A DNA stretch of 64,000 nt from positions 1-64,000 of the forward strand of contig CAIZZF010000005.1 of assembly GCA_903937385.1 (NCBI GenBank), read 5' to 3'. The stretch comes from an uncultured Holophagaceae bacterium. GTDB taxonomy: Bacteria > Acidobacteriota > Holophagae > Holophagales > Holophagaceae. Shown in pieces: positions 1 through 64,000 of the stretch (its first letter is position 1; the number at the start of each line of letters is the position of its first letter). The notes below the pieces were generated by a model. It did not search any database. It was not told where the DNA came from and saw only the letters and a program-made list of their open reading frames with translations. Position numbers and translations under genes: made by a program.

Positions 1-2165
1 ACGTCGCTGCCGTGGAAGGCAAGCTGGCCACCCGCGCCGAAGCCACCAAGCATCAGGGTGACTTCCGCAAGATCGTCCAGGGCGTCAACGAGTGCCTTGA
101 CGCCGTCATCGGCCCCCTCAACGTGGCCGCCGGCTACGTGGACCGCATCTCCAAGGGCGACATCCCCCCCAAGATCACCGACAAGTACAACGGCGACTTC
201 AATGAGATCAAGAACAACCTGAACCAGTGCGTGGACGCTGTGAACGCCCTCGTGGCCGACGCCAACATGCTCAACGTCGCTGCCGTGGAAGGCAAGCTGG
301 CCACCCGCGCCGATGCCACCAAGCACCAGGGTGACTTCCGCAAGGTCGTGCAGGGTGTCAACGAGTGCCTCGATGCCGTCATCGGCCCCCTCAACGTGGC
401 CGCCGGCTACGTGGATCGCATCTCCAAGGGCGACATTCCCCCCAAGATCACCGACAAGTACAACGGCGACTTCAACGAGATCAAGAACAACCTCAACCAG
501 GCTGTGGATGCCGTGAACGCCCTCGTGGCGGACGCCGCCATGCTGAGTGTCGCCGCCGTGGAGGGCAAGCTGGCCACCCGCGCCGACGCCACCAAGCACC
601 AGGGCGATTTCCGCAAGATCGTGCAGGGTGTGGATGACTGCCTCGACGCCGTCATCGGGCCCCTCAACGTGGCCGCCGGCTACGTGGACCGCATCTCCAA
701 GGGCGACATCCCGGCCAAGATCACGGACAAGTACAACGGCGACTTCAACGTGCTCAAGAACAACCTCAACCAGTGCATCGACGCCGTGAACGCCCTCGTC
801 GGGGACGCCGGCATGCTGGCCAATGCCGGTGTGGAAGGCAAGCTCAAGACCCGCGCGGATGCCAGCAAGCACCAGGGTGACTTCCAGAAGGTGGTCCAGG
901 GCGTGAACGACACCCTTGATGCAGTCATCGGGCCCCTCAACGTGGCTGCCGGCTACATCGACCGCATCGGCAAGGGCGAGGTGCCCCCGAAGATCACCGA
1001 CGAGTACAACGGTGACTTCAACACCATCAAGAACAACATCAATGCCTGCGTCGACGGGCTCCAGGGCCTCGTCGAAGCCAACAATGTCATCCAGCTCATG
1101 AGCCAGAACGACTTCACCTCCCAGATCAAGGGCAACTACCAGGGCGTCTACGCCGAGCTGGGCAAGGCCATCAACGAGACCATCACCCAGATGCGCGAAG
1201 CGCTGATCCAGGTCCAGGAAGGAGCCATGGCCATTGCCTCGGCTTCGGGCGAGATCGCCATGGGCAACCAGGATCTCAGCAGCCGCACCGAAGAGCAGGC
1301 CGCGAACCTTGAAGAGACTGCCAGCGGCCTGGAGCAGATCACCAGCAACGTGAACCTGACCGCGGACAACGCCCAGTCGGCCAACCAGGAGGCCGTCAAG
1401 GCCCGCCAGGTGGCCCAGGACGGCGGCACCGCCGTCACCCAGGTCATCGCGGCCATGGAGTCCATCAACGAAAGCAGCGCCAAGATCAACGAGATCATTG
1501 GCGTGGTGGACGAGATCGCCTTCCAGACCAACCTGCTCGCGCTCAACGCGGCAGTGGAAGCGGCCCGGGCCGGGGAACAGGGTCGTGGCTTCGCGGTGGT
1601 CGCCGCCGAGGTCCGGAACCTGGCCAAGCGCAGTGCGGACGCGGCCAAGGAGATCAAGGTCCTGATCCGCGAGAGCGTGACCAAGTCCATGGACGGCAGC
1701 AAGGTGGCCGCCCACGCCGGGGAGACCATCCAGGAAGTGGTGGCCAATGTCCAGCGCGTGACCGCCCTCGTAGGCGAGATCGCGGGCGCCACGCAGGAGC
1801 AGAGCACCGGCCTCATCGAGCTCAACAAGGCCGTGGTCCAGATGGACGAAGTGACCCAGCAGAACGCCGCCCTGGTCGAACAGGCAGCAGCCGCGGCGGA
1901 GACCCTGGACAGCCAGGCCCACACCCTGGCCGAGGTGGTCTCGCGCTTCAAGACCGGCGCCGAGTCCCGCCGCACCGAGCCCGCCCGGGCGTCCAGCGCG
2001 GGCCATCCCGCGGCCCGACGCGCTCAGCAGCCCGCACGGAAGGCCATGGCCGCCGCCGGCGCCCGCAGTGCCGTCAAGGGCGCCTCGCTGCCCGAGCTGG
2101 GGACCACCAAGAAGCCCGTGGCCACCCCCAAGAGTGACGACGATGGGCAGTGGGAATCCTTCTGA
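1..2165 (+). CDS. methyl-accepting chemotaxis protein with tandem HAMP-like repeats (5' partial)
   Basis: This is a chemoreceptor that would control CheA kinase activity from the encoded cluster downstream. The reading frame is open at the left edge, because codon 2 of the window (positions 3-5) continues the repeat pattern, so the true start lies outside. The visible part has four near-identical 91-residue HAMP-like units up to about position 1103, a short linker and an MCP signalling domain whose hairpin tip reads [20 protein letters not shown] (about 1520-1570). No membrane segment or ligand domain is visible, but these could lie upstream. The C-terminus is QWESF, which fits the x-[HFYW]-x-x-[HFYW] pentapeptide that tethers CheR and CheB in enteric receptors. 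cheW follows after 78 bases. Confidence 0.95.
12..1103 (+). repeat. four tandem 273-bp repeats encoding HAMP-like units
   Basis: The motif starting VEGKLATRA recurs at 12, 285, 558 and 831, exactly 273 bases (91 codons) apart. Each unit carries the pair [20 protein letters not shown] and [10 protein letters not shown], typical of HAMP helices AS1 and AS2. The first three units are very similar at the nucleotide level and the fourth diverges before the signalling domain. The array continues past the left edge, so the copy number is a minimum. Confidence 0.9.
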
Positions 2166-2243
2166 TCCCCTCGCCCTCGAACACGCACTCTCGTGAACTG
2201 ACCACCCTTCCAGTCCCCAACAAGGACCCCTTCGGAGAACACC

Positions 2244-2744
2244 ATGGCTACCACTGAAGCCAGTTCCCAGGCGCTCCAGCAGGTGTTGTGCTTCGCCCTC
2301 GCGGGCGAAGCCTACGCCCTGCCGATCCTGAAAGTCCGGGAGATCCAGGCCCAGGCCACCATCACCCGGATCCCCAAGGCGCCGCCCTACATGCCCGGCG
2401 TCATCAACCTGCGGGGCGCCATCGTCCCGATTCTCGAGCTGCGCCACCGCTTCTCTCTGGGGGCGGCACCCGAGGACACCCGGCCGGTGATCGTGATCGT
2501 CGAGGTCCAGGGCCGGACCGTCGGCATCCGGGTGGACTCGGTGTCCGATGTGCTCGACCTGGATCCCGGCTCCATCCGCCCCGCGCCAGAGCTGGGCACG
2601 CAGACCGCCCTGGGCCGCGAGTTCATCGCCGGCCTCGCGACCCTCCCGGGGTCTGCAGGCACCGACTCCATGCTCATCCTGCTTGACCTGGACCGCCTGC
2701 TCACAGACAACGAGCTCGTGGCCCTCGAATCCGCGACGACCTGA
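2244..2744 (+). CDS. cheW: chemotaxis coupling protein CheW
   Basis: A 166-residue single-domain CheW that bridges chemoreceptors and CheA. The SH3-like core is recognisable from VLCFALAGEAYALPILKVRE near the N-terminus, the PYMPGVINLRGAIVPILELR segment and the V-x-D-x-V-x-D-V-L-x-L stretch in the second half. The ATG at 2244 is chosen because it begins a complete domain. The upstream Shine-Dalgarno is weak. It sits between the receptor and the STAS gene in the same transcript. Confidence 0.95.
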   Translation: MATTEASSQALQQVLCFALAGEAYALPILKVREIQAQATITRIPKAPPYMPGVINLRGAIVPILELRHRFSLGAAPEDTRPVIVIVEVQGRTVGIRVDSVSDVLDLDPGSIRPAPELGTQTALGREFIAGLATLPGSAGTDSMLILLDLDRLLTDNELVALESATT

Positions 2745-2748
2745 TCCC

Positions 2749-3051
2749 ATGACCAAGAAACCGGCTGCCTCTCCCAAGTCGCTTGCCCTTGAGGGCGACC
2801 TGGATGTCTTCTCCGTTCACCAGCAGTGGGAGCAGGCGCAGCCCCTGATGGCCGCGGACTCGGGCACCGTCGAGGTGGATCTCTCCGGCATCGGGGACAT
2901 GGACCTCTCCGGCCTCCAGCTGCTCAGCGTCATGGACCGCGACCTCCGGGCCCGCGGCGTCGAGCTGAAGCTGACCGGCATCAAGGACGAGTGGAAGGCC
3001 CGCTTCCTCCCCCTGGGAATGGCAGGCTTGTTCGGCGGAGACCATCCATGA
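2749..3051 (+). CDS. STAS-domain protein in chemotaxis operon
   Basis: A 100-residue protein made of one STAS (anti-anti-sigma type) domain. The characteristic DLSGIGDMDLSGLQLL segment keeps a serine where SpoIIAA-like proteins are phosphorylated. The ATG at 2749 lies four bases after the cheW stop, and its stop codon overlaps the next start (ATGA at 3048-3051), so it belongs to the operon. STAS proteins in chemosensory clusters are known from several phyla, but the partner here is unknown. A role as a phosphorylatable adaptor is inferred. Confidence 0.85.
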   Translation: MTKKPAASPKSLALEGDLDVFSVHQQWEQAQPLMAADSGTVEVDLSGIGDMDLSGLQLLSVMDRDLRARGVELKLTGIKDEWKARFLPLGMAGLFGGDHP

Positions 3052-4115
3052 GCCGATGGTTCTCCAGCAGCGCCGCCTCGGGGCCCACCACCGACTCGGT
3101 CCCGTCTCTGACGGCGCCGGTCGGGGTGCCCCGGGTGGCCCTGCTCCGCATGGCTACCCGCGAAGCGGACATGCTGGAAAGCCAGGTGAACTTCCTGAAG
3201 CCAGAGCTGCTCCAGGCCGACAACCTGGTCGGCGAGGCCGCCCGCACCCTGGGCGAAGCCCTGCGGACTCTGGACCGCAGCGTGCAACACCAGCATCATC
3301 TGGCCTCTGAAATCCAGGTCGCCATGGCGGTCAGTATCGAGGGCGGCAGCAGCGGCGGCTTCGATGCCGTGAGCACGTCCATCATGGGTACCCTCGACGG
3401 CTTCGTGGTGAGCATGATGGACATCTCCAAGTCGTCCATGCAGCTGGTGGCCGAGGTCGAGGACATCCGGAAGCGCTCTGAGCAGATGGAGAACATGCTG
3501 GGCGAGCTGGCCGAGATCGCCGGCCGGACCCACCTGCTCTCCCTCAACGCCAACATTGAAGCGGCCCACGCCCGCAAGTTCGGCGCGGGCTTCGCCGTGG
3601 TGGCAGGCGAGGTCTCCAAGCTGGCCGACCGCAGCACCAGCCTCAGCGCCACCATCCAGGAGCAGATCAGCGGCACCCGCATGGCCCTGGAGCGCACGGA
3701 CTCCCACGTGCAGTCCATCGCCAGCAAGGATCTCAACATCGCCATCGCCTCCAAGGGCGAGTCCCTCCGACTGGTCCAGGCCCTGGAGGCCAGCAACCAG
3801 CGGGTGAAGGTGCTGGTCGGTGAGCTCGAGGCCAATGCCCGCATCATCGAAGACCAGGTCGGCCACGTGGTGCGCAGCCTGCAGTTCGAGGACCTCGTGC
3901 ACCAGACCCTGCAGGCCTGCCTGCGGGAGCTCGACAACCTCCTGGCCCAGGCGCTGGCCTGGCGCGCCTTCCAGCAGGCCCTGACTGCCGGGGGCCCGGA
4001 AGCTGCCGCCCTGGCCGAGTTGGACAACACCCTCGAGGGCATCGAAGCCAACCGGGTGCGCTTCAGCGCGGTGAAGAGCGACTCGCTCGCCGCCGGCGAT
4101 GTAGACCTTTTCTGA
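3048..4115 (+). CDS. soluble MCP-like protein with CheZ-like C-terminal motif
   Basis: A 355-residue cytoplasmic protein starting at the ATG overlapping the STAS stop. It has no signal peptide or membrane segment. Residues about 155-205 match an MCP hairpin tip (AGRTHLLSLNANIEAAHARK, then GFAVVAGEVSKLADRS), somewhat divergent from the consensus. The C-terminal helix contains QFEDLVHQ, with Asp282 and Gln286 spaced like the DxxxQ pair of CheZ phosphatases. It lies immediately upstream of cheY. It may be a soluble receptor, a CheY-P phosphatase, or both. The phosphatase idea is inference from the motif and the absence of cheZ, cheC or cheX in the window. Confidence 0.85.
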   Translation: MSRWFSSSAASGPTTDSVPSLTAPVGVPRVALLRMATREADMLESQVNFLKPELLQADNLVGEAARTLGEALRTLDRSVQHQHHLASEIQVAMAVSIEGGSSGGFDAVSTSIMGTLDGFVVSMMDISKSSMQLVAEVEDIRKRSEQMENMLGELAEIAGRTHLLSLNANIEAAHARKFGAGFAVVAGEVSKLADRSTSLSATIQEQISGTRMALERTDSHVQSIASKDLNIAIASKGESLRLVQALEASNQRVKVLVGELEANARIIEDQVGHVVRSLQFEDLVHQTLQACLRELDNLLAQALAWRAFQQALTAGGPEAAALAELDNTLEGIEANRVRFSAVKSDSLAAGDVDLF

Positions 4116-4130
4116 CCAGGAGCCGAAACG

Positions 4131-4493
4131 ATGAGCCCATGCATCCTCACGGTCGACGACTCGAGCACGATGCGCCAGATGATCACCTTCACGCTCAAGA
4201 GCGCGAACTTCGAGGTCGTCGAGGCGGGCGATGGGGTCGAGGCCCTGGAGGTCGCTCCGGGCAAGAAGCTGTCCCTCATCATCACTGACGTGAACATGCC
4301 GCGCATGGACGGCATCACCCTCGTGCAGCGGCTGCGCGCCCTCCCGGAGTTCAAGTTCACGCCCATCCTGGTGCTGACCACGGAATCGGACGCGAGCATG
4401 AAGATGAAGGGCAAGGAAGCTGGCGCCACGGGATGGATCGTCAAGCCCTTCAGCCCCGAGAAACTCCTTGAAGTGGTGAACAAAGTCATCTGA
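4131..4493 (+). CDS. cheY: chemotaxis response regulator CheY
   Basis: A 120-residue stand-alone receiver domain, presumably phosphorylated by the adjacent CheA to switch the output machinery. The acidic pair is Asp9/Asp10, the phosphoacceptor is Asp53 (ITDVNMPRMDG), the switch Thr is Thr83/84 and the conserved Lys is Lys105 in VKPF. A GGAG Shine-Dalgarno precedes the ATG. The start of cheA follows seven bases after the stop. Confidence 0.96.
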   Translation: MSPCILTVDDSSTMRQMITFTLKSANFEVVEAGDGVEALEVAPGKKLSLIITDVNMPRMDGITLVQRLRALPEFKFTPILVLTTESDASMKMKGKEAGATGWIVKPFSPEKLLEVVNKVI

Positions 4494-4500
4494 GGTTCCC

Positions 4501-6612
4501 GTGTCTGATCCCATGGCCCAATTCCGAACTGCCTTCTTCGAGGAGGCCACTGAGCTTGCGGACAGCATGGAGGCCACCCTGCTCTCCCTGGACCTGCAGG
4601 CCGTCGAGGTTGAGGACCTCCACACCCTGTTCCGGGCGGCGCACTCCATCAAGGGGAACGCCGGCACCTTCGGCTTTCCGGCCATCGCCTCCTTCACCCA
4701 CCAGCTGGAGAGCACCCTCGAACCCGTGCGCCAGGGCCAGCGGGCCATGACCTCAGACCTGCGGGAGCTGATCCTCCAGGGTGTGGACCTCATCCGCAGC
4801 CACCTGCACCACGCCCGCCACGACGAGCCCCTGCCCGAGAAAGAGCAGCAGGCCCAGACGCTCCTCGTGGTGAAGCTGAAGGAGGGCAAGGACGCGCCTG
4901 CCGCAGCCCCGGCCCCCGCCGCTGTGGAGGTCAAGGCCCCGCCCGCCGGCTCGAGCTCGGCCCATCGCGCCGGCACCGGCTTCAGCATCCGCTTCGAGGC
5001 GCCCCAGGACGCCTTCCGGCGCGGCGTGAACCTGGAGCGGCTCTTCCGCGACCTGGCCAAGCTGGGCACCATGCGCAGCTGGCCGGACCTCTCCCACCTG
5101 CCCGTCCTCGACCGCCTGGATCCCGAGGACTGCCACCTGGCCTGGGACATCCGGCTGGAGACCGCCCACCCGATGATGGATGTGGAAGAGGTCTTCGAGT
5201 TCGTGGCCGAAGGCGACAACCTGCGCATCCAGTCCCTGCCCGCCGAAGGCGCCGTCCCTCCCCTGGGCGACTACCTCCAGGTCGAGGCGAACGTCAGCCC
5301 CGCCGACATCCGCGAGGCCCTGGCCAAGCAGAAGCCCCTGGGCGAGATCCTGGTGGACATGGGCAAGGTCAAGCCCGAGGCCGTGGGCAAGGCCCTCGAG
5401 CAGCAGGCCAAGAAGCGCACCCAGTCCGAGGCCTCCACGGTCCGCGTGGCCACCGAGAAGATCGACCGCCTGGTGAACCTGGTGGGCGAGCTGGTCATCA
5501 CCCAGGCGATGCTGGCCCAGGCTTCCCTGCAGTCCAACTCCATGCAAGGCGAAGAACAGATGAACGCCGCCCTGCTCCAGCTCGACCGGCAGACCCGCGA
5601 GCTGCAGGAGCGCGTCATGGGCATCCGCATGGTGCCCGTGGACATGGTCTTCTCTCGCTTCCCGCGCATGGTCCACGAGCTGGGCCGCCAGCTGGGCAAG
5701 GACGTCGAGCTGACCATGGAAGGCCAGGCGACGGAGCTGGACAAGACCTTCATCGAGATGCTGGTGGATCCCCTGACCCACCTGGTCCGGAACTCCGTGG
5801 ACCACGGCATGGAAGAGAAGGAGTCCCGCCTTCAGTCCGGCAAGCCGACCATCGGCACCATCGCGCTCCGTGCCTCCAGCCGCGGCGGCCACATCTACAT
5901 CGAGATCAAGGACGACGGCCGGGGCCTGAACCGCGACAAGATCCTCCAGAAGGCCCTGGACCGGGGCATCCTCCCGCCCGGGTCCCACCCCTCGGATGAA
6001 GAGCTGCACCTGCTGATCTTCGAGCCGGGCTTCTCTACGGTCGAGCAGGTCTCGGATCTCTCGGGCCGCGGTGTGGGCATGGACGTGGTGCGCCAGAACG
6101 TGCGCGCCCTCGGCGGCCGCATCGAGGTGGAGAGCCAGATGGGCAAGGGCACCACGATCCGCCTGGTGCTGCCGCTCACCCTCGCCATCCTGGACGGCCT
6201 GACGGTGCGGGTCGCGGACGAGACCTACGTCTTCCCGCTGGCCTCGGTGCTGGAGAGCTTCCAGTGCAACGACGCCGACGTGCAGACCGTGAAGGGTGAC
6301 CGGGAAGTCATCAGCCTGCGCGGCGAGTTCATCCCCGTGGTGCGGCTCCAGCGCCTGCTGGCCCTGGGGTCCTGCCAGAACACCGGGCGGGCTCTGCTGG
6401 TGCTGGTGGAGTCCGAGGGCCGCCGCGCCGCCATGGCTGTGGACGAGCTGCTCGGCCAGCAGCAAGTGGTCATCAAGAGCCTGGAGACCCACTACAAGCG
6501 GGTCGAGGGCATCTCCGGCGCCACCATCCTGGGCGACGGCCGCGTGGCCCTCATCCTGGATGTATCCGGCCTCATGCGGCTGGAAGCTGGAGCGGCCACG
6601 GTGGAAGCATGA
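4501..6612 (+). CDS. cheA: chemotaxis histidine kinase CheA
   Basis: A 703-residue CheA. In order: an HPt (P1) domain with phosphorylatable His48 in AAHSIKGNAGTFGF; an alanine/proline linker; a substrate-domain-like segment around residues 155-250 (FRRGVNLERLFRDL...); a short LGEILVDMGKV helix segment; the P3 dimerisation helices from about residue 315; the ATPase domain with N-box LVRNSVDHGME (Asn431), DDGRGL and GRGVGMDVV; and a CheW-like P5 regulatory domain. The start is GTG at 4501; an in-frame ATG lies at 4513. The stop overlaps the cheR start. Confidence 0.96.
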   Translation: MSDPMAQFRTAFFEEATELADSMEATLLSLDLQAVEVEDLHTLFRAAHSIKGNAGTFGFPAIASFTHQLESTLEPVRQGQRAMTSDLRELILQGVDLIRSHLHHARHDEPLPEKEQQAQTLLVVKLKEGKDAPAAAPAPAAVEVKAPPAGSSSAHRAGTGFSIRFEAPQDAFRRGVNLERLFRDLAKLGTMRSWPDLSHLPVLDRLDPEDCHLAWDIRLETAHPMMDVEEVFEFVAEGDNLRIQSLPAEGAVPPLGDYLQVEANVSPADIREALAKQKPLGEILVDMGKVKPEAVGKALEQQAKKRTQSEASTVRVATEKIDRLVNLVGELVITQAMLAQASLQSNSMQGEEQMNAALLQLDRQTRELQERVMGIRMVPVDMVFSRFPRMVHELGRQLGKDVELTMEGQATELDKTFIEMLVDPLTHLVRNSVDHGMEEKESRLQSGKPTIGTIALRASSRGGHIYIEIKDDGRGLNRDKILQKALDRGILPPGSHPSDEELHLLIFEPGFSTVEQVSDLSGRGVGMDVVRQNVRALGGRIEVESQMGKGTTIRLVLPLTLAILDGLTVRVADETYVFPLASVLESFQCNDADVQTVKGDREVISLRGEFIPVVRLQRLLALGSCQNTGRALLVLVESEGRRAAMAVDELLGQQQVVIKSLETHYKRVEGISGATILGDGRVALILDVSGLMRLEAGAATVEA

Positions 6613-7475
6613 TTCGCCCGGCGGCCCCGATGGAACGGGATCCGCTGGCCCTGGACCGGGTGCCCCTGTCCCCGGCGACCTTCGACGCCCTGCGCAACCT
6701 GCTGCACGCCCACTCGGGCATCGCCCTGGCCCACCACAAGATCACCATGGTGCAGTCCCGCCTCGCCAAGCGGCTGCGGGCCCTGGGCCTCCGGTCCTAC
6801 GAGCAGTACCACGACCTCCTGCGCGATCCCCAGGCGGAGGAGTGGCCTGAGTTCGTCAACGCCCTCACCACCAACCTCACCAGCTTCTTCCGCGAGGGGC
6901 ACCACTTCACCCGGCTGGTCGAGCTCCTGAAGCCCGCCTACGCGGCCTCAAAGCGCATCCGCATCTGGAGCGCCGGCTGCTCCACCGGCGAGGAACCGTA
7001 CACCCTGGCCATGACCCTCACCAAGGCCTTCGGCGCCTCCGCCGCCATCCAGATCCTCGCCACGGACCTCGACACCGCCGTGCTGAACACCGCCTCCCGG
7101 GGCATCTATCCCATCGCGCGGGTGGAGAGCCTCGCCGACGAGTGGAAGCGCCTGGGCTTCCTGCGCGGCAAGGGCGAGCACCAGGACCAGGTGCGCATCC
7201 GCCCGGAGCTGCGGAAGCTCGTCACCTTCACGCAGATGAACCTGCTGGATGCCCAGTGGCCCCTGGAGGGCGGCCCCTTCCAGGCCATCTTCTGCCGCAA
7301 CGTGATGATCTACTTCGACAAGCCCACCCAGCGCGACCTGCTGCGGCGCTACCACGGGCTCCTGGAGCCGGAAGGCCTGCTCTTCGTGGGCCACTCCGAG
7401 TCCCTCCTGGACAACAGCCTGGGCTTCCAGTCCCTCGGGCAGACCATCTACCGGCGGAAGGGGGACCCGGCATGA
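6609..7475 (+). CDS. cheR: chemoreceptor glutamate methyltransferase CheR
   Basis: A 288-residue SAM-dependent methyltransferase that methylates receptor glutamates for adaptation. The N-terminal helical domain is followed by LTTNLTSFFREGHHF and the SAM-binding loop IWSAGCSTGEEPY. Further on, CRNVMIYFDKPTQ and GHSESL are typical of the CheR family. The ATG overlaps the cheA stop by four bases, and the cheR stop overlaps the cheD start in the same way. Its target is probably the MCP that opens the cluster, whose tail ends in QWESF. Confidence 0.96.
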   Translation: MIRPAAPMERDPLALDRVPLSPATFDALRNLLHAHSGIALAHHKITMVQSRLAKRLRALGLRSYEQYHDLLRDPQAEEWPEFVNALTTNLTSFFREGHHFTRLVELLKPAYAASKRIRIWSAGCSTGEEPYTLAMTLTKAFGASAAIQILATDLDTAVLNTASRGIYPIARVESLADEWKRLGFLRGKGEHQDQVRIRPELRKLVTFTQMNLLDAQWPLEGGPFQAIFCRNVMIYFDKPTQRDLLRRYHGLLEPEGLLFVGHSESLLDNSLGFQSLGQTIYRRKGDPA

Positions 7476-8083
7476 GTCCCTCCATTCCCATGGTGCATGG
7501 GCGGGCGTCGAAGTACCTCGACCGCCACTTCAACCGGCAGGCCATGAAGATCCTGCCGGGGGAGTTCTACGCCACGGACCAGGACGAGGTGATCGTGACC
7601 GTGCTGGGCAGCTGCGTGGCGGCCTGCCTGCTGGATCCCATCTCCATGGTGGGGGGCATGAACCACTTCATGCTGCCGGCCAAGCAGGGCGGAGCGGATC
7701 CGGACCGGTTCTTCGCGGCCCGCTACGGGGCGGCGGCCATGGAGTTCCTGATCAACAACCTGCTGCACCTGGGCGCCAAGCGGGACCGGCTGGTGGCCAA
7801 GGCCTTCGGCGGCGGCCGGGTGCTGCAGGGCATGACCACGGACATCGGCGGCCAGAACATCGACTTCGTGCGGCGGTTCCTGATGAACGAGGACATCCCC
7901 CTCTGGACCGAGGACATGGGGGGCATCTACCCCCGGAAGGTCTACTTCTTCCCCCACACGGGGCAGGTGCTCGTGAAGCGGATGGAGCGCACCCACAACG
8001 ACACGGTCATCACCCGCGAACTCAACTACCTCCATGAATTCGACCAAAACCCCATGGAGGGTGATGTGGAGCTGTTCTCATGA
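7472..8083 (+). CDS. cheD: chemoreceptor glutamine deamidase CheD
   Basis: A 203-residue CheD that deamidates receptor glutamines and in some species binds CheC. The catalytic Cys48 (VLGSCVAACL) and His65 (GGMNHFMLP) are present, along with the typical KAFGGGRVL segment. The ATG overlaps the cheR stop and the stop overlaps the cheB start. The 35-residue N-terminal extension before the first beta strand is a little longer than in minimal CheD proteins. Confidence 0.95.
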   Translation: MSPSIPMVHGRASKYLDRHFNRQAMKILPGEFYATDQDEVIVTVLGSCVAACLLDPISMVGGMNHFMLPAKQGGADPDRFFAARYGAAAMEFLINNLLHLGAKRDRLVAKAFGGGRVLQGMTTDIGGQNIDFVRRFLMNEDIPLWTEDMGGIYPRKVYFFPHTGQVLVKRMERTHNDTVITRELNYLHEFDQNPMEGDVELFS

Positions 8084-9135
8084 ACACAGAAAAGAAGCGG
8101 GTGCTCATCGTCGATGACAGCGCCCTGGTGCGCCAGGTGCTGAAGAACATCCTCACGCGGCACCCGAACCTGGAAGTCGTGGGGATCGCCAAAGATCCCT
8201 ACGAGGCCCGCGAGCGCGTCCGGGAGCTCAACCCGGATGTCCTCACCCTGGATGTCGAGATGCCTCGCATGGACGGCATCACCTTCCTGAGCAAGCTCAT
8301 GAAGGCCCATCCCATGCCCGTGGTGATGCTCTCCAGCCTCACAGCCAAGGGCACCTCCACGGCCCTGGACGCCCTGGACCTGGGCGCCATCGATGTCATC
8401 GGCAAGCCGGCCCTGGACCAGGCCACCGGCCTGGAGGCCATGGGCACCGAGATCGCCGAGACGGTCTACGCCGCCTCCCTGGCCCACGTCACCGGCCGGC
8501 GGGCCCCGGCCCATGACGCCAGCACGGCCCTGGCACCCCTCGCCCAGCGCGCGAGGGCCGGGCGCGCCCTCATCGCCATCGGCTCCAGCACCGGCGGCAC
8601 CGAGGCGCTGCGCCAGGTCTTCGAGGCCATCCCCGAGAACCTGCCTCCCATCGTCGTGGTGCAGCACATGCTCCCGGGCTTCACCGCGGCCTTCGCCGAG
8701 CGCCTGAACCGCAGCAGCCGGGCCCGGGTGAAGGTGGCCCAGGAGGGCGAGACCCTGAAGCCGGGCACGGTCTACCTCGCGCCCAACGACATCCACCTCA
8801 CGGTCGCCCGGGGCGGCGCGGGCATGGTGGCCGTGTTGGAGGGCCAGGAGCGGGTCTCCCGGCACCTGCCCTCGGTCGACGTCCTCTTCCACTCGGTCGC
8901 CGAGGCCTGCGGGTCCCACGCCATGGGGGTCATCCTCACCGGCATGGGCGAGGACGGTGCCCGGGGCCTGCTGCAGATGCGCCAGAAGGGCGCGCGCACC
9001 CTGGGCCAGGATGAGGCCAGCTGCGTGGTCTACGGCATGCCGCGCGTGGCCTACCTGCGCGGTGCCGTGGAGGAGCAGGCGCCCCTGGGCGCCATCCCCG
9101 GCCATCTCGTCGCCTGGTGCGGGCGCGAAGCCTGA
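8080..9135 (+). CDS. cheB: chemotaxis methylesterase/deamidase CheB
   Basis: A 351-residue response-regulator methylesterase that reverses CheR methylation. The receiver domain has phosphoacceptor Asp58 (LDVEMPRMDG). The C-terminal esterase has the catalytic triad Ser170 (GSSTGGTEA), His196 (VVQHMLPGF) and Asp292 (GMGEDGARG). It begins at an ATG overlapping the cheD stop. It closes the core adaptation set and is followed after 39 bases by the haem-type hybrid kinase. Confidence 0.96.
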   Translation: MNTEKKRVLIVDDSALVRQVLKNILTRHPNLEVVGIAKDPYEARERVRELNPDVLTLDVEMPRMDGITFLSKLMKAHPMPVVMLSSLTAKGTSTALDALDLGAIDVIGKPALDQATGLEAMGTEIAETVYAASLAHVTGRRAPAHDASTALAPLAQRARAGRALIAIGSSTGGTEALRQVFEAIPENLPPIVVVQHMLPGFTAAFAERLNRSSRARVKVAQEGETLKPGTVYLAPNDIHLTVARGGAGMVAVLEGQERVSRHLPSVDVLFHSVAEACGSHAMGVILTGMGEDGARGLLQMRQKGARTLGQDEASCVVYGMPRVAYLRGAVEEQAPLGAIPGHLVAWCGREA

Positions 9136-9174
9136 ACCCCTGAATCCGCCTCTGCCTTCCGGCCAGGACCCCCC

Positions 9175-11424
9175 ATGACCTTCAGCTTCCGCTCTGCGCT
9201 CAGCGCCTCTGGGGGCCGGACCTTTCTGGCCCTGATCAGCGCCTGGACCCTGGTCGCCGCAGGCATGCTGGGGCTGATCCTCTACTCCTCGGCCCGGGAA
9301 GACCGGGTCATCGCCCTCAACCGGGCCACAGACAGCTACCGGAAGGACCTGGTCTACCGCCGCTGGGCCGCCCAGCGCGGAGGGGTCTATGTCCCGGCGG
9401 ACGAGAAGACCCCGCCGAACCCCTACCTGAAGGACCTTGCCCAGCGCGATGTCACCACGACTACGGGCAGGAAGCTCACCCTGGTGAATCCCGCCTACCT
9501 CACGCGCATGGTCCATGAGATGGGGGACGAGAAGACCGGCCACACGTCGCACATCACGAGCCTCAAGCCGATCCGCCCCGAGAACGCGGGGGATCCCTGG
9601 GAGCAGAAGGCGCTCCAGGCCTTCGAGGGCGGCGCCCGGGACTACTCCGAAGTGCTGCAGGAGAACGGCCAGCCCGTGCTCCGGTACATGGGCGCCTTCC
9701 TGGTGGAGCCGAGCTGCCTGACCTGCCATGCCGAGCAGGGCTACAAGGTGGGAGATGTGCGGGGCGGCATCAGCGTCACGGTGCCGGTGGGCCTGCCCGT
9801 CGCCGCCGGCCTGACCCACAAGCGGGTCTCGATCCTGACGGTCCTGGCCTTCTGGAGCATGGGTAGCCTGGGGATCTTCCTGTGGGTCCGGAGGCTGACC
9901 AGGGCAGCCCGGGAGCAGGAGACGCTGATCCAGGATCTCGAGCTGAGCGCGCTCCGGTTCCGCCTCCTCTTCGAGACCTCGCCCGCCCCCATGCTCATCA
10001 ACGCCTCCGGGCGCCTGCTCCTGGCGAACGTCTCCGCCGCACGGATGCTCGAGGCCGACCGGCCCGAGGACCTCATCGGCCTGGAGGTCCCCGAGATCAT
10101 CAGTCCCAGCTACCGGGCGGCCGTCACGGAACGCATCCACGCGTCCGCCCGGGATGGAGTGCCCACACCGCCCGTCCAGGAGGCCTTCCTCACCCGAAAG
10201 GGCCGGGAGGTCTGGGTCGAGGTGCAGACGGTCCCCATCGAGCTGCCGGGTGGCCGCGCCACCCTGGTGTTCGCCCTGGACCTCAGCCAGCAGCGGCAGG
10301 ACGAAGAAGAACGCCGCAAGCTGGAAGCCGAGGTGCAGCACTCCCAGCGGCTGGACAGCCTCGGCAGCCTGGCCGGTGGCATCTCCCACGACATGAACAA
10401 CGTCCTGGCCGCGGTGATGGGCATGGCCTCCCTGCTGCAGCTGAAACACGCGGAGGACCCGTCCCTGGCCAAGTCACTGCTGACCATCGAGCATGCCGCA
10501 ACCCGGGGCCGGGATCTGGTGAAGGGCCTCACGGACTTCGCCCGGAAGGGGCTACACGAGCCGGCCGTCATGGACCTGAATGCCCTGGTGCGCAAGGAGC
10601 TGGATCTGCTCATCCGCACCAGCCGGCAGCGCTTCGTCTTCGAGGTGCAGCTGGACAAGGACCTGCCCCCGATCATGGGCGAAGCCACCACCCTGGGCAG
10701 CGCCTTCATGAACCTCTGTGTGAACGCCTTCGATGCCATGCCCCGCGGCGGGACCCTCTGGATCCGGACCTTCCGCCAGGAGGGGCGCGTGATGCTCCAG
10801 ATCCAGGACACCGGCGAGGGCATCCCCCAGGAGATCCTGCCCCGCGTCACCGAGCCTTTCTTCACCACCAAGGCCGCCGGGCGCGGCACCGGCCTGGGCC
10901 TCGCCATGGTCTACGGCACGGCCAAGGCCCACGGCGGCACCCTGGACATCCTGAGCGAGGTCGGCGAGGGCACCTGCATCACCCTCGGCTTTCCCTCCCT
11001 GCTTCCGGACTCGCCGGCCAAGCACATACCCCTCTCTGCCGACCTCTCGCCCAGGCACTCCCTCCGCATCCTGCTGGTGGACGATGACGACCTGATCCGC
11101 AGCACCCTGCCCCCCATGCTGGAGCAGCTCGGTCACCTGGTGGACGTCGCCTCCAGCGGCCTGGAGGCCCTCCGCAGGCTGGGCGGCGGCCTGGAGGCGG
11201 ACCTGGTGATCCTCGACCACCACATGCCGGGCCTGAGCGGCGCCGAGACCCTGCCCCGGATCCTGCAGCTGCGCCCGGAAGCACGCATCATCCTGGCCAC
11301 CGGCTTCCTGGACACGGACCTGAAGATCCTTCTTGCGGACTTCCCCGCCGTGGTGACCCTGCCGAAGCCCTTCGGCGTCGCCGAGCTCGAGCGCGTCCTG
11401 AGGCTCGCCACCGGCCGGGAGTGA
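9175..11424 (+). CDS. hybrid histidine kinase with CxxCH (Tll0287-like) sensor domain
   Basis: A 749-residue membrane sensor. An N-terminal membrane helix (about residues 16-38) and a second near residues 220-238 enclose a periplasmic Tll0287-like/DUF3365 domain that has GGVYVP...TPPNPYL and a single CLTCH haem c motif (Cys181, Cys184, His185). A PAS domain, HisKA (His405 in GGISHDMNN), HATPase and a C-terminal receiver (Asp681 in LVILDHHMPG) follow. The haem motif suggests redox or gas sensing; this is inference from the motif. It lies 39 bases after cheB on the same strand, so it may be part of that transcript. Confidence 0.92.
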   Translation: MTFSFRSALSASGGRTFLALISAWTLVAAGMLGLILYSSAREDRVIALNRATDSYRKDLVYRRWAAQRGGVYVPADEKTPPNPYLKDLAQRDVTTTTGRKLTLVNPAYLTRMVHEMGDEKTGHTSHITSLKPIRPENAGDPWEQKALQAFEGGARDYSEVLQENGQPVLRYMGAFLVEPSCLTCHAEQGYKVGDVRGGISVTVPVGLPVAAGLTHKRVSILTVLAFWSMGSLGIFLWVRRLTRAAREQETLIQDLELSALRFRLLFETSPAPMLINASGRLLLANVSAARMLEADRPEDLIGLEVPEIISPSYRAAVTERIHASARDGVPTPPVQEAFLTRKGREVWVEVQTVPIELPGGRATLVFALDLSQQRQDEEERRKLEAEVQHSQRLDSLGSLAGGISHDMNNVLAAVMGMASLLQLKHAEDPSLAKSLLTIEHAATRGRDLVKGLTDFARKGLHEPAVMDLNALVRKELDLLIRTSRQRFVFEVQLDKDLPPIMGEATTLGSAFMNLCVNAFDAMPRGGTLWIRTFRQEGRVMLQIQDTGEGIPQEILPRVTEPFFTTKAAGRGTGLGLAMVYGTAKAHGGTLDILSEVGEGTCITLGFPSLLPDSPAKHIPLSADLSPRHSLRILLVDDDDLIRSTLPPMLEQLGHLVDVASSGLEALRRLGGGLEADLVILDHHMPGLSGAETLPRILQLRPEARIILATGFLDTDLKILLADFPAVVTLPKPFGVAELERVLRLATGRE

Positions 11425-11450
11425 AGCCCACCCACGATTTATAGATGACG

Positions 11451-11632
11451 AACAACCACTCTCGCAGAGAAAGGACGAGGGGGACGGAGGGGCGCTGAGG
11501 GCTGCGGGTTTGCCGCTTTTCTCTGCGAACCTCAGCCCTCTCCGCATCCTCTGCGAGAGTGGCTGCTCTTCCCCCACGAGCTGGATGAATCCCGGGAGAG
11601 GTGGCATTCCCCGAAAGCCCGGAAGAACCCTT
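11451..11632. repeat. dispersed inverted-repeat element, copy 1
   Basis: A 17-base terminal inverted repeat (11453-11469 against 11549-11565, one mismatch) encloses about 80 bases. Similarity to a second copy at 42691-42862 continues for about 65 bases beyond the right arm, up to the GGAAGAACC segment. The copy occupies the gap between two convergent genes, so the folded RNA may also act as a transcription end. No transposase is encoded. Confidence 0.8.
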
Positions 11633-11644
11633 AGGTGGGCTGCC

Positions 11645-13252
11645 TCAGGCCTCGCCGCCGGCCTTCTTCGCCCGGATGCGCTCGGCGGAGCCGGGGTAGA
11701 GGTCATCCAGGCAGTGCGGGCAGATGCCGTGGGTGAAGGTGGCCGCCGAGTGCTGGGAGATGTAGCCCTCCAGCTGCTCCCAGTAGCCCTCGTCATTGCG
11801 GATCTTTTTGCACTGGGCACAGATCGGGAGCAGGCCGCTCAGGGTCCGGATCTCGTTGATCTTCTCCAGGAGCTCTGTGTTGAGGCGTCCCAGCTCGCTG
11901 TTGGCCTCCTCCAGGCTCTCCCGGTTCTGTCGGATCTTCTTGTTGTAGGCGATGAGGATCAGGACGATGGAGACCAGGAACCCGAGACTGATCAGCAGGA
12001 GGAGGGTCGTGTAGCGTCCCTTCTCCAGCTTCAGAGAAGAGATCACCCGCTCTTTCTTCAGGGAGTCGATCTCACTGTCCTTCCTGAGGGTGATGATTCT
12101 CATGTTCATGTCGGCGGCCCGGGGATCCTCCTGCGCGGTGTAGGTCGCCTCCTTGGTCGCCACATAGAGCTTGTAGTACCGGTAGGACTCCGCCCCTCTG
12201 CCTTCCTTCTCGAAGGCGTCGGAGGTGAGTTTGTAGCTCACCGCGAGCTCGTCCTGGGCGTTGATCCTGGCGGCCAGGGCTGCGGCCTCCTTGGCGCGGA
12301 GGACGGCCCGGCCCGGGTCCCCCGAGAGCAGGTGCAGCCGCGCCAGGGCGTTCAGCACCTGAGCGCGGCCATGCTTCTGGTCCTGCTTGCCATACTCGAC
12401 CAGCGCTGCCTGGAGGTGCTTAAGGGCCTTGCCGAACTGCTTCAGCTCCGTGTAGGTCATGCCCAGGTTCAGGTCCGCATAGGCCAAGAAAGTCTTGTTG
12501 GGACTCTGGCCGATGAGCTCCAGGGCCTCCTCATGCTGCCTCAGCGCAGCCTCGTGCCGCCCCAGCCGGAACTCGGAGTAGCCGAGGTTGAGCTTGGTCT
12601 GGATGAGCCGCTGCAAATCCGGCTTCTGGGCCAGGCGCTGCATGATCTTCTGGTAGTAGGAGATCGCTTTTTCGTACTGCTCCATGCGGTGGTAGAGGAC
12701 CCCGATGTTGTTCAGGGACACGATCGAGGCCGTCTCCAGGGACATCTCCTCCCGGATGCGCAGCGACTCCAGGTGCTCCTCGAGCGCCTTGCTGTAGAGG
12801 CCCATGAAGGCGTAGGCGATCCCCAGGGTGCTGCGGGACCGGGCGATGCGTTCCTTGTTGTTGAGCTTGATGCTCAGGGCCAGAGACTCCTGGCCGAACT
12901 GGACCGCCTTGGTGAAGTCTCCGGTCTGCGAGCAGCCGAAGGCGATCCTGGAGAGGAAGGCGGCCTCCTTCTCCAGGTCGCCCTCTTTGCGCGAGAGGGC
13001 GAGGCCCTCCTCCGCCAGGGCCAGAGCCTCCTGGGGCGCAGAGCTCTCGAGCCGGCTCACCAGGTCCTCCTGCGCCGTGAGCCGCTCCAGCCCCTGGAGC
13101 CCCGGCAGCGCAGCCTTCAGGGCCTCCACCGTAGGCGCCTGGGCCATGACCGGGCCAAGTCCCAGGCACACCAGCCACAGGACCACGCCCAACAGCCTGC
13201 CCAAGGCAGGAGGCATCCAGCCCTGGCGGGAGGGGGAGCAGCGTCGGTTCAT
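11645..13252 (-). CDS. secreted/membrane TPR sensor protein with zinc-ribbon-like tail
   Basis: A 535-residue protein with an N-terminal signal segment ending near AQAP, a periplasmic block of TPR-like repeats (about residues 50-390), a single membrane helix near residues 410-430 (TLLLLISLGFLVSIVLIL), a short coiled coil and a cytoplasmic tail with ICAQCKKIR and GICPHC. This CxxC...CxxC tail is recognisable as a module often appended to PAS and receiver proteins. There is no kinase or cyclase domain, so this looks like a sensor without a classical output. Function not known. Confidence 0.8.
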   Translation of the reverse strand: MNRRCSPSRQGWMPPALGRLLGVVLWLVCLGLGPVMAQAPTVEALKAALPGLQGLERLTAQEDLVSRLESSAPQEALALAEEGLALSRKEGDLEKEAAFLSRIAFGCSQTGDFTKAVQFGQESLALSIKLNNKERIARSRSTLGIAYAFMGLYSKALEEHLESLRIREEMSLETASIVSLNNIGVLYHRMEQYEKAISYYQKIMQRLAQKPDLQRLIQTKLNLGYSEFRLGRHEAALRQHEEALELIGQSPNKTFLAYADLNLGMTYTELKQFGKALKHLQAALVEYGKQDQKHGRAQVLNALARLHLLSGDPGRAVLRAKEAAALAARINAQDELAVSYKLTSDAFEKEGRGAESYRYYKLYVATKEATYTAQEDPRAADMNMRIITLRKDSEIDSLKKERVISSLKLEKGRYTTLLLLISLGFLVSIVLILIAYNKKIRQNRESLEEANSELGRLNTELLEKINEIRTLSGLLPICAQCKKIRNDEGYWEQLEGYISQHSAATFTHGICPHCLDDLYPGSAERIRAKKAGGEA

Positions 13253-13356
13253 CAGTTCCTGAGGTCAGCGGCCGGTTCAGGGCCTCTCCTCTGATCGGAC
13301 GAATGGCTCCGAAACTCAACCTTTGGCGGGGGTGGTGGCACCCGGCCACGGTCTCG

Positions 13357-13559
13357 GTTGGCTGTCGGCTATCGGCTAACAGCTGTCAGGAAAGGACGGG
13401 ATTCGACCCACACGATCAGGCCCGCGGCACCTTCTTGAGCCGAGAGCCGATAGCTGACAGCTGTCAGTAAAGGACAGGATCCGACCCACGCGATCAGGCC
13501 CGCGGCGCCTTCTTGAGCCGAGAGCCGAGAGCCGATAGCTGACAGCTGACAGCTGTGCA
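13357..13559. repeat. heptamer-rich repeat with two 78-bp direct copies
   Basis: Two adjacent direct copies, starting at 13381 and 13459, each run from AGCTGTCAG through an ACCCAC.CGATCAGGCCCGCGGC core to GAGCCGATAGCTGACA. Both are flanked by heptamers of the GCCGAGA/GCTGACA type. Related heptamer blocks occur at 47976-48121 and 51595-51684. The block separates the TPR sensor gene from the mlaD-like gene. Bases 13253-13356 show no gene. Confidence 0.8.
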
Positions 13560-13566
13560 GGTGCCA

Positions 13567-14532
13567 TCAGGGCTTCGGCGGCGTCTTCCGGGCGGCCTCG
13601 ATGGCCTGGCGGGCCTTCTCGCGCTCGGCTTCGCTGGGGGTGCCCCAGACGGCGCGGCTGGGCTTCTGCTTGAGCAGCTGGAGCAGCTCTTCTACGGAGG
13701 CCAGGGAGCGACGCAGGCTGTGCAGGGTCTGCTCCAGCTCCGGCTGGTCCTCGGCGGCGAAGCGGCCCATGAAGGTCTCGGCCTGCTTGAGGGTGGCGGC
13801 CAGGCTCACCAGGATCTGGTCCAGCTCGGGGCCGCGCTTGTCGAGCAGCGCCCGCACCGTGGTCAGGCTCTGCTCCAGGGTGGCGAGGGCCTTGTCCGCC
13901 TCGCCCATGCTGCGGTCCGCATGGCCCACCAGGCCGCGGCTGTCCTTGGCCAGGGCCTGGAAGTCCCGCAGGGTGGTGTCCAGGGACTGCAGGGCCTGGC
14001 GCACGGAGGGATGCTCCAGGAGGTCCCCCAGGCCCTTCTGCTCGACCCGGGCGCGCAGACCGTCCACGCCCGCCGTGAGGCTCGCCATCAGGTGGTCGGC
14101 CCGCTCCATCACCCCGGCGATGGAGACGCCGGCATCCCCGGGCAGCTCCTCGCCCGGGGCCAGGAGCACCTGCCGCTGGGCCAGCGGGGGCAGGTGCAGG
14201 TCCAGCATCATGCTGCCCACGCCCTTGGGGGCCAGACTGGCCCGGGTGCCCCGCCAGAGCTGCATGCCCTCCCGCACGCTGATGTGGGCCACAAACAGGT
14301 AGTCCTTCCCCTCCTGGCGCATGTCCACCCGCTCCACGGCGCCGATGCGGTAGCCCTTCAGCTGCACGTCCATGCCCGGCGTCAGGCCTTCCATCTGCTC
14401 CAGGCGCACCTGCAGCGGGTAGGTGCGCTCGGTGACGGCGCCGGCGTTCTTGTAGGCCACCAGCGCGGCCAGGAGGGCGATGGCCAGGAGCACGAAGAAG
14501 CCCAGGCGGGCATCCTGTTTTTCGAAGTTCAT
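13567..14532 (-). CDS. MCE-domain lipid transport protein (MlaD-like)
   Basis: A 321-residue periplasmic substrate-binding subunit of an MCE lipid transporter. One N-terminal membrane helix (LGFFVLLAIALLAALVAYK) is followed by an MCE domain (GLTPGMDVQLKGYRIGAVERV) and a long helical coiled-coil region, ending in a basic, proline-containing tail. The ATG at 14532 overlaps the stop of the ATPase gene (ATGA), so it is coupled to it. A longer upstream start would only read into the ATPase gene. The gene order permease, ATPase, MCE protein matches the Mla-type core, with no mlaB or mlaC. Confidence 0.88.
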   Translation of the reverse strand: MNFEKQDARLGFFVLLAIALLAALVAYKNAGAVTERTYPLQVRLEQMEGLTPGMDVQLKGYRIGAVERVDMRQEGKDYLFVAHISVREGMQLWRGTRASLAPKGVGSMMLDLHLPPLAQRQVLLAPGEELPGDAGVSIAGVMERADHLMASLTAGVDGLRARVEQKGLGDLLEHPSVRQALQSLDTTLRDFQALAKDSRGLVGHADRSMGEADKALATLEQSLTTVRALLDKRGPELDQILVSLAATLKQAETFMGRFAAEDQPELEQTLHSLRRSLASVEELLQLLKQKPSRAVWGTPSEAEREKARQAIEAARKTPPKP

Positions 14533-15194
14533 GGCACCTCCAGCAGAACCGGCAGGGACGGCATGGCGAAGCAGCACCAGGGGGCGCCCGCGAAGGGACC
14601 CGGCTCCTCCTGCGCGATGACGAGGGTCTTCCCGGGGTCCAGCTCCCAGTCCCGGATCACCTGCAGGGCCGTAGCCCGGTCCGCCGAGTCCAGTCCCTCC
14701 AGGGGGTCGTCCAGCAGGATCAGCTCGGGCGCCAGGGCCAGCACCCGGGCCAGGTTGCCGTGCCTGCGGGCTGAGGCACTCAGGGCATGGGGCCGCAGGC
14801 CCGCCACGGAGAGCAGTCCCAGGCGGTCCAGCGCGGCCCCCACCCGGGCCGCGACCTCCGCGGCCGACAGCCCCCGGAAGCGCAGGGGCAGTGCGATGTT
14901 CTCCCGCAGGCTCAGGTTCGAGAGCAGGCCGCCGCGGGCAAAGGCGAGCCCTACTTCCACGCGCCCCGTCAGGGTCAGGGCCCCGTCCCCGGGCCAGAGG
15001 AGGCGCCCCCCCACGGCCACCCGCCCACGCAGGGGCTGCTCCGTGCCCGCGATCACCTTCAGCAGGCGGCTCTTGCCGCTGCCGCTGCTGCCTGTGATCA
15101 GCTGGCGGCCGCCACGCGGCACGGCCAGCGCCAGGTCCTTGAGCAGGAGGCGGCCGTCCAGGGCGGCGAGGGCGAGGTCACGCAGCTCGATCAT
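14529..15194 (-). CDS. MCE-associated ABC ATPase (MlaF-like) with degenerate motifs
   Basis: A 221-residue ABC ATPase that should energise the MlaE-like permease. Walker A is intact (GSSGSGKS, Lys41). The signature position reads LSASARRH instead of LSGG. Walker B reads ILLDDP (Asp162-Asp163), so Asp replaces the catalytic Glu. The switch-His region reads VIAQEEPG with no His. At 221 residues it is shorter than the usual 250-270. The ATG at 15194 was chosen because the domain starts there (MIELRDLAL). It follows the permease after 7 bases. Confidence 0.85.
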   Translation of the reverse strand: MIELRDLALAALDGRLLLKDLALAVPRGGRQLITGSSGSGKSRLLKVIAGTEQPLRGRVAVGGRLLWPGDGALTLTGRVEVGLAFARGGLLSNLSLRENIALPLRFRGLSAAEVAARVGAALDRLGLLSVAGLRPHALSASARRHGNLARVLALAPELILLDDPLEGLDSADRATALQVIRDWELDPGKTLVIAQEEPGPFAGAPWCCFAMPSLPVLLEVP

Positions 15195-15201
15195 GGGCGG
15201 C

Positions 15202-15987
15202 TCAGAAATAGAACAGGGCTGCGATGAGCCCGTCCAGCAGGAAGATCGCCACCAGGGCCGTGACGACGGTCCGGGTGACGGCCTGGGGGATCTCGGTCTG
15301 GCTGCGCCGGATGCCCAGGCCGAAGTGGCACGCATGGAAGGTGATGGCGCCCGAGAAGAGGACCACCTTGAGCAGCGTGGCGACAAAGTCGCGGTTGGAC
15401 AGCGTCTGTCGAACCGAGTCCATGAAGAACCCGAAGGTCACGCCATACTTCAGCTTCGCCACCAGGAAGCCCCCGGCCAGGGCGGCCGCGTCGAAGAACA
15501 CCACCAGCGCGAAGACCGAGACCAGCACCCCCACCCAGCGGGGCAGCAGCAGGTACTGGTAGGGATTCACGCCGTGGGCGGCGAGGGCGTCCACCTCGCC
15601 GTTCAGCTGCATGGCGCCCAGCTCCGCGGCAATGGCGGTCGAGCTGCGGCCGATGACCAGCACCGCCGTCAGCAGCGGCCCCAGCTCCCGGAGGATGATC
15701 AGCACCATCAGGACGCCGATGTACTGCTCCGCGCCCAGACCCGAGAGCTGGCTGAAGGCCTGGATGAGCGTCACCGCCCCCAGCAGCAGTGCGGTCCCAC
15801 TCACCAGCGCCAGGGCCTGCAGGCCCGTGAAGCGGATCTGCAGGCGGATCTGGGCCCCCACGATCGGCAGTTGGCCCAGGCGCAGCAGCAGCGCGAACCG
15901 CAGCGTCCGCAGGACCAGGTGCACCTGGTCGCCCAGGAACTCGAGGAAGCCGCGGACCGGCGCGCCGAGCCGAGCGAGGAAGTTCAT
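15202..15987 (-). CDS. MCE-associated permease (MlaE-like)
   Basis: A 261-residue integral membrane protein of the MlaE/YrbE family, first gene of a three-gene lipid transport cassette. It has about five to six hydrophobic helices and the family's LRELGPLLTAVLVIGRSSTAIAAELG block between residues about 98 and 125. It probably moves phospholipids between the inner and outer membrane with the ATPase and MCE protein downstream. Direction of transport cannot be told from sequence. Confidence 0.9.
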   Translation of the reverse strand: MNFLARLGAPVRGFLEFLGDQVHLVLRTLRFALLLRLGQLPIVGAQIRLQIRFTGLQALALVSGTALLLGAVTLIQAFSQLSGLGAEQYIGVLMVLIILRELGPLLTAVLVIGRSSTAIAAELGAMQLNGEVDALAAHGVNPYQYLLLPRWVGVLVSVFALVVFFDAAALAGGFLVAKLKYGVTFGFFMDSVRQTLSNRDFVATLLKVVLFSGAITFHACHFGLGIRRSQTEIPQAVTRTVVTALVAIFLLDGLIAALFYF

Positions 15988-16032
15988 TTTTCTCCCAATG
16001 GATGGCCCAGCCTACCAGGGATCAGGCCTTAC

Positions 16033-16656
16033 CTATCGGCCCACGACGAACCCGTCCGCGTAGTCGATGACCGTCACCACCCGGTAGTCCCGGTGCGGCG
16101 CAGAACCAGCCCCGGCCTGATGCAGGTCGGGATTGAACAGGTTGTGCCGATGCCCCCGGTCCGGCACCCCATCGTCCACCAGCAGCTGGATGACGACCTG
16201 CCGGGGGTCCTCTTCTAGCGTGCCGATGTTCTCGGCCACGGTGCCCTGCCAGGTGCCCAGGCGGTTGAGCCGCGCCGACAGGCGGCTGCCGTCCGCGCCC
16301 ACATGGCCGATCGCCCCCCGGGGGCCAATGTCCTGGGCGTGCAGCCGGGCGGCCTGGGCCAGCCCCTCGTTGAACCGCAGCGGGCCCACGGGCGTCACGG
16401 ACTCCAGGAAGGCGATGGCCTCGTCCAGGGCGGCCACACCTTCCTCTGTGCGCAGCGGCACCCGGTCCGGCCGCACCCAGAGCTTGCCCTCGAACCAGCC
16501 CCGCAGCTCCCGCAGGTGCCGGGCGTAGGCCTTGGGCCGCACCCGCAGGTCGCTCATCTCCTGCACCACCGCCCGCTCGAAGGCCGTGGCCTTGGGCGGG
16601 GCCGGGGCCTGCGCCAGAAGCGGCAGCGCGGCCAGGAACAGCAGGTTGAGCCTCAT
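16033..16656 (-). CDS. secreted CAP-domain (SCP/PR1-like) protein
   Basis: A 207-residue protein with an N-terminal signal peptide (LNLLFLAALPLLAQAPAP) and a CAP domain. The N-terminal helix has VQEMSDLRVRPKAYARHL. Later come LRFNEGLAQAARLHAQDI, the GHVGADG loop, VAENIG and the GHRHNLFNP segment, all typical of bacterial YkwD-like proteins. Substrate or binding partner unknown. It lies 45 bases upstream of the permease gene on the same strand and could share its transcript. Confidence 0.88.
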   Translation of the reverse strand: MRLNLLFLAALPLLAQAPAPPKATAFERAVVQEMSDLRVRPKAYARHLRELRGWFEGKLWVRPDRVPLRTEEGVAALDEAIAFLESVTPVGPLRFNEGLAQAARLHAQDIGPRGAIGHVGADGSRLSARLNRLGTWQGTVAENIGTLEEDPRQVVIQLLVDDGVPDRGHRHNLFNPDLHQAGAGSAPHRDYRVVTVIDYADGFVVGR

Positions 16657-16707
16657 GGGAACCTCGGATGGGTTCCGAAGTATAGGCGTGGTCAGATGGC
16701 CCTATCG

Positions 16708-16733
16708 AAAAAACGGGGCGATGAACGCCCCGT
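16708..16733 (-). terminator. Rho-independent terminator after cysK
   Basis: Read on the minus strand, a 7-base-pair perfect stem (CGGGGCG/CGCCCCG, loop of five) is followed by a run of six T. It lies about 20 bases past the cysK stop and before the CAP gene, so it should end the cysK transcript. Confidence 0.75.
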
Positions 16734-16753
16734 CAGGTCCTTGTCGGTCGGCC

Positions 16754-17719
16754 TTAGGCCACCGGCCCATCAATCTCGGCGTAGAGGGGGTGGGTGAGGT
16801 AGCGCTCGCCGGTGTCGCAGAGGACGGCCACGATGGTCTTGCCCGCGCCCAGCTCCTTGGCCAGCTCCAGGGCGGCGAAGACGATGGCGCCAGTGCTGAT
16901 GCCGGAGAGCAGACCCTCTTCCCGGGCCAGGCGGCGGGCTGTGGCGATGGCGTCGTCGTAGTCGACGGGGCGGATGCGCTGGAAGGCCTCGCGGTTCAGG
17001 ATGCCCGGCACGAAGTTGGGCCCGAGGCCCTGGATCTTGTGGGGACCGGCCTTGCCGGCGCTCAGCAGGGGCGATGCCTCCGGCTCCACGGCCACCACCA
17101 GGGTGCCGGGCTTGCGCTCGGCCAGCACCTCGCCCACGCCGGTGACGGTGCCACCGGTGCCCACGCCCGCGACAAAGGCGTCCAGCTCCGGCACCTGCTC
17201 CAGGATCTCCAGGGCGGTGGTGCGGCGGTGCACGGCGGGGTTGGCGGGGTTCTCGAACTGGCGCACCAGGAAGTAGCGGGGGTCGGCGTCTGCCAGCTCC
17301 TGGGCCTTGTCCACGGCGGCCTTCATGCCCCCGGACCCCGGCGTCAGCACCAGCTCCGCGCCGTAGGCCTTGAGCAGCGCGCGGCGCTCCTGGGTCATGG
17401 TGTCGGGCATGACGAGGGTGATCTTGTAGCCCTTGGTGGCGGCCACGAAGGCCAGGCCGATGCCGGTGTTGCCGCTGGTGGCTTCCAGCAGGATCGAGCC
17501 AGGCTTGAGGGTGCCCCGGGCTTCCGCGTCCTGGATCATGCTCAGGGCGATGCGGTCCTTGACGCTGCCACCGGGGTTGGCGCTCTCAAGCTTCACGTAG
17601 ATTCGCGCCGACCCTTCCGGGACAATGCGGCTGAGGCGCACGACCGGCGTGTACCCCACGAGGTCATAGGCATGCTCGACGCGGTTGGGACGAAGGGTGG
17701 CTTTCTGGGGCTGGCTCAT
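16754..17719 (-). CDS. cysK: cysteine synthase A (O-acetylserine sulfhydrylase)
   Basis: A 321-residue PLP enzyme making cysteine from O-acetylserine and sulfide. The PLP lysine is Lys54 (NPGGSVKDR), the substrate loop is TSGNTG and the phosphate-binding loop is GVGTGGTVTGVG; the later GISTGA motif is also present. The ATG at 17719 is preceded by an AGGAG Shine-Dalgarno; an upstream extension would cross the promoter. It is transcribed divergently from a CymR-like regulator, which suggests that regulator controls it. Confidence 0.95.
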   Translation of the reverse strand: MSQPQKATLRPNRVEHAYDLVGYTPVVRLSRIVPEGSARIYVKLESANPGGSVKDRIALSMIQDAEARGTLKPGSILLEATSGNTGIGLAFVAATKGYKITLVMPDTMTQERRALLKAYGAELVLTPGSGGMKAAVDKAQELADADPRYFLVRQFENPANPAVHRRTTALEILEQVPELDAFVAGVGTGGTVTGVGEVLAERKPGTLVVAVEPEASPLLSAGKAGPHKIQGLGPNFVPGILNREAFQRIRPVDYDDAIATARRLAREEGLLSGISTGAIVFAALELAKELGAGKTIVAVLCDTGERYLTHPLYAEIDGPVA

Positions 17720-17760
17720 GGGTGGGATCTCCTGGGGTCGGGACTGGCCCTGGATTCGAA

Positions 17761-17788
17761 GTATGGAAAGAAAATCTAATTTGTCAAG
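17761..17788 (-). promoter_or_regulatory. candidate sigma-70 promoter of cysK
   Basis: On the minus strand a perfect TTGACA (17783-17788) is followed after 16 bases by CATACT (17761-17766). It lies in an AT-rich 120-base gap between cysK and the divergent regulator, in a genome with very GC-rich surroundings. The repeated GTATAC-type segments in the same gap may be operator sites. Confidence 0.6.
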
Positions 17789-17842
17789 TTTGTTAATTGA
17801 TTTTGTTGTATACTTGGTTATCATGAACGCGGAGGTCCAGTC

Positions 17843-18271
17843 ATGAAGGGTTCAGCCAAGGGGCGCTACGGCCTGCAGTTCATGGTGGAGCTGGCGCTCC
17901 AGGCCGGGCGCGGCCCCGTGCTGGTCACCACGGTCGCCGAGCGCCAGGACCTGCCGCCCAAGTTCATCCGGGTGCTGCTGGGCAGCCTGAAGAGCGCCGG
18001 GCTCGTCAAGGTCCAGCGCGGCCCCAGCGGTGGCTGCGAGCTGGCGCGACACCCGAGCACCATCAGCGCCCTGCAGGTGCTGGAGGCCCTGGAAGGCCGC
18101 CTGGGTGCTGGCGAGGCCGAGCCCGGCAGCACCACCGGCGCCCGCGCCGTGCGCGAGCTGTGGAACCGCAGCACCGGCGCCGCCCGGGCTGTACTGGCCC
18201 GCACCACCCTGGCCGATCTGGCCGCCCGCCAGCAGGACCTGGAAGTGGATACCCAGGGCTATTCGATCTAG
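17843..18271 (+). CDS. Rrf2-family transcriptional regulator, CymR-like
   Basis: A 142-residue winged-helix regulator of the Rrf2 family. The N-terminal helix-turn-helix (GRYGLQFMVELALQ...VAERQDLPPKFIRVLLGSLK) and the GPSGGCELAR wing are typical. The three clustered cysteines that bind an Fe-S cluster in IscR are absent (one Cys only), so it resembles CymR-type regulators of cysteine metabolism. A good Shine-Dalgarno (CGGAGGT) precedes the ATG. Divergent arrangement with cysK supports a role in sulfur control. Bases 18272-18444 show no gene. Confidence 0.88.
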   Translation: MKGSAKGRYGLQFMVELALQAGRGPVLVTTVAERQDLPPKFIRVLLGSLKSAGLVKVQRGPSGGCELARHPSTISALQVLEALEGRLGAGEAEPGSTTGARAVRELWNRSTGAARAVLARTTLADLAARQQDLEVDTQGYSI

Positions 18272-18444
18272 ACGGCCGGCCAGGACCCATCCCACCGAGG
18301 ACGCGGCCGGGTGCCGCCACTTGTAGGTAAAAAAGCGTAGACTGTCCCTCTGTCCTGCTTTCTGCCACCAGGGTCCCTGCGCGGCCATAGGCCTTCTCGG
18401 GTTGCCCTTCCGCCCGTCGTCTTCGTGCCTGCCAAGAAGCTCCC

Positions 18445-21400
18445 ATGACCTCCAACAGACTCTGGTTGCCCCTCCTGGCGCTGCTGGCAGGGCTGGCGAT
18501 CAGCTTCGGGTTCTGGAACCAGACACGCTCCGTTCACCGGCGCGAGGTGGGTGCCGCACTGGTGAGGCACAGCCAGGATGCCCAGGCCCGGATCGAGACC
18601 CGGCTGCGGAGCTACGAGCGCTCCCTGCTGGCCACACGCAGCCACTTTCAGGCGAGTCCGGCCGTCACCCGGAAGTCCTTTGCCACCTTCGTGGCCGGCC
18701 TCGACCTAGAGCCGGGCATGCAGGCCATCGGCTTCGCCACGCTCATACCAGCGGTTGAGAAGGATCGGCACCAGCGGGAGATCCGGGCCCAGGGCTTTCC
18801 CGACTACCAGATCCGTCCTGCGGGAGAGCGAGAGGTCTACTGCCCGGTGATCTACCTCGAGCCCTTCCGGGACCGGAACCTCTTGGCCCTGGGCTTCGAC
18901 ATGCTGTCCGAGGCCGTCCGCCAGGAGGCCGCGTTCAGGTCCAGAGACTCGGGCGACCTGGGCATGTCGGGCAAAGTGCAGCTGGTCCAGGACACGGGAA
19001 CCCATCCGGGGTTTCTCCTCTACGTTCCCGTCTATCGCAACGGGGCGCCGACGGCCACCCCGGAGGACCGCCGGAAGAGCCTCTCGGGGTGGCTCTACAC
19101 GGCGTTCAGGATGGATGACCTGATGGGTGGCGTGCTCGGGAAAGCGGACTCCCAGCTGGTCGATTTCGAGCTGTTCGAAGGCTCCCCGCGGCCCGAGTCC
19201 CTGCTCTTCGACCGGGATGCCACGCTGCGTTCCCTCGCCCACTCGCCCAGCCAGCGTTTCAGCACGCCCCTGCACTTCGGAGGCCATGCCTGGACCCTGG
19301 TGACCCACCCCCTGCCGGGCCTCCTGGTCGGGCACCAGGACAACTCCACGACCATCCTCCTCCTCGGCAGCCTGGTCAGCCTGCTGCTTGGCCTCGTCCT
19401 CTACCTGGGTGACCGCCAATTCCAGAAGGTGCGCCAGCTCAACGAGTCCCTGGAGCACCGGGTGCAGGAGCGGACCCAGGAACTGGCGGAGAGCGAGAGC
19501 CTGTTCCGCAGCTACGTGGACAACGCCCCCATCGGCGTGTTTGTCTCGGACGAGCAGGGCCGCTGCCTGCAGGTGAACCCGGCCGCCTCCGCCATCACCG
19601 GCTACAGTCGCGAGGAGCTGATGGCGCGGAGCCTCCCTGACCTCCTGCCTCCGGAGTCGCGCAGCGAGCTTGCCCGGCTGCTCCAGTCGGTGGCCCGAAC
19701 GGGCCGGGTCAGCAGCGAGTTCGCCTCCCGGCGGAAGGACGGCAGCCCCTGCATCTGGTCCCTGGAGGGGGTCCAGCTGTCCCCCCGGCGCTACATGGGC
19801 CTGGTCATGGATGTGACCGCGCGCCGACAAAGCGAGGAGGCCCTGCGCGAGAGCGTGGAGCGCTTCAACACGGCCTTCCAGTTCACCCCGATGGCCCTGG
19901 GGATCACCACCATGGCCGAGGGTCGCCTCGTGGTGGTCAACAGGGCCTTCGAGTCCATCTACGGCTACACCGCCGAGGAGATTGAAGGGCGCATCACCCG
20001 CGAGGTCGGCATCTGGTCGAACCCCGCCGATCGCGAGCAGGTGCTGGCCCTGGTCCGCCAGGGGCTGCCGGTGCGGGACTTCGAAACCGAGATCCTGCGC
20101 AAGGACGGCAGCCGCCGCTGGGTCTCCTATTCCGGCCAGCTCGTGACCATGGGTGACACGCCCTGCCTGCTCTCGGCCGCAGTGGACATCACGCAGCGGA
20201 AGTGGGCGGAGGATGCGCTGCGCGACAGCGAAGCGCGCCTTCGGCGGGCCGAGCGCGTGGCCATGGTCGGCAACTGGGAGCTGAACCTGGCCGAGCGGAA
20301 GGTCCGGGCCTCAAAGGGTGCCGAGAACGTGTGCGGCCTGCAGGGGGAGGAGTGGAGCCTCGCGCAGATCCAGGCGCTGCCGCTCGCTGAATATCGGCCG
20401 CCGCTGGACGCAGCCCTGGCCGGACTGATCGAGCGAGGCCTGCCCTACAACGTCAAGTTCCGCCTCCGGCGACCCGACAACGGGGAGGTGCGCCACATCC
20501 ACTCGATCGCCGAATATGACGCCGCCCGGGGAGTCGTCTTCGGGGTGATCAGCGACATCACCGAGCGGGTCATGGCCGAGGAGGAACGGGCCCGGCTCCA
20601 GAACCAGCTGCAGCAATCCCAGAAGATGGAGAGCCTCGGCAGCCTCGCCGGAGGTGTCGCCCACGACATGAACAATGTGTTGGGGGCCATCCTCGGCATG
20701 GCCTCGGCCAACATGGAGGCGCAGCCCAAGGGAAGCCCCGCCTACCGCGCCTTCGATACCATCACCCAGGCGGCGACCCGGGGCGGCAAGATGGTCCGGA
20801 GCCTGCTGAGCTTCGCCCGGCAGAGTCCCGTGGAGGAGCGTGTGCTGGACATGAACGCGGTCCTGCGCGACGAAGTCACCATGCTGGAGCGCACCACCCT
20901 GGGCAAGGTGCGTCTCGGACTGGACCTGGCGGAAGAGCTCCGGCCGATCCGCGGCGATGCCGCCGCCCTGACCCATGCCCTCATGAACCTGTGCGTCAAT
21001 GCCACGGACGCCATGCCCGAGGGTGGCACCCTCACGCTGCGGACCCGGAACCTCGACAGCGACTGGATTCAGGTGGAGGTGGAAGACACCGGCACCGGGA
21101 TGCCCCGGGAGATCCTGGAGAAGGCCATGGATCCCTTCTTCACCACCAAGGCCGTGGGCAAGGGTACCGGGCTTGGCCTGTCCCTGGTCTACAAGACCGT
21201 GAAAGCTCACCGGGGCCAGGTGGAGCTTCACAGCGAGCCCGGTCAGGGCACCATCGTCCGGCTGCGCTTCCCAGCCTGTGGAGTCCCTCTTCAGGCCCCG
21301 GAGCACCCTGCCCTGCCCCAGCCCAAGCCGTCGCCCCAGGCTCTCACACTGCTGGTGGTGGACGATGACGAGCTGATCCAGAACGCCATGCTCACCATGC

Positions 21401-21702
21401 TCGAGTTCATGGGACACCAGGCCGTGGGCGTCTCCAGCGGCGAGGAGGCTCTGGCCCAGCTCGAGGCCGGGCTCGAGCCAGACCTGGTCATCCTGGACAT
21501 GAACATGCCCGGGCTCGGAGGCGCCGGCACCCTGCCGCTGCTCCGCGCCCTGCGGCCGACCCTGCCGATCCTGCTGGCCACGGGCCGTGTCGACCAGTTC
21601 GCCTCGGACCTGGCACGCACCCATCCCCTGGTCACCCTGCTGTCCAAGCCCTATGGCATGGATGACCTCCGGAAGCAGATCGAGAGCCTCATCCGGGCCT
21701 GA
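18445..21702 (+). CDS. hybrid histidine kinase, [14 protein letters not shown]-HisKA-HATPase-REC
   Basis: A 1085-residue membrane sensor kinase. Two membrane helices (about residues 7-23 and 303-322) enclose a periplasmic CHASE domain. About three PAS-type domains follow (from about residue 355). The histidine is His740 ([12 protein letters not shown]), followed by HATPase boxes ([25 protein letters not shown]) and a C-terminal receiver with Asp1018 ([10 protein letters not shown]). No cognate regulator is adjacent, so signal and output are unknown. The kinase core closely resembles those at 9175 and 48127, suggesting paralogues. Confidence 0.9.
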
Positions 21703-21735
21703 CGAGCGGGGCACCTGGGTGCTGGCGTGAGGATC

Positions 21736-22125
21736 TCAGCGGAGGCAGACCACCTTCGCCTTGCCCTTCCACTTGAGCCAGGCTCGGTCGGTAGTCAGCA
21801 CCATGGCCCGCTCCCGCTCCGCCAGGGCCAGGCAGCAGCGGTCACCGAGGGAGAGGCCGAGGGGCCGAGTTCGGGCCTCCATCAGCCCTGCCTCCAGGGC
21901 GAGGGCCTGATCCAGCGGCGCCACCTCGAGCTGCAGCCCATCCAGCGCGGTCCGGAGTTCGCGGGCTGGCAGTCCGGCGCGCCCCAGGATGCCGACCACC
22001 TCGGCCCAATTCGGGGCGCCGATCAGGGCCTCCCCGGTGCACACCGCCTACCAGACCGGCTCCTGCCCAGGCTCTCCCAGCAGCAGCGCCACCAGGGCGC
22101 TGGCGTCAAGCACCGTCCTGTTCAC
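21736..22125 (-). pseudogene. VapC-like PIN-domain toxin interrupted by an amber codon
   Basis: A 129-codon PIN-domain reading frame starting at GTG (22125), overlapping the antitoxin by 20 bases as in TA pairs. Codon 26 is TAG (22048-22050), between EPVW and AVCTGEAL, where homologues continue. The rest stays open in the same frame, and all four expected acidic residues are visible (Asp7 in VLDASA, Glu in NWAEVV, Asp in SLGDRC, Asp in TTDRAW). One base change from CAG would restore it. It may be a recent pseudogene, a suppressed stop or a sequencing error. Confidence 0.8.
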
Positions 22126-22366
22126 GTCGGTAATCCTCCCGACGCTCGGCGACCAGCTGGTCGGACAACAGGCGCCCGTCCTTCGGGCGGTAGGGCGCCA
22201 GGAGGGCCTGGGCGCGGCGCAGCGCGACTTCCACGGTGACCAGTCGGACCTCCTCGCCCTGGAGCTCAAGGACCAAACGGGAACCGGTCTTCAGCCCGAG
22301 GGCCTTCCGGAAGGCCACCGGCAGGATCACCCGACCCGCGCCGTCCACGGTCACAGTCGCGTTCAT
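22106..22366 (-). CDS. AbrB/SpoVT-type antitoxin
   Basis: An 86-residue protein whose first half (VTVDGAGRVILPVAFRKALG) is the swapped-hairpin AbrB DNA-binding fold and whose second half is a charged tail that would wrap the PIN toxin. A GGGAGGATC Shine-Dalgarno precedes the ATG. It overlaps the toxin gene and has a perfect palindrome 35 bases upstream, which fits autoregulation of a TA operon. Confidence 0.85.
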   Translation of the reverse strand: MNATVTVDGAGRVILPVAFRKALGLKTGSRLVLELQGEEVRLVTVEVALRRAQALLAPYRPKDGRLLSDQLVAERREDYRREQDGA

Positions 22367-22400
22367 GGGTGATCCTCCCCTGTTTCAGAAATAGGGTAAA

Positions 22401-22425
22401 TTCAGAAAAATGCCATTTTTCTGAA
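22401..22425. promoter_or_regulatory. perfect 12-1-12 palindrome, candidate TA operator
   Basis: TTCAGAAAAATG and its exact complement CATTTTTCTGAA are separated by one base. The element sits 35-59 bases upstream of the antitoxin start in an AT-rich gap, with partial repeats of TTTC.GAAATAGGG on both sides. It is the expected place for binding by an AbrB-type antitoxin. Confidence 0.6.
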
Positions 22426-22440
22426 ATAGGGGAAAAGGGA

Positions 22441-25400
22441 TCAAGGTTGGAATGCCACGACCATGCCCTGGGCGTCGGCGTGGCCCTTCGACTGGACCTC
22501 GGCGCCGCGGTAGAGGGTCCAGCCGGGGAGACCCCGGGCCATGCTCTTGGTCATGGCCCACTGCTGGATCCGACTGTTGGCCAGGATCACCAGGAGCAGC
22601 CGCTTGGGATTCCAGGGGTTCGGGAAGGCGGCGATCAACCCGTCGTCGGCTCGGCCGTAGGTGCGGCCCTGCCACTGGAACCAGCCGGGACCCGCCTTGA
22701 GGGGCAGCTTCTCCTCGGCGAGCAGGCGGGCCATGAGGCCGTTGTCCGCGGGGCCGCCCAGGACCACCAGGTCGCTGGCAGCCAGCTCGGTGTCGCTGAC
22801 CTCGGCATCGGGCTTCACGGGCAGCAGCACCTCGGTCATGTTGTCCGCCAGCAGCTCGCGGTACTGCAGGGCCAGGGTGCGCTGGGCCTCCACCTCCCGG
22901 GCCGTGCCGCAGACCAGCAAGGTGGCGCTCCAGTCGTCCAGCACATTGCCCGGCACCCAGAAGTCTGCCCGGGCCAGGGGCAGGTCCCGAGCGGCGTTGA
23001 AGGTCAGGCGCGTGGGCCGGGTCTCGCTGCGGAAGGTGAACGTGTCCTTGGCGCTGGTCAGGGCGAGGCGCTCCAGTCGGGCGCCCTTCTCCGTCTCCAC
23101 CGTGACGAAAGCCACCAGGGGATAGGCGAAGCCGGGCTGCGTGACCTCAAGGCTCACCTCGAAGGCCTCTCCCGCTTTCTCCACCCGTGCCTGGAGGCCA
23201 GGCGCGGGCAGGTCGGCGCGCTCGAGCCAGGGTTTCACGATCGGCGCCACGTCCTTCCCTGCGGCGGCGGACAGGGCCCGCAACAGCTCGGCCGTGGTGG
23301 CGGTCTTGCCCCGAAACTGGCCCGAGACCGCCTGCATGGCCTTGCCGAAGGCCGCGTTGCCCAGGTGCAGGCGCAGCTGATGCAGCGCGAAGACGCCGCG
23401 GAGGCGGGGGATCTGGTAGGCGCCGTAGCGGTCATAGTCCGTGACCGTGGCCAGGGGGGCCTTGGCACCCTCCTTGGCGGCCAGCCACAGGTGGCGCGTG
23501 CCCAGGTCAGCCAGGGCGGCGCTCTGGGTCTCGAAGCCCTTGGCCCCACTGGCGGCCAGCTGCTTCAGCTGCGCGTGGTAGGCCGCCGACCCGCTGACGA
23601 ACCAGTTGTCCGCATCCGAGGCGGGCCGGATCGTCCCCGTCCACAGCCCCTTGGCGTCATAGCTGAAGGCCTCCTTCACGGCGGCCAGATCAGGCACGAC
23701 CGCAGCCTTCGGGGCCTTGTCAGCCTTCCAGGCGGCGCGAGCAGCCTGGAGCCGGCTCGAGACCCAGACTGGGCTGAACGTCGTATACCCATGGGTCAGG
23801 TGCGGCGTGGCCAGGGGCAGGTCGGCAATCCAGCGGCCGCCCACCATCTTTTCGCGCTGGGTGGTCTTGCCCTGGTGGGCGATGAAGACCAGCCCTTCGG
23901 CCATCTCCGCGGTGGTCAGCTTGGCATCGCAGGCATGGGGCCGGTTGATGGGGCTGCTGGCCAGCATGCGGGTGGCGGCGTCGATGTCGAAGCCGCCTTT
24001 GCCGCTGGCCCGGAAGGCCTCCTGGAAGGCGATGTCGCGGTTCCAGGTGTTGAAGGCCAGGTCCACGGGCGCGCCGTCGGGGTTGGCGCCGTACTCGCCA
24101 CGCACCTCGAGGTCGCGGTTGTTGTTGTTGGCCCAGATGAAGCCCTGGTGGTTGGCGGGCGTGTCCGCGGGCTTGCCCTTGCTGCCCGTGCGCCAGAGCC
24201 GGGTCTTGTCGGTGCCCAGCAGGAAGCAGGCGCCCTCGTCGGTCTTGGTGTCGGCCATGGTCCAGTCGTTGGTGTAGAGGCCGTTGTTCTGCTTGAACAG
24301 GATCGCCGCCGCCTCGTCGATGCCCGAGGCGTACTGGGCGGCCTTCCGGATGCGGTTGCTCTGGGGCGTGCCATCGGGATTGAAGGGGGTCTGCCCCACG
24401 GTGGTCTCGCCCATGACCAGGCCCGAGGCGTTCAGGTACCAGTCCGTGCCGCTGTGGATGCCGCCTGCGAAGGTCTGCAGCACCAGGCGGTGGCCCTTCT
24501 CGGGCACGATGTCGAGCATCACGTTCCACTCGGTGCCGGTGTAGCCGCCCCACATGAAGACCTGGCCGAAGATGAAGCGGCCGCTCCGGGTGGCTTCCTT
24601 GGTGGCCACGAACGACGAGCAGTGGTCCCCCTGCCCGCCCTTGGCTACCTCGTCATCGGCGGACATGAACGTGCGACCGCTCAAGGAATTCGTCGTAGAT
24701 GGAAGAGCCGAATGGAGATAGCTTTCATCGACGTCACTGTTCAGCGTGACGATGTCCAAGAGATCCAGGTCCCGGCCCTTGAACTTCACCCCGGCCTTCA
24801 CAGCGCCGTCGGCGATGCCCTTCATCTCCTCCAGGTATTCCACGTCGTATTTGCGGAGGAACAGCGCGTCCGCCAGGTGGCGCTTGTCGGTCCAGCCCCG
24901 GGCGGCGTCGGCGGCGTCCTTCTGGAGGCCCAGCTTGGTCATGAACCGCACGATCTCCTCGGCCATGAGCTCGCCGTGCTGGCGGCCCCGGGTGTAGGGG
25001 GCGCCCTCGATATGCAGGAAGGTCCAGCCGCCCATCTCGTAGCGGAAGCCCTTGCCCGCCCAGCGCACGGTCTCCAGGGGCACGAAGGCGGTGACGTCCT
25101 CCACCTTCTCCAGCTTCAGGTCGCTGAAGCTGGCGGCGCCCGTGGCCTGACCGTTGCGGCCCAGGTGCAGCTGCGCCCGGTCCGTGGGGCTGGTGGCCAG
25201 GAACAGCACCGAGAGGCGGCGCTCGGCGGTGCCCGCGGCGCTCTGGGAGGCGTTCGTGAAGGGGAAGCTCTGCATGGACAGACAGGCGCCCAGGGCCGTG
25301 GGATACCGCGCCAGGGCATCCACCTTGACCCCCTCGGTGCGGACCGTGGCGCTCAGCCGGTAGAGCTCGCCGACCTTCAGCGTGACGGGCGCGGACACCA

Positions 25401-25554
25401 GGGTGCCCTCGGCGCCCCCGGCCGCGTCCAGTCGCAGGCCCACGGCCTTGGCGGTGGAACCCGGCTTCAGGTTCCAGCCCCCGAGGGACAGGTCCGCCGC
25501 TGAGGCGAAGGCCGCCAGGACCAGCACCAGCAGGGCACGGAAAAATCGACTCAT
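22441..25554 (-). CDS. large secreted C45-family (Ntn-hydrolase-type) acyltransferase/peptidase
   Basis: A 1037-residue exported protein. After a signal peptide and a beta-rich N-terminal domain (residues about 25-160), residues 170-620 resemble the C45/phospholipase-B-like fold: GAPYTRGRQHGELMA, then Cys312 in GDHCSSF as probable autocatalytic nucleophile, and later WANNNNRD. The C-terminal part (about residues 640-880) recalls the helical end of M1-type peptidases but has no HExxH. ATG at 25554 starts the signal peptide. It stands alone; substrate unknown. Confidence 0.75.
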   Translation of the reverse strand: MSRFFRALLVLVLAAFASAADLSLGGWNLKPGSTAKAVGLRLDAAGGAEGTLVSAPVTLKVGELYRLSATVRTEGVKVDALARYPTALGACLSMQSFPFTNASQSAAGTAERRLSVLFLATSPTDRAQLHLGRNGQATGAASFSDLKLEKVEDVTAFVPLETVRWAGKGFRYEMGGWTFLHIEGAPYTRGRQHGELMAEEIVRFMTKLGLQKDAADAARGWTDKRHLADALFLRKYDVEYLEEMKGIADGAVKAGVKFKGRDLDLLDIVTLNSDVDESYLHSALPSTTNSLSGRTFMSADDEVAKGGQGDHCSSFVATKEATRSGRFIFGQVFMWGGYTGTEWNVMLDIVPEKGHRLVLQTFAGGIHSGTDWYLNASGLVMGETTVGQTPFNPDGTPQSNRIRKAAQYASGIDEAAAILFKQNNGLYTNDWTMADTKTDEGACFLLGTDKTRLWRTGSKGKPADTPANHQGFIWANNNNRDLEVRGEYGANPDGAPVDLAFNTWNRDIAFQEAFRASGKGGFDIDAATRMLASSPINRPHACDAKLTTAEMAEGLVFIAHQGKTTQREKMVGGRWIADLPLATPHLTHGYTTFSPVWVSSRLQAARAAWKADKAPKAAVVPDLAAVKEAFSYDAKGLWTGTIRPASDADNWFVSGSAAYHAQLKQLAASGAKGFETQSAALADLGTRHLWLAAKEGAKAPLATVTDYDRYGAYQIPRLRGVFALHQLRLHLGNAAFGKAMQAVSGQFRGKTATTAELLRALSAAAGKDVAPIVKPWLERADLPAPGLQARVEKAGEAFEVSLEVTQPGFAYPLVAFVTVETEKGARLERLALTSAKDTFTFRSETRPTRLTFNAARDLPLARADFWVPGNVLDDWSATLLVCGTAREVEAQRTLALQYRELLADNMTEVLLPVKPDAEVSDTELAASDLVVLGGPADNGLMARLLAEEKLPLKAGPGWFQWQGRTYGRADDGLIAAFPNPWNPKRLLLVILANSRIQQWAMTKSMARGLPGWTLYRGAEVQSKGHADAQGMVVAFQP

Positions 25555-25630
25555 GGGACCTCCATCCACCTAGTCTGCCAAAGCCTCGCAGGGATTGCCT
25601 CGTTTATTGAGGCCAAGGAGTGCCAAGCGC

Positions 25631-27265
25631 TCAGCTCCGCCGCAGCATGAGCAGGGTCCGGTCATCCAGGTAGGGGGCGCCCGCGGTGAAGCGATCGAGC
25701 TCCCCCAGCAGGGCCGCGTCCAGGGCGGGCAGCGACTCGTGGCGGCGGGCTGCCACCAGGGCTGTGAGCGCCTCGCTGCCGAACTCCTCCTCGGCGGCAT
25801 TCGCGGCCTCCGTGATGCCGTCGGTGTAGACCACGAGGAGGTCGCCGGGCGCCAGACTCAGCGTGGCCTCGCCGTAGGGCTGCCCGGGCAGCATGGCCAG
25901 GGGCAGGCCCTGGGCCTCGAGCTCCTGGATCGGCTCGGTCCCGTGCAGGAGGAGCGCCGGGTTGTGGCCCGCATTGGTGTAGGTCAGGGTGCCCGTGGCC
26001 GGATCCAGCAGGGCCAGGAAGGCGGTCACGAAGCGGCGTCCATCCGCGTGCCGGGCCAGGTTCCTCGACAGCTGGAAGGCCAGCTCGGAGGTGCTGAGGT
26101 CCCGCTCGGTCCAGGCCTCCAGGGTGGCCTGGAGCGAGGCCATGAGGAGGCCCGGGCCCAGGCCCTTGCCGCTCACGTCCGCCAGGCAGAAGAGCCACTT
26201 CCCATCGCTGCGGAGCCACCAGCCGAAGAGATCGCCGGAGACCTGGCGGCTGGGCAGGTTGTTGCCGTAGAGCTCGAAGCCCGGGATGTCCGGTGGGAAC
26301 CCCGGCAGCAGATCCTGCTGGATGCGGCGGGCGAGGTCCAGCTCCTGATCCACCTTCTTGCGGGCCAGGGCCTCCTCGCGCAGGCGGGCCTGCTCCAGCT
26401 TGGCCGTGGCCAGATGGGCGAAGGTGCTGGCCAGGCGCAGATCCTCCTCGTGGAAGGGCTTCCGGGGGGCGCGCGAATCCAGGTAGAGCAGGCCCTTCAC
26501 CACGCCCTGGTGCTCCAGGGGCGTCACCATGGCCGAGGTCACGCCACTCTGCAGGAGCGAGGGGGAAGCCAGCCCCGGGTCCTCCCCGACATCGTTGAAG
26601 AGCACGGACTCCTTGCGCTCCAGGGCCGCGTCAACCAGGCTGCGGGCCAGGACGATGGGCTGATCGCCCTCGGGCCCGCGGGAGGCCACCGTCTGCAGCC
26701 CGGTCCGGTCCTGGATGAGCACCGCGGCGCGCCAGGGCTTCAGCAGGGTCCAGAGCCGGTCCAGGAGGTGGGCCAGCAGCTGCTCCGGCGGGCTGTCCTC
26801 CAGCAGCTCCAGGGAGAGGGCCTCGATCTCGCGGATCACCTCCCGGAGGTGCAGGGTCTCCGGGGCCTCCCGGCGCCGGTCCGGGGCCGCGCGCAGCCGC
26901 TCCAGGGGCAGCACGAGGGAGCCTGCGGAGGAGGAGTCGCCCGTGTCTGGACCGATACGAACCCTTGGCCCCTGGGCGAGCGGGCCCAGCCAGAGGGCCA
27001 CCTGGCCCAGCTGGAGCTCGTCACCCTCGCCCAGGGAATGGGGCACCGTGATCCGCTCGCCGTTGAGGGTGGTGCCGTTGAGGGAGCCCAGATCCTCGAG
27101 GCAGAGTGCACCGTCCTGCAGGCTGATCCGGGCGTGGAAGCGGCTGAGGCTCGCGTCGGGGATGGCCAGATCGTTCAGGGAGGAGCGCCCCAGGGTCCAG
27201 ACCCGGTCCTCGCCCTCCAGAGGCAGGGGCGGGCGGCCGGGGATATGCAACATCAGGGTCTTCAT
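25631..27265 (-). CDS. FHA-GAF-PP2C (SpoIIE/RsbU-type) phosphatase
   Basis: A 544-residue cytoplasmic protein. Residues about 20-90 form an FHA domain (LGRSSLNDLAIPD, SRFHARI, LGSLNGTTLNG), which reads phosphothreonine. A GAF domain (about 165-300), a short coiled coil and a SpoIIE/RsbU PP2C domain (about 345-544) follow; DVSGKG, TYTNAGHNP and YTDGITEA are its metal-site motifs. It is transcribed divergently from a Ser/Thr kinase, suggesting an opposed kinase/phosphatase pair. The gap 27266-27422 is AT-rich and holds the promoters. Confidence 0.92.
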   Translation of the reverse strand: MKTLMLHIPGRPPLPLEGEDRVWTLGRSSLNDLAIPDASLSRFHARISLQDGALCLEDLGSLNGTTLNGERITVPHSLGEGDELQLGQVALWLGPLAQGPRVRIGPDTGDSSSAGSLVLPLERLRAAPDRRREAPETLHLREVIREIEALSLELLEDSPPEQLLAHLLDRLWTLLKPWRAAVLIQDRTGLQTVASRGPEGDQPIVLARSLVDAALERKESVLFNDVGEDPGLASPSLLQSGVTSAMVTPLEHQGVVKGLLYLDSRAPRKPFHEEDLRLASTFAHLATAKLEQARLREEALARKKVDQELDLARRIQQDLLPGFPPDIPGFELYGNNLPSRQVSGDLFGWWLRSDGKWLFCLADVSGKGLGPGLLMASLQATLEAWTERDLSTSELAFQLSRNLARHADGRRFVTAFLALLDPATGTLTYTNAGHNPALLLHGTEPIQELEAQGLPLAMLPGQPYGEATLSLAPGDLLVVYTDGITEAANAAEEEFGSEALTALVAARRHESLPALDAALLGELDRFTAGAPYLDDRTLLMLRRS

Positions 27266-27422
27266 AGAGCCTTCAAGAATCTGCTTGGTGCGAACATAAA
27301 GATGGTTAATTTAAGTCAATGTATATCATTTTACGTAACAATGCTTGACCGATGATCGGACGCCTCGAAGCGCGCCCGATCATACCCGACGAGGCCGCGA
27401 TGGAGCCACGCAGGATGCACCG

Positions 27423-30400
27423 TTGAAGCCCCTCGACTCCCAGGCCGACACCCTGGCCGGGGCCGCATCGGTCATCGGGGCCGGGGGGACCGGCCGCACG
27501 GTGCCGGACTTCCCCGTGAAGGACTGGGACCGCTACGAGTTCCTGGGCTTCCTGGGCCAGGGCGGCATGGGGATGGTGTTCCTGGCCCGGGACCGGAAGC
27601 TCGGCCGCGAGGTGGCCATCAAGTTCGTGCGCCTGGAGGACGAGCGGCACCTCCAGCGCTTCCTCGTCGAGGCCCGGGCCCAGGCCCGCGTGGACCATGA
27701 GCACGTCTGCAAGGTCTTCGAGGTCGGCGAGGTGGAGGGCCGGGTCTTCATCACCATGCAGCACATCGCCGGCAGCTCGCTGGAGCAGGCGGCCCCGACG
27801 CTGAGCCTGGAGCAGAAGGTCATCGTGCTGCGGGACGCCGCCCTGGGCGTGCAGGAGGCCCACAAGGTGGGGATCATCCACCGGGACCTGAAGCCCGCCA
27901 ACATCATGGTGGAGCGGGCCGAGGACGGCGCCCTGCGCAGCTTCGTCATGGACTTCGGCCTGGCCCGGGAGTGGAACCAGGACGTCACGGAGACGGGCTC
28001 GGTGCTGGGCACCCCGGCCTTCATGTCGCCGGAGCAGGCCCGGGGCGAGCTCCACCTGCTGGACCGGCGCACGGACGTCTACAGCCTGGGCGCCACCCTC
28101 TACCTGGTGGTCACCGGCCAGGCGCCCATCCCGGGCAGCAACGCCCTGGAGGTCCTCAGCGCCATCGGCTCCCACGAGGTGCAGCCCATGCGCCTCCACG
28201 GCCCGGGCATCCCCCGGGATCTAGAGGCCATCACCCTCAAGTGCCTGGAGAAGGATCCCTCCCGGCGCTACGACTCGGCCCGCGCCTTCGCCGAGGACCT
28301 GGACCGCTTCCTGGCCGGGGAGCCCGTGCGGGCCCGGCCCACGGGCCTGCTCTACCGCCTGCAGCGGAAGGTCCTCCGCCATCGTCAGCTCGCCACCGTG
28401 GCCGCCCTGGCCTTGATCCTGGTGCTGGGCGCCCTGGGCACCACCCTCAAGACCCGCCGGGACGCCAGCCGCCGCGAGCGCCTGGCCCAGCAGTTCACGG
28501 AGTCCATGGGCCGCATCGAGTCCCTGGCCCGCTACTCGGCCCTGGCGCCCCTGCACGACATCCGCCCGGACCTGCAAGCGGTGCGGGCTCACCTGGACCT
28601 GCTGCAGGCGGACATGCGCGCGGCGGGCAGTCTGGCCAACGGGCCCGGCCACTACGCCCTGGGCCGGGGCTTCTGGACCCTGGATGACGCCGAGCAGGCC
28701 CGAGAGCACCTGCAGATGGCCTGGGACGCGGGCTACCGCGAGCCCCGGGTGGCCTTCGCCCTGGCCCTGGTGCTGGGGCGCCAGTACCAGGAGCAGCTGC
28801 TGGAGGCGGAGCGCATTCCCGCGCGGGACCAGCGGGAGGCCCGGCGGCGGCGCATCGAGGTTCAGCTGCGGGCCCCGGCCCTGAGCTACCTCCGCCAGGC
28901 CCGCGGCGCAGACGTGGCCTCTCCCGCCTACCTTGAGGCCCTCCTGGCCTTCTACGAGGGGCGCCTGGATGAGGCCCTGGAGCACCTGAAGGTCCTGGAG
29001 GGCGAGCTGCCCTGGTTCTTCGAGGCCCCCCTGCTGCGGGGCTCGCTCCTGCAGGCCCGGGCCTGGTCCTGGTGGAACCAGGGGCAGCCGGAGAAGGCCC
29101 AGGCTGACTTCGAGGCCGGCCGCCGGGACCTGGCCATCGCCGCCGCCAGTGGGCGCAGCGCCCCCGCGGTCTACGCGGCCCTGGCGGAGCTGGAGCTGAA
29201 CGCCCTGACCATGGAGAAGTACAGCCAGGGTCAGGTGCAGCCCGCCTTCGAGCGGGGCCTGGCAGCGGTCCAGCTGGCCCTCCGGGCCCAGGCGGACCAC
29301 GCGCCCTCCCTCATCCTCCAGGCGGCCCTCCTGGGCCAGTATGCGGATGTGCTGACCAGCCGCGGGGAGCATCCGGAGGCCCTGGTCCAGGAGGCCGTGA
29401 CCGCGGCCTTGAAGGCCCAGGCGGCGGGACCCACCCGGGCCGACGCCTGGGCGGCCCTGGGCAAGGCCTACTACCAGTGGGGCAATGAGCGCCTCGACCA
29501 AAACCTGGATCCCACGGAGCAGCTGGACAAGGGACTCCGGACCCTGGAGTCCCTGGCGGCTTCGAAGCGCGACTACACCGTGGAGAACCACCTGGGCCTC
29601 CTGCACCAGACCTGGTCCGACTACGAGCTCCAGCAGGGGCTGGATCCCCTGCCGCACCTGGACGGGGCCATCGCCGCCTACGAGCGCGCCACAGCCATGG
29701 AGCCCCAGTCCCTGCCCGCCTGGATCAACCTGGGCACCTGCCTCCAGCAGCGGGCCGTGCTGCCAGGCACCGCGGACCCCGAAGCGGACCTCCAGCGGGC
29801 ACTGCAGGTGCTGGACCGGGCCCACACCCTCAACCCCCGCCACTTCGTCCCCTGCTTCGTGCAGGGCAAGGTGCTCTACAGCCAGGCACTGCGCAAGCAG
29901 GAGCGGGGCGAGGATCCCAGGGCAGAGCTGCAGGCCTCCCTGGAGGCCAACCGCCGGGGCCTGGCCATCAACGCCGAGGTGCCGCACCTGCACAACGGGA
30001 TCGGCGTGGCCCAGCTGCAGGTGGCCCGCGCCGCCTGGGAGCGGGGTCAGGACCCCCTGCCCGCCCTCGCTGCGGCGGAGCAGGCCTTCCGCCGGGCCAT
30101 GGCCGTGGCCCCGGGCCAGGTGCTGGGCTATGTGAACCTGGGAGATCTGCTCATCTGGAAGGCGCGGAAGGGGCTGGGCCCCCGCCCGTCCGCCAACATC
30201 CAGGCCGCCGAGGTGCTGTTGCACCGAGCCCAGGCGGCCGCGCCCGAAGATCCAGGCCTCCTGGTCACCCAGGGGCGCCTTGCGGCCCTGCGGCTGGAGC
30301 AGCTGCTGGGCAGCCCTGGGGACTTCCGGTCCAGCCTGGCCGCGGGGGAGGCGATCCTCGGTGCTGTGCTCCGCCGCCAGCCCCGGCACCGGGACGCCCT

Positions 30401-30794
30401 GCTCTACCTGGGCGAGCTGCGCAGCGCCGCCGCCCGCCTGAAGGCTCAGCGCGGCCAGGCTGTCCCGGAGGACTTCGAATCGGCGGACCAGGCCCTGGCT
30501 AGGGCCCTCCAGGCACCGCCGGAGTCCCAGGAAGCCCTGCTGACCCGGGCCGCCCTGGCCCTGGACTGGGCCGGCTGGGAACAGACCCGGGGGCAGGATC
30601 CCTCCCGCCATCTGGCCCAGGTCGAGGCCCAGCTGAATCGGCTCGCCAAGCTGCACCCGGGCATGGGTGAGGCCCTGGCCCTTCGGGGCGCCCTGAAACG
30701 GGCAAAGGCGCGATACCCGGGCCCTGGCACAGCCTTAGGTCACGCTGCACCCGGTCTCTTCAAGCAAAAACAGGACACCGAGGAACACCGATAA
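27423..30794 (+). CDS. membrane Ser/Thr protein kinase with C-terminal TPR region
   Basis: A 1123-residue Hanks-type kinase. The kinase domain (about residues 38-300) has FLGQGGMGMVF, Lys67, Asp155 in HRDLKPANI, Asp177 in DFGLA and the FMSPEQARG loop. One membrane helix (about 322-342) separates it from an approximately 780-residue TPR-like region outside. The TTG at 27423 is preferred because AGGA lies 7 bases upstream. A further TTG at 27345 would add 26 residues but has no visible Shine-Dalgarno. It lies opposite an FHA-phosphatase gene. Its substrate is unknown. Confidence 0.85.
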   Translation: MKPLDSQADTLAGAASVIGAGGTGRTVPDFPVKDWDRYEFLGFLGQGGMGMVFLARDRKLGREVAIKFVRLEDERHLQRFLVEARAQARVDHEHVCKVFEVGEVEGRVFITMQHIAGSSLEQAAPTLSLEQKVIVLRDAALGVQEAHKVGIIHRDLKPANIMVERAEDGALRSFVMDFGLAREWNQDVTETGSVLGTPAFMSPEQARGELHLLDRRTDVYSLGATLYLVVTGQAPIPGSNALEVLSAIGSHEVQPMRLHGPGIPRDLEAITLKCLEKDPSRRYDSARAFAEDLDRFLAGEPVRARPTGLLYRLQRKVLRHRQLATVAALALILVLGALGTTLKTRRDASRRERLAQQFTESMGRIESLARYSALAPLHDIRPDLQAVRAHLDLLQADMRAAGSLANGPGHYALGRGFWTLDDAEQAREHLQMAWDAGYREPRVAFALALVLGRQYQEQLLEAERIPARDQREARRRRIEVQLRAPALSYLRQARGADVASPAYLEALLAFYEGRLDEALEHLKVLEGELPWFFEAPLLRGSLLQARAWSWWNQGQPEKAQADFEAGRRDLAIAAASGRSAPAVYAALAELELNALTMEKYSQGQVQPAFERGLAAVQLALRAQADHAPSLILQAALLGQYADVLTSRGEHPEALVQEAVTAALKAQAAGPTRADAWAALGKAYYQWGNERLDQNLDPTEQLDKGLRTLESLAASKRDYTVENHLGLLHQTWSDYELQQGLDPLPHLDGAIAAYERATAMEPQSLPAWINLGTCLQQRAVLPGTADPEADLQRALQVLDRAHTLNPRHFVPCFVQGKVLYSQALRKQERGEDPRAELQASLEANRRGLAINAEVPHLHNGIGVAQLQVARAAWERGQDPLPALAAAEQAFRRAMAVAPGQVLGYVNLGDLLIWKARKGLGPRPSANIQAAEVLLHRAQAAAPEDPGLLVTQGRLAALRLEQLLGSPGDFRSSLAAGEAILGAVLRRQPRHRDALLYLGELRSAAARLKAQRGQAVPEDFESADQALARALQAPPESQEALLTRAALALDWAGWEQTRGQDPSRHLAQVEAQLNRLAKLHPGMGEALALRGALKRAKARYPGPGTALGHAAPGLFKQKQDTEEHR

Positions 30795-30872
30795 AAGCTG
30801 ATAAAAAAACATGATAACTACAAATATAAATATTTATTTAGTTCCTTATTTATCATCTTTTAATCGGTGTTC
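30783..30872. repeat. dispersed hairpin element over the kinase stop codon
   Basis: GAACACCGATAAAAGCTGATA (30783-30803) is matched by an almost exact complement at 30851-30872, with one indel and one mismatch. The loop is strongly AT-rich. The left arm covers the kinase stop codon (30792-30794). Repeats of the type CACCGATGAACACCGAT are known from many genomes; here the hairpin may terminate the transcript. Confidence 0.65.
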
Positions 30873-30938
30873 ATCGGTGGTTACAAAGCTATTTTTCGCA
30901 TCGACCACGGTGGCGGCCCGATCACCGGCGAGAGTGGC

Positions 30939-31079
30939 TCAGCCCGTCACCTTGATGGTGCCCGTGCCGCCGATGCCCTGGGCGGCGTTGGCCTCAGCGG
31001 CCAGATTCTCGGGCTGGGTTTCTTCGGACCCTTCGGGCGTGGAGCTGTCCGGCTCTTCGCTGTTGGTCTTGGGATTCAT
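30939..31079 (-). CDS. 46-residue acidic small protein with GIGGTG tail
   Basis: A short gene with a perfect AGGAGGT Shine-Dalgarno five bases before its ATG. The product is 46 residues: a hydrophilic, acidic, Ser/Thr/Glu-rich leader-like part, then ENLAAEANAAQ, then GIGGTGTIKVTG at the C-terminus. It has no membrane segment and no Cys. The strong ribosome site and the abrupt change from acidic part to Gly/Thr tail suggest a real peptide, possibly a modified-peptide precursor, but no modification gene lies beside it. Function unknown. Confidence 0.6.
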   Translation of the reverse strand: MNPKTNSEEPDSSTPEGSEETQPENLAAEANAAQGIGGTGTIKVTG

Positions 31080-31258
31080 GGGGACCTCCTGAAAGGGGTT
31101 GGGGGACAGTCCTGGATCTTGAGACTCAGAACCAGAAGACCTGAAAGCTGAGGCCAAGCCTAGTCCCCTGCCAGCCCGAATTGAATATTTTTCTTCGGGT
31201 CCACTCGGATTTTTTCGACCTGGCGCTACCGCGGGGGCGGATGTCCTAAGCTGGAACC

Positions 31259-32128
31259 ATGACACTGAGCAAATGGACCTTCACCGTGACACCCGAGGAC
31301 GCGGAGCTGCGCCTGGATCAGCTCATCGCCAAGCACACGGAGCTGTCCCGGCGCTCGGCCCGGGAGGCCCTCAAGCTGGGTGGCGTGCAGGTGGACCGCA
31401 GAAGGGTGAAGGTGGCGGGCAAGCTGGTGAAGCCGGGCCTCGAGATCCGCGTGGCCTTCGATCCGGACCTGCCGGCGGTGCCCACCATGGCCATCCCCAT
31501 CGTCTTCGAGGACGCCTGGATCATCGCCGTGGACAAGCCCGCGGGCATTGCCACCCAAGGCACCTGGGCCACGGACCGCCACGACCTGCTGGCCCTGCTG
31601 AAGGCCCAGCGCCCGGACCTGCAGACTTTCCTGCATCACCGCCTGGACCAGGGCACCTCGGGCCTGCTGGTACTGGCCAAGGACCCCAAAGCCAACAAGG
31701 GCCTGGCCGAGGCCTTCGCCTCCCGGGACCTGGTGAAGCTCTACCTGGCGCGGCTCTCCGAGCCCCTGGAGGCCTGCACGGTCAAGGTCCCCATCGGCCG
31801 CTTGCGGGGCGCGGACCCCGGCCGCTTCGGCTGCGAGGGAGACCTCATGGAGCCCAAGTCCGCCCACACGGACTTCCGCCCGGCCACCGCCGAGGAGACC
31901 GCGGGCCTGGTGCCCGGCCACTGGGTCGTGGCGCGCATCCACACGGGCCGCACCCACCAGATCCGCGTGCACCTCGTCCACCTGGGGCACCCCATCCTGG
32001 GCGACGGCCTCTACGGCGGCGCCCCCTCAGACCGCCTCTGGCTCCACGCCTGGCGCCTGGGCCTCCAGCACCCCGTCACCGGCGAGCCCCTGCTGCTGGA
32101 GGCCCCGCCGGTGCGGTTCCTGGGCTAG
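31259..32128 (+). CDS. RluA-family pseudouridine synthase
   Basis: A 289-residue enzyme converting uridine to pseudouridine in rRNA or tRNA. An S4-type RNA-binding domain (about residues 1-75) precedes the catalytic domain with HHRLDQGTSGLLVLAK, whose Asp is the nucleophile, and the RIHTGRTHQIRVHLVHLGHPILGD family signature. Which RNA site it modifies cannot be told. A decayed copy of its first 110 bases lies at 33754 in the same orientation. Confidence 0.92.
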   Translation: MTLSKWTFTVTPEDAELRLDQLIAKHTELSRRSAREALKLGGVQVDRRRVKVAGKLVKPGLEIRVAFDPDLPAVPTMAIPIVFEDAWIIAVDKPAGIATQGTWATDRHDLLALLKAQRPDLQTFLHHRLDQGTSGLLVLAKDPKANKGLAEAFASRDLVKLYLARLSEPLEACTVKVPIGRLRGADPGRFGCEGDLMEPKSAHTDFRPATAEETAGLVPGHWVVARIHTGRTHQIRVHLVHLGHPILGDGLYGGAPSDRLWLHAWRLGLQHPVTGEPLLLEAPPVRFLG

Positions 32129-32167
32129 GTATCCCTCCAGGCCCCCGAGTCTCATGGTTAGGGGATC

Positions 32168-33271
32168 TCACTTGGGAACCACAGCCTTGATGGGGGCAGG
32201 TCCTTCCTTCTCAAGTAGGGGAACGGACCCCAAGGCAAGGAACTTTCCGGAGACATCCACGGTCAGCGGAGGCAAGCGACCCTCGGCCCAGAGCCATTGT
32301 TCCGTCTCGGGCATTTCCCTCACCAGATTCCCCAAGGTCTTGGGTGGAACCGAAGACAGGGTTCGGGAAGCTGGATCAAAGCGCAGCATGAGGGCCACAT
32401 ATTCAGACCCCTCGTAGTCCTCCGGCTTCAGGGGCCACCGGCCTGCCTCGACCAACCGCCGCTGTTCCTCGGCCGGAAGGGATGCAAACAGGTTTCTCGC
32501 GAAGTTCTCTGAATATCGATTTAATTGCCGGACCATTGCGGGAACGAAGATTTCCCCCGAAGTGGAGCAGAACGGCGGTGAAAGGAACGAAGGAGGCTGG
32601 GGGATCTCGGCTGCCCCATCTGCCTGGCGCCTAACCAACTCCGTGAACCTGGGAGTGAACCGCCGGAACATGTCGCCCTCCAGGTTCGTGGGAGAACCAG
32701 ATGCCGGGTCTATGCGGTAGAGAGACCCGTTGGAGATGAAAAGAAAGAAATCAGTGTCCACCGCGATTGCGACAGCCCGAAGATTCCGCTGGGAATCCTG
32801 CAATTCCAACAGGGTTCGACGGATCTGACTGGGCCATTCCACCACATCCACCCGGAACACAGGAGGGCTAGCCCCTTCTATTGCAACCCTCACCCCCAGG
32901 AGGAAGCGACCAGCCGAGGCTGCCAGCAGGTGGAGAGCCTCATCCTTGAACTGGATGGGGGGATGCCAATACCAGGCGGAACCCTCCTGCTGAGGTATCA
33001 CCTCCGCGCAACGAATACTGAAAAGTTTAGATGTCAAGAACTCTGCCTGGTAGAGGCGATCCCCATCAAAGCTTCGCTCGATCATCCCTGGCGCCTTGCT
33101 GGGCGGGAGTAGGGGGATGCCCTTGGCTTGCAGAAATTGGGGCCGCGCCTCCGATCGTGTATAGACAGCCTCGCCCATTACCACCCACTCTCGCCCCCAA
33201 GCACGAACAGATCCTGATTGTCCAAATAGGGTTTGGGTGAACAAGAGGAGGAAACATAGGAAAATTTTCAT
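32168..33271 (-). CDS. hypothetical secreted protein
   Basis: A 367-residue protein I do not recognise. It has a signal peptide (MKIFLCFLLLFTQTLFGQSG) and alternating beta-rich stretches with FLFISNGSLYRIDP, which could be a beta-propeller-like fold. ATG at 33271 was chosen for the signal peptide. Base composition is visibly less GC-rich than in the neighbours, and the gene lies between an rluA gene and its truncated copy, so it may have arrived by transfer or by a local rearrangement. Confidence 0.6.
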   Translation of the reverse strand: MKIFLCFLLLFTQTLFGQSGSVRAWGREWVVMGEAVYTRSEARPQFLQAKGIPLLPPSKAPGMIERSFDGDRLYQAEFLTSKLFSIRCAEVIPQQEGSAWYWHPPIQFKDEALHLLAASAGRFLLGVRVAIEGASPPVFRVDVVEWPSQIRRTLLELQDSQRNLRAVAIAVDTDFFLFISNGSLYRIDPASGSPTNLEGDMFRRFTPRFTELVRRQADGAAEIPQPPSFLSPPFCSTSGEIFVPAMVRQLNRYSENFARNLFASLPAEEQRRLVEAGRWPLKPEDYEGSEYVALMLRFDPASRTLSSVPPKTLGNLVREMPETEQWLWAEGRLPPLTVDVSGKFLALGSVPLLEKEGPAPIKAVVPK

Positions 33272-33310
33272 ACCGGTTTCCAGGAAGCTGGTGTTTAATT
33301 CAGCCAATCA

Positions 33311-33640
33311 CTATTGGGTCATCGTGTGCTTTGTGGCGGGGCTATAGAACGGTCTATTCCCCATCCCATTGCATGTGCAGGACGCTCGGTTCACAGTCCC
33401 GCTGCAAGCTTCAATTGTCGCATTGCAAGATCCCTTGTAGAGTAGCGTGTCGAACTGATAGGTGCAGTCAAGGGGGCAGAGTTTCTTGCAATCAGAGGCA
33501 CTTGTGTCGCTATCTCCACCAATTTCTTCCAATGATGGGAAATTCATAAATTTCTGCTCCGGTCCGGGATGCCTCAAGTCCGGGGCCTGGGCCATAGCCG
33601 ACACTCCAAGCAAGAAGAGGAATAGAAATAGTCGTTTCAT
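33311..33640 (-). CDS. small cysteine-rich secreted hypothetical protein
   Basis: A 109-residue protein with a signal peptide (MKRLFLFLFLLGVSAMAQAP) and seven cysteines in the mature part (DCKKLCPLDC, GSCNATIEAC, ASCTC), pointing to a disulfide-stabilised or metal-binding secreted domain. The ATG at 33640 is preceded by GGAG. A run of eleven G lies 39-49 bases upstream. Probably in one transcript with the gene at 32168-33271 (39-base gap). Function unknown. Confidence 0.6.
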   Translation of the reverse strand: MKRLFLFLFLLGVSAMAQAPDLRHPGPEQKFMNFPSLEEIGGDSDTSASDCKKLCPLDCTYQFDTLLYKGSCNATIEACSGTVNRASCTCNGMGNRPFYSPATKHTMTQ

Positions 33641-33678
33641 GGCTGCTCCTGAAAGTTGGAGCAAATTTACGGTTTCTA

Positions 33679-33689
33679 GGGGGGGGGGG
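33679..33689. repeat. homopolymer of eleven G
   Basis: An unbroken run of 11 G (plus strand), upstream of the cysteine-rich gene. Its position (39-49 bases before the ATG) lies near the expected promoter or leader, so slippage could alter expression. The tract is also an error-prone site for sequencing. Confidence 0.7.
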
Positions 33690-33739
33690 TCAATAGACTT
33701 TCCCGTTTGTCCAAAATTTTGCTCCAGAGCCGAACGCCC

Positions 33740-33870
33740 CTAAAGCTGGATTCATGGCGCTGAGCAAATGGACCTTCACCGTGACACCCATGAGGACGCG
33801 AACCTGAGTCTGGACCAGAACATCGCCAAGCACGCGGGGCTGTCCCGCTGCTCGGCCCGTGCGGCTTCGG
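33740..33870 (+). pseudogene. decayed partial duplicate of the rluA-like 5' end
   Basis: From about the CCTAAAGCTGGATTC leader and the ATG at 33754 the sequence follows the start of the rluA-like gene at 31259: CTGAGCAAATGGACCTTCACC is identical in both, then AACATCGCCAAGCACGC.GGGCTGTCCCG.. parallels the gene. A two-base insertion at about 33789-33791 breaks the frame, and similarity ends near 33865. Bases 33871-34009 show no gene. Confidence 0.85.
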
Positions 33871-34009
33871 GTAGCGGCGGGGCCAAGAACAGCCGCTGGG
33901 CCCTGGGGGCCGGGCCGGGCTCGGGTTCAGCCGCCATACGGGATCCTCCGCGCAGCAGTGTAGTCCCCGCGGGCTGCCCGGGCTGGCGGCCCTGAGGTAG
34001 GCTCTAGCC

Positions 34010-34969
34010 ATGCTGACGAGGATGCTCTCCCTGGCTGGCCCTCTCCGCGGGCGGCTGCCCCTGGCCCTGCTGGTGGCTTGGCTCGTGGTGCCCGCTCAGG
34101 CCCAGGCGCCGAGCCCGTTGGCCGCAACCGCCGCCAGCCCCATCGCCGTCGAGCGCTTCGCCAGGCCCGGTCCCCTGGCGGGCGTGGTGGCGCGGATCGA
34201 CCTCCGAGATCCCCGGGTCGCCGTGAAGGTCATCATGGCGGACGGCCTCGGCCCAGGCGGCGGGAAGGACTGCGCGGGACGCCTGGAGGTGCCCAGCGCC
34301 CTGGCCCGCAAGCACGACCTCGCCGTGGCCCTCAACGCCAGCTACTTCCGGGCCGAGCCCAAGGCGAGCGGAGCGCCGCCGGTGACCTACTTCGTCGGCA
34401 ACTGCGGCACGCCCGTGGGCTGGCACGTGGCCGAGGGGCAGGTGCGCGCCCGACCCGTCGAAGCCCGCTTCGAGGCTGCCTTCGTCGTACATGCCTCCGG
34501 TCGCGCCACGCTGCACGCCCGCCTCCACGAGCTGCCCGCCGATGCGCGCTTCGTGGTCAGCGGCAACGCCCTGGTGCTGGAGCGGGGCCAGGTTGCCACC
34601 AGCCCCAAAGACACGGTTCGCCATCCCCGGAGCGCGGTGGGCCTCAGCGAGGACGGCCAGACCCTGCTGCTCGTGGCCGTGGACGGCCGCCAGGAGGGCC
34701 ACAGCCGCGGGGCCACCCTGGCCGAGCTGGGCGAGCTGCTGCAGGGCTTCGGGGCTGCGGACGCCCTCAACCTGGACGGCGGCGGCAGCACCACGCTGGT
34801 CCTCAAGGACCACCTCACTGGCGTCTTCACCGTCGCGAACCGGCCCTCGGGACTGGCGACGGACCTGCCGAGCACGCACGTGGAACGCCCCGTGGTGGAC
34901 GTCCTCGGCGTGGTGCTGCGGGAGGCGCCAGCCCCTCGGCAGACGCCCACGGAAGCTCCGGGCCGCTGA
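34010..34969 (+). CDS. secreted phosphodiester glycosidase (NAGPA/DUF2233-type)
   Basis: A 319-residue exported protein with a signal peptide ending near AQA. The fold is recognised from ALNASYF, HPRSAVGLSEDGQTLLLVAVDG and LQGFGAADALNLDGGGSTTL, which resemble the NAGPA family that cleaves sugar phosphodiesters. In bacteria the natural substrate is uncertain; envelope glycopolymers are a possibility. The stop is followed 15 bases later by the end of the thioesterase gene on the other strand. Confidence 0.85.
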   Translation: MLTRMLSLAGPLRGRLPLALLVAWLVVPAQAQAPSPLAATAASPIAVERFARPGPLAGVVARIDLRDPRVAVKVIMADGLGPGGGKDCAGRLEVPSALARKHDLAVALNASYFRAEPKASGAPPVTYFVGNCGTPVGWHVAEGQVRARPVEARFEAAFVVHASGRATLHARLHELPADARFVVSGNALVLERGQVATSPKDTVRHPRSAVGLSEDGQTLLLVAVDGRQEGHSRGATLAELGELLQGFGAADALNLDGGGSTTLVLKDHLTGVFTVANRPSGLATDLPSTHVERPVVDVLGVVLREAPAPRQTPTEAPGR

Positions 34970-34984
34970 AGAAACCCAGCCGGG

Positions 34985-35413
34985 TCAGGCCTGTGGGAAG
35001 CGGTGGCGGAACGCCTCGGGCACTTTGGCCTTCTTGCGGGCCTGGTAGTCGAAGAACACGATGCCGGTCTTGCCCCGGGCCACTTCGCGACCGGAACCCC
35101 GGTCCGTCAGACGCCAGATGAAATCGCAGCCGTAGTCATGGAAATCCTCCACGCCCATCTCGACCACCATGACCTCGCCGTGGAAGGCCTCCGAGCGGTA
35201 TTGCACGGCGGCATCCCGGGCGATGATGCCGCGTCCCGCCACATCGAGCTCCGAGTAGCCCAGGGACTTGAGGTAGCGCAGCCGGGCCTCGGACACCAGG
35301 CCCAGCACCTGGGCGTTGTCGAGGTGGTTGCCGTAGTTGATGTGCCCGATCAGCAGCGGGATCTCCGTGGCAAACGGGAACTGGGCGGGCAGCTCAATGC
35401 GGATACGGGCCAT
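34985..35413 (-). CDS. hot-dog fold acyl-CoA thioesterase
   Basis: A 142-residue 4HBT-like thioesterase. The INYGNHLDNAQVLGLVSEAR segment is the family's helix, with its Asp close to the expected catalytic position, followed by YRSEAFHGEVMVVEM and GKTGIVFFDY. ATG at 35413 fits the usual domain start; an upstream start adds 17 mostly non-conserved residues. The substrate acyl-CoA is unknown. Confidence 0.8.
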   Translation of the reverse strand: MARIRIELPAQFPFATEIPLLIGHINYGNHLDNAQVLGLVSEARLRYLKSLGYSELDVAGRGIIARDAAVQYRSEAFHGEVMVVEMGVEDFHDYGCDFIWRLTDRGSGREVARGKTGIVFFDYQARKKAKVPEAFRHRFPQA

Positions 35414-35517
35414 GGGTGCGGGACTCCAGGCAGCAGGCGCGGGCCTAGATGCCAGGGCGAACATAGCATGGGCCTTGGTGGCGCGCTTCCGGGGGCAGGG
35501 ACTCGGGAGCTTCAGGC

Positions 35518-35715
35518 TCAGACCGCTTGCGCCCGGCTCTGCAGCGCCTCAAGGACCTCGGGCTTGTGGTCCAGCAACAGCTTCATCAACGCCAGCGGGG
35601 GTGCGGGAGTCGCTTTGATCATGATCTTGCCCGGGACGGGCGACAGGGCGACGATCACCCCCATGCGGCCAGCAAAGTCCAGGATCTCGGTCGCGGCCAT
35701 GGTGTCAATGGACAT
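35518..35715 (-). CDS. small protein resembling a TubC-like docking domain
   Basis: A 65-residue protein with a strong GGGAGGACC site before the ATG. Its pattern (ILDFAGRMGVIVALSPVPGK, LMKLLLDHKPEVLEALQ) resembles the small docking domain of TubC-like assembly-line proteins: two short helices around a beta strand. No NRPS or PKS is in this window. The resemblance is weak and a different alpha/beta role is possible. Confidence 0.5.
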   Translation of the reverse strand: MSIDTMAATEILDFAGRMGVIVALSPVPGKIMIKATPAPPLALMKLLLDHKPEVLEALQSRAQAV

Positions 35716-36047
35716 TGGTCCTCCCTCTTATCCCATACATTCCATGTTGCTAGGCGATGTCACTGGGGACTGGCGCGGCGCGGTTAGAACAACCTACCTC
35801 CCCGGAGCAGGGATCTCCATACGCTCGATTACTTGTTGAGGTTTTTTTGAACGTCCGTAGGTCCTTGGGTGGGGTTCCTGTGGGTGCGTGGGACTCCGCG
35901 GCAGCTGTGCATCCGGGTAGAAGCAGGAATGGTTCTTTGTCGGGGCCAAATCAGTTCTTCTCTGACACGGCCGAACGCAGCGAAACCGGGTATGCCGTTG
36001 GGGCGCCCCAGTCCCCGGATAGCCACCACCCCGGCTATGCTCGGCTC
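35716..36047. other. 332-base gap with no recognisable gene
   Basis: Between the small protein and the lipid kinase. It holds an imperfect set of short palindromes and one T7 tract (about 35843-35849), but no supported gene or regulatory element. The lipid kinase reading frame runs open upstream through it, but the sequence there does not look coding. Confidence 0.4.
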
Positions 36048-36995
36048 ATGAAGCTGCCGATCCTCTTCAACCCCGCCTCGGGCACCTCGCCCAAGGACCC
36101 GGACGCGCTGCTGCGGCCCCTGCCCAAGGAGCTGCGGGACCGGGTGGAGGTGCTGCCCTTCGGACCGCCCTGGGACTTCGAGCCCGCCATCGCGCAGGCG
36201 ATCGCGGCCGGGGGACCGCTCTTCGTCTGGGGCGGCGACGGCACCGTGCACCACGCGGCGCGGGCCCTGGTGGACCGGGGCTGCCCGGTGCCCCTGGCGG
36301 CCCTTCCCGGCGGCAGCGGCAACGGCCTGGTCCACGGCCTCCGCACGCCCCTGGAGCCCTCGGGCGCCCTGCAGCGGCTGCTGGAAGGCCGGGAGCTGCG
36401 CCTGGACCTGCCGCGCCTGGACGGGGATTGTTTCCTCAACATCTGCGGCACGGGCTTCGAGGCCGCCGTGGCCCACCGCTTCGACGCCCTGCCCGGGCGG
36501 GGATTCAGCACCTATGCCCAGGCCTGCTGGCAGCTCTGGCGCACCTGGCAGGAGACAGGGCTCACCTGGAACGCCGAGCCGCTGCCAATGCCCCCGACCG
36601 CCGGACGACTCGAGCGCATCCGCGCCGCCCTCCACGCGGCCCCGCCCGCCCTGCCGACGGCGGCCTGGAGCCTCAGCTTCGCCAACCTGCCCACCTTCGG
36701 CAATGGCCTCTGGATCGCCCCCGGAGCCGACCCCACGGACGGCCTCCTGCAGTGGGCCACGCTGGCGCGCCCGGGCTGGCTGGCGCTGGCCTCGGAGGTG
36801 CCCCAGCTCTTCCGGGAGGGGGGCACCACGCCGCTCCGGCGGGAAGGCCGGGTGCGCAGCGCCCTGCTGCGCCTGGAGCGCCCCCTGCCCTGGCACCTGG
36901 ACGGCGAGCCCGCCCCCGAGCGCGACCGCGCCGAGCTCAGCGTCGAGCCCCGCGCCTTCCGCATGCAGGTGACCGACGGGTGTCCCTGGACGTAG
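36048..36995 (+). CDS. diacylglycerol/lipid kinase family protein
   Basis: A 315-residue DAGK-catalytic-domain enzyme that phosphorylates a lipid with ATP. The NPASG start, GGDGTVHHAARAL and PGGSGNGLVHGL are the nucleotide-binding motifs. ATG at 36048 begins the domain exactly (MKLPILFNPASG); a longer upstream start would add about 97 unsupported residues. Substrate not predictable. The gene ends in a GC-rich hairpin. Confidence 0.85.
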   Translation: MKLPILFNPASGTSPKDPDALLRPLPKELRDRVEVLPFGPPWDFEPAIAQAIAAGGPLFVWGGDGTVHHAARALVDRGCPVPLAALPGGSGNGLVHGLRTPLEPSGALQRLLEGRELRLDLPRLDGDCFLNICGTGFEAAVAHRFDALPGRGFSTYAQACWQLWRTWQETGLTWNAEPLPMPPTAGRLERIRAALHAAPPALPTAAWSLSFANLPTFGNGLWIAPGADPTDGLLQWATLARPGWLALASEVPQLFREGGTTPLRREGRVRSALLRLERPLPWHLDGEPAPERDRAELSVEPRAFRMQVTDGCPWT

Positions 36996-37008
36996 GTCCA
37001 GCCTCACT

Positions 37009-37037
37009 CAGAAACGGCCCCGTCGGGGCCGCTTCTG
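37009..37037. terminator. GC-rich hairpin between convergent genes
   Basis: CAGAAACGGCCCCG pairs with CGGGGCCGCTTCTG with one mismatch and a short loop. It sits between the lipid kinase and the converging hypothetical gene. There is no T run, so a terminator role is uncertain. Confidence 0.4.
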
Positions 37038-37057
37038 AGCTGGGAAAAGACGGGTGC

Positions 37058-37912
37058 TCAGTGCGGGAACACCGCCGGGCCGGACAGGCTGCGGCCGCGG
37101 AACTCGGCACTGACGCTGGGGGTGGCGCCCCACAGGCCCACGACCATCTTCACCTGGGTGAGGTCCACGGAGCTGGGGTTCCAGTCCCGGCGCACCATCA
37201 GGGTATAGGGGTATTTGGCATCGGACCACCAGGCGGGATCATCGACGATGACGTAGACCGACGTGGCTTCCTTGCCCGGGTTCTTGTAGGTCACCAGCAC
37301 CGGCTGGTGGGCGATGGCCGCCTGCAGCATGCCGGGGCCGGGCGTACCCCACTTGTCCACCATCATGAGCCGGAACCAGCCCAGCTTCTCGTGCTGCACT
37401 TCCACCTGCACGGTGCCGCCGGCGGGCACGGCCAGGCCGTAGGCGCGCCAGCCCGCGGGGGTCTGGACGAAGTCCGTGAGGGAATCCACGCCGTCCCCGA
37501 GGGGTGTCACGGGAATGAAGCCGCGCCGGGAGAGCCACTGGATCTCAGCCATGAGGTCCCGGCGCCGCCAGTAGCCCATGTCAGGCAGGACGCCGCAGCG
37601 CTTCCAGGCTGGCGGGATCACCACCTGGGTGCCCCCGATGAGCCCCACGTTCGACAACCGGATCCCTCCGGTGGGCCGCCGCTGATCCACGGTCCGCTGG
37701 GCTGGGCGGGGATGGCCCACGCGGCCTTCGGTCCCCATGGACCGGGTCGGCGCGGCGGACGCGGGCGGCGGAGCTGGCGGGGCATCCCGGGCGGGCTGCG
37801 GCTGCGGACGCTGCACTCTGCCCTCCTGTGGCGAAGCGCCACAGATGGCCGAAGCCAGGGCCAGGATCATAACGACGCTCATCACACGATGTTGCATTCC
37901 AGTGGTCTGCAT
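37058..37912 (-). CDS. hypothetical secreted protein
   Basis: A 284-residue protein with an N-terminal hydrophobic signal ([15 protein letters not shown]) followed by a proline/arginine-rich stretch and a domain with [17 protein letters not shown] and [18 protein letters not shown] do not recognise the family. The ATG at 37912 has an AGAGGTG Shine-Dalgarno five bases upstream. It is divergent from murC, 100 bases away. Confidence 0.6.
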
Positions 37913-38012
37913 CGCACACCTCTCTCGGTTGGTTCGACAGTCCATGTTGCCAGACCCATGCCATGAACGATCGATAAGGTATCCTGGCCTTATCAAACAT
38001 GGGAGTCTCCAC

Positions 38013-39380
38013 GTGTTCGGCAAGATCCAGCGCATCCATTTTGTGGGCATCGGCGGCATCGGCATGTCCGGCATCGCCGAGGTGCTCGCCAACCTGGGCT
38101 ACCAGGTCTCCGGCTCGGACCTGAAGGAGAGCGCCGTCACCCAGCGCCTCCGGGGACTCGGCATCATCGTCCACCTGGGTCACCAGGGCAGCGCCATCGA
38201 GGGCGCGCAGGTCGTGGTCATCAGCTCCGCCGTGAAGGGGGACAACCCCGAGGTCGTGGCGGCCCATGCGGCGAAGGTGCCGGTGATTCCGCGCGGCGAG
38301 ATGCTGGCGGAGCTCATGCGCATGAAATACGGCATCGCCGTGGCGGGCTCCCACGGAAAGACCACCACCACCAGCATGGTGGCGCAGGTGCTCAGCCAGG
38401 GCGGCATCGACCCCACCATCGTCATCGGCGGCAAGCTCGGCACCATCGGCAGCAACGCCAAGCTCGGCAAGGGCCCCTTCCTGGTGGCCGAGGCCGACGA
38501 GAGCGACGGCAGCTTCCTCATGCTGAACCCCACCCTGGCCGTCATCACCAACATCGACCGGGAGCACCTGGACCACTACAAGGACCTGGAGGAGATCCAG
38601 GAGGCCTTCGTGACCTTCGCCAACAAGGTGCCGTTCTACGGGTCCGTCTTCCTCTGCATGGACGATCCCAACGCCGCTGCGGTGCGCCCCCGCCTGAAGC
38701 GCCGGGTCTACACCTACGGCACCCACCCCCAGGTGGACATCCGCGCCCGGGAGATCCGCCAGGAGGGTTTCCGCACCCACTTCAAGCTGAAAGCCCACGG
38801 CAAGGATCTGGGCGCCTTCAGCCTCGGCGTGCCGGGCCACCACATGGTGCTCAACGCCCTGGCGGCCATTGGCATCGCCCTGGAACTCGACGTCGACCCC
38901 GAGGTCATCCGGGCCAGCCTCGCCAGCTTCACCGGCGCCGACCGGCGCTTCCACCTCAAAGGCGAGCGGGACGGGGTGCTGGTGGTGGATGACTACGGCC
39001 ACCATCCTACGGAGATCGCCGCCACCCTGGCCGCGGCCCGGGCGGGCTTCCCCGAGCGCCGCCTCGTGGCGGCCTTCCAGCCCCACCGCTACAGCCGCAC
39101 CAAGGCGCTGCTGGACGAGTTCGGGACGGCTTTCTTCGAGGCGGACGTGGTGGTCGTCACGGACATCTACCCTGCGGGTGAGCAGCCCATCAAGGGCATC
39201 ACGGGCGCCGTCGTGGCGGAGGCCCTGCGCTCCCACGGCCAGAAGGAGGTCCACCTGGTGGGCCGGGTGGAGGATCTGCCCCAGGCCCTCCAGAGCCTCA
39301 CCACCAGCGGAGACCTGCTCATCACCTTCGGCGCGGGCTCCATCACCACGGTCGGTCCGGCCTTCCTGGACCTGGCCTGA
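38013..39380 (+). CDS. murC: UDP-N-acetylmuramate--L-alanine ligase
   Basis: A 455-residue Mur ligase that adds L-Ala to UDP-MurNAc in peptidoglycan synthesis. It starts at GTG with a GGGAG site seven bases upstream. The N-terminal [15 protein letters not shown] loop, ATP loop [10 protein letters not shown] (Lys116) and [10 protein letters not shown] are all present. It lies outside a visible dcw division cluster, followed by an M14 peptidase only 2 bases later, so the two are co-transcribed. Confidence 0.95.
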
Positions 39381-39382
39381 AC

Positions 39383-42001
39383 ATGGCACTGCGGCCCCTG
39401 CCTGCCCTCGTCGCCCTGCTCGTCGCCGCGCCCCTGGCCGCCAGCCTGCCCGCGGGCCTGCTGCCCGCCGGGGACCACCGGCCCGAGGTACCCCAGCCCG
39501 CCCTCGGCGCCCGCTACACCCCACACGACGAGCTGCTGGCCACCGTCCGCGCCCTGGCGGCCGCGGCTCCGGACCGGGTAAAGCTGTCCACGCTGAACCT
39601 CACGGAGGAAGGGCGGGAGCAGCCCTTCCTGGTGATCACGTCCCCCGCGAACCTGCAGCGCCTCGACGAGCTGGTGGCCCTCAACGCCAAGCTGGCGGAC
39701 CCCCGGACCTGCACCGAGGACGAGGCCCGGCGCATCACCGAGACCAACCCCGTCTTCGTGTGGCTCGGCTACTCCGTCCACGGGGCCGAAGCCTCGGGCT
39801 CGGAGGCAGCCCTGGCCGTGGCCTACCACTTTGCCGCGGCCCGCTCGCCGGAAGTGCTGGGGCAGCTCGACCGGGTGGTGCTGTTGCTGGACCTGACCCA
39901 GAACCCGGACGGCCGGGCGCGCCACCTCCAGGCCGTGGCCGAGGCCACCACCCCCTTCAACGTCAGCGATCCCCAGGACGCACAGAACACGGCCCGCTGG
40001 CCCGGGGGCCGCTTCAACCATCGCCTCTTCGACCTCAACCGCGACTGGGCCTGGCAGACCCAGGGCGAGTCCCGCGCCAAGACCGCCGCGTTCCTGCGCT
40101 GGCGGCCCCAGGTGGTGGCGGATGTCCACGAGATGTGGCCCGAGACCACCTACTACTTCCCGCCCACCATGCAGCCCATCCACGAGGCGCTGCCCGGGGC
40201 CGCGTCCAACCACTGGCAGGCCGCTTTCGGCACGGGCCTGGCAAAGGCCTTCGACGCCCGGGGCTGGGCCTACTTCCGCCGGGACGTGTTCGACCTGTTC
40301 TACCCAGGCTACGGCGACAGCTGGCCCACCTTCCACGGGGCCGTGGGCATGACCTTCGAAGCGGCGGGTCAGTCGGGCCTGGCCTACAAGCGCCTGGATG
40401 GCGAGACCACCACCCTGGAGAGCCGCCTGCAGCGCCACACCACTGCCAGCCTGGCCACCGTGGCCACCGCCGCCGCCGAGCGCCAGGCCCTGCTCTGGGA
40501 CTTCCAGCGCACCCGGCGCGAGCGCGTCGCCCTGGGCGATCGGGCCGGCGCCTTCCTGCTGGCCGAGGGCGAAGATCCGGGCCGCACCCGTGCCCTGGTA
40601 GCCCTCCTGGAGCGCAACGGCCTCGAAGTGCAGCGCACGGCCGCAGACCTTTCCACCGATGGGCTCGAGCCCATCGGCCTCGCCCGCGCCGCCACCCTCC
40701 CCGCCGGCAGCTACCTGGTGGGCCTGGACCAGCCCAGCGGCGGCCTCGCCCAGGCCCTGCTGGAAGGCGAGGCCCACATGGGCCCCAAGCCCACCTACGA
40801 CCTCTCGGCCTGGAGCCTCCCCTTGGCCTTCCACGTGCCCGCCTGGCGCACCAAGACGAAACCCAAAGCTGCCCCGGCCAGCCCCGCTGCGCCCGCGACT
40901 GCGGACCTGCCGGAGACCGCCTGGGGCTACCTGCTGCCCGCGGGCCTCGACGGCGTCGAACGAACCCTCGGCACCCTGCTGCAGGAGGGCTTCAAGGCCA
41001 CGGCCCTGGCGGAACCCGCCCAGCTGCGCGGAGAGACCCTGGGCGCTGGCACCATCATCCTGCCTCTGCGCATCAACGCGACAAACCTTCGGCTGCGGCT
41101 GCAGGAGCTCTCCCGCCGGAACGGTCACCCCGTGCTGGCCACGGACACAGCCATGATGGCCTCGGGCCCGGACCTGGGCTCGAACCGCACGCTGCTCCTG
41201 AAGGCGCCGCGCCTCGCCGTGCTCATGGACCGCCCCGCCAACCCCATGGCCTTCGGCGCCGTGGCGCACACCCTCATCGAAGCGGGCCTGCCCTTCGTGC
41301 AGCTCCGCGCGGACCGCCTGGGCGGCACCTCCCTGGCCCGGTTCACCCACGTGGTCATGGTGGACGACGGCGCCCAGGGCAAGGGCTGGCAGCGCAGCCT
41401 CGGCGAGGGCGGCGCGGCCAAGCTGAAGGCCTGGCTCCAGGAGGGCGGCAGCCTGCTGGCCTTCCAGGGCGGGGCGGCCTATGCCTCCCGGGCGGGCCTC
41501 AGCACCACGGGCTTCCACCTGCTGGGCAAGGAGGCCGAGGAGGCCCACCTGAAGGAGAAGGACCCCAAGCGCGAGACTCCCAAGGCTGATCCCGCGGAGC
41601 TGGTGCAGCCCTGGGACAAGCGGGAGGACCGCGCCCTGGCCGAGAGCATCCCCGGCGCCTATCTGAAGGCACGGGTGGACGGCAGCCACCCTCTGGCCTG
41701 GGGGCTCCATGCTGCGCAGGGCGCCGCTGTGCTGGATGTCAACGATCCCATCCTCGAGCTGAGCGCCGGCGGCGAGAACCCGCTCCACTACGCCAAGGAG
41801 GACTTGAAGGTCTCGGGCCTCCTGCCCAAGGCCCTGGAGGCGCGGCTGCAGCAGAGCGCCTACGCCCTGCGCGAGCACTCCGGCCAGGGTACGGTCATCC
41901 TGGTGGCGGGCGATCCGGTCTTCCGGGCCCAGGCCCCCTTCACCCGGCGCCTGTTCTTCAACGCCATCTTCTTCGGCGCCTACCGCCCCACCCCGGAGTA
42001 G
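39383..42001 (+). CDS. secreted M14-family zinc carboxypeptidase-like protein
   Basis: An 872-residue exported protein. After a signal peptide (residues 1-20) the M14 domain has His133-x-x-Glu136 (YSVHGAEAS) and His249 (VADVHEMW), the expected zinc ligands; NPDGRARH and LFDLNRDW are also family segments. The following 500 residues are a separate region with no recognised motif, including a GGAAY segment suggestive of a glutamine-amidotransferase-like fold. It starts 2 bases after murC. Natural substrate unknown; peptidoglycan peptides are a possibility from context. Confidence 0.85.
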   Translation: MALRPLPALVALLVAAPLAASLPAGLLPAGDHRPEVPQPALGARYTPHDELLATVRALAAAAPDRVKLSTLNLTEEGREQPFLVITSPANLQRLDELVALNAKLADPRTCTEDEARRITETNPVFVWLGYSVHGAEASGSEAALAVAYHFAAARSPEVLGQLDRVVLLLDLTQNPDGRARHLQAVAEATTPFNVSDPQDAQNTARWPGGRFNHRLFDLNRDWAWQTQGESRAKTAAFLRWRPQVVADVHEMWPETTYYFPPTMQPIHEALPGAASNHWQAAFGTGLAKAFDARGWAYFRRDVFDLFYPGYGDSWPTFHGAVGMTFEAAGQSGLAYKRLDGETTTLESRLQRHTTASLATVATAAAERQALLWDFQRTRRERVALGDRAGAFLLAEGEDPGRTRALVALLERNGLEVQRTAADLSTDGLEPIGLARAATLPAGSYLVGLDQPSGGLAQALLEGEAHMGPKPTYDLSAWSLPLAFHVPAWRTKTKPKAAPASPAAPATADLPETAWGYLLPAGLDGVERTLGTLLQEGFKATALAEPAQLRGETLGAGTIILPLRINATNLRLRLQELSRRNGHPVLATDTAMMASGPDLGSNRTLLLKAPRLAVLMDRPANPMAFGAVAHTLIEAGLPFVQLRADRLGGTSLARFTHVVMVDDGAQGKGWQRSLGEGGAAKLKAWLQEGGSLLAFQGGAAYASRAGLSTTGFHLLGKEAEEAHLKEKDPKRETPKADPAELVQPWDKREDRALAESIPGAYLKARVDGSHPLAWGLHAAQGAAVLDVNDPILELSAGGENPLHYAKEDLKVSGLLPKALEARLQQSAYALREHSGQGTVILVAGDPVFRAQAPFTRRLFFNAIFFGAYRPTPE

Positions 42002-42010
42002 CGAATCCCC

Positions 42011-42580
42011 ATGGGCCTGTCCTACACCATTGCCATCACGGGGGCCTCGGGCTCGGCCTTCGGCGTCGCCCTGCTGCGGCGCCTCTCCGCAAGCCCGGCC
42101 GTGGCCCGCGTCGCCCTGCTGCTCTCGGCCACAGGGAAGCGCTGCCTCTTTGACGAAACGGGCCTGACGCCCAAGGACCTCGCCGCCCTGCCCAAGGTGG
42201 AGCTGCGGGATGAGCGGGACCTGGGCGCCGATATTGCCTCGGGCTCGTTCCGCCAGGACGGTATGGTCCTGCTCCCCTGCAGCGCCGGGGCCCTGGGCCG
42301 CATCGCCGCGGGCACCAGCGAGACCCTGGTGAGCCGCGCCGCGGATGTGTGTCTCAAGGAGCGCCGCCCCCTGGTGCTCTGCCTGCGCGAGACGCCCCTG
42401 AACCGCATCCACCTCGAGAACATGCTGCGGGTTCACGATGCGGGCGCCATCGTCATGCCCCTCATGCCCGGCTACTACAGCGGCCCCAAGACCATCGACG
42501 ACCTCTGCGACACCTTCGCCACCCGCGTGCTCGATCAGCTGGGTCTCCGCGAAGACGATCCCCGGCGCTGGAAGGGCTGA
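42011..42580 (+). CDS. ubiX: flavin prenyltransferase UbiX
   Basis: A 189-residue UbiX-type enzyme that prenylates FMN to the cofactor of UbiD decarboxylases. The N-terminal TGASGSAFGVALL loop, LPCSAGALGRIAAGTSETLVSRAADV and CLRETPLNRIHLENMLRV are family signatures. It lies nine bases after the peptidase gene. No ubiD is in the window. Confidence 0.93.
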   Translation: MGLSYTIAITGASGSAFGVALLRRLSASPAVARVALLLSATGKRCLFDETGLTPKDLAALPKVELRDERDLGADIASGSFRQDGMVLLPCSAGALGRIAAGTSETLVSRAADVCLKERRPLVLCLRETPLNRIHLENMLRVHDAGAIVMPLMPGYYSGPKTIDDLCDTFATRVLDQLGLREDDPRRWKG

Positions 42581-42690
42581 AGTTCCCAACCACGAAGAAG
42601 AACAGGGCCCCCCGGGCGGGGCCACTAGGCACACACCACCGGTGGGCGGCGACCCCACTCCCCTGTGGATGCCCCGCACGTTCAGGGAAA

Positions 42691-42862
42691 AGCAACCACT
42701 CTCGCCGAGAAAAGACGAGGGGAGCGGAGGACTTCGGCTTACCCGCTGTTCTCTGCGAACCTCAGCCTTCTCCGCATCCTCTGCGAGAGTGGTTGCCCTT
42801 CCCCCGCGAGCTGGATGAGTCCATCCCGGGTTGGCATTCCCAGAAATCACGGAAGAACCTGA
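42691..42862. repeat. dispersed inverted-repeat element, copy 2
   Basis: A 17-base inverted repeat (42693-42709 and 42779-42795, one mismatch) and flanking bases matching copy 1 at 11451-11632, including TTCTCTGCGAACCTCAGCC and the CGAGCTGGATGA stretch. It lies between the convergent ubiX and FtsX-like genes. Bases 42581-42690 hold no gene. Confidence 0.8.
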
Positions 42863-42893
42863 TGTTCCAACCCGCACACCGGTGGCCGACTGC

Positions 42894-43823
42894 CTACCCC
42901 ACGCCTTCCATGAGCGCCTGTTCTTCGCGCTGGGCTTTGCGGGTGGACCAGAAGGCCCAGAGGGCGCCGAGGGCGCCGGTGGCGGCGCCGACGAAGGCCA
43001 GCAGGAGCATGCTGCCCCAGGAGAAGAAGCCCAGCCGGGCCAGCTCAACCAGCATGGGAGAGAGGCCACCCATGCCGCGGGAGACCGGCAGCCAGAAGCT
43101 GAACAGGCCCAGCAGCGCCAGCAGGCTGCCGCTCAGGCCCAGGAAGGCGCCCTCCAGCAGCAGCGGCGTGAGGATGAAGGCCTCGGAGGCCCCCACCAGC
43201 CGCATGATCGTGATCTCTTCCTCGCGGGCCAGGAGGCTCATGCGGATCACATTGCCGGTGGCGAAGCCCGCCGCGAGCAAGAGGATCACGCCGAGGGTCG
43301 CCAGGGCCGAGCGCAGCATGCGGGCCATGCGGTGGAGGCTCTCCATGCGCTCCTGGTCCACCAGCACGTCGCCCACGCCGGGCAGGCCCCGGAGGCTGGC
43401 GCCCACTTCCACCCCCCGTCCGCCCGTGGCCAGGTCGGGGCGCAGGGTCAGCTCCAGGCTCTCGGGCAGGGCATCCTGGCCCGCGCTCTCCAGCAGCAGA
43501 CCCGCTTCCCGTGTGGCCGCCATGAAGCGCTTGCGGTTCTCCACCGCGCTGACACGGTGCACCTCGCGGAAGCGGGGATCCCGCTTCAGGCGAAGCTCGG
43601 CTTCATCGAGGGACTTCCCTTCGGCGGCATAGGCCACCACCTTGGCCATGCCCTCCAGGCGATTGACAAAGCGGTCGAGGCTCTCGACCGCCAGCAGGCC
43701 CCCACCCGCCAGCAGCAGACCCGAGCCGAGCGTGAGCACGGCCAGGAGGTACTGGCCGCGGTGCCGGTAGAGGTCGCGGAACACATCCTGGAGCAGCAGC
43801 CCCAGCAGGCGGAAGAGGGTCAC
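42894..43823 (-). CDS. ftsX: FtsX-like cell-division permease
   Basis: A 309-residue protein with an N-terminal helix (about residues 22-42), a periplasmic domain and three C-terminal helices with FATGNVIRMSLLAREEEITIMRLVGAS, typical of FtsX. FtsX acts with the ATPase FtsE to control peptidoglycan hydrolases. Start GTG at 43823 overlaps the stop of the lipoprotein gene. No ftsE is adjacent, which is unusual. Confidence 0.8.
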   Translation of the reverse strand: MTLFRLLGLLLQDVFRDLYRHRGQYLLAVLTLGSGLLLAGGGLLAVESLDRFVNRLEGMAKVVAYAAEGKSLDEAELRLKRDPRFREVHRVSAVENRKRFMAATREAGLLLESAGQDALPESLELTLRPDLATGGRGVEVGASLRGLPGVGDVLVDQERMESLHRMARMLRSALATLGVILLLAAGFATGNVIRMSLLAREEEITIMRLVGASEAFILTPLLLEGAFLGLSGSLLALLGLFSFWLPVSRGMGGLSPMLVELARLGFFSWGSMLLLAFVGAATGALGALWAFWSTRKAQREEQALMEGVG

Positions 43824-44905
43824 GAAGCGTTTCCGTCGATGGCGATCCCCTTCAGCACGGAGGTGGTGGGGGACACCGAGATGATCTTGGCCGCCGTACC
43901 GCCCATGGGCGACTTCCACAGATAGACGGTGCTGGAGCCCGAGGTGCTGCTGCTGCCCAGGCCCGCCAGCCAGTCCTTGCTGCCCGCGTGGGCAAGGACC
44001 CGGAGATCTGCCTGGGCCGTGGCGCTACCCAGGGTGGTGGTGGGGGCGAGGTTGTAGGCCTGGCCGAACGCACCCGTGGTAAAGACCTGGATCGGGGCGG
44101 TGGTGGCGCTCGCATCGGTGTTGTGCCGGGCCACGAAGAGGTAGCCGTTCCCGGTGTCCAGGGCCAGGGAGCCATATTTCCCGATGAGCGTGGCGGGACC
44201 GATGAGGGTGTTTGCGTCTGTGAAGGCTGCGGCGGTGCCCTTGCGGAGCCGGGGTCCGGTGTAGGTCACGAGGCTGCCCACGGTGTCGCCGCTGAGCATG
44301 AAGGCATAGACCGAGCCCGAGGCCGCCGCCACCCCCGTGCCCCCGGTATCACCCGCGGCATGAAGGGCCTGGAGGGTCACGCTGGCGCTCTGGCCCTGGC
44401 TGCTGGCATTGTTCACGACCCAGATCTGGGTGCTGCTGCTGCCATTCTCGGTGATGAAGAGCCGGTCATTCTGGGCATCCACGGCAACCTGGCCGAAGGT
44501 CGAGGAGGAGAGCCGCCCCGTGTCAGAGAGGCTGAAGGAGACCACGTCATAGCTGGCGACGGCGCCGCTCTGGGAGCGGAGGTTGCCCACCCGGACGATG
44601 CTTCCCGTGTCGGACACCAGGTAGAGGTAGCCGTGCAGGCTGTCGAGGCATACGCCCCCCCAGGCCAGGCTGGTGATCTTGCTGCTGAAGACGGAGGACG
44701 TGATCTGCTTGGTCGGCGCCACCGTGGTGGTGGTGCTGGTGTAGAGGGCGCTGATGTCCGTCCAGACCAGGACGGCTGAAGAGGTGCTGTCGTAAGCGTA
44801 GAGCGCCGCCCCGGAGGTGCCGCCGGAAGAGCCTTCGGGCTCCTTGCAGGCTGTGAGCAGGATCAGGATCGAGGCCGCGAGGCCGAGCAGGGAACGCAGT
44901 TTCAT
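43820..44905 (-). CDS. lipoprotein, beta-propeller-like
   Basis: A 361-residue lipoprotein with lipobox LLTAC (Cys20), then repeated short stretches of the type LALDTGNGYLFVARH and VAVDAQNDRLFITENG, suggesting a beta-propeller of about six blades. Its stop overlaps the GTG of the FtsX-like gene, so the two are likely translated together. Function unknown; periplasmic sensing or scaffold role is possible. Confidence 0.75.
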   Translation of the reverse strand: MKLRSLLGLAASILILLTACKEPEGSSGGTSGAALYAYDSTSSAVLVWTDISALYTSTTTTVAPTKQITSSVFSSKITSLAWGGVCLDSLHGYLYLVSDTGSIVRVGNLRSQSGAVASYDVVSFSLSDTGRLSSSTFGQVAVDAQNDRLFITENGSSSTQIWVVNNASSQGQSASVTLQALHAAGDTGGTGVAAASGSVYAFMLSGDTVGSLVTYTGPRLRKGTAAAFTDANTLIGPATLIGKYGSLALDTGNGYLFVARHNTDASATTAPIQVFTTGAFGQAYNLAPTTTLGSATAQADLRVLAHAGSKDWLAGLGSSSTSGSSTVYLWKSPMGGTAAKIISVSPTTSVLKGIAIDGNAS

Positions 44906-44915
44906 GGGCAGCGAC

Positions 44916-45932
44916 CTATCGAGTGGTGAAGAGTGCCTTCAGTTGGGTGTTGAGGGAGCGCACGAGGTTTCCGTCACAGCCCGCTTCCACGGCGGCGCGG
45001 CTGATGGCGAGGGCGAGCCCCTTGACCGCCTCGGGGCCCTCGCCGGCGAGGATCTGCTGGGCGGCCCTCGCCTGCAGGCCGTTCACCAGCTCATGGTGCT
45101 GTTCGGGCAGCACCTGCTTGGAAGCCTGGGCGATGCGCTGGGTGAAGTTCATGAGCTTGACCATGCGCTGGGAGTCTTCCAGCGCCATGGGGCTTGGCTT
45201 CGGCGGCGCGGCGGCGGCGTCGGCTTGCGCGGCGGGTTCCTGGGCCTCGGGGAGCAGCTGGCTGGCCGCCTCCTGCAGAAGCTCCGGCGCAGCCGAGGCC
45301 TCTGCGGCCTTGGCCAGCATCACCGAGACGGGAGTCAGCTCCTGGAGCGTTTTTTCGGGAGCCTCGAGCTTCGGGGGACGCCCCGAGCGCAGGCCCTTGA
45401 GCGCCACGTGGCCCGCCAGGACCAGGCCGTAGAGATCCTTGGCCACGGCAATCACCGGCTTCTCCGTAACCTCGGCCAGTTCCGCCACGGTGTAGTAGCC
45501 CGTGCACAGGCTCAGCAGCTTGGCCTCGCGGGCATTCACACCCCGGGGCGCCTCACCGGGCAGCAGGGTGGAGGCCGGGTGGAGCTCCACCGAGGGCACC
45601 TTCTGCCGGATGACCCGCCACTCTTCCATGCGTCGACCAAGCTCCATCAGGATGGAGGCATTGGGCTTGTTGATCGTGACGGGAACCTCGACCGGCACTT
45701 CCTCGAAGTGGTAGCCGCCCTCCAGCCAGAGCGCCACTTCCATGAGCGCCTCGAGGCCTTCGTTCGCGGGCGTCACAGCGTGGATGATCCGGCCATCCCG
45801 CAGGTAGATGCGGGCCTTGGCAGCCTCCTGGTGGACATGGAAGCACCCGGACTTTCCCCCCTGGCTCACGAGCTGGATGATGTCAGGCAGGGGGGCTTCG
45901 CGCATGGAGCCTTGGATCACACCCTGGGACAT
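44916..45932 (-). CDS. DUF4388-domain protein
   Basis: A 338-residue cytoplasmic protein. The N-terminal DUF4388 domain starts MSQGVIQGSMREAPLPDIIQ, then RIYLRDGRIIHAVTP and ALWLEGGYHFEE, as found in Geothrix- and myxobacterial-type gliding/signalling proteins. A linker with many Ala/Pro/Glu and a helical C-terminal region follow. An AGAGGA site precedes the ATG. It is divergent from ribB, and lies 10 bases upstream of the lipoprotein gene on the same strand. Confidence 0.8.
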   Translation of the reverse strand: MSQGVIQGSMREAPLPDIIQLVSQGGKSGCFHVHQEAAKARIYLRDGRIIHAVTPANEGLEALMEVALWLEGGYHFEEVPVEVPVTINKPNASILMELGRRMEEWRVIRQKVPSVELHPASTLLPGEAPRGVNAREAKLLSLCTGYYTVAELAEVTEKPVIAVAKDLYGLVLAGHVALKGLRSGRPPKLEAPEKTLQELTPVSVMLAKAAEASAAPELLQEAASQLLPEAQEPAAQADAAAAPPKPSPMALEDSQRMVKLMNFTQRIAQASKQVLPEQHHELVNGLQARAAQQILAGEGPEAVKGLALAISRAAVEAGCDGNLVRSLNTQLKALFTTR

Positions 45933-46025
45933 GGACCGATCCTCTCTTGAAGAAGGAAGATGCCCAACCTTACCACGGAGTGTGCCCTTCCCCCCGGCGC
46001 CCTCCTGAGCGATGCTGGGAGTCCT

Positions 46026-47144
46026 ATGCATGACCGTCCAGACTCTCCCTTCGCCAGCATCGAAGCTGCCATCGAGGCCATCCGCCAACGGCAGATGGTG
46101 GTGGTGGTGGATGACGAGGACCGCGAGAACGAGGGCGACCTCACGCTGGCCGCCGAGCACGTCACGCCCGAGGCCATCGCCTTCATGGCCACCCACGGTC
46201 GGGGCCTGATCTGCGCGGCCCTGGAGGGTCCCCTGCTGGACCGCCTGCAGATCCCGCTCATGGTCCGCGACAACACCAGCCCTTTCGAGACAGCCTTCTG
46301 TGTCTCGGTCGAGGCCCGGGAAGGCACCACCACCGGCATCAGCGCCCAGGATCGGTCCCGAACGATCCAGGCCCTCATCGCGCCCGAGTCTCGCCCCCAG
46401 CACTTCGTCAAGCCAGGCCACGTGTTCCCCCTGCGCGCCCGCCCCGGCGGGGTCCTCACCCGCACCGGCCAGACCGAGGCCAGCGTCGATCTGGCGCGGC
46501 TGGCGGGCCTGCATCCCAGCGGGGTCATCTGCGAGATCATGAAGGACGACGGGACCATGGCCCGGGTGCCGGACCTGGTGCCCTTCTGCCGCCAGCACGG
46601 CCTGCTCCTGGTCACCGTGGCGGACTTGGTGGCCTACCGGCTCCGCCAGGAGCCCCTGGTCAAGCCCCTCGAAGTGCGGGCCATGGCCAGCGCGTGGGGC
46701 CCGCTGCAGGTGCACCGCTTCCAGAGCCTGCTCGATGGCGGCAGCCACCTCGCGTTCGTGCTTGGGGACCTGGCCTCGGTGGAGGCACCCCTGGTCCGGG
46801 TCCATGTGGAGACCCTGCCGGACGATCTCCACGGGTTTGAGAGCGGCCTCTTCCAGAAGGCCATGGCCGCGCTGGCGAAGGAGGGCTGCGGCGCCCTCGT
46901 GTACCTGCGACGGCACGCCCACACCCCGGGTGTGGCGGAGGAAGGACAGGCCCTGCCCCAGACCATGAGCGACCGCGATTTCGGCGTGGGCGCCCAGATC
47001 CTGCGCCAGCTGGGCATCGGGAAAATGCGCCTCCTCAGCCGCCATGAAACGAAGTACATTGGGCTCCGTGGTTTCGGACTCGACCTCTGTGCCCACGTGC
47101 CCCTGGAACTCCCTGCGCCCCATCCCTCCCCGGATCCGCGTTGA
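46026..47144 (+). CDS. ribB: 3,4-dihydroxy-2-butanone-4-phosphate synthase with degenerate RibA half
   Basis: A 372-residue protein. The RibB domain (about residues 1-210) makes the four-carbon unit of riboflavin; DDEDRENEGDL, THGRGLIC, and GHVFPLRARPGGVLTRTGQTEA are its motifs. The C-terminal half resembles GTP cyclohydrolase II but lacks its zinc cysteines and the RCDCG segment, so it should not be active there. ATG at 46026 has GGGAG eight bases upstream; an in-frame ATG at 45960 lies inside the divergent promoter region. The stop overlaps the next gene. Confidence 0.88.
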   Translation: MHDRPDSPFASIEAAIEAIRQRQMVVVVDDEDRENEGDLTLAAEHVTPEAIAFMATHGRGLICAALEGPLLDRLQIPLMVRDNTSPFETAFCVSVEAREGTTTGISAQDRSRTIQALIAPESRPQHFVKPGHVFPLRARPGGVLTRTGQTEASVDLARLAGLHPSGVICEIMKDDGTMARVPDLVPFCRQHGLLLVTVADLVAYRLRQEPLVKPLEVRAMASAWGPLQVHRFQSLLDGGSHLAFVLGDLASVEAPLVRVHVETLPDDLHGFESGLFQKAMAALAKEGCGALVYLRRHAHTPGVAEEGQALPQTMSDRDFGVGAQILRQLGIGKMRLLSRHETKYIGLRGFGLDLCAHVPLELPAPHPSPDPR

Positions 47145-47635
47145 CCGACGCCGCCTTCCTGACCCAGTCGCCCCTGTTCAGGAACCTGGACGAGGCGGAG
47201 CGTGCCCAGGTGCTGATCATCGGGCAGGTGCGGTGCGCCCCCGCCGGCGAGGTGCTCTTCCGCGAAGGGGACAGCGGCGATGGCCTCTACATCCTGCTCC
47301 AAGGCTCGGTGCGCATCTCGAAGCAGGTCCCTTCGGGCGAAGAGGCCCTGGCGGTGCTGGAACCCCCCGCCTACTTCGGCGAGATGGCTCTCATCGACGA
47401 CTCGCCTCGGGCCGCAGACGCCATCGTCAACGAGGAGGCCGCGCTGTTCTTCCTGCCCATGGATCAGCTGCAGGGCCTCATCGAATCCCAGCCCCGCACG
47501 GCCCTGAAGATCCTGTACGCGCTCTGCCAAGTGCTCTCCCAGCGGTTGCGGGAGACCAACGAGCGCTACATGAGCCTGTTCACCATCGCTCAATGGGGGA
47601 GCGCCAACTCAGGCGATCCCCTGCCCTTCCCCTGA
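47141..47635 (+). CDS. cyclic-nucleotide-binding protein
   Basis: A 164-residue protein of one cNMP-binding domain (CRP-like beta barrel, FREGDSGDGLYILLQGSV, then FGEMALIDDSPRAADAI, whose Arg and Glu are phosphate- and ribose-binding residues) without a DNA-binding domain. It starts at TTG overlapping the ribB stop by four bases. It may act as an effector subunit for a protein partner; unknown. Confidence 0.75.
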   Translation: MTDAAFLTQSPLFRNLDEAERAQVLIIGQVRCAPAGEVLFREGDSGDGLYILLQGSVRISKQVPSGEEALAVLEPPAYFGEMALIDDSPRAADAIVNEEAALFFLPMDQLQGLIESQPRTALKILYALCQVLSQRLRETNERYMSLFTIAQWGSANSGDPLPFP

Positions 47636-47652
47636 ACTTGAAAGGAGTTCCC

Positions 47653-47973
47653 ATGTCCGACCTCGTCGCACACATCACCGACGCCCAATTCCCCGAGGCT
47701 GTTGCCCAGGGTGTCACCCTCGTGGATTTCTGGGCCCCCTGGTGCGGCCCCTGCAAGATGATCGCCCCCGTCCTCGACGAGCTCGCCGCGGAGATGCAGG
47801 GCAAGGCCAAGTTCATCAAGATGAACGTGGACGAGAACCCCGAAGTGGCCGGGAAGTTCGGCATCATGAGCATCCCCACCCTGATCGTCTTCAAGGACGG
47901 CAAGCCCGTGAACAAGCTCATCGGTGGCCAGCCCAAGCCCCAGCTGAAGGCGTTCGTGGAGTCGGCGTTCTAG
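47653..47973 (+). CDS. trxA: thioredoxin
   Basis: A 106-residue thioredoxin with active-site WCGPC (Cys31, Cys34), cis-proline IPTL and the family's DFWAPWCGPCK. AAAGGAG precedes the ATG. It ends a short run ribB, cNMP protein, trxA, followed by a terminator-like hairpin. Confidence 0.95.
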   Translation: MSDLVAHITDAQFPEAVAQGVTLVDFWAPWCGPCKMIAPVLDELAAEMQGKAKFIKMNVDENPEVAGKFGIMSIPTLIVFKDGKPVNKLIGGQPKPQLKAFVESAF

Positions 47974-47975
47974 GA

Positions 47976-48003
47976 GCTATCAGCTATCAGCTATCAGCTA
48001 TCA
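47976..48003. repeat. four tandem GCTATCA heptamers
   Basis: Exactly four consecutive copies of GCTATCA directly after the trxA stop. Similar heptamers flank the other repeat blocks at 13357 and 51595. Confidence 0.85.
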
Positions 48004-48008
48004 AATGC

Positions 48009-48036
48009 AGCGCCGGGGCGACCCGGCGCTTGCTTT
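48009..48036 (+). terminator. terminator hairpin after trxA
   Basis: A perfect nine-base-pair stem (AGCGCCGGG with CCCGGCGCT) closed by a GCGA tetraloop, followed by TGCTTT. It lies about 35 bases after the trxA stop, between convergent genes. Confidence 0.6.
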
Positions 48037-48121
48037 AGCTGTCAGTGAATGAAGGCCCTGGCTGGGCTTGGGGCCGTGCCGAGCTCTGCAGTTGATAGCC
48101 AATAGCTGACAGCCGAGAGCC
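48037..48121. repeat. dispersed repeat downstream of hybrid kinase (copy A)
   Basis: An 85-base segment (AGCTGTCAGTGAATGAAG...CTGCAGTTGATAGC...GCTGACAGCCGAG) that is clearly related to the segment at 51595-51684 in the same orientation. The two copies sit on either side of the hybrid kinase gene. Confidence 0.75.
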
Positions 48122-48126
48122 GTGCT

Positions 48127-51100
48127 TTACCCCAGCCCGATGCCTTCGAGGTGCGACTGAAGCTCCCGGAGCCCGAAGGGTTTGGACAGCAGGGTGACAC
48201 CTGGATGAGCCGAAGCAAGGGTCAGCGCCGTCTGGTCGGCTCGGCCTGTGGACAGCAGGACGGGCACCGCTGGGCGTAGCGCGCGCAAGCAAGGCAGGGT
48301 TCCGGTCCCGCCAAGTCCGGGCATGTTCATGTCCAGGATGACGAGGTCGGGCTCCAGCCCAGCTTCCAGCGCAGCCAGAGCCTCCTCCCCGCTAAGGACT
48401 GTCGTTACCGCCGTATGGCCCATGACTTCCAGGAGGGCCTGGATGGAACGCTGTATCAGGTCGTCGTCATCCACCAGTAGCACCTTCAGGGACCGAGGGG
48501 GGTGAGCTCTGGCGGCGGAAGCAACACCTTCTGCCCCATAGGCCTCCTTCCCGCAGACGGGAAACAGCAGCCTGACGCGGGTGCCCTTGCCTGGCTCGCT
48601 CTCGATCGCCAGCTGCCCCCGGTGCGCCGTCACGGTGCTGTAGACCATGGACAGGCCCAGTCCCGTGCCTTTGCCCACCCCTTTGGTGGTGAAAAAGGGA
48701 TCCAGGGCCCTCTCCAGCACCTCCCTGGACATGCCCCTTCCGTTGTCCTCCACCACCACCTCGATCCACTCGCGGTCAACATTGCGGGTGTGCAGGGTGA
48801 GGGTGCCGCTCTCGGGCATGGCATCCACGGCATTGACGCAGAGGTTCATGAAGGCGTGGGTCAGGGCGCCCGCATCCCCGAGGGTGGGGTGCAGCCCCGG
48901 TTCGAGATCCAACTGCAGGTTGACCTTCGCCAGGGTTGTCCGCTCCAGGAGGCTGATCTGCTCCCTGAGGATGGCGTTCAAATCCAGTTCGTTTTGTTCC
49001 GCCGGGCTCTGGCGGGCAAAGTTCAGCAGGCTCTTGACCATCTTTCCGCCGCGTTCGGTGGCCTTGACGATGGTATCGAGGGCCTGGTGGAGAGGGCTGC
49101 CGTAGGGCTGGGTGCCGATATGGGCTGAAGCCAGGCCGAGGATGGCTCCAAGGACGTTGTTCATGTCGTGGGCGACCCCGCCCGCCAAGGTTCCCAGACT
49201 TTCCATTTTCTGGGATTGCAGCAGCTGGGTCTGGAGTTTGCGGTGGTCCTCCTCGGCTTGTCTGCGCTCCGTGATGTCCTGGTGGAAGGCCAGGTAATAG
49301 GACTGGCCCCCAAGCTCGATCAGGCTTGTGGTGACGCTGAGCGGGAAGATGTGCCCATCCTTGTGGTAGTGGGCGACCTCAAAGCGGACGACTTCGCCAT
49401 CCAGCATCCGGCGTTGGAAGTCGCGGCGGTCTTCCATCGCGCGCTCGCGGCGCACGTCGAGCGCATGAATGTCGAACCCGATCATCTCTTCCATGCTGTA
49501 GCCGTGCATCTCAGCGAAGGCCTGATTAACCTCGGAGAGATGCCCATCCAGGGTCATGATCAAGAGGCCTTCGTTCGCCTGGTCAAAGAGGTCGCGGTAG
49601 TGCCGCACGCTCTCCCCGAGTGCCACTTCGGCGCGCTTTCGCTCGAGGATCTCCCTCTCGAGCTCAGTGCCGTGTGCCTGGCTGGCCTCATACAGCTGGC
49701 CGTTTGCGATGGCTATCGCGGCGACATTGGCCAGCGTCTGGCAGAAGACCTGGTCCGCTTCGGAGAGCGCTCGTGGTTCTCCGACAGAACTTGCGATGAG
49801 CACGCCCAGGGCATTCGCCCCCGCGATGAGCGGCAGATACAAGATCGAGCGGAGCCCCCGGGCCTCGGAGACCGCTCGCTCAGCAGCCGTCAGATCGGCG
49901 CAACGGGTATCCAGCAGGAAGACCGGCTTTCGGGTCGTCAGTGCCTCGAGGATATGCGGATGTTCGGCAAGCGGCGCCAGGCGCAGCTCCTCCGGGAACT
50001 GCGGAGGCAGGGGAGGCGTGCCGGCCCACATGCGCAGCTTCTCGCCGGACAGTAGATAGACAGCAGCGGTCTTCAGCTCCGTCAGTTCCGCGATCCGATT
50101 GGTCGCGGCCTGCAGAATGGCATTGAGATCGAGGGTTGCGGAGAGGCTCTTGCTTACCTCAAGCATGGTGGCAAGCTCCCCGGTGCGTTCACCGAGCGCA
50201 GCTTCCATCTTCCGGCGCTCAGTGATGTCACGCCAGACGCAGTGGTAGGTACTCACCCCCCTGGCTCGGATGTACTGGGCCGTGACATGGATATTCCGGA
50301 ATGCTCCCTGTTTGGTCCGCTGGATGGTCTCGAAGTCGTCGTGACCTTTGGCCATCACGCCTTTGATACGTTCGGCCGTCTCTTGGGCCGTTTCCATGGC
50401 CTCGATGTCCGCCATCGTCAGGTTGGCGAATTCCTCTCGGGTGTAGCCCAGCTGTCGGCAAGCCTGGTCATTGAACGCCAGGGGACGCTTGGTGTCTGGG
50501 TCCAGCACCACGATGCCGTCAGGTCCGTGCATGAAGAAGGCTCGGTAGCGTTCTTCACTCTCCTCCACGGCCTCCCTTCCCTCGGAAAGCTCCTGGGTGC
50601 GCAGCCTGACCAGTCGCCGGAGAGTCCAGTTCCAGATCAGGACCGTGCAGATGATGAAAAAAGGCAGCAGAAGGGCGAGCCAAAAACGCCCATCGGTGAA
50701 AAGACTCGTGGAGCCAGCGTTGATCCAGCGCCTTCGGATCTCCTCGCGCTCAGCCTGCGTGATCGCCCCGAGTCCCTTCTCCAGGATCTGCAGCAGCTGG
50801 GGGTGGTTCTTGGGAGTTCCCATCGACAGCAGCATCTCTGGGCCAGCTTCACCCGCCATCCGGAGGTTGGTGATGCCATTCTTGTGAATCAAATAGGAGA
50901 CCGTGGCGAGGTCGAAGACGCCCACGTCCGAATGCCCGAAGGAGACGTTGAGAATCCCGGTCAGATCATCGGGAACCAGATCTGGCACCAGGCCCATGTT
51001 CTGGGCCATGAGGCGCTCAGTCGTGGCAAAACCTCGAACCAGCGATACCCGCAGGCCTCTGAGGTCCTCCTCATGCAGGGTCCCCGGTCGATCCTTTCGC

Positions 51101-51540
51101 ACGAGGATGACATTCGGCAGGGAGATGAACGGCTTGGTAAAGGAGAGGAATTCCGCTCTCCAGGGTGTCTCCATGACGGCATTCACGAGCTGTATTTCGC
51201 CGCTTCGCACCTGCTCCAGGATCTCGTCCAGAGTCGAGAAGGGCCTTCGCTGAAAATGGACTCCGAGCTTGGATTCGAGCAGGACCAGGTGGTCGTGGGC
51301 GAGGCCCGCAGGCTGGCCCTGTGGATCAAGGAAGACCAGAGGGGCAGAGTTCGTCTCGATGCCGAGCACGATCCGCCTTTGGTTTTCCGTGAGCCAGCGG
51401 CGTTCATCGGGGTTCAGGATGTCCCTGGAGACGCTCTTTCCACAGCCCGTCAGCGGGATCACCAGAAGCAGGACTCCGGCCAGGGTCGCCAAGCCGACCG
51501 ATCTGAACCCGCCTGCCGTGGCCCGTAGCTTGGTCCTCAA
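48127..51540 (-). CDS. hybrid histidine kinase with SBP-type sensor domain
   Basis: A 1137-residue sensor kinase. It has an N-terminal hydrophobic stretch ending in the lipobox-like LTGC, then a bacterial solute-binding (family 3) sensor domain of about residues 45-275, a helix near 287-306, PAS, GAF, a second PAS, HisKA (His791 in GGVAHDMNN), HATPase and a C-terminal receiver (Asp1070 in [10 protein letters not shown]). The sensor is of the BvgS/EvgS type, which detects small ligands. Start TTG at 51540 has only a weak Shine-Dalgarno, so the start is uncertain. Related direct repeats bracket the gene. Confidence 0.85.
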   Translation of the reverse strand: MRTKLRATAGGFRSVGLATLAGVLLLVIPLTGCGKSVSRDILNPDERRWLTENQRRIVLGIETNSAPLVFLDPQGQPAGLAHDHLVLLESKLGVHFQRRPFSTLDEILEQVRSGEIQLVNAVMETPWRAEFLSFTKPFISLPNVILVRKDRPGTLHEEDLRGLRVSLVRGFATTERLMAQNMGLVPDLVPDDLTGILNVSFGHSDVGVFDLATVSYLIHKNGITNLRMAGEAGPEMLLSMGTPKNHPQLLQILEKGLGAITQAEREEIRRRWINAGSTSLFTDGRFWLALLLPFFIICTVLIWNWTLRRLVRLRTQELSEGREAVEESEERYRAFFMHGPDGIVVLDPDTKRPLAFNDQACRQLGYTREEFANLTMADIEAMETAQETAERIKGVMAKGHDDFETIQRTKQGAFRNIHVTAQYIRARGVSTYHCVWRDITERRKMEAALGERTGELATMLEVSKSLSATLDLNAILQAATNRIAELTELKTAAVYLLSGEKLRMWAGTPPLPPQFPEELRLAPLAEHPHILEALTTRKPVFLLDTRCADLTAAERAVSEARGLRSILYLPLIAGANALGVLIASSVGEPRALSEADQVFCQTLANVAAIAIANGQLYEASQAHGTELEREILERKRAEVALGESVRHYRDLFDQANEGLLIMTLDGHLSEVNQAFAEMHGYSMEEMIGFDIHALDVRRERAMEDRRDFQRRMLDGEVVRFEVAHYHKDGHIFPLSVTTSLIELGGQSYYLAFHQDITERRQAEEDHRKLQTQLLQSQKMESLGTLAGGVAHDMNNVLGAILGLASAHIGTQPYGSPLHQALDTIVKATERGGKMVKSLLNFARQSPAEQNELDLNAILREQISLLERTTLAKVNLQLDLEPGLHPTLGDAGALTHAFMNLCVNAVDAMPESGTLTLHTRNVDREWIEVVVEDNGRGMSREVLERALDPFFTTKGVGKGTGLGLSMVYSTVTAHRGQLAIESEPGKGTRVRLLFPVCGKEAYGAEGVASAARAHPPRSLKVLLVDDDDLIQRSIQALLEVMGHTAVTTVLSGEEALAALEAGLEPDLVILDMNMPGLGGTGTLPCLRALRPAVPVLLSTGRADQTALTLASAHPGVTLLSKPFGLRELQSHLEGIGLG

Positions 51541-51594
51541 TGAATCCCCATCCCTTCAACACCATCGTCTAGGAGGAGCCTGTACATGATTCTC

Positions 51595-51684
51595 GGCTGT
51601 CAGCTATCGGTGAAAGAAGGGCCTGGCTGGACCTTCAGGGCCGTTCCGAAACCTGCAGTTGATAGCTGATCGCTGATAGCCGAA
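51595..51684. repeat. dispersed repeat upstream of hybrid kinase (copy B)
   Basis: CTGTCAGCTATCGGTGAAAGAAGGGCCTGGCTGG through CTGCAGTTGATAGCTGATCGCTGATAGCCGAA, related to copy A at 48037-48121 and ending in heptamer-like blocks. It occupies the gap between the kinase and the receiver-ATPase gene. Confidence 0.75.
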
Positions 51685-51686
51685 TG

Positions 51687-52598
51687 CTACTTCTTCCGCA
51701 GCACCATCCTGATCTGGTTGCCCTTCTCGTTGAAGTGGACTTCGTCCATGACCAGGAGGATGAGAGGCAGGCCACGTCCAAAGTGGGGGGCCATGTCCGA
51801 GTCACCGGGCAGGGGCGAGAGGCGGCTGGCGTCGAAGCCTTGGCCCTCGTCGCTGATTTCCAGCTCGTAGCGCTCGGTGTCCAGGGCGAGCCGCACCTCG
51901 ATGAGCCGGCTCGCGTAGACTGGGTCCGCCATGCGGGCCGCACGCAGCTTGAGGTAGGGATCCTCGTCCATGAAGAGGTCGCCCTTCATGCGGGACTCCA
52001 TCTCCAGGTTGCCGTGGTCGAGGGCGTTCACCAGCGCCTCATGGACGGCCATGGCGATGACGTCCGCGTTGTTGGCCGAGGCGAAGCCCATGGGCACCAG
52101 CCGGTCCGTGAGGTGGCGCACCAGGCTGGAGATCTCCACCTCGTCCGAGCGGAACAGGAAGTGCCGTCGCTCGTTCACCAGCCCGTGCAGGCCGCTGTCT
52201 GCCATGCGGATGTCCCGGTGCAGGTCCACCAGGTGGAACACGCTCTGCACCATGTCCCGCAGGGCGATGGGCTTCATGAAGAGGTTCGAGGCGCCCATGC
52301 GCATGGCCCGGATGGCGTAGTCCACGGAGGCCTGCCCCGTCATCAGCACCACCGGCAGGTGCGGCTGGGTGGTCTTGACCTTGTCGATGACCTCGAACCC
52401 GTCGATGCCCTCCATGTTGATGTCGCTGATGACCAGGTCGAACTCCGGCGCCGAGGGGTTCTGCAGCAGCTCCAGGGCCTGGGCGGCATCGGGATAGGAG
52501 TGCACCTCCATGCCGAAGTGGGCCAGGGCGGCCTGCACCATGTCCAGGACCGCCGGATCATCGTCGATCAGCAGGATCTGCGGCGAGCGTCGGATCAT
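51687..52598 (-). CDS. receiver-domain protein with RsbW-like ATPase domain
   Basis: A 303-residue response regulator. The receiver (Asp59 in LVISDINMEG) is followed by a C-terminal HATPase_c-type domain with AVHEALVNALDHGN and SDEGQGFDAS, like anti-sigma kinases of the RsbW/SpoIIAB group. Receiver plus RsbW-like ATPase suggests phosphorylation-controlled output, for example on an anti-anti-sigma (STAS) target. It lies beyond copy B of the repeat, upstream of the hybrid kinase on the same strand. Confidence 0.85.
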   Translation of the reverse strand: MIRRSPQILLIDDDPAVLDMVQAALAHFGMEVHSYPDAAQALELLQNPSAPEFDLVISDINMEGIDGFEVIDKVKTTQPHLPVVLMTGQASVDYAIRAMRMGASNLFMKPIALRDMVQSVFHLVDLHRDIRMADSGLHGLVNERRHFLFRSDEVEISSLVRHLTDRLVPMGFASANNADVIAMAVHEALVNALDHGNLEMESRMKGDLFMDEDPYLKLRAARMADPVYASRLIEVRLALDTERYELEISDEGQGFDASRLSPLPGDSDMAPHFGRGLPLILLVMDEVHFNEKGNQIRMVLRKK

Positions 52599-52619
52599 GG
52601 GGGCTCCGTTGGGGTGATT

Positions 52620-53870
52620 CTATCCAGCGGGGGGCAGGTGCGGGGCAATCAGGTTCCAGGTGCGGTCCAGGGCACCCGTCAGGGCCTCCGGCAGCGGCAC
52701 CGGGGGGCCGGGCCGCAGGCTGGCCCGGCCCAGGACCGCCCGCAGCCGCTCGGGAAGCTGCTCGGCGACCACCGGCTCCACCTGTCCCGAGGCCACCAGG
52801 GGCGGCACCAGGTCCTGGAAGTTCGCGAAGCCGGGGCCGAGCAGGGTCGGCACCCCGGCCCGGACCGGCTCCAGGGGGTTGTGGCCCCCCTCGGCAGCCC
52901 AGCCCCCGGCCACCAGGGCCACGGTGCCCTCAGCGTAGGCGGCGGGCAGCTCACCCAGGGTGTCCAGCAGCAGCACATCCACGTCACGCCAGACGCGGGC
53001 CTCATCCCAGGGCGCGGAGGCCCGGTGGAAGGCCAGGTGCCGGGCGGCGAAGGCCGCCGCCACGGCCTCGAAGCGCCGGGGCTGTCGGGGGGCGAGGATC
53101 AGCCGGAGGCCCGGCAGCTGGGCCCGTGCCGCGGACCAGGCGGCCAGGATGAGGTCTTCCTCCCCGTCCACGGTGTTGCCCGCCACCACGATGGGGGCGT
53201 TTGCCCAGCCCGCCCGCAGCCGGTCCCAGCCACTGTGCAGGGGCCGCGGCGGCGGCAGGTCGGCTTTCAGGTTGCCACCCAGGGCCACCGTGGGCGCCCC
53301 CAGCTTGCGGAAGGCGTCGGCGCTGGCTTGGTCCCGGGCGGCCACTAGGGTGAGCCGGGCCGCCGCGCGGCGGAGCCAGGGTCCGCCCCGTTCCAGGGAG
53401 CGCTCCGTGAGGCGGCCGTTGACCACGAGGCACGGCACGCCCCGGCCTTCGAGGGCCTCCAGCAGCCCGGGCCAGAGCTCGGTCTCCAGCGCGATGAAGG
53501 CTCCGGGCGGGCGCTGCAGAAAGGCCTCTAGGCCCGCGGGATCGTCCAGGGGGAAGGCCCCGCCGCTGATGCGCCCGGTGCCCTCGTCCCAGCCCGGGAG
53601 GCGGCGGGTCAGCAGCTCCAGGCCCGCGGGCGTGCCGGTGCTCAAGTGCACCCGGTGCCCCGCGTCGCGCAGGCGACCCACCAGCCCGTCCGCCAGCAGC
53701 AGCTCGCCCATGCTCACCGCGTGCAGCCAGACCCAGCGGCCAGCGGGCAGCTCCGGGGCGTCCGCCTGGAGCCGCTGCCGCCAGGCCGCCGGCAGGCCCC
53801 GGGCGCAGGCCCGGGCCGCGGCGCCGGCCAGGGACACGGCCAGGCGGTAGCTGAGGTCGAGGGTGTCCAC
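52620..53870 (-). CDS. waaA: 3-deoxy-D-manno-octulosonic acid transferase
   Basis: A 416-residue glycosyltransferase (KdtA/WaaA) that adds Kdo to lipid A. The N-terminal HAVSMGELLLA segment contains the expected catalytic Glu56, then LETELWPGLL, and the C-terminal domain has GGWAAEGGHNPLEPV. It starts at GTG (53870). It implies LPS in this organism. The gene follows the receiver-ATPase gene start by 21 bases on the same strand. Confidence 0.9.
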   Translation of the reverse strand: MDTLDLSYRLAVSLAGAAARACARGLPAAWRQRLQADAPELPAGRWVWLHAVSMGELLLADGLVGRLRDAGHRVHLSTGTPAGLELLTRRLPGWDEGTGRISGGAFPLDDPAGLEAFLQRPPGAFIALETELWPGLLEALEGRGVPCLVVNGRLTERSLERGGPWLRRAAARLTLVAARDQASADAFRKLGAPTVALGGNLKADLPPPRPLHSGWDRLRAGWANAPIVVAGNTVDGEEDLILAAWSAARAQLPGLRLILAPRQPRRFEAVAAAFAARHLAFHRASAPWDEARVWRDVDVLLLDTLGELPAAYAEGTVALVAGGWAAEGGHNPLEPVRAGVPTLLGPGFANFQDLVPPLVASGQVEPVVAEQLPERLRAVLGRASLRPGPPVPLPEALTGALDRTWNLIAPHLPPAG

Positions 53871-54039
53871 CCCACCACGCTCTCATAAATCCAGGTCTGG
53901 GCGGTAGCAATCGGGGACGCCCGCAGGCAGCACCGCGAGAAAGGTGGTCAGGGCTGAGGATCTCCGCTAGCCTGGGCCACACGTCCAGTCAAGGCTGTTG
54001 CGACATTCAAATAATCCATTTTTCAAGGAAGGGAACTCG

Positions 54040-54354
54040 ATGACCACCCCAAACGAAGCGACTGGTGAGGCGGTCCTCGTCACTCAACCCCACACCACGT
54101 CCTTCAGCACCGCCGCCCTGGTGCTCGGCATCCTCGGGACCCTGCTCTGCATCATCCCCTTCGTTGGCCTCCCCCTCTCCATTGGGGCCGTGGTCCTGTC
54201 GAGCCGCCAGAAGACCCGGGATCGTGGCGCGGGAGAGGCCATCCTGACGAAGACCACCGCAGGCACGATCATGGGCATCATCGGCATCGTCCTGAGTGTC
54301 ATCGTGGGGCTGGTCCTGGTCTTTCTGGGTTGGGCCACCGCCTCCTGGGCGTGA
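54040..54354 (+). CDS. small two-helix membrane protein (DUF4190-like)
   Basis: A 104-residue protein with an N-terminal polar segment and two membrane stretches (AALVLGILGTLLCIIPF and IMGIIGIVLSVIVGLVLVFLGW), with a short basic loop between. AAGGAAGGG precedes the ATG. Function unknown. An upstream start would only add polar residues. Confidence 0.65.
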   Translation: MTTPNEATGEAVLVTQPHTTSFSTAALVLGILGTLLCIIPFVGLPLSIGAVVLSSRQKTRDRGAGEAILTKTTAGTIMGIIGIVLSVIVGLVLVFLGWATASWA

Positions 54355-54437
54355 GCGGAATCGTGGGCCTCGCTCCAGCCAGCACCCCACCTCCAACCAT
54401 TGTTGGAACCCCGCCGAGTCGCCCGTCATCATGGGGG

Positions 54438-55448
54438 ATGCCCACCTCCGCACTCGTCGAAGTCCTCATCGTCACCGGCCCCCTGGGTGCGGGGAAGACC
54501 ACGGCCGTGAACCGGCTGCTCAAGGCGGAGGTGGCCGCAGGGCGGCGGGTGGCGGTGCTCATCAACGAGTTCGGCGCCATCAGCGTGGACGGCACCCTGG
54601 TGGATGCGGAGCGGCCGGAGCTGGCGGGGGTGGAGAACCTGGTGAACGGCTGCGCCTGCTGCAGCCTGCGCGATGACGTGGTGGCCACCCTCAAGGCCTG
54701 GTGCGACCAGCCCGAGGGCGTCGGCCCCCAGCGGGTGGTGCTGGAGACCACGGGCCTGGCCGACCCCACGGACCTGCTGGATCTGGAGCTGGAGCCCGAA
54801 CTGCTCGGCCGCCTGCGGCTGGCGGGCCTGCTCACGGTCATCTCCAGCCTGTCCCCGGTGGACCACCTGAAGACCAAGCCCCTGGTGCACCGGCAGGCGG
54901 CCCTGGCCAGTCTCATCCAGCTCAGCAAGGGGGACCTCGATCCCTCCGCGGCGGTGGCCTGGGAGAGCGAGCTGCGCGCAACCTTCAAGCAGATCCCCCT
55001 GGTGGCCACCCGGCAGGGCGTGGCCCCCGAGGGCAGTCCTGACCCCTGGCTGGGCGACGTGCGCCCCCTGCCCGAGGGCTGGGCCCCGGCCCTTGGCGCC
55101 AGCTTCGCCGAGGCCCGGTCGCTGACCCTGCACTGGGACCACCCCCTGGACCCCGCGGCCCTGGAGGCCCTGCTGCTCGCCCCCCCGGCCAGCGGTGAGC
55201 TGCTGCGCGCCAAGGGGGTCTGCGCCTTCGCGGGCTGGGCCCTGCGGGCCGATGGCAGTGACCGCTGGGCCTTCCAGCTGGCGGATGGCCGCCTGGAGAT
55301 CTCGCCCCTGCCCCTGGGCACGGATGGCAGGGCGGCCGCCTGCGCGGCCGTGGTCATCGGCACGGGGCTCGACCGGGACCACTGGCAGAGAGCCCTGCGG
55401 GCACTGGAGCAGGCACCCCTGGGTGCGCGCCGGAAAGTGGTCCTGTAG
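54438..55448 (+). CDS. CobW-type P-loop GTPase (COG0523)
   Basis: A 336-residue metallochaperone-like GTPase with GPLGAGKTT (about residues 13-21), GCACCSLRDD whose CxCC binds metal, and ETTGLADP. Homologues insert or sense zinc or cobalt, but the metal here is unknown. ATG at 54438 starts the domain; an upstream start would overlap the membrane protein gene. The gene at 55525 (tex) follows after 76 bases. Confidence 0.85.
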   Translation: MPTSALVEVLIVTGPLGAGKTTAVNRLLKAEVAAGRRVAVLINEFGAISVDGTLVDAERPELAGVENLVNGCACCSLRDDVVATLKAWCDQPEGVGPQRVVLETTGLADPTDLLDLELEPELLGRLRLAGLLTVISSLSPVDHLKTKPLVHRQAALASLIQLSKGDLDPSAAVAWESELRATFKQIPLVATRQGVAPEGSPDPWLGDVRPLPEGWAPALGASFAEARSLTLHWDHPLDPAALEALLLAPPASGELLRAKGVCAFAGWALRADGSDRWAFQLADGRLEISPLPLGTDGRAAACAAVVIGTGLDRDHWQRALRALEQAPLGARRKVVL

Positions 55449-55524
55449 TTCCCTCGGGAGCCAGATCACCGCCAGCTTGGTATCATCCCCTTTTCCCCCG
55501 ACCTGGGGGCAGCAAGGAGCAGGT

Positions 55525-58125
55525 GTGGATCAAGTGCTCGACCTCATGGCCCGGGAGCTCAAACTCCCCCGCGCTGGCGTCGCCGCCATCGTGGCACTGC
55601 TGGAGGAGGGCAACACCGTGCCCTTCATCGCCCGCTACCGAAAAGAGGCCACCGGTTCCCTCGACGAAGTGGCCATCCGGGCCGTGGAGGACCGGCACGC
55701 CTACTACAAGGACCTGCTGGACCGCCGCAAGACCGTGCTCAAGACCATCGCCGAGCAGGAGAAGCTGACGCCCGAGCTGCAGGCCAAGATCGAGCGCACC
55801 TGGGTGAAGGCTGAGCTCGAAGATCTCTACCTGCCCTACAAGCCCAAGAAGCGGACCAAAGCCACCGCGGCCAGGGAGCGGGGCCTCGAGCCCCTGCTGG
55901 ACTCGCTGCTGGCCGATGGCAGCGGCGCCGATCCCTTCCTGATCGCCGAGCCCTTCATCAAGGACGAGGACGGCCTGCGCGCCCCCTCCGAGTGCATGGA
56001 GGGCGCCGGCCACATCCTCGCCGAGCGCCTCGCCGAGGACGCGGCCATCCGCGCCTGGCTGCGGCTCGAGTTCCATGACCACGGCGTGCTGAAGTCCGTG
56101 ATCCGCGAAGAGCGGAAGGCCGACCAGGCCGCCCTGCGCTTCCGGCCCTACTTCGACTTCTCGGAGCCCATCCGCAAGATCCCCAGCCACCGCCTGCTTG
56201 CCCTGCGTCGGGGCGAGAAGGAGGACGTGCTGACCGTGAAGCTGCTCGTGGACCGCGAAGTCTACGTCACGCAGCTGGTCGCCAAGATCCAGGTGGACCC
56301 GGGCAGCGGCTACCGCCGCTTCCTGCACGACGTGGCGGGCGATGCCTACGACCGCCTGCTGGCGCCCGCCATCGAGTCTGAGGTCCGCTACGAGGCCAAG
56401 AAGAAGGCCGACGGCGAGGCCATCAAGGTGTTCCAGCTCAACCTGGACCACCTGCTGCTGGCGCCCCCCGCGGGCCAGCTCTGCACCCTGGGCGTGGACC
56501 CGGGCATCCGCACTGGCTGCAAGCTGGTGGTGATCAACCGCCTGGGCCAGCTGGTCCAGAACAGCGTGATCTATCCCCTGGAGCCCAAGCGTGACCTGGA
56601 CGGCAGCCGCGCCATCCTGGAGAAGCTCTGCGCCGAGACCCCCGTGGAGGCCATCGCCATCGGCAACGGCACGGGTGGCCGCGAGGTGGAGGCCTTCCTC
56701 CGCGAGTGGCTGAAGGAAACCGGCCGCGAGGGCCTCGTCTGCGTGACCGTGAGCGAGGCCGGCGCCTCGGTCTACTCCGCCAGCGACATCGCCCGGGAGG
56801 AGTTCCCGGAGCACGACGTCACCGTGCGCGGTGCCGTGAGCATCGCCCGCCGCTTCCAGGATCCCCTGGCAGAGCTGGTGAAGGTTGATCCCAAGAGCAT
56901 CGGCGTCGGGCAGTACCAGCACGACGTCAACCAGACCTCCCTCAAGAAGGGCCTCGATGACGTGGTGGAGAGCTGCGTGAACCGGGTGGGCGTGGACCTG
57001 AACAGCGCCTCCTACAAGCTGCTGGCCTACGTGGCCGGCATCGGCGAGAGCCTGGCCAAGGGCATCGTGGCGCACCGCTTCGAGCACGGCGCCTTCAAGC
57101 GCCGCGAGCAGCTCCTGGAGATCAGCCGCTTCGGCGCCAAGGCCTTCCAGCAGGCCGCGGGCTTCCTGCGCATCCGCGAGGGTGAGGACCCCCTGGACGC
57201 CTCGGCGGTCCATCCCGAGAGCTACCCCGTGGTGCAGCGCATCTGCCAGCTGACCGGCAAGACCGTGACCGAGCTGCTCGGCAATGACGCAGTCCTGAAC
57301 GCCCTGGATCCCAAGCTGCTGGTGGACGAGCACTCCGGCCTGGAGACCGTGAAGGACATCCTGGACGAGCTGAAGAAGCCGGGCCGCGATCCCCGCCAGC
57401 GCTTCGAGGTGGTGGCCTTCCGCGAGGGCGTCAACAAGCCCAGCGACCTGGAGCTCGGCATGGAGCTGCAGGGCATCGTCACCAACGTGACCGACTTCGG
57501 CGCCTTCGTGGACGTCGGCGTCCATCAGGACGGCCTGGTGCATCTCTCCGAGATCGCCCACCGCTACGTGAAGAACCCCGCGGACGCCCTCAGCGTGGGC
57601 CGGGCCGTGAAGGTCAAGGTGCTGGCCGTGGACCTGGAAGCCAAGCGCATCGCGCTGTCCATCAAGGCCCTGCTGCCTGCTCCGGAAGGGGCCGACCAGC
57701 CCCAGCCGCGCCACCACCGCCGCGGTCCGGGCCGACCCGAGGGCGGCCAGCCCCGCCCGCCCCGCCCGGAAGGCGCCCGGCCCCAGGGTCCGCGTCCGCC
57801 ACGTCCCGAAGGACCCCGGCCTCCCCGGCCCGAGGGCTCGCGTCCGCCCCGGCCTGAAGGTCCTCGGCCACCCCGTCCCGAAGGCGCCCGGCCTCCGCGG
57901 CCCGAGGGATCCCGTCCCCCTCGGCCTGAAGGTTCTCGGCCACCCCGTCCCGAAGGCGCCCGTCCGCCCCGACCCGAAGGTCCTCGGCCCCCCCGGCCCC
58001 AGGAAGCCCGCCCGCCCCGCCCTGAGCGCGAAGCCGTCCCGGCCCCGCCCCCAGGCCCGGTGCTGCCGGCCTCCAGCGACTCCATCTCCGAGCTGATGGC
58101 CCGGTTCAACAAGGGACATCGCTGA
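55525..58125 (+). CDS. tex: Tex-family transcription accessory protein with repetitive tail
   Basis: An 866-residue RNA-binding protein. In order: helical N-terminal part, YqgF-type domain (GVDPGIRTGCKL), helix-hairpin-helix region, S1 domain (about 645-715, GIVTNVTDFGAFVDVG) and an Arg/Pro/Gly/Glu tail of about ten RPPRPEGx-type repeats (residues about 741-835), then a short acidic end. Start GTG at 55525 has AAGGAG five bases upstream. The tail is not part of the usual Tex (about 770 residues) and is likely an RNA-interacting extension. Confidence 0.92.
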   Translation: MDQVLDLMARELKLPRAGVAAIVALLEEGNTVPFIARYRKEATGSLDEVAIRAVEDRHAYYKDLLDRRKTVLKTIAEQEKLTPELQAKIERTWVKAELEDLYLPYKPKKRTKATAARERGLEPLLDSLLADGSGADPFLIAEPFIKDEDGLRAPSECMEGAGHILAERLAEDAAIRAWLRLEFHDHGVLKSVIREERKADQAALRFRPYFDFSEPIRKIPSHRLLALRRGEKEDVLTVKLLVDREVYVTQLVAKIQVDPGSGYRRFLHDVAGDAYDRLLAPAIESEVRYEAKKKADGEAIKVFQLNLDHLLLAPPAGQLCTLGVDPGIRTGCKLVVINRLGQLVQNSVIYPLEPKRDLDGSRAILEKLCAETPVEAIAIGNGTGGREVEAFLREWLKETGREGLVCVTVSEAGASVYSASDIAREEFPEHDVTVRGAVSIARRFQDPLAELVKVDPKSIGVGQYQHDVNQTSLKKGLDDVVESCVNRVGVDLNSASYKLLAYVAGIGESLAKGIVAHRFEHGAFKRREQLLEISRFGAKAFQQAAGFLRIREGEDPLDASAVHPESYPVVQRICQLTGKTVTELLGNDAVLNALDPKLLVDEHSGLETVKDILDELKKPGRDPRQRFEVVAFREGVNKPSDLELGMELQGIVTNVTDFGAFVDVGVHQDGLVHLSEIAHRYVKNPADALSVGRAVKVKVLAVDLEAKRIALSIKALLPAPEGADQPQPRHHRRGPGRPEGGQPRPPRPEGARPQGPRPPRPEGPRPPRPEGSRPPRPEGPRPPRPEGARPPRPEGSRPPRPEGSRPPRPEGARPPRPEGPRPPRPQEARPPRPEREAVPAPPPGPVLPASSDSISELMARFNKGHR

Positions 58126-58727
58126 TGCTCCGCGCCTGGAAGCCCCTGGCGCCTGCGGCTCTGCTGCTGGTCCTGGCCTGCCAGCCCCGCTCTGCCGAGC
58201 CGCTCTACACCCCCTGGGAGGAGGGCCTCACCCTCGCCTTCGAGGATCCCTCGCAGCCCCCGGCCCAGCGCTTCGGCAACCGGCTCCAGGTGCGCGTGGC
58301 CAAGTCCTCCATGGCTCCCGGCACCCCCCCGCAGGTGCAGCTCGACCTGGCCAGCGTCCGGGGCCAGCGGAGCCTCTACCTGCGCCCGCAGGACGGCGGC
58401 GTCACTCTGGTGGCCGAGAGCGGCCGGGTCCTGGGCCAGCTGCTGCCCCCGGGCTTCCCCGCCACCACGACCTGGACCGAGAGCGGGGTCGAGTATCACG
58501 TGATCGGTCGCGCGGCCTGGTCCGGCGCCGCCCTGCTACCCGCCACCGCAGACCCCGTCGGTGTCTGGGTGGAGGCGCGCCTGCCCGGTGGCGGCCGCCT
58601 TCGCACCCTCTTCCTCCCCAACCACGGGGAGGTGGAAGTCCAGGAGCTGCGCGGCACCGAGTGGGTCACCGTGAACCGTCTGGTCTCGCGGGGCTTCACA
58701 GACTTCCCCGCCCTCAAGCGCCCCTGA
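58125..58727 (+). CDS. putative lipoprotein, unknown function
   Basis: A 200-residue protein starting one base into the tex stop (TGATG), so it is coupled to tex. An N-terminal lipobox-like VLAC (Cys19) suggests outer-membrane anchoring. The rest is beta-rich with ESGVEYHVIGRAAWSG. Not recognised. The signal peptidase gene follows 22 bases later. Confidence 0.65.
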   Translation: MLRAWKPLAPAALLLVLACQPRSAEPLYTPWEEGLTLAFEDPSQPPAQRFGNRLQVRVAKSSMAPGTPPQVQLDLASVRGQRSLYLRPQDGGVTLVAESGRVLGQLLPPGFPATTTWTESGVEYHVIGRAAWSGAALLPATADPVGVWVEARLPGGGRLRTLFLPNHGEVEVQELRGTEWVTVNRLVSRGFTDFPALKRP

Positions 58728-58749
58728 ACGCGCCTCGCCCGGAGCCGAC

Positions 58750-59619
58750 ATGGCCGAACCGACCACCGCCGAAGACCTTGAGCCGACCCTGCCCCCGGGC
58801 GCGGAGAAGGGCGCTGTCCGGGACAACCTGGAAGTGATCTGCTTCGCCATGGTGCTCATCCTGTTCTTCAAGGCCTTCGTGGGTCAGCAGTTCAAGATCC
58901 CCTCCGCGTCCATGCGCAACACGCTGATGATCGGGGACCACCTGCTGGCCAACAAGTTCATCTACGCCCAGCCGCAGTGGGCCTGGGAGGAAGCCCTCTT
59001 CCCCATGCGCGGGGTGAAGCGCGGCGACATCATCGTCTTCCGCTACCCCATCGACCGCGACCAGGACTACGTGAAGCGCTGCGTGGCCCTGCCCGGGGAC
59101 ACGGTGGAGATGCGCGAGAAGCGGCTCTACGTGAATGGCAAGCAGGTCACCGGCGCCTTTGAGCACCAGTTCGGCCGCGGGGCTGAGGGACCAGTGCCCG
59201 GCCCCTGGCCGCCCACGCGCTACGCCGGCGAGGCCGAGCGGCCCCAGGGCCTCTGGCGCCACGCGGACGCCGAGGTGCTCTCGCTGCACGCCCGCAATCA
59301 GATGCAGGGCATGAACAGCCTCATCCAGGACGGCTTCAAGGACCGGCTGGGCCCCGTCACCGTGCCCGTGGGCCACGTCTTCGCCATGGGGGACAACCGC
59401 GACAACAGCATGGACAGCCGCTACTGGGGCTTCCTCCCCGTGGATCACCTGCGGGGCCGCCCCTTCATCGTGTGGTGGAGCTTCCGCGAGGGCGCCACCG
59501 ACAACGACAATGGCCATGTGCCCGAAGGCCCCGGCGACGTGGCCGGGGACTTCGTCGACGCCGCCCGCCACTTCTTCACCCGCACCCGCTGGGACCGCTC
59601 CGGGACCATCCCCGAGTAG
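58750..59619 (+). CDS. lepB: signal peptidase I
   Basis: A 289-residue type I signal peptidase that removes signal peptides at the membrane. One N-terminal membrane helix (about residues 29-45), catalytic Ser54 (IPSASMRN) and Lys109 (DYVKRCVALPGD), and GDNRDNSMDSRYWG are present. The central region between 140 and 200 is longer than the E. coli short forms. ATG start with an acidic, polar N-terminus. Confidence 0.94.
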   Translation: MAEPTTAEDLEPTLPPGAEKGAVRDNLEVICFAMVLILFFKAFVGQQFKIPSASMRNTLMIGDHLLANKFIYAQPQWAWEEALFPMRGVKRGDIIVFRYPIDRDQDYVKRCVALPGDTVEMREKRLYVNGKQVTGAFEHQFGRGAEGPVPGPWPPTRYAGEAERPQGLWRHADAEVLSLHARNQMQGMNSLIQDGFKDRLGPVTVPVGHVFAMGDNRDNSMDSRYWGFLPVDHLRGRPFIVWWSFREGATDNDNGHVPEGPGDVAGDFVDAARHFFTRTRWDRSGTIPE

Positions 59620-59657
59620 CGCTCGGCCAGACGGCCCCTCGCACCTGCCGCCGCGCC

Positions 59658-59686
59658 AGGGCACTGCCCCCGGCCTCAGGTGCCCT
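59658..59686. terminator. hairpin between lepB and the converging binding protein gene
   Basis: AGGGCAC pairs with GTGCCCT around a 15-base loop. The stem is short and there is no T run, so a bidirectional terminator role is only suggestive. Confidence 0.3.
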
Positions 59687-59714
59687 CATCCCTGGCCATT
59701 CGCCCAGGTTGAGC

Positions 59715-60665
59715 CTATGGCTTGCGCACCACATCGGCTACCTGGATTGCAGTCGGGATCAGGCCGAGCGCCTTGAAGGTGTCAGCGATCTTCTGCTGTT
59801 CGGCGATGACATCAGGGGTCATGGGCTGAACCCCGAACCCCCGGCGCGAGAGCGCAACTTCCATCACCTGGGGTGGGAAGCCGGTGGCAGCGCTGAAAGC
59901 CTTGGCGGTCCCAGGAATGTCCTTCGCGGCATCGGCATAAGCGTCCCGGGCGGCGCGGAGCACCACCTCGATGACCTGCGGGTTCAGCTCAGCAAAGGCC
60001 TTGGTCACGAAAAAGAACTCGTGGTTCAAGACGAGGCCGCCGCCATCTGCCAGGGTGCGCGCACCGCCCGACTGCTCAGCGACGGTGCGGTAGGGCTCCC
60101 AGATCACCCAGGCGTCGACGGCGCCCTTGTCAAAGGCCGCGCGTCCGTCGGCCGGTGACAGGTACACGACATCAACATCGGCGTATTTCAGCCCTGCCTT
60201 TTCGAGAGCGCACACGAGCAGGTAGTGCACATTCGAGCCCTTGTTCAGCGCAATCTTCTTGCCCTTCAGATCAGCGATCGTCTTGAGCGGGCTGTCCTTC
60301 GGCACCAGGATGGCCTCCCCTTTCGGCGCCGGCGGCTCGTGGCCAATGTAGAAGAACTGCGCACCCGCAGCCTGGGCGAAGATCGGCGGCGCCTCACCCC
60401 CATGGCCAAAATCCACGGCGCCGACCTTGAGTCCTTCGAGCAGCAGCGGCCCACTCGAGAACTCCTTCCAGCTCACGGTATAGCCGAGCGGCTTCAGTCG
60501 AGCTTCCAAGACACCGCGCGCTTTCAGCAGGGCGTAAGCGCCAACCTTCTGGTTGCCCATGCGCACCACCTTTGCCGTCTCGTCGGCTGCGCCGAGGGTG
60601 CCTGAGGACAGCAGCAGGCTGCTCAAAGCGACAAGCCCGAAGATATAATCTCTGACCTTATTCAT
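59715..60665 (-). CDS. orphan aliphatic sulfonate/nitrate-type ABC substrate-binding protein
   Basis: A 316-residue periplasmic binding protein with signal peptide (FGLVALSSLLLSSGTLGA). It has the SsuA/NrtA-type GSNVHYLLVCALEKAG, DAWVIWEPY and FSSGPLLLEGLKVGAVDFGHGGEAPP segments. No permease or ATPase gene lies beside it, so it may feed a transporter elsewhere or be a transferred relic. Base composition and wording look unlike the neighbours. A GGAAGGACGG site precedes the ATG. Confidence 0.85.
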   Translation of the reverse strand: MNKVRDYIFGLVALSSLLLSSGTLGAADETAKVVRMGNQKVGAYALLKARGVLEARLKPLGYTVSWKEFSSGPLLLEGLKVGAVDFGHGGEAPPIFAQAAGAQFFYIGHEPPAPKGEAILVPKDSPLKTIADLKGKKIALNKGSNVHYLLVCALEKAGLKYADVDVVYLSPADGRAAFDKGAVDAWVIWEPYRTVAEQSGGARTLADGGGLVLNHEFFFVTKAFAELNPQVIEVVLRAARDAYADAAKDIPGTAKAFSAATGFPPQVMEVALSRRGFGVQPMTPDVIAEQQKIADTFKALGLIPTAIQVADVVRKP

Positions 60666-60904
60666 GTTGCCGTCCTTCCGAGAATGTCATGTGGGACCGC
60701 TAACGATTGTCGAGACAGCAGACTAGCACCCGGCGCCTGGAAGAAGGGTCGATTCTTTGCAAGTGAGCTTGGGCCCCTCAGGGGATGGCCGAAGGGGCCT
60801 CCAGCTTTCTTCTCTTGGCATCCTGGCGCCTTGGCGGTGATCTTTAGGTGTCCAGGTAATGTGAGAAGGAGGCTGCGCCCGCCTTTTCTGTCGGAGGGTC
60901 CTTC

Positions 60905-61714
60905 ATGCGCTGTATCGTCCCGCTCCTCCTCGCCGCCCTGCCTCTGGGGGCCTGGGGGGACCAGGGGCACCGGGCGGTGTCGACGCTGTCCCTGACGGCG
61001 CTGCCGCCGGGCCCCCGGGCGTGGTTCGCAGCGCAGGAAGCCTTCATGGCCAGCCACGCCTCGGACCCGGACCACTGGAAGACCGATCCGAAGGAGCGCC
61101 CGCGCCACTACATGAACCTGGAGGCGTTCGGCGGCCCCGGCCACCTGCCCCGCACCCTGGAGGAGGCCGGCGAGAAGGGAGGCCGGGACTTCACCCGCAA
61201 GGGCGTGGTGCCCTGGGTCATCCAGGACCGCTGGCGGGACCTGGTGGCGGCCTTCCAGACCGGAGATCCCGCCAAGGTGGCCGAGGCGGCGGCGATCGTA
61301 GGCCACTACATCGGCGACGCCCACGTGCCCCTGCACACCTCCCTGGACCACGACGGCAAGACCACGGACCAGCGGGGCGTCCACAGCCGCTGGGAGAGCG
61401 GCCTCCTGGGCCGGATGCAGGGTCTGGATGCGCTGCCCATTCCACCAGCCAAGGTTGATCCCGACTTCCTCCAGCGCCCCTGGACCTGGCTGGAGCAGGC
61501 CCACAGCCTGGTGCCCCAGCTGCTGGCCGACGACCTCGCGGCGGACCGCACGACCCCTCGCAGCACCCGGGGCAAGGCCCGCGGTCCCGCCTACTGGGCC
61601 CTGTTCAAGGAGACCGAAGGCCCCGTCGCCCGGCAGCAGCTCACCCTCGCCGCCCAGCACCTCGCCGACGCCATCCTCAACGCCTGGATCGCGGCGGGCA
61701 GGCCCGCACGCTAG
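60905..61714 (+). CDS. secreted S1/P1-type zinc nuclease
   Basis: A 269-residue exported nuclease. The mature protein begins at Trp17 in AWGDQGH, the zinc-binding N-terminus of the S1/P1 family. HYMNLE, HYIGDAHVPLHTSLDHDG and GVHSRWE supply further zinc ligands. A CGGAGGGTCC site precedes the ATG. It degrades single-stranded nucleic acids outside the cytoplasm by analogy. Bases 60666-60904 show no gene beyond a hairpin. Confidence 0.88.
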   Translation: MRCIVPLLLAALPLGAWGDQGHRAVSTLSLTALPPGPRAWFAAQEAFMASHASDPDHWKTDPKERPRHYMNLEAFGGPGHLPRTLEEAGEKGGRDFTRKGVVPWVIQDRWRDLVAAFQTGDPAKVAEAAAIVGHYIGDAHVPLHTSLDHDGKTTDQRGVHSRWESGLLGRMQGLDALPIPPAKVDPDFLQRPWTWLEQAHSLVPQLLADDLAADRTTPRSTRGKARGPAYWALFKETEGPVARQQLTLAAQHLADAILNAWIAAGRPAR

Positions 61715-61720
61715 AAGAAA

Positions 61721-61830
61721 ATTCACCACGAAGAAAAGACAGACCTGCCCCTCTCTGTGCCCTTTGTGTTCTTTGTGGTTAATCTTTTTTTCCGCTTTTC
61801 TTCGTGGTCTTCGTGGTCTTCGTGGTGAAT
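61721..61830. repeat. inverted repeat with three CTTCGTGGT units
   Basis: ATTCACCACGAAG (61721-61733) pairs exactly with CTTCGTGGTGAAT (61818-61830). The right arm is preceded by three direct CTTCGTGGT units. The block also holds the CTTTGTGTTCTTTGTGGTTAA sequence found as a common intergenic repeat in many genomes. It lies between convergent genes, so it may terminate both. Confidence 0.75.
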
Positions 61831-61858
61831 CTTTTCTCCCGTAGATTCCACACAGGAC

Positions 61859-62323
61859 TCACTTGGGGTCTTCCCACCTTTTGCGGTCGAGCCAGACCTG
61901 CTCGGTCTTGCCTTTGGGGTCTTTGCCGACCCAGTGCAGCTTCTGCGGTCCGATGGCGTCCTTCTTGGTGACGCTGACGCCGGGGCCTTCGCCGGTGCGC
62001 AGCAGGTGCAGCAGGGCTTCGACGCTGGGAGTCTGGGGCAGGAAGGGCAAGGGCAGGCCGGCCAGGGTGGCAGAGCGCTGATCCAGCTTCTGCCGGGGGG
62101 CCAGCAGGTGGTAGCCTGCGGCCCGGTCGCCTTCCAGCAGCACCAGGCGCTCACCCTGGGCGTGCAGCTCCAGGATGAGGCGGCCGCTCTTGGGCTCCAT
62201 GAGCAGGCTCAGGGTGCCGACGCCTTCCCCATCGGGGCCCGAGTAGCCCCAGCCGTACATGGCACGGACCGGTGCCTTGGCGGGCGCGGCTTCGGTGAGG
62301 GCCGGCGGGACCTGGAGGAGCAT
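61859..62323 (-). CDS. hypothetical protein
   Basis: A 154-residue protein with a beta-rich pattern (GVGTLSLLMEPKSGRLILEL, KLDQRSATLAGLPLPF), reminiscent of small lipid-binding folds but not clearly recognised. No signal peptide is present with the ATG at 62323. That start overlaps the stop of the TPR gene by one base, so the two are coupled, and any longer form would only read the TPR gene in another frame. Confidence 0.65.
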   Translation of the reverse strand: MLLQVPPALTEAAPAKAPVRAMYGWGYSGPDGEGVGTLSLLMEPKSGRLILELHAQGERLVLLEGDRAAGYHLLAPRQKLDQRSATLAGLPLPFLPQTPSVEALLHLLRTGEGPGVSVTKKDAIGPQKLHWVGKDPKGKTEQVWLDRKRWEDPK

Positions 62324-64000
62324 CAGTCCTCCTCCTCGTCCTCGTCCGGCGCGGCGGCTTTCGGGGCAGTCTCGGAGGCCGCCACCTCCCGCTTTGCCGC
62401 AGCCTCCTTGGCGAGGCGCACGCGCAGCTCGCCCAGGCGCTTCTCGAGCCCGACCCGCTCCGGAAAGACGAAGGCCAGGGCGCGCTCCCACTGCTCGGCG
62501 GCCTCGGCCAGCTTGCCCTGCTTCACCAGGACTTCGCCGAGGTGCTTGCGGACCTCGGGGCTGAAGGGGCTCAGGTCCACGGCCCGCCGCAGAGTGGCTT
62601 CCGCCTCGGCGATCCGGCCCAGCTTGAACTGCGCCCAGCCCAGGCTGTCGACCACGTTGCCGTTGTCGGGGGTCGCCTTGGCGCTGGCCTCGATGAGGGC
62701 TGCGGCCTCCTCAAGCTGGACGTCCTGCTCCAGGAGCAGGTAGCCGAGGTTGTTCTGGACCAGGGAATTGGTGGGCTCCAGGGCCTGGGCCTCGCGCAGT
62801 ACAGCCATGGCCTCTGCGTGCCGGTCGAGCTGGTCCAGGGCCTGGCTCTGCAGGATGAGGCTGTCGACGCTGCGGGTGGGCACCAGGCGGCGGGCCCGCT
62901 CCAGGGCCTCCAGGCACTTGTCCCAGCGCGAGAACTCCTGCCAGAGCGCGGCCATGCCCTCGAGGTACAGGTTCTCCACGGCGGCACGGGCCTCCTTCCG
63001 GGAAAAGAACCGGTATTCGAGATACTTCGGAGGGAGCTTGTCGGCCTGCTTGAAGAAGGGCAGGAGCGGGAAGCGGGCGACGCCCTCCCGGAGGGCGGCC
63101 AGGGCACTCGGCCAGTCGTCCTGGCTGACGTGGGCCTGCACCTTGAAGACCTGCGCCTCGCTGTCGGTGCGCGGCCGGGGCGGCCGGTTCTGGAGGAAGG
63201 TCAGCAGCACCTTGCCCTTGCCCTGCAGCAGCAGGGCCTCGGCGTAGAGCATGTGGGCGCCGTCGCCGATCCAGTCGGCCTCGATGGGCTGCGCCACCAG
63301 CACGCTCAGGCGGGCCTCGGCCTCGGCGAAGCGGCCCAGATTCATGAGGGCCCGCGCCGTGTGGAAGGTGAGGTTCGGACTGCCCTTGATGGCTTCGGCC
63401 TTGGCCAGCGTCTCGAGCGCCTCCGCGAATCGCGAGGTCTGCATGCGGATGAGCGACACGTTCTCCCAGAGTCCCGCTTCCTGGGGCAGGTGCCGGGCCA
63501 GCAGGAGGAAGCTCTCCTCGGCGTGGGCCAGGTAGCCCAGCTTGATCTGCTCCCGGGCCAGCTCTTCCAGCAGGCGCAGGTGTCGGTCCTCGGCACCGCG
63601 GGCGTTGAGGGCCAGCAGGGCCTCCCGCTTGCCTTCATAGCTCTGGGTGGCCCGCGCGTGGATCAGGGCCCGCTCCCAGGCGGGGCTGAAGCCGGGCCTC
63701 AGGCGGCCTAGCCGCAGCCAGGCCTTGAGGGCACCCTCCCCGTCCTTGAGCTGCTCGGAGACCTCACCCAGGCGCGCCCACAGCTCGGGGTCCAGGGGCA
63801 GGCGCTGGGCCGCGGCCCGCAGCTCCTTCGCGGCCTGGGGTCCCACGGCGGGATCTTTCTGCATGCGCTGGTACTGCAGCAGGGCCAGGTGGGCCTGCGC
63901 CTCAGCGTTCTGGGGGGCCAGCTCCACGGCGCGCCGGGCGGGGGCCACGGCGGCATCCGGTTCCTCCGCTTCCTGGAGGGCCTCGGACAGCCGGAGGTTT
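62323..64000 (-). CDS. TPR-repeat protein (5' partial)
   Basis: A tetratricopeptide protein whose frame continues beyond the right edge (the codons before GTG at 63948 continue TPR pattern), so the N-terminus is missing. At least 12 TPR-like units are visible, such as APARRAVELAPQNAEAQAHL near the right edge, NLGYLLLEQDVQLEEAAAL, and WAQFKLGRIAEAEATLRRAV near the C-terminus. The C-terminus ends in DEDEEED. It is probably a protein-interaction scaffold. It precedes the small hypothetical gene at 61859-62323. Confidence 0.85.
   Translation of the reverse strand, partial: NLRLSEALQEAEEPDAAVAPARRAVELAPQNAEAQAHLALLQYQRMQKDPAVGPQAAKELRAAAQRLPLDPELWARLGEVSEQLKDGEGALKAWLRLGRLRPGFSPAWERALIHARATQSYEGKREALLALNARGAEDRHLRLLEELAREQIKLGYLAHAEESFLLLARHLPQEAGLWENVSLIRMQTSRFAEALETLAKAEAIKGSPNLTFHTARALMNLGRFAEAEARLSVLVAQPIEADWIGDGAHMLYAEALLLQGKGKVLLTFLQNRPPRPRTDSEAQVFKVQAHVSQDDWPSALAALREGVARFPLLPFFKQADKLPPKYLEYRFFSRKEARAAVENLYLEGMAALWQEFSRWDKCLEALERARRLVPTRSVDSLILQSQALDQLDRHAEAMAVLREAQALEPTNSLVQNNLGYLLLEQDVQLEEAAALIEASAKATPDNGNVVDSLGWAQFKLGRIAEAEATLRRAVDLSPFSPEVRKHLGEVLVKQGKLAEAAEQWERALAFVFPERVGLEKRLGELRVRLAKEAAAKREVAASETAPKAAAPDEDEEED

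Follow-up and report, generated by a model that had tools for sequence, protein, structure and literature searches.

A candidate CheZ-type CheY-P phosphatase embedded in a receptor-like protein of Holophagaceae

The che cluster and its MCP-like protein

The window, a stretch of 64,000 nucleotides from the genome of an uncultured Holophagaceae bacterium (Acidobacteriota), carries a full che cluster encoding an MCP, CheW, a STAS-domain protein, the MCP-like protein P0001, CheY, CheA, CheR, CheD and CheB, all on the forward strand. The main MCP (12-2165), recognized from Pfam and sequence, contains five HAMP_2 repeats, opens the contig, whose edge probably truncates it, and terminates in QWESF, a pentapeptide of the type that tethers CheR. 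It is followed by cheW (2244-2744; Pfam CheW, 9.7e-38) and, directly upstream of P0001, by the gene for the STAS-domain protein (2749-3051; Pfam STAS_2, 7.5e-13). Downstream of P0001 are cheY (4131-4493; Pfam Response_reg, 1.2e-28), whose product is the probable substrate, cheA (4501-6612; Pfam Hpt, H-kinase_dim, HATPase_c and CheW), cheR (6609-7475), cheD (7472-8083; Pfam CheD, 5.2e-29) and cheB (8080-9135); for cheR and cheB the assignment rests on sequence and operon position, with reference to the orthologous operon of another genome (G205).

The P0001 gene (3048-4115, forward strand) encodes 355 amino acids, and Pfam, AF2 and fold matching together describe a signalling hairpin with a C-terminal extension. 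Residues 131-264 match Pfam MCPsignal (2.8e-18, 66.8 bits; cut-off 34.6), and this signalling domain with its hairpin tip places P0001 among the MCPs. The tip, residues 157-189 (3516-3614, forward strand; IAGRTHLLSLNANIEAAHARKFGAGFAVVAGEV), is the most conserved block of the family. Residues 1-130 match no Pfam domain, including HAMP and ligand-binding or sensor domains, the protein has no CheC or CheX match in Pfam, and no membrane-spanning region was seen by eye. Other MCPs, such as FrzCD, TlpT and further soluble MCPs, are likewise cytoplasmic, and are not known to carry a CheZ motif. The AF2 model of the P0001 monomer is a long helical hairpin (pLDDT 69, pTM 0.40) whose best fold match is the cytoplasmic domain of a T. 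maritima MCP (2ch7). With this monomer model of moderate confidence, the fold search returned only MCPs and generic coiled coils, CheZ being absent from the list; the MCP fold match has no bearing on phosphatase function, and the absence of CheZ excludes nothing.

The earlier note on this DNA observed that cheZ, cheC and cheX are missing from the cluster, and Pfam indeed finds none of them on the contig of the window (C5). The argument that P0001 must fill this gap is not supported, because the genome holds two CheZ proteins, a CheW-CheZ fusion and a CheX, all on other contigs and partly in another che cluster. The first CheZ gene (C20:91129-91791) scores 33.4 bits, above the Pfam cut-off, and its product (L001:1471-2460, reverse strand) has an N-terminal HAMP domain (Pfam HAMP 1.2e-8, CheZ 1.4e-8). 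The second dedicated CheZ (C26:329273; L087:9223-9822, reverse strand) scores 21.7 bits and begins with MDQSEIDALLAGG, which resembles the N-terminal CheY-binding peptide of FliM. The CheX lies at C29:3893 (85.9 bits). These CheZ and CheX proteins rule out P0001 as the only phosphatase of the cell. Of the two findings that together would, according to the note, count against its proposal, namely a clear cheZ or cheC elsewhere and a lack of contact with CheY, the genome search yielded the first, in the form of CheZ. Contig C26 encodes the one other CheA of the genome, together with a CheY and a CheZ of that system, a multi-CheW protein and the CheW-CheZ-like fusion. The fusion gene, downstream of this second CheA near position 324643 (L087:4572-5489, reverse strand), encodes a CheW domain followed by the CheZ-like helix LMQFQDIARQKLERV. 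P0001 alone among CheZ-type proteins is encoded with the CheA of the window, while the C26 system has both CheZ and CheW-CheZ.

The CheZ-type motif and its relation to CheZ

The CheZ-type motif of P0001, QFEDLVHQ (residues 279-286; 3882-3905, forward strand; within LQFEDLVHQ), was recognized from its invariance and from its hhalign register with CheZ. Asp282 (codon 3891-3893) and Gln286 (codon 3903-3905) stand exactly where the earlier note had placed them. Phe280, Glu281, Asp282 and Gln286 agree with the F-Q-D-x-x-x-Q catalytic context of CheZ; Phe, Asp and Gln are invariant, and the residue before Asp is Glu instead of Gln in most P0001 orthologues and Gln in L032 and in distant members.

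An Asp followed by three residues and a Gln is by itself a weak motif. Searched as DNA, QF[QE]D...Q gave six matches in 3.7 Mb, four of them chemotaxis proteins, versus none for a reversed control. Across 149 genomes of the phylum, the pattern also matches unrelated proteins, so that without the MCP tip it is not diagnostic. Among about 30 homologues of P0001, selected by whole-protein similarity and not by the motif, Asp and Gln are kept throughout, at identities down to 32%. An alignment of 24 sequences gave the block 271-289 a mean entropy of 0.21, with 12 of 19 columns invariant, versus about 0.7-1.4 in the C-terminal helix that flanks it; within P0001 the block ranks second in conservation, behind the MCP tip. 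In a diverse MCP-like set from two phyla, including Gammaproteobacteria (two plasmids), invariance is confined to the residues Q, F, D and Q, at identities around the motif as low as 14-18%. Because a further set, of 41 MCP-type genes, was selected to hold the motif and the tip, invariance is argued only from the whole-protein homologues and more weakly from the diverse set. A chance origin of the motif in P0001 was rejected on the basis of conservation and synteny.

Profile comparisons point to a possible link of this segment to CheZ, although P0001 does not match the Pfam CheZ model (PF04344) even at an E value of 10 and stays below its cut-off. When successive segments of P0001 were compared with the CheZ proteins found in its own bacterial family, those that contain the motif reached probabilities of 66%, 47% and 28%, and all others less than 2%. 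The alignment of diverse MCP-type proteins matched these CheZ proteins with 91.7% probability (E 8e-7), with both D and Q aligned to their CheZ counterparts. This match fell to 0.6% when the eight motif columns were masked, and to 39% when D and Q alone were; the CheZ signal is therefore the motif. Segments of canonical MCPs reached up to 27% against the CheZ profile. Given both controls, the CheZ homology seen for P0001 itself is confined to the motif. The match to E. coli-type, or proteobacterial, CheZ is not significant (3.7-5%), though D and Q align. In a search of 297 genomes with a profile of the MCP-type segment, the next matches after its own family included dedicated CheZ and CheW-CheZ proteins, and in the genome under study the matches were P0001, CheZ and CheW-CheZ only. 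When PDB sequences were searched, the motif profiles missed CheZ, but so did a genuine CheZ profile, which makes the result uninformative.

The two families meet in a bridge protein from another Acidobacteriota family (L203), which combines an MCP tip with QFQDITRQKIEHV; within the latter, QFQDITRQKIE is found verbatim in CheZ proteins of Holophagaceae. L203 matches both Pfam models (MCPsignal, 3.5e-29; CheZ, 1.2e-4, 22.5 bits), its CheZ score being below the Pfam cut-off of 30.7 and on par with that of the second dedicated CheZ of the genome under study (21.7 bits).

These comparisons bear on the idea that P0001 is an ordinary soluble receptor or adaptor, in which the QFxDxxxQ block serves as a structural or coupling element and resembles CheZ by likeness only. 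Such a role would be consistent with a CheZ match carried by eight columns, with a fold that is simply MCP-like and with the failure of P0001 to qualify as a Pfam CheZ. Yet the same block is CheZ in two stand-alone proteins and in the CheW fusion of this very genome, L203 belongs by its matches to the MCP and CheZ families alike, and QF[QE]D...Q is absent from all further MCPs with a readable sequence in this genome. An ordinary receptor or adaptor is improbable on balance.

Linkage to cheY, the partner CheY and the C-terminal tail

The start of cheY, at 4131, lies 15 bases past the stop codon of P0001, the distance that had been claimed. Among the 41 MCP-type genes (the set selected by motif and tip), cheY is the next downstream gene in 39, and in one of the two exceptions (L025), an assembly gap separates the gene from a CheY in the same reading frame. 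The order STAS-MCPtype-CheY-CheA is found in the window and in G205 and G312, which represent other Acidobacteriota families, and the order MCPtype-CheY-STAS-CheA in G035 and G065 (Holophagaceae), Pseudomonas sp. HR96 and Aeromonas sp. BC14. Plasmids of the last two strains (L164, L165) carry MCPtype-CheY-STAS-CheA-MCP-CheW operons that also hold CheR, plus CheD/CheB where read. A tblastn search of plasmids with the acidobacterial C-terminal half gave no match, a second MCP-type query led to these two gammaproteobacterial operons, and the Aeromonas MCP-type protein found no further plasmid records.

The target of a phosphatase might also be another receiver domain, for example that of CheB or of the receiver protein of STAS-linked paralogues. 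In three such paralogues (G034, G019 and G047), the next gene is a STAS gene and not cheY, and in G034 and G019 this STAS gene is itself followed by a gene for a receiver-domain protein. However, a stand-alone CheY is the nearest receiver in most cases, which makes a different target very unlikely.

The CheY of the window has Ala at the position equivalent to Lys92 of E. coli CheY and Lys at that equivalent to Ile95. In E. coli, Asp143 of CheZ reportedly contacts CheY Lys92. In the genomes examined, this Lys92 is kept in all five of the CheY proteins that adjoin a dedicated CheZ and is found in none that adjoin MCP-type proteins, where Lys95 is present in 33 of 37 sequences, a set that includes a few unrelated receiver domains. 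If the mechanism is right, the partner CheY proteins, which do not have Lys92, must be contacted in another way, and the change from Lys92 to Lys95 is a possible specificity switch. The best PDB match of the CheY of the window is V. cholerae CheY4 (4h60), whose cluster is without cheZ and whose binding of CheZ was argued to be inefficient (PMC3774744).

P0001 ends in a conserved tail, GDVDLF (residues 350-355; 4095-4112, forward strand), which ends 69 residues past Gln286 and follows a pattern common to the MCP-type members, [GSNA][DE][VIL][TDE][LF]F at 60-81 residues past Gln. Similar spacing is seen in CheZ, where the tail of the E. coli protein lies 67 residues past Gln147 and proteobacterial CheZ proteins end in VDDLL..LGF 66-79 residues past their Gln; in both groups the tail is acidic and hydrophobic and ends in Phe. 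It was not found in the MCPs that could be read elsewhere in the genome. Paralogous MCP-type proteins at L201 (815-1960, reverse strand), L202 and L204 combine LQFEDMVRQ with the ending SGDVELF; a STAS gene follows each, and a receiver-domain protein follows as well at L201 and L202. The tail was considered as a CheR pentapeptide and rejected, having Val in place of the aromatic residue, in a cluster whose main MCP has a tether of that type. The CheD of the window ends in GDVELFS, nearly the same as GDVDLF, and the CheD of G205 in GDITLF. Because CheD also carries it, the tail of P0001 need not bind CheY, and the two proteins may possibly share a docking partner other than CheY.

The main rival to phosphatase activity is docking without catalysis, in which helix and tail, acting as scaffold or sink, would hold CheY or CheY-P at the receptor array and leave the phosphate intact. 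Linkage to cheY and a conserved tail require binding alone, the partner CheY is without Lys92, a CheZ contact, and its best PDB match, CheY4, is the protein argued to be inefficient in CheZ binding (PMC3774744). Against this, an invariant Gln four residues past the Asp, the catalytic pair in CheZ, is unneeded for pure binding, and L203 has the full CheZ string. A docking-only role is unlikely, though less so than that of an ordinary receptor.

A proposed receptor-embedded phosphatase and its relatives

It is proposed, with a probability of roughly 0.6, that P0001 is a receptor-embedded CheZ-type CheY-P phosphatase for the CheA and CheY of its own cluster, a CheZ-type active-site helix being borne on the descending helix of an MCP. 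Support comes from the motif and its invariance, the register with CheZ, the bridge protein, the linkage to cheY and the CheZ-like spacing of the tail. The earlier note's proposal, a receptor-like coiled coil combined with CheY-P dephosphorylation, is supported in part, by the conservation of the motif in register, by L203 and by a cheY linkage that crosses phyla; the gap-filling argument is not. In the mechanism envisaged, the MCP tip could dock the protein to CheA/CheW, the acidic and hydrophobic tail GDVDLF would dock CheY-P, Asp282 would anchor CheY as Asp143 does in CheZ, and Gln286 would orient the attacking water as does Gln147; the receptor array might control the activity. P0001 resembles CheZ (PF04344; E. 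coli CheZ, PDB 1KMI) in having Asp-x-x-x-Gln on a long helix in an FQD/FED context, a helical hairpin and a gene beside cheY, but differs in that the motif resides in an MCP hairpin with a signalling tip, in its lack of a Pfam CheZ match and in a partner CheY without Lys92. A precedent for overlooked DxxxQ phosphatases is CheT of Sinorhizobium and Agrobacterium, a CheZ-like protein that generic searches missed and that acts on one of two CheY proteins; unlike P0001, it is a stand-alone protein and not an MCP (PMC12654446).

Among described receptors, P0001 probably belongs with the McpA-like proteins of the F7 and F9 systems that are without cheZ, to judge from their described C-terminus. McpA-like receptors of F7 systems (P. 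aeruginosa McpA/CttP, PA0180; V. cholerae VCA1088) are, like P0001, MCPs of an unusual class in or beside a che cluster without cheZ, with a highly conserved C-terminal extension that has Val at its second position and is not a CheR pentapeptide (PMC7184735). Likewise, the P0001 end DVDLF does not conform to x-[HFYW]-x-x-[HFYW] and has Val second, and the MCP-type tails described above fit the account of the McpA-like C-terminus by Ortega et al. (2020). That study described this C-terminus as strikingly conserved and of unclear role, the receptors as dispensable for the F7 array, and early F7 systems as having their own cheY and no cheZ (PMC7184735). Unlike McpA, P0001 has no membrane-spanning region by eye. 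VC1394 of the V. cholerae F9 system, of which 'little is known', has the same topology as McpA-like receptors (PMC7534058). A CheZ-type motif is predicted in PA0180, VCA1088 and VC1394. More tentatively, and with the odds somewhat against so broad a claim, the McpA-like F7/F9 'receptors' and the acidobacterial proteins could be primarily array-associated CheY-P phosphatases, built from an MCP hairpin, a CheZ helix and a CheY-docking tail, whose partner CheY proteins use Lys95 for Lys92. Clusters of the F7/F9 type with their own CheY but no cheZ would be explained if the McpA-like proteins are phosphatases, and the CheZ-type motif and docking tail would then account for the missing cheZ and the conserved McpA C-terminus by one mechanism.

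We came across no description of an MCP with a CheZ motif in our searches of the open-access literature. Within one genome, the CheZ helix appears as a module in four settings: on its own, after a HAMP domain, after CheW and within an MCP. MCP-type 'receptors' encoded beside cheY may, on the strength of these sequence comparisons, be overlooked off-switches for CheY. If so, the annotation 'methyl-accepting chemotaxis protein' beside cheY would need correction in at least two phyla.
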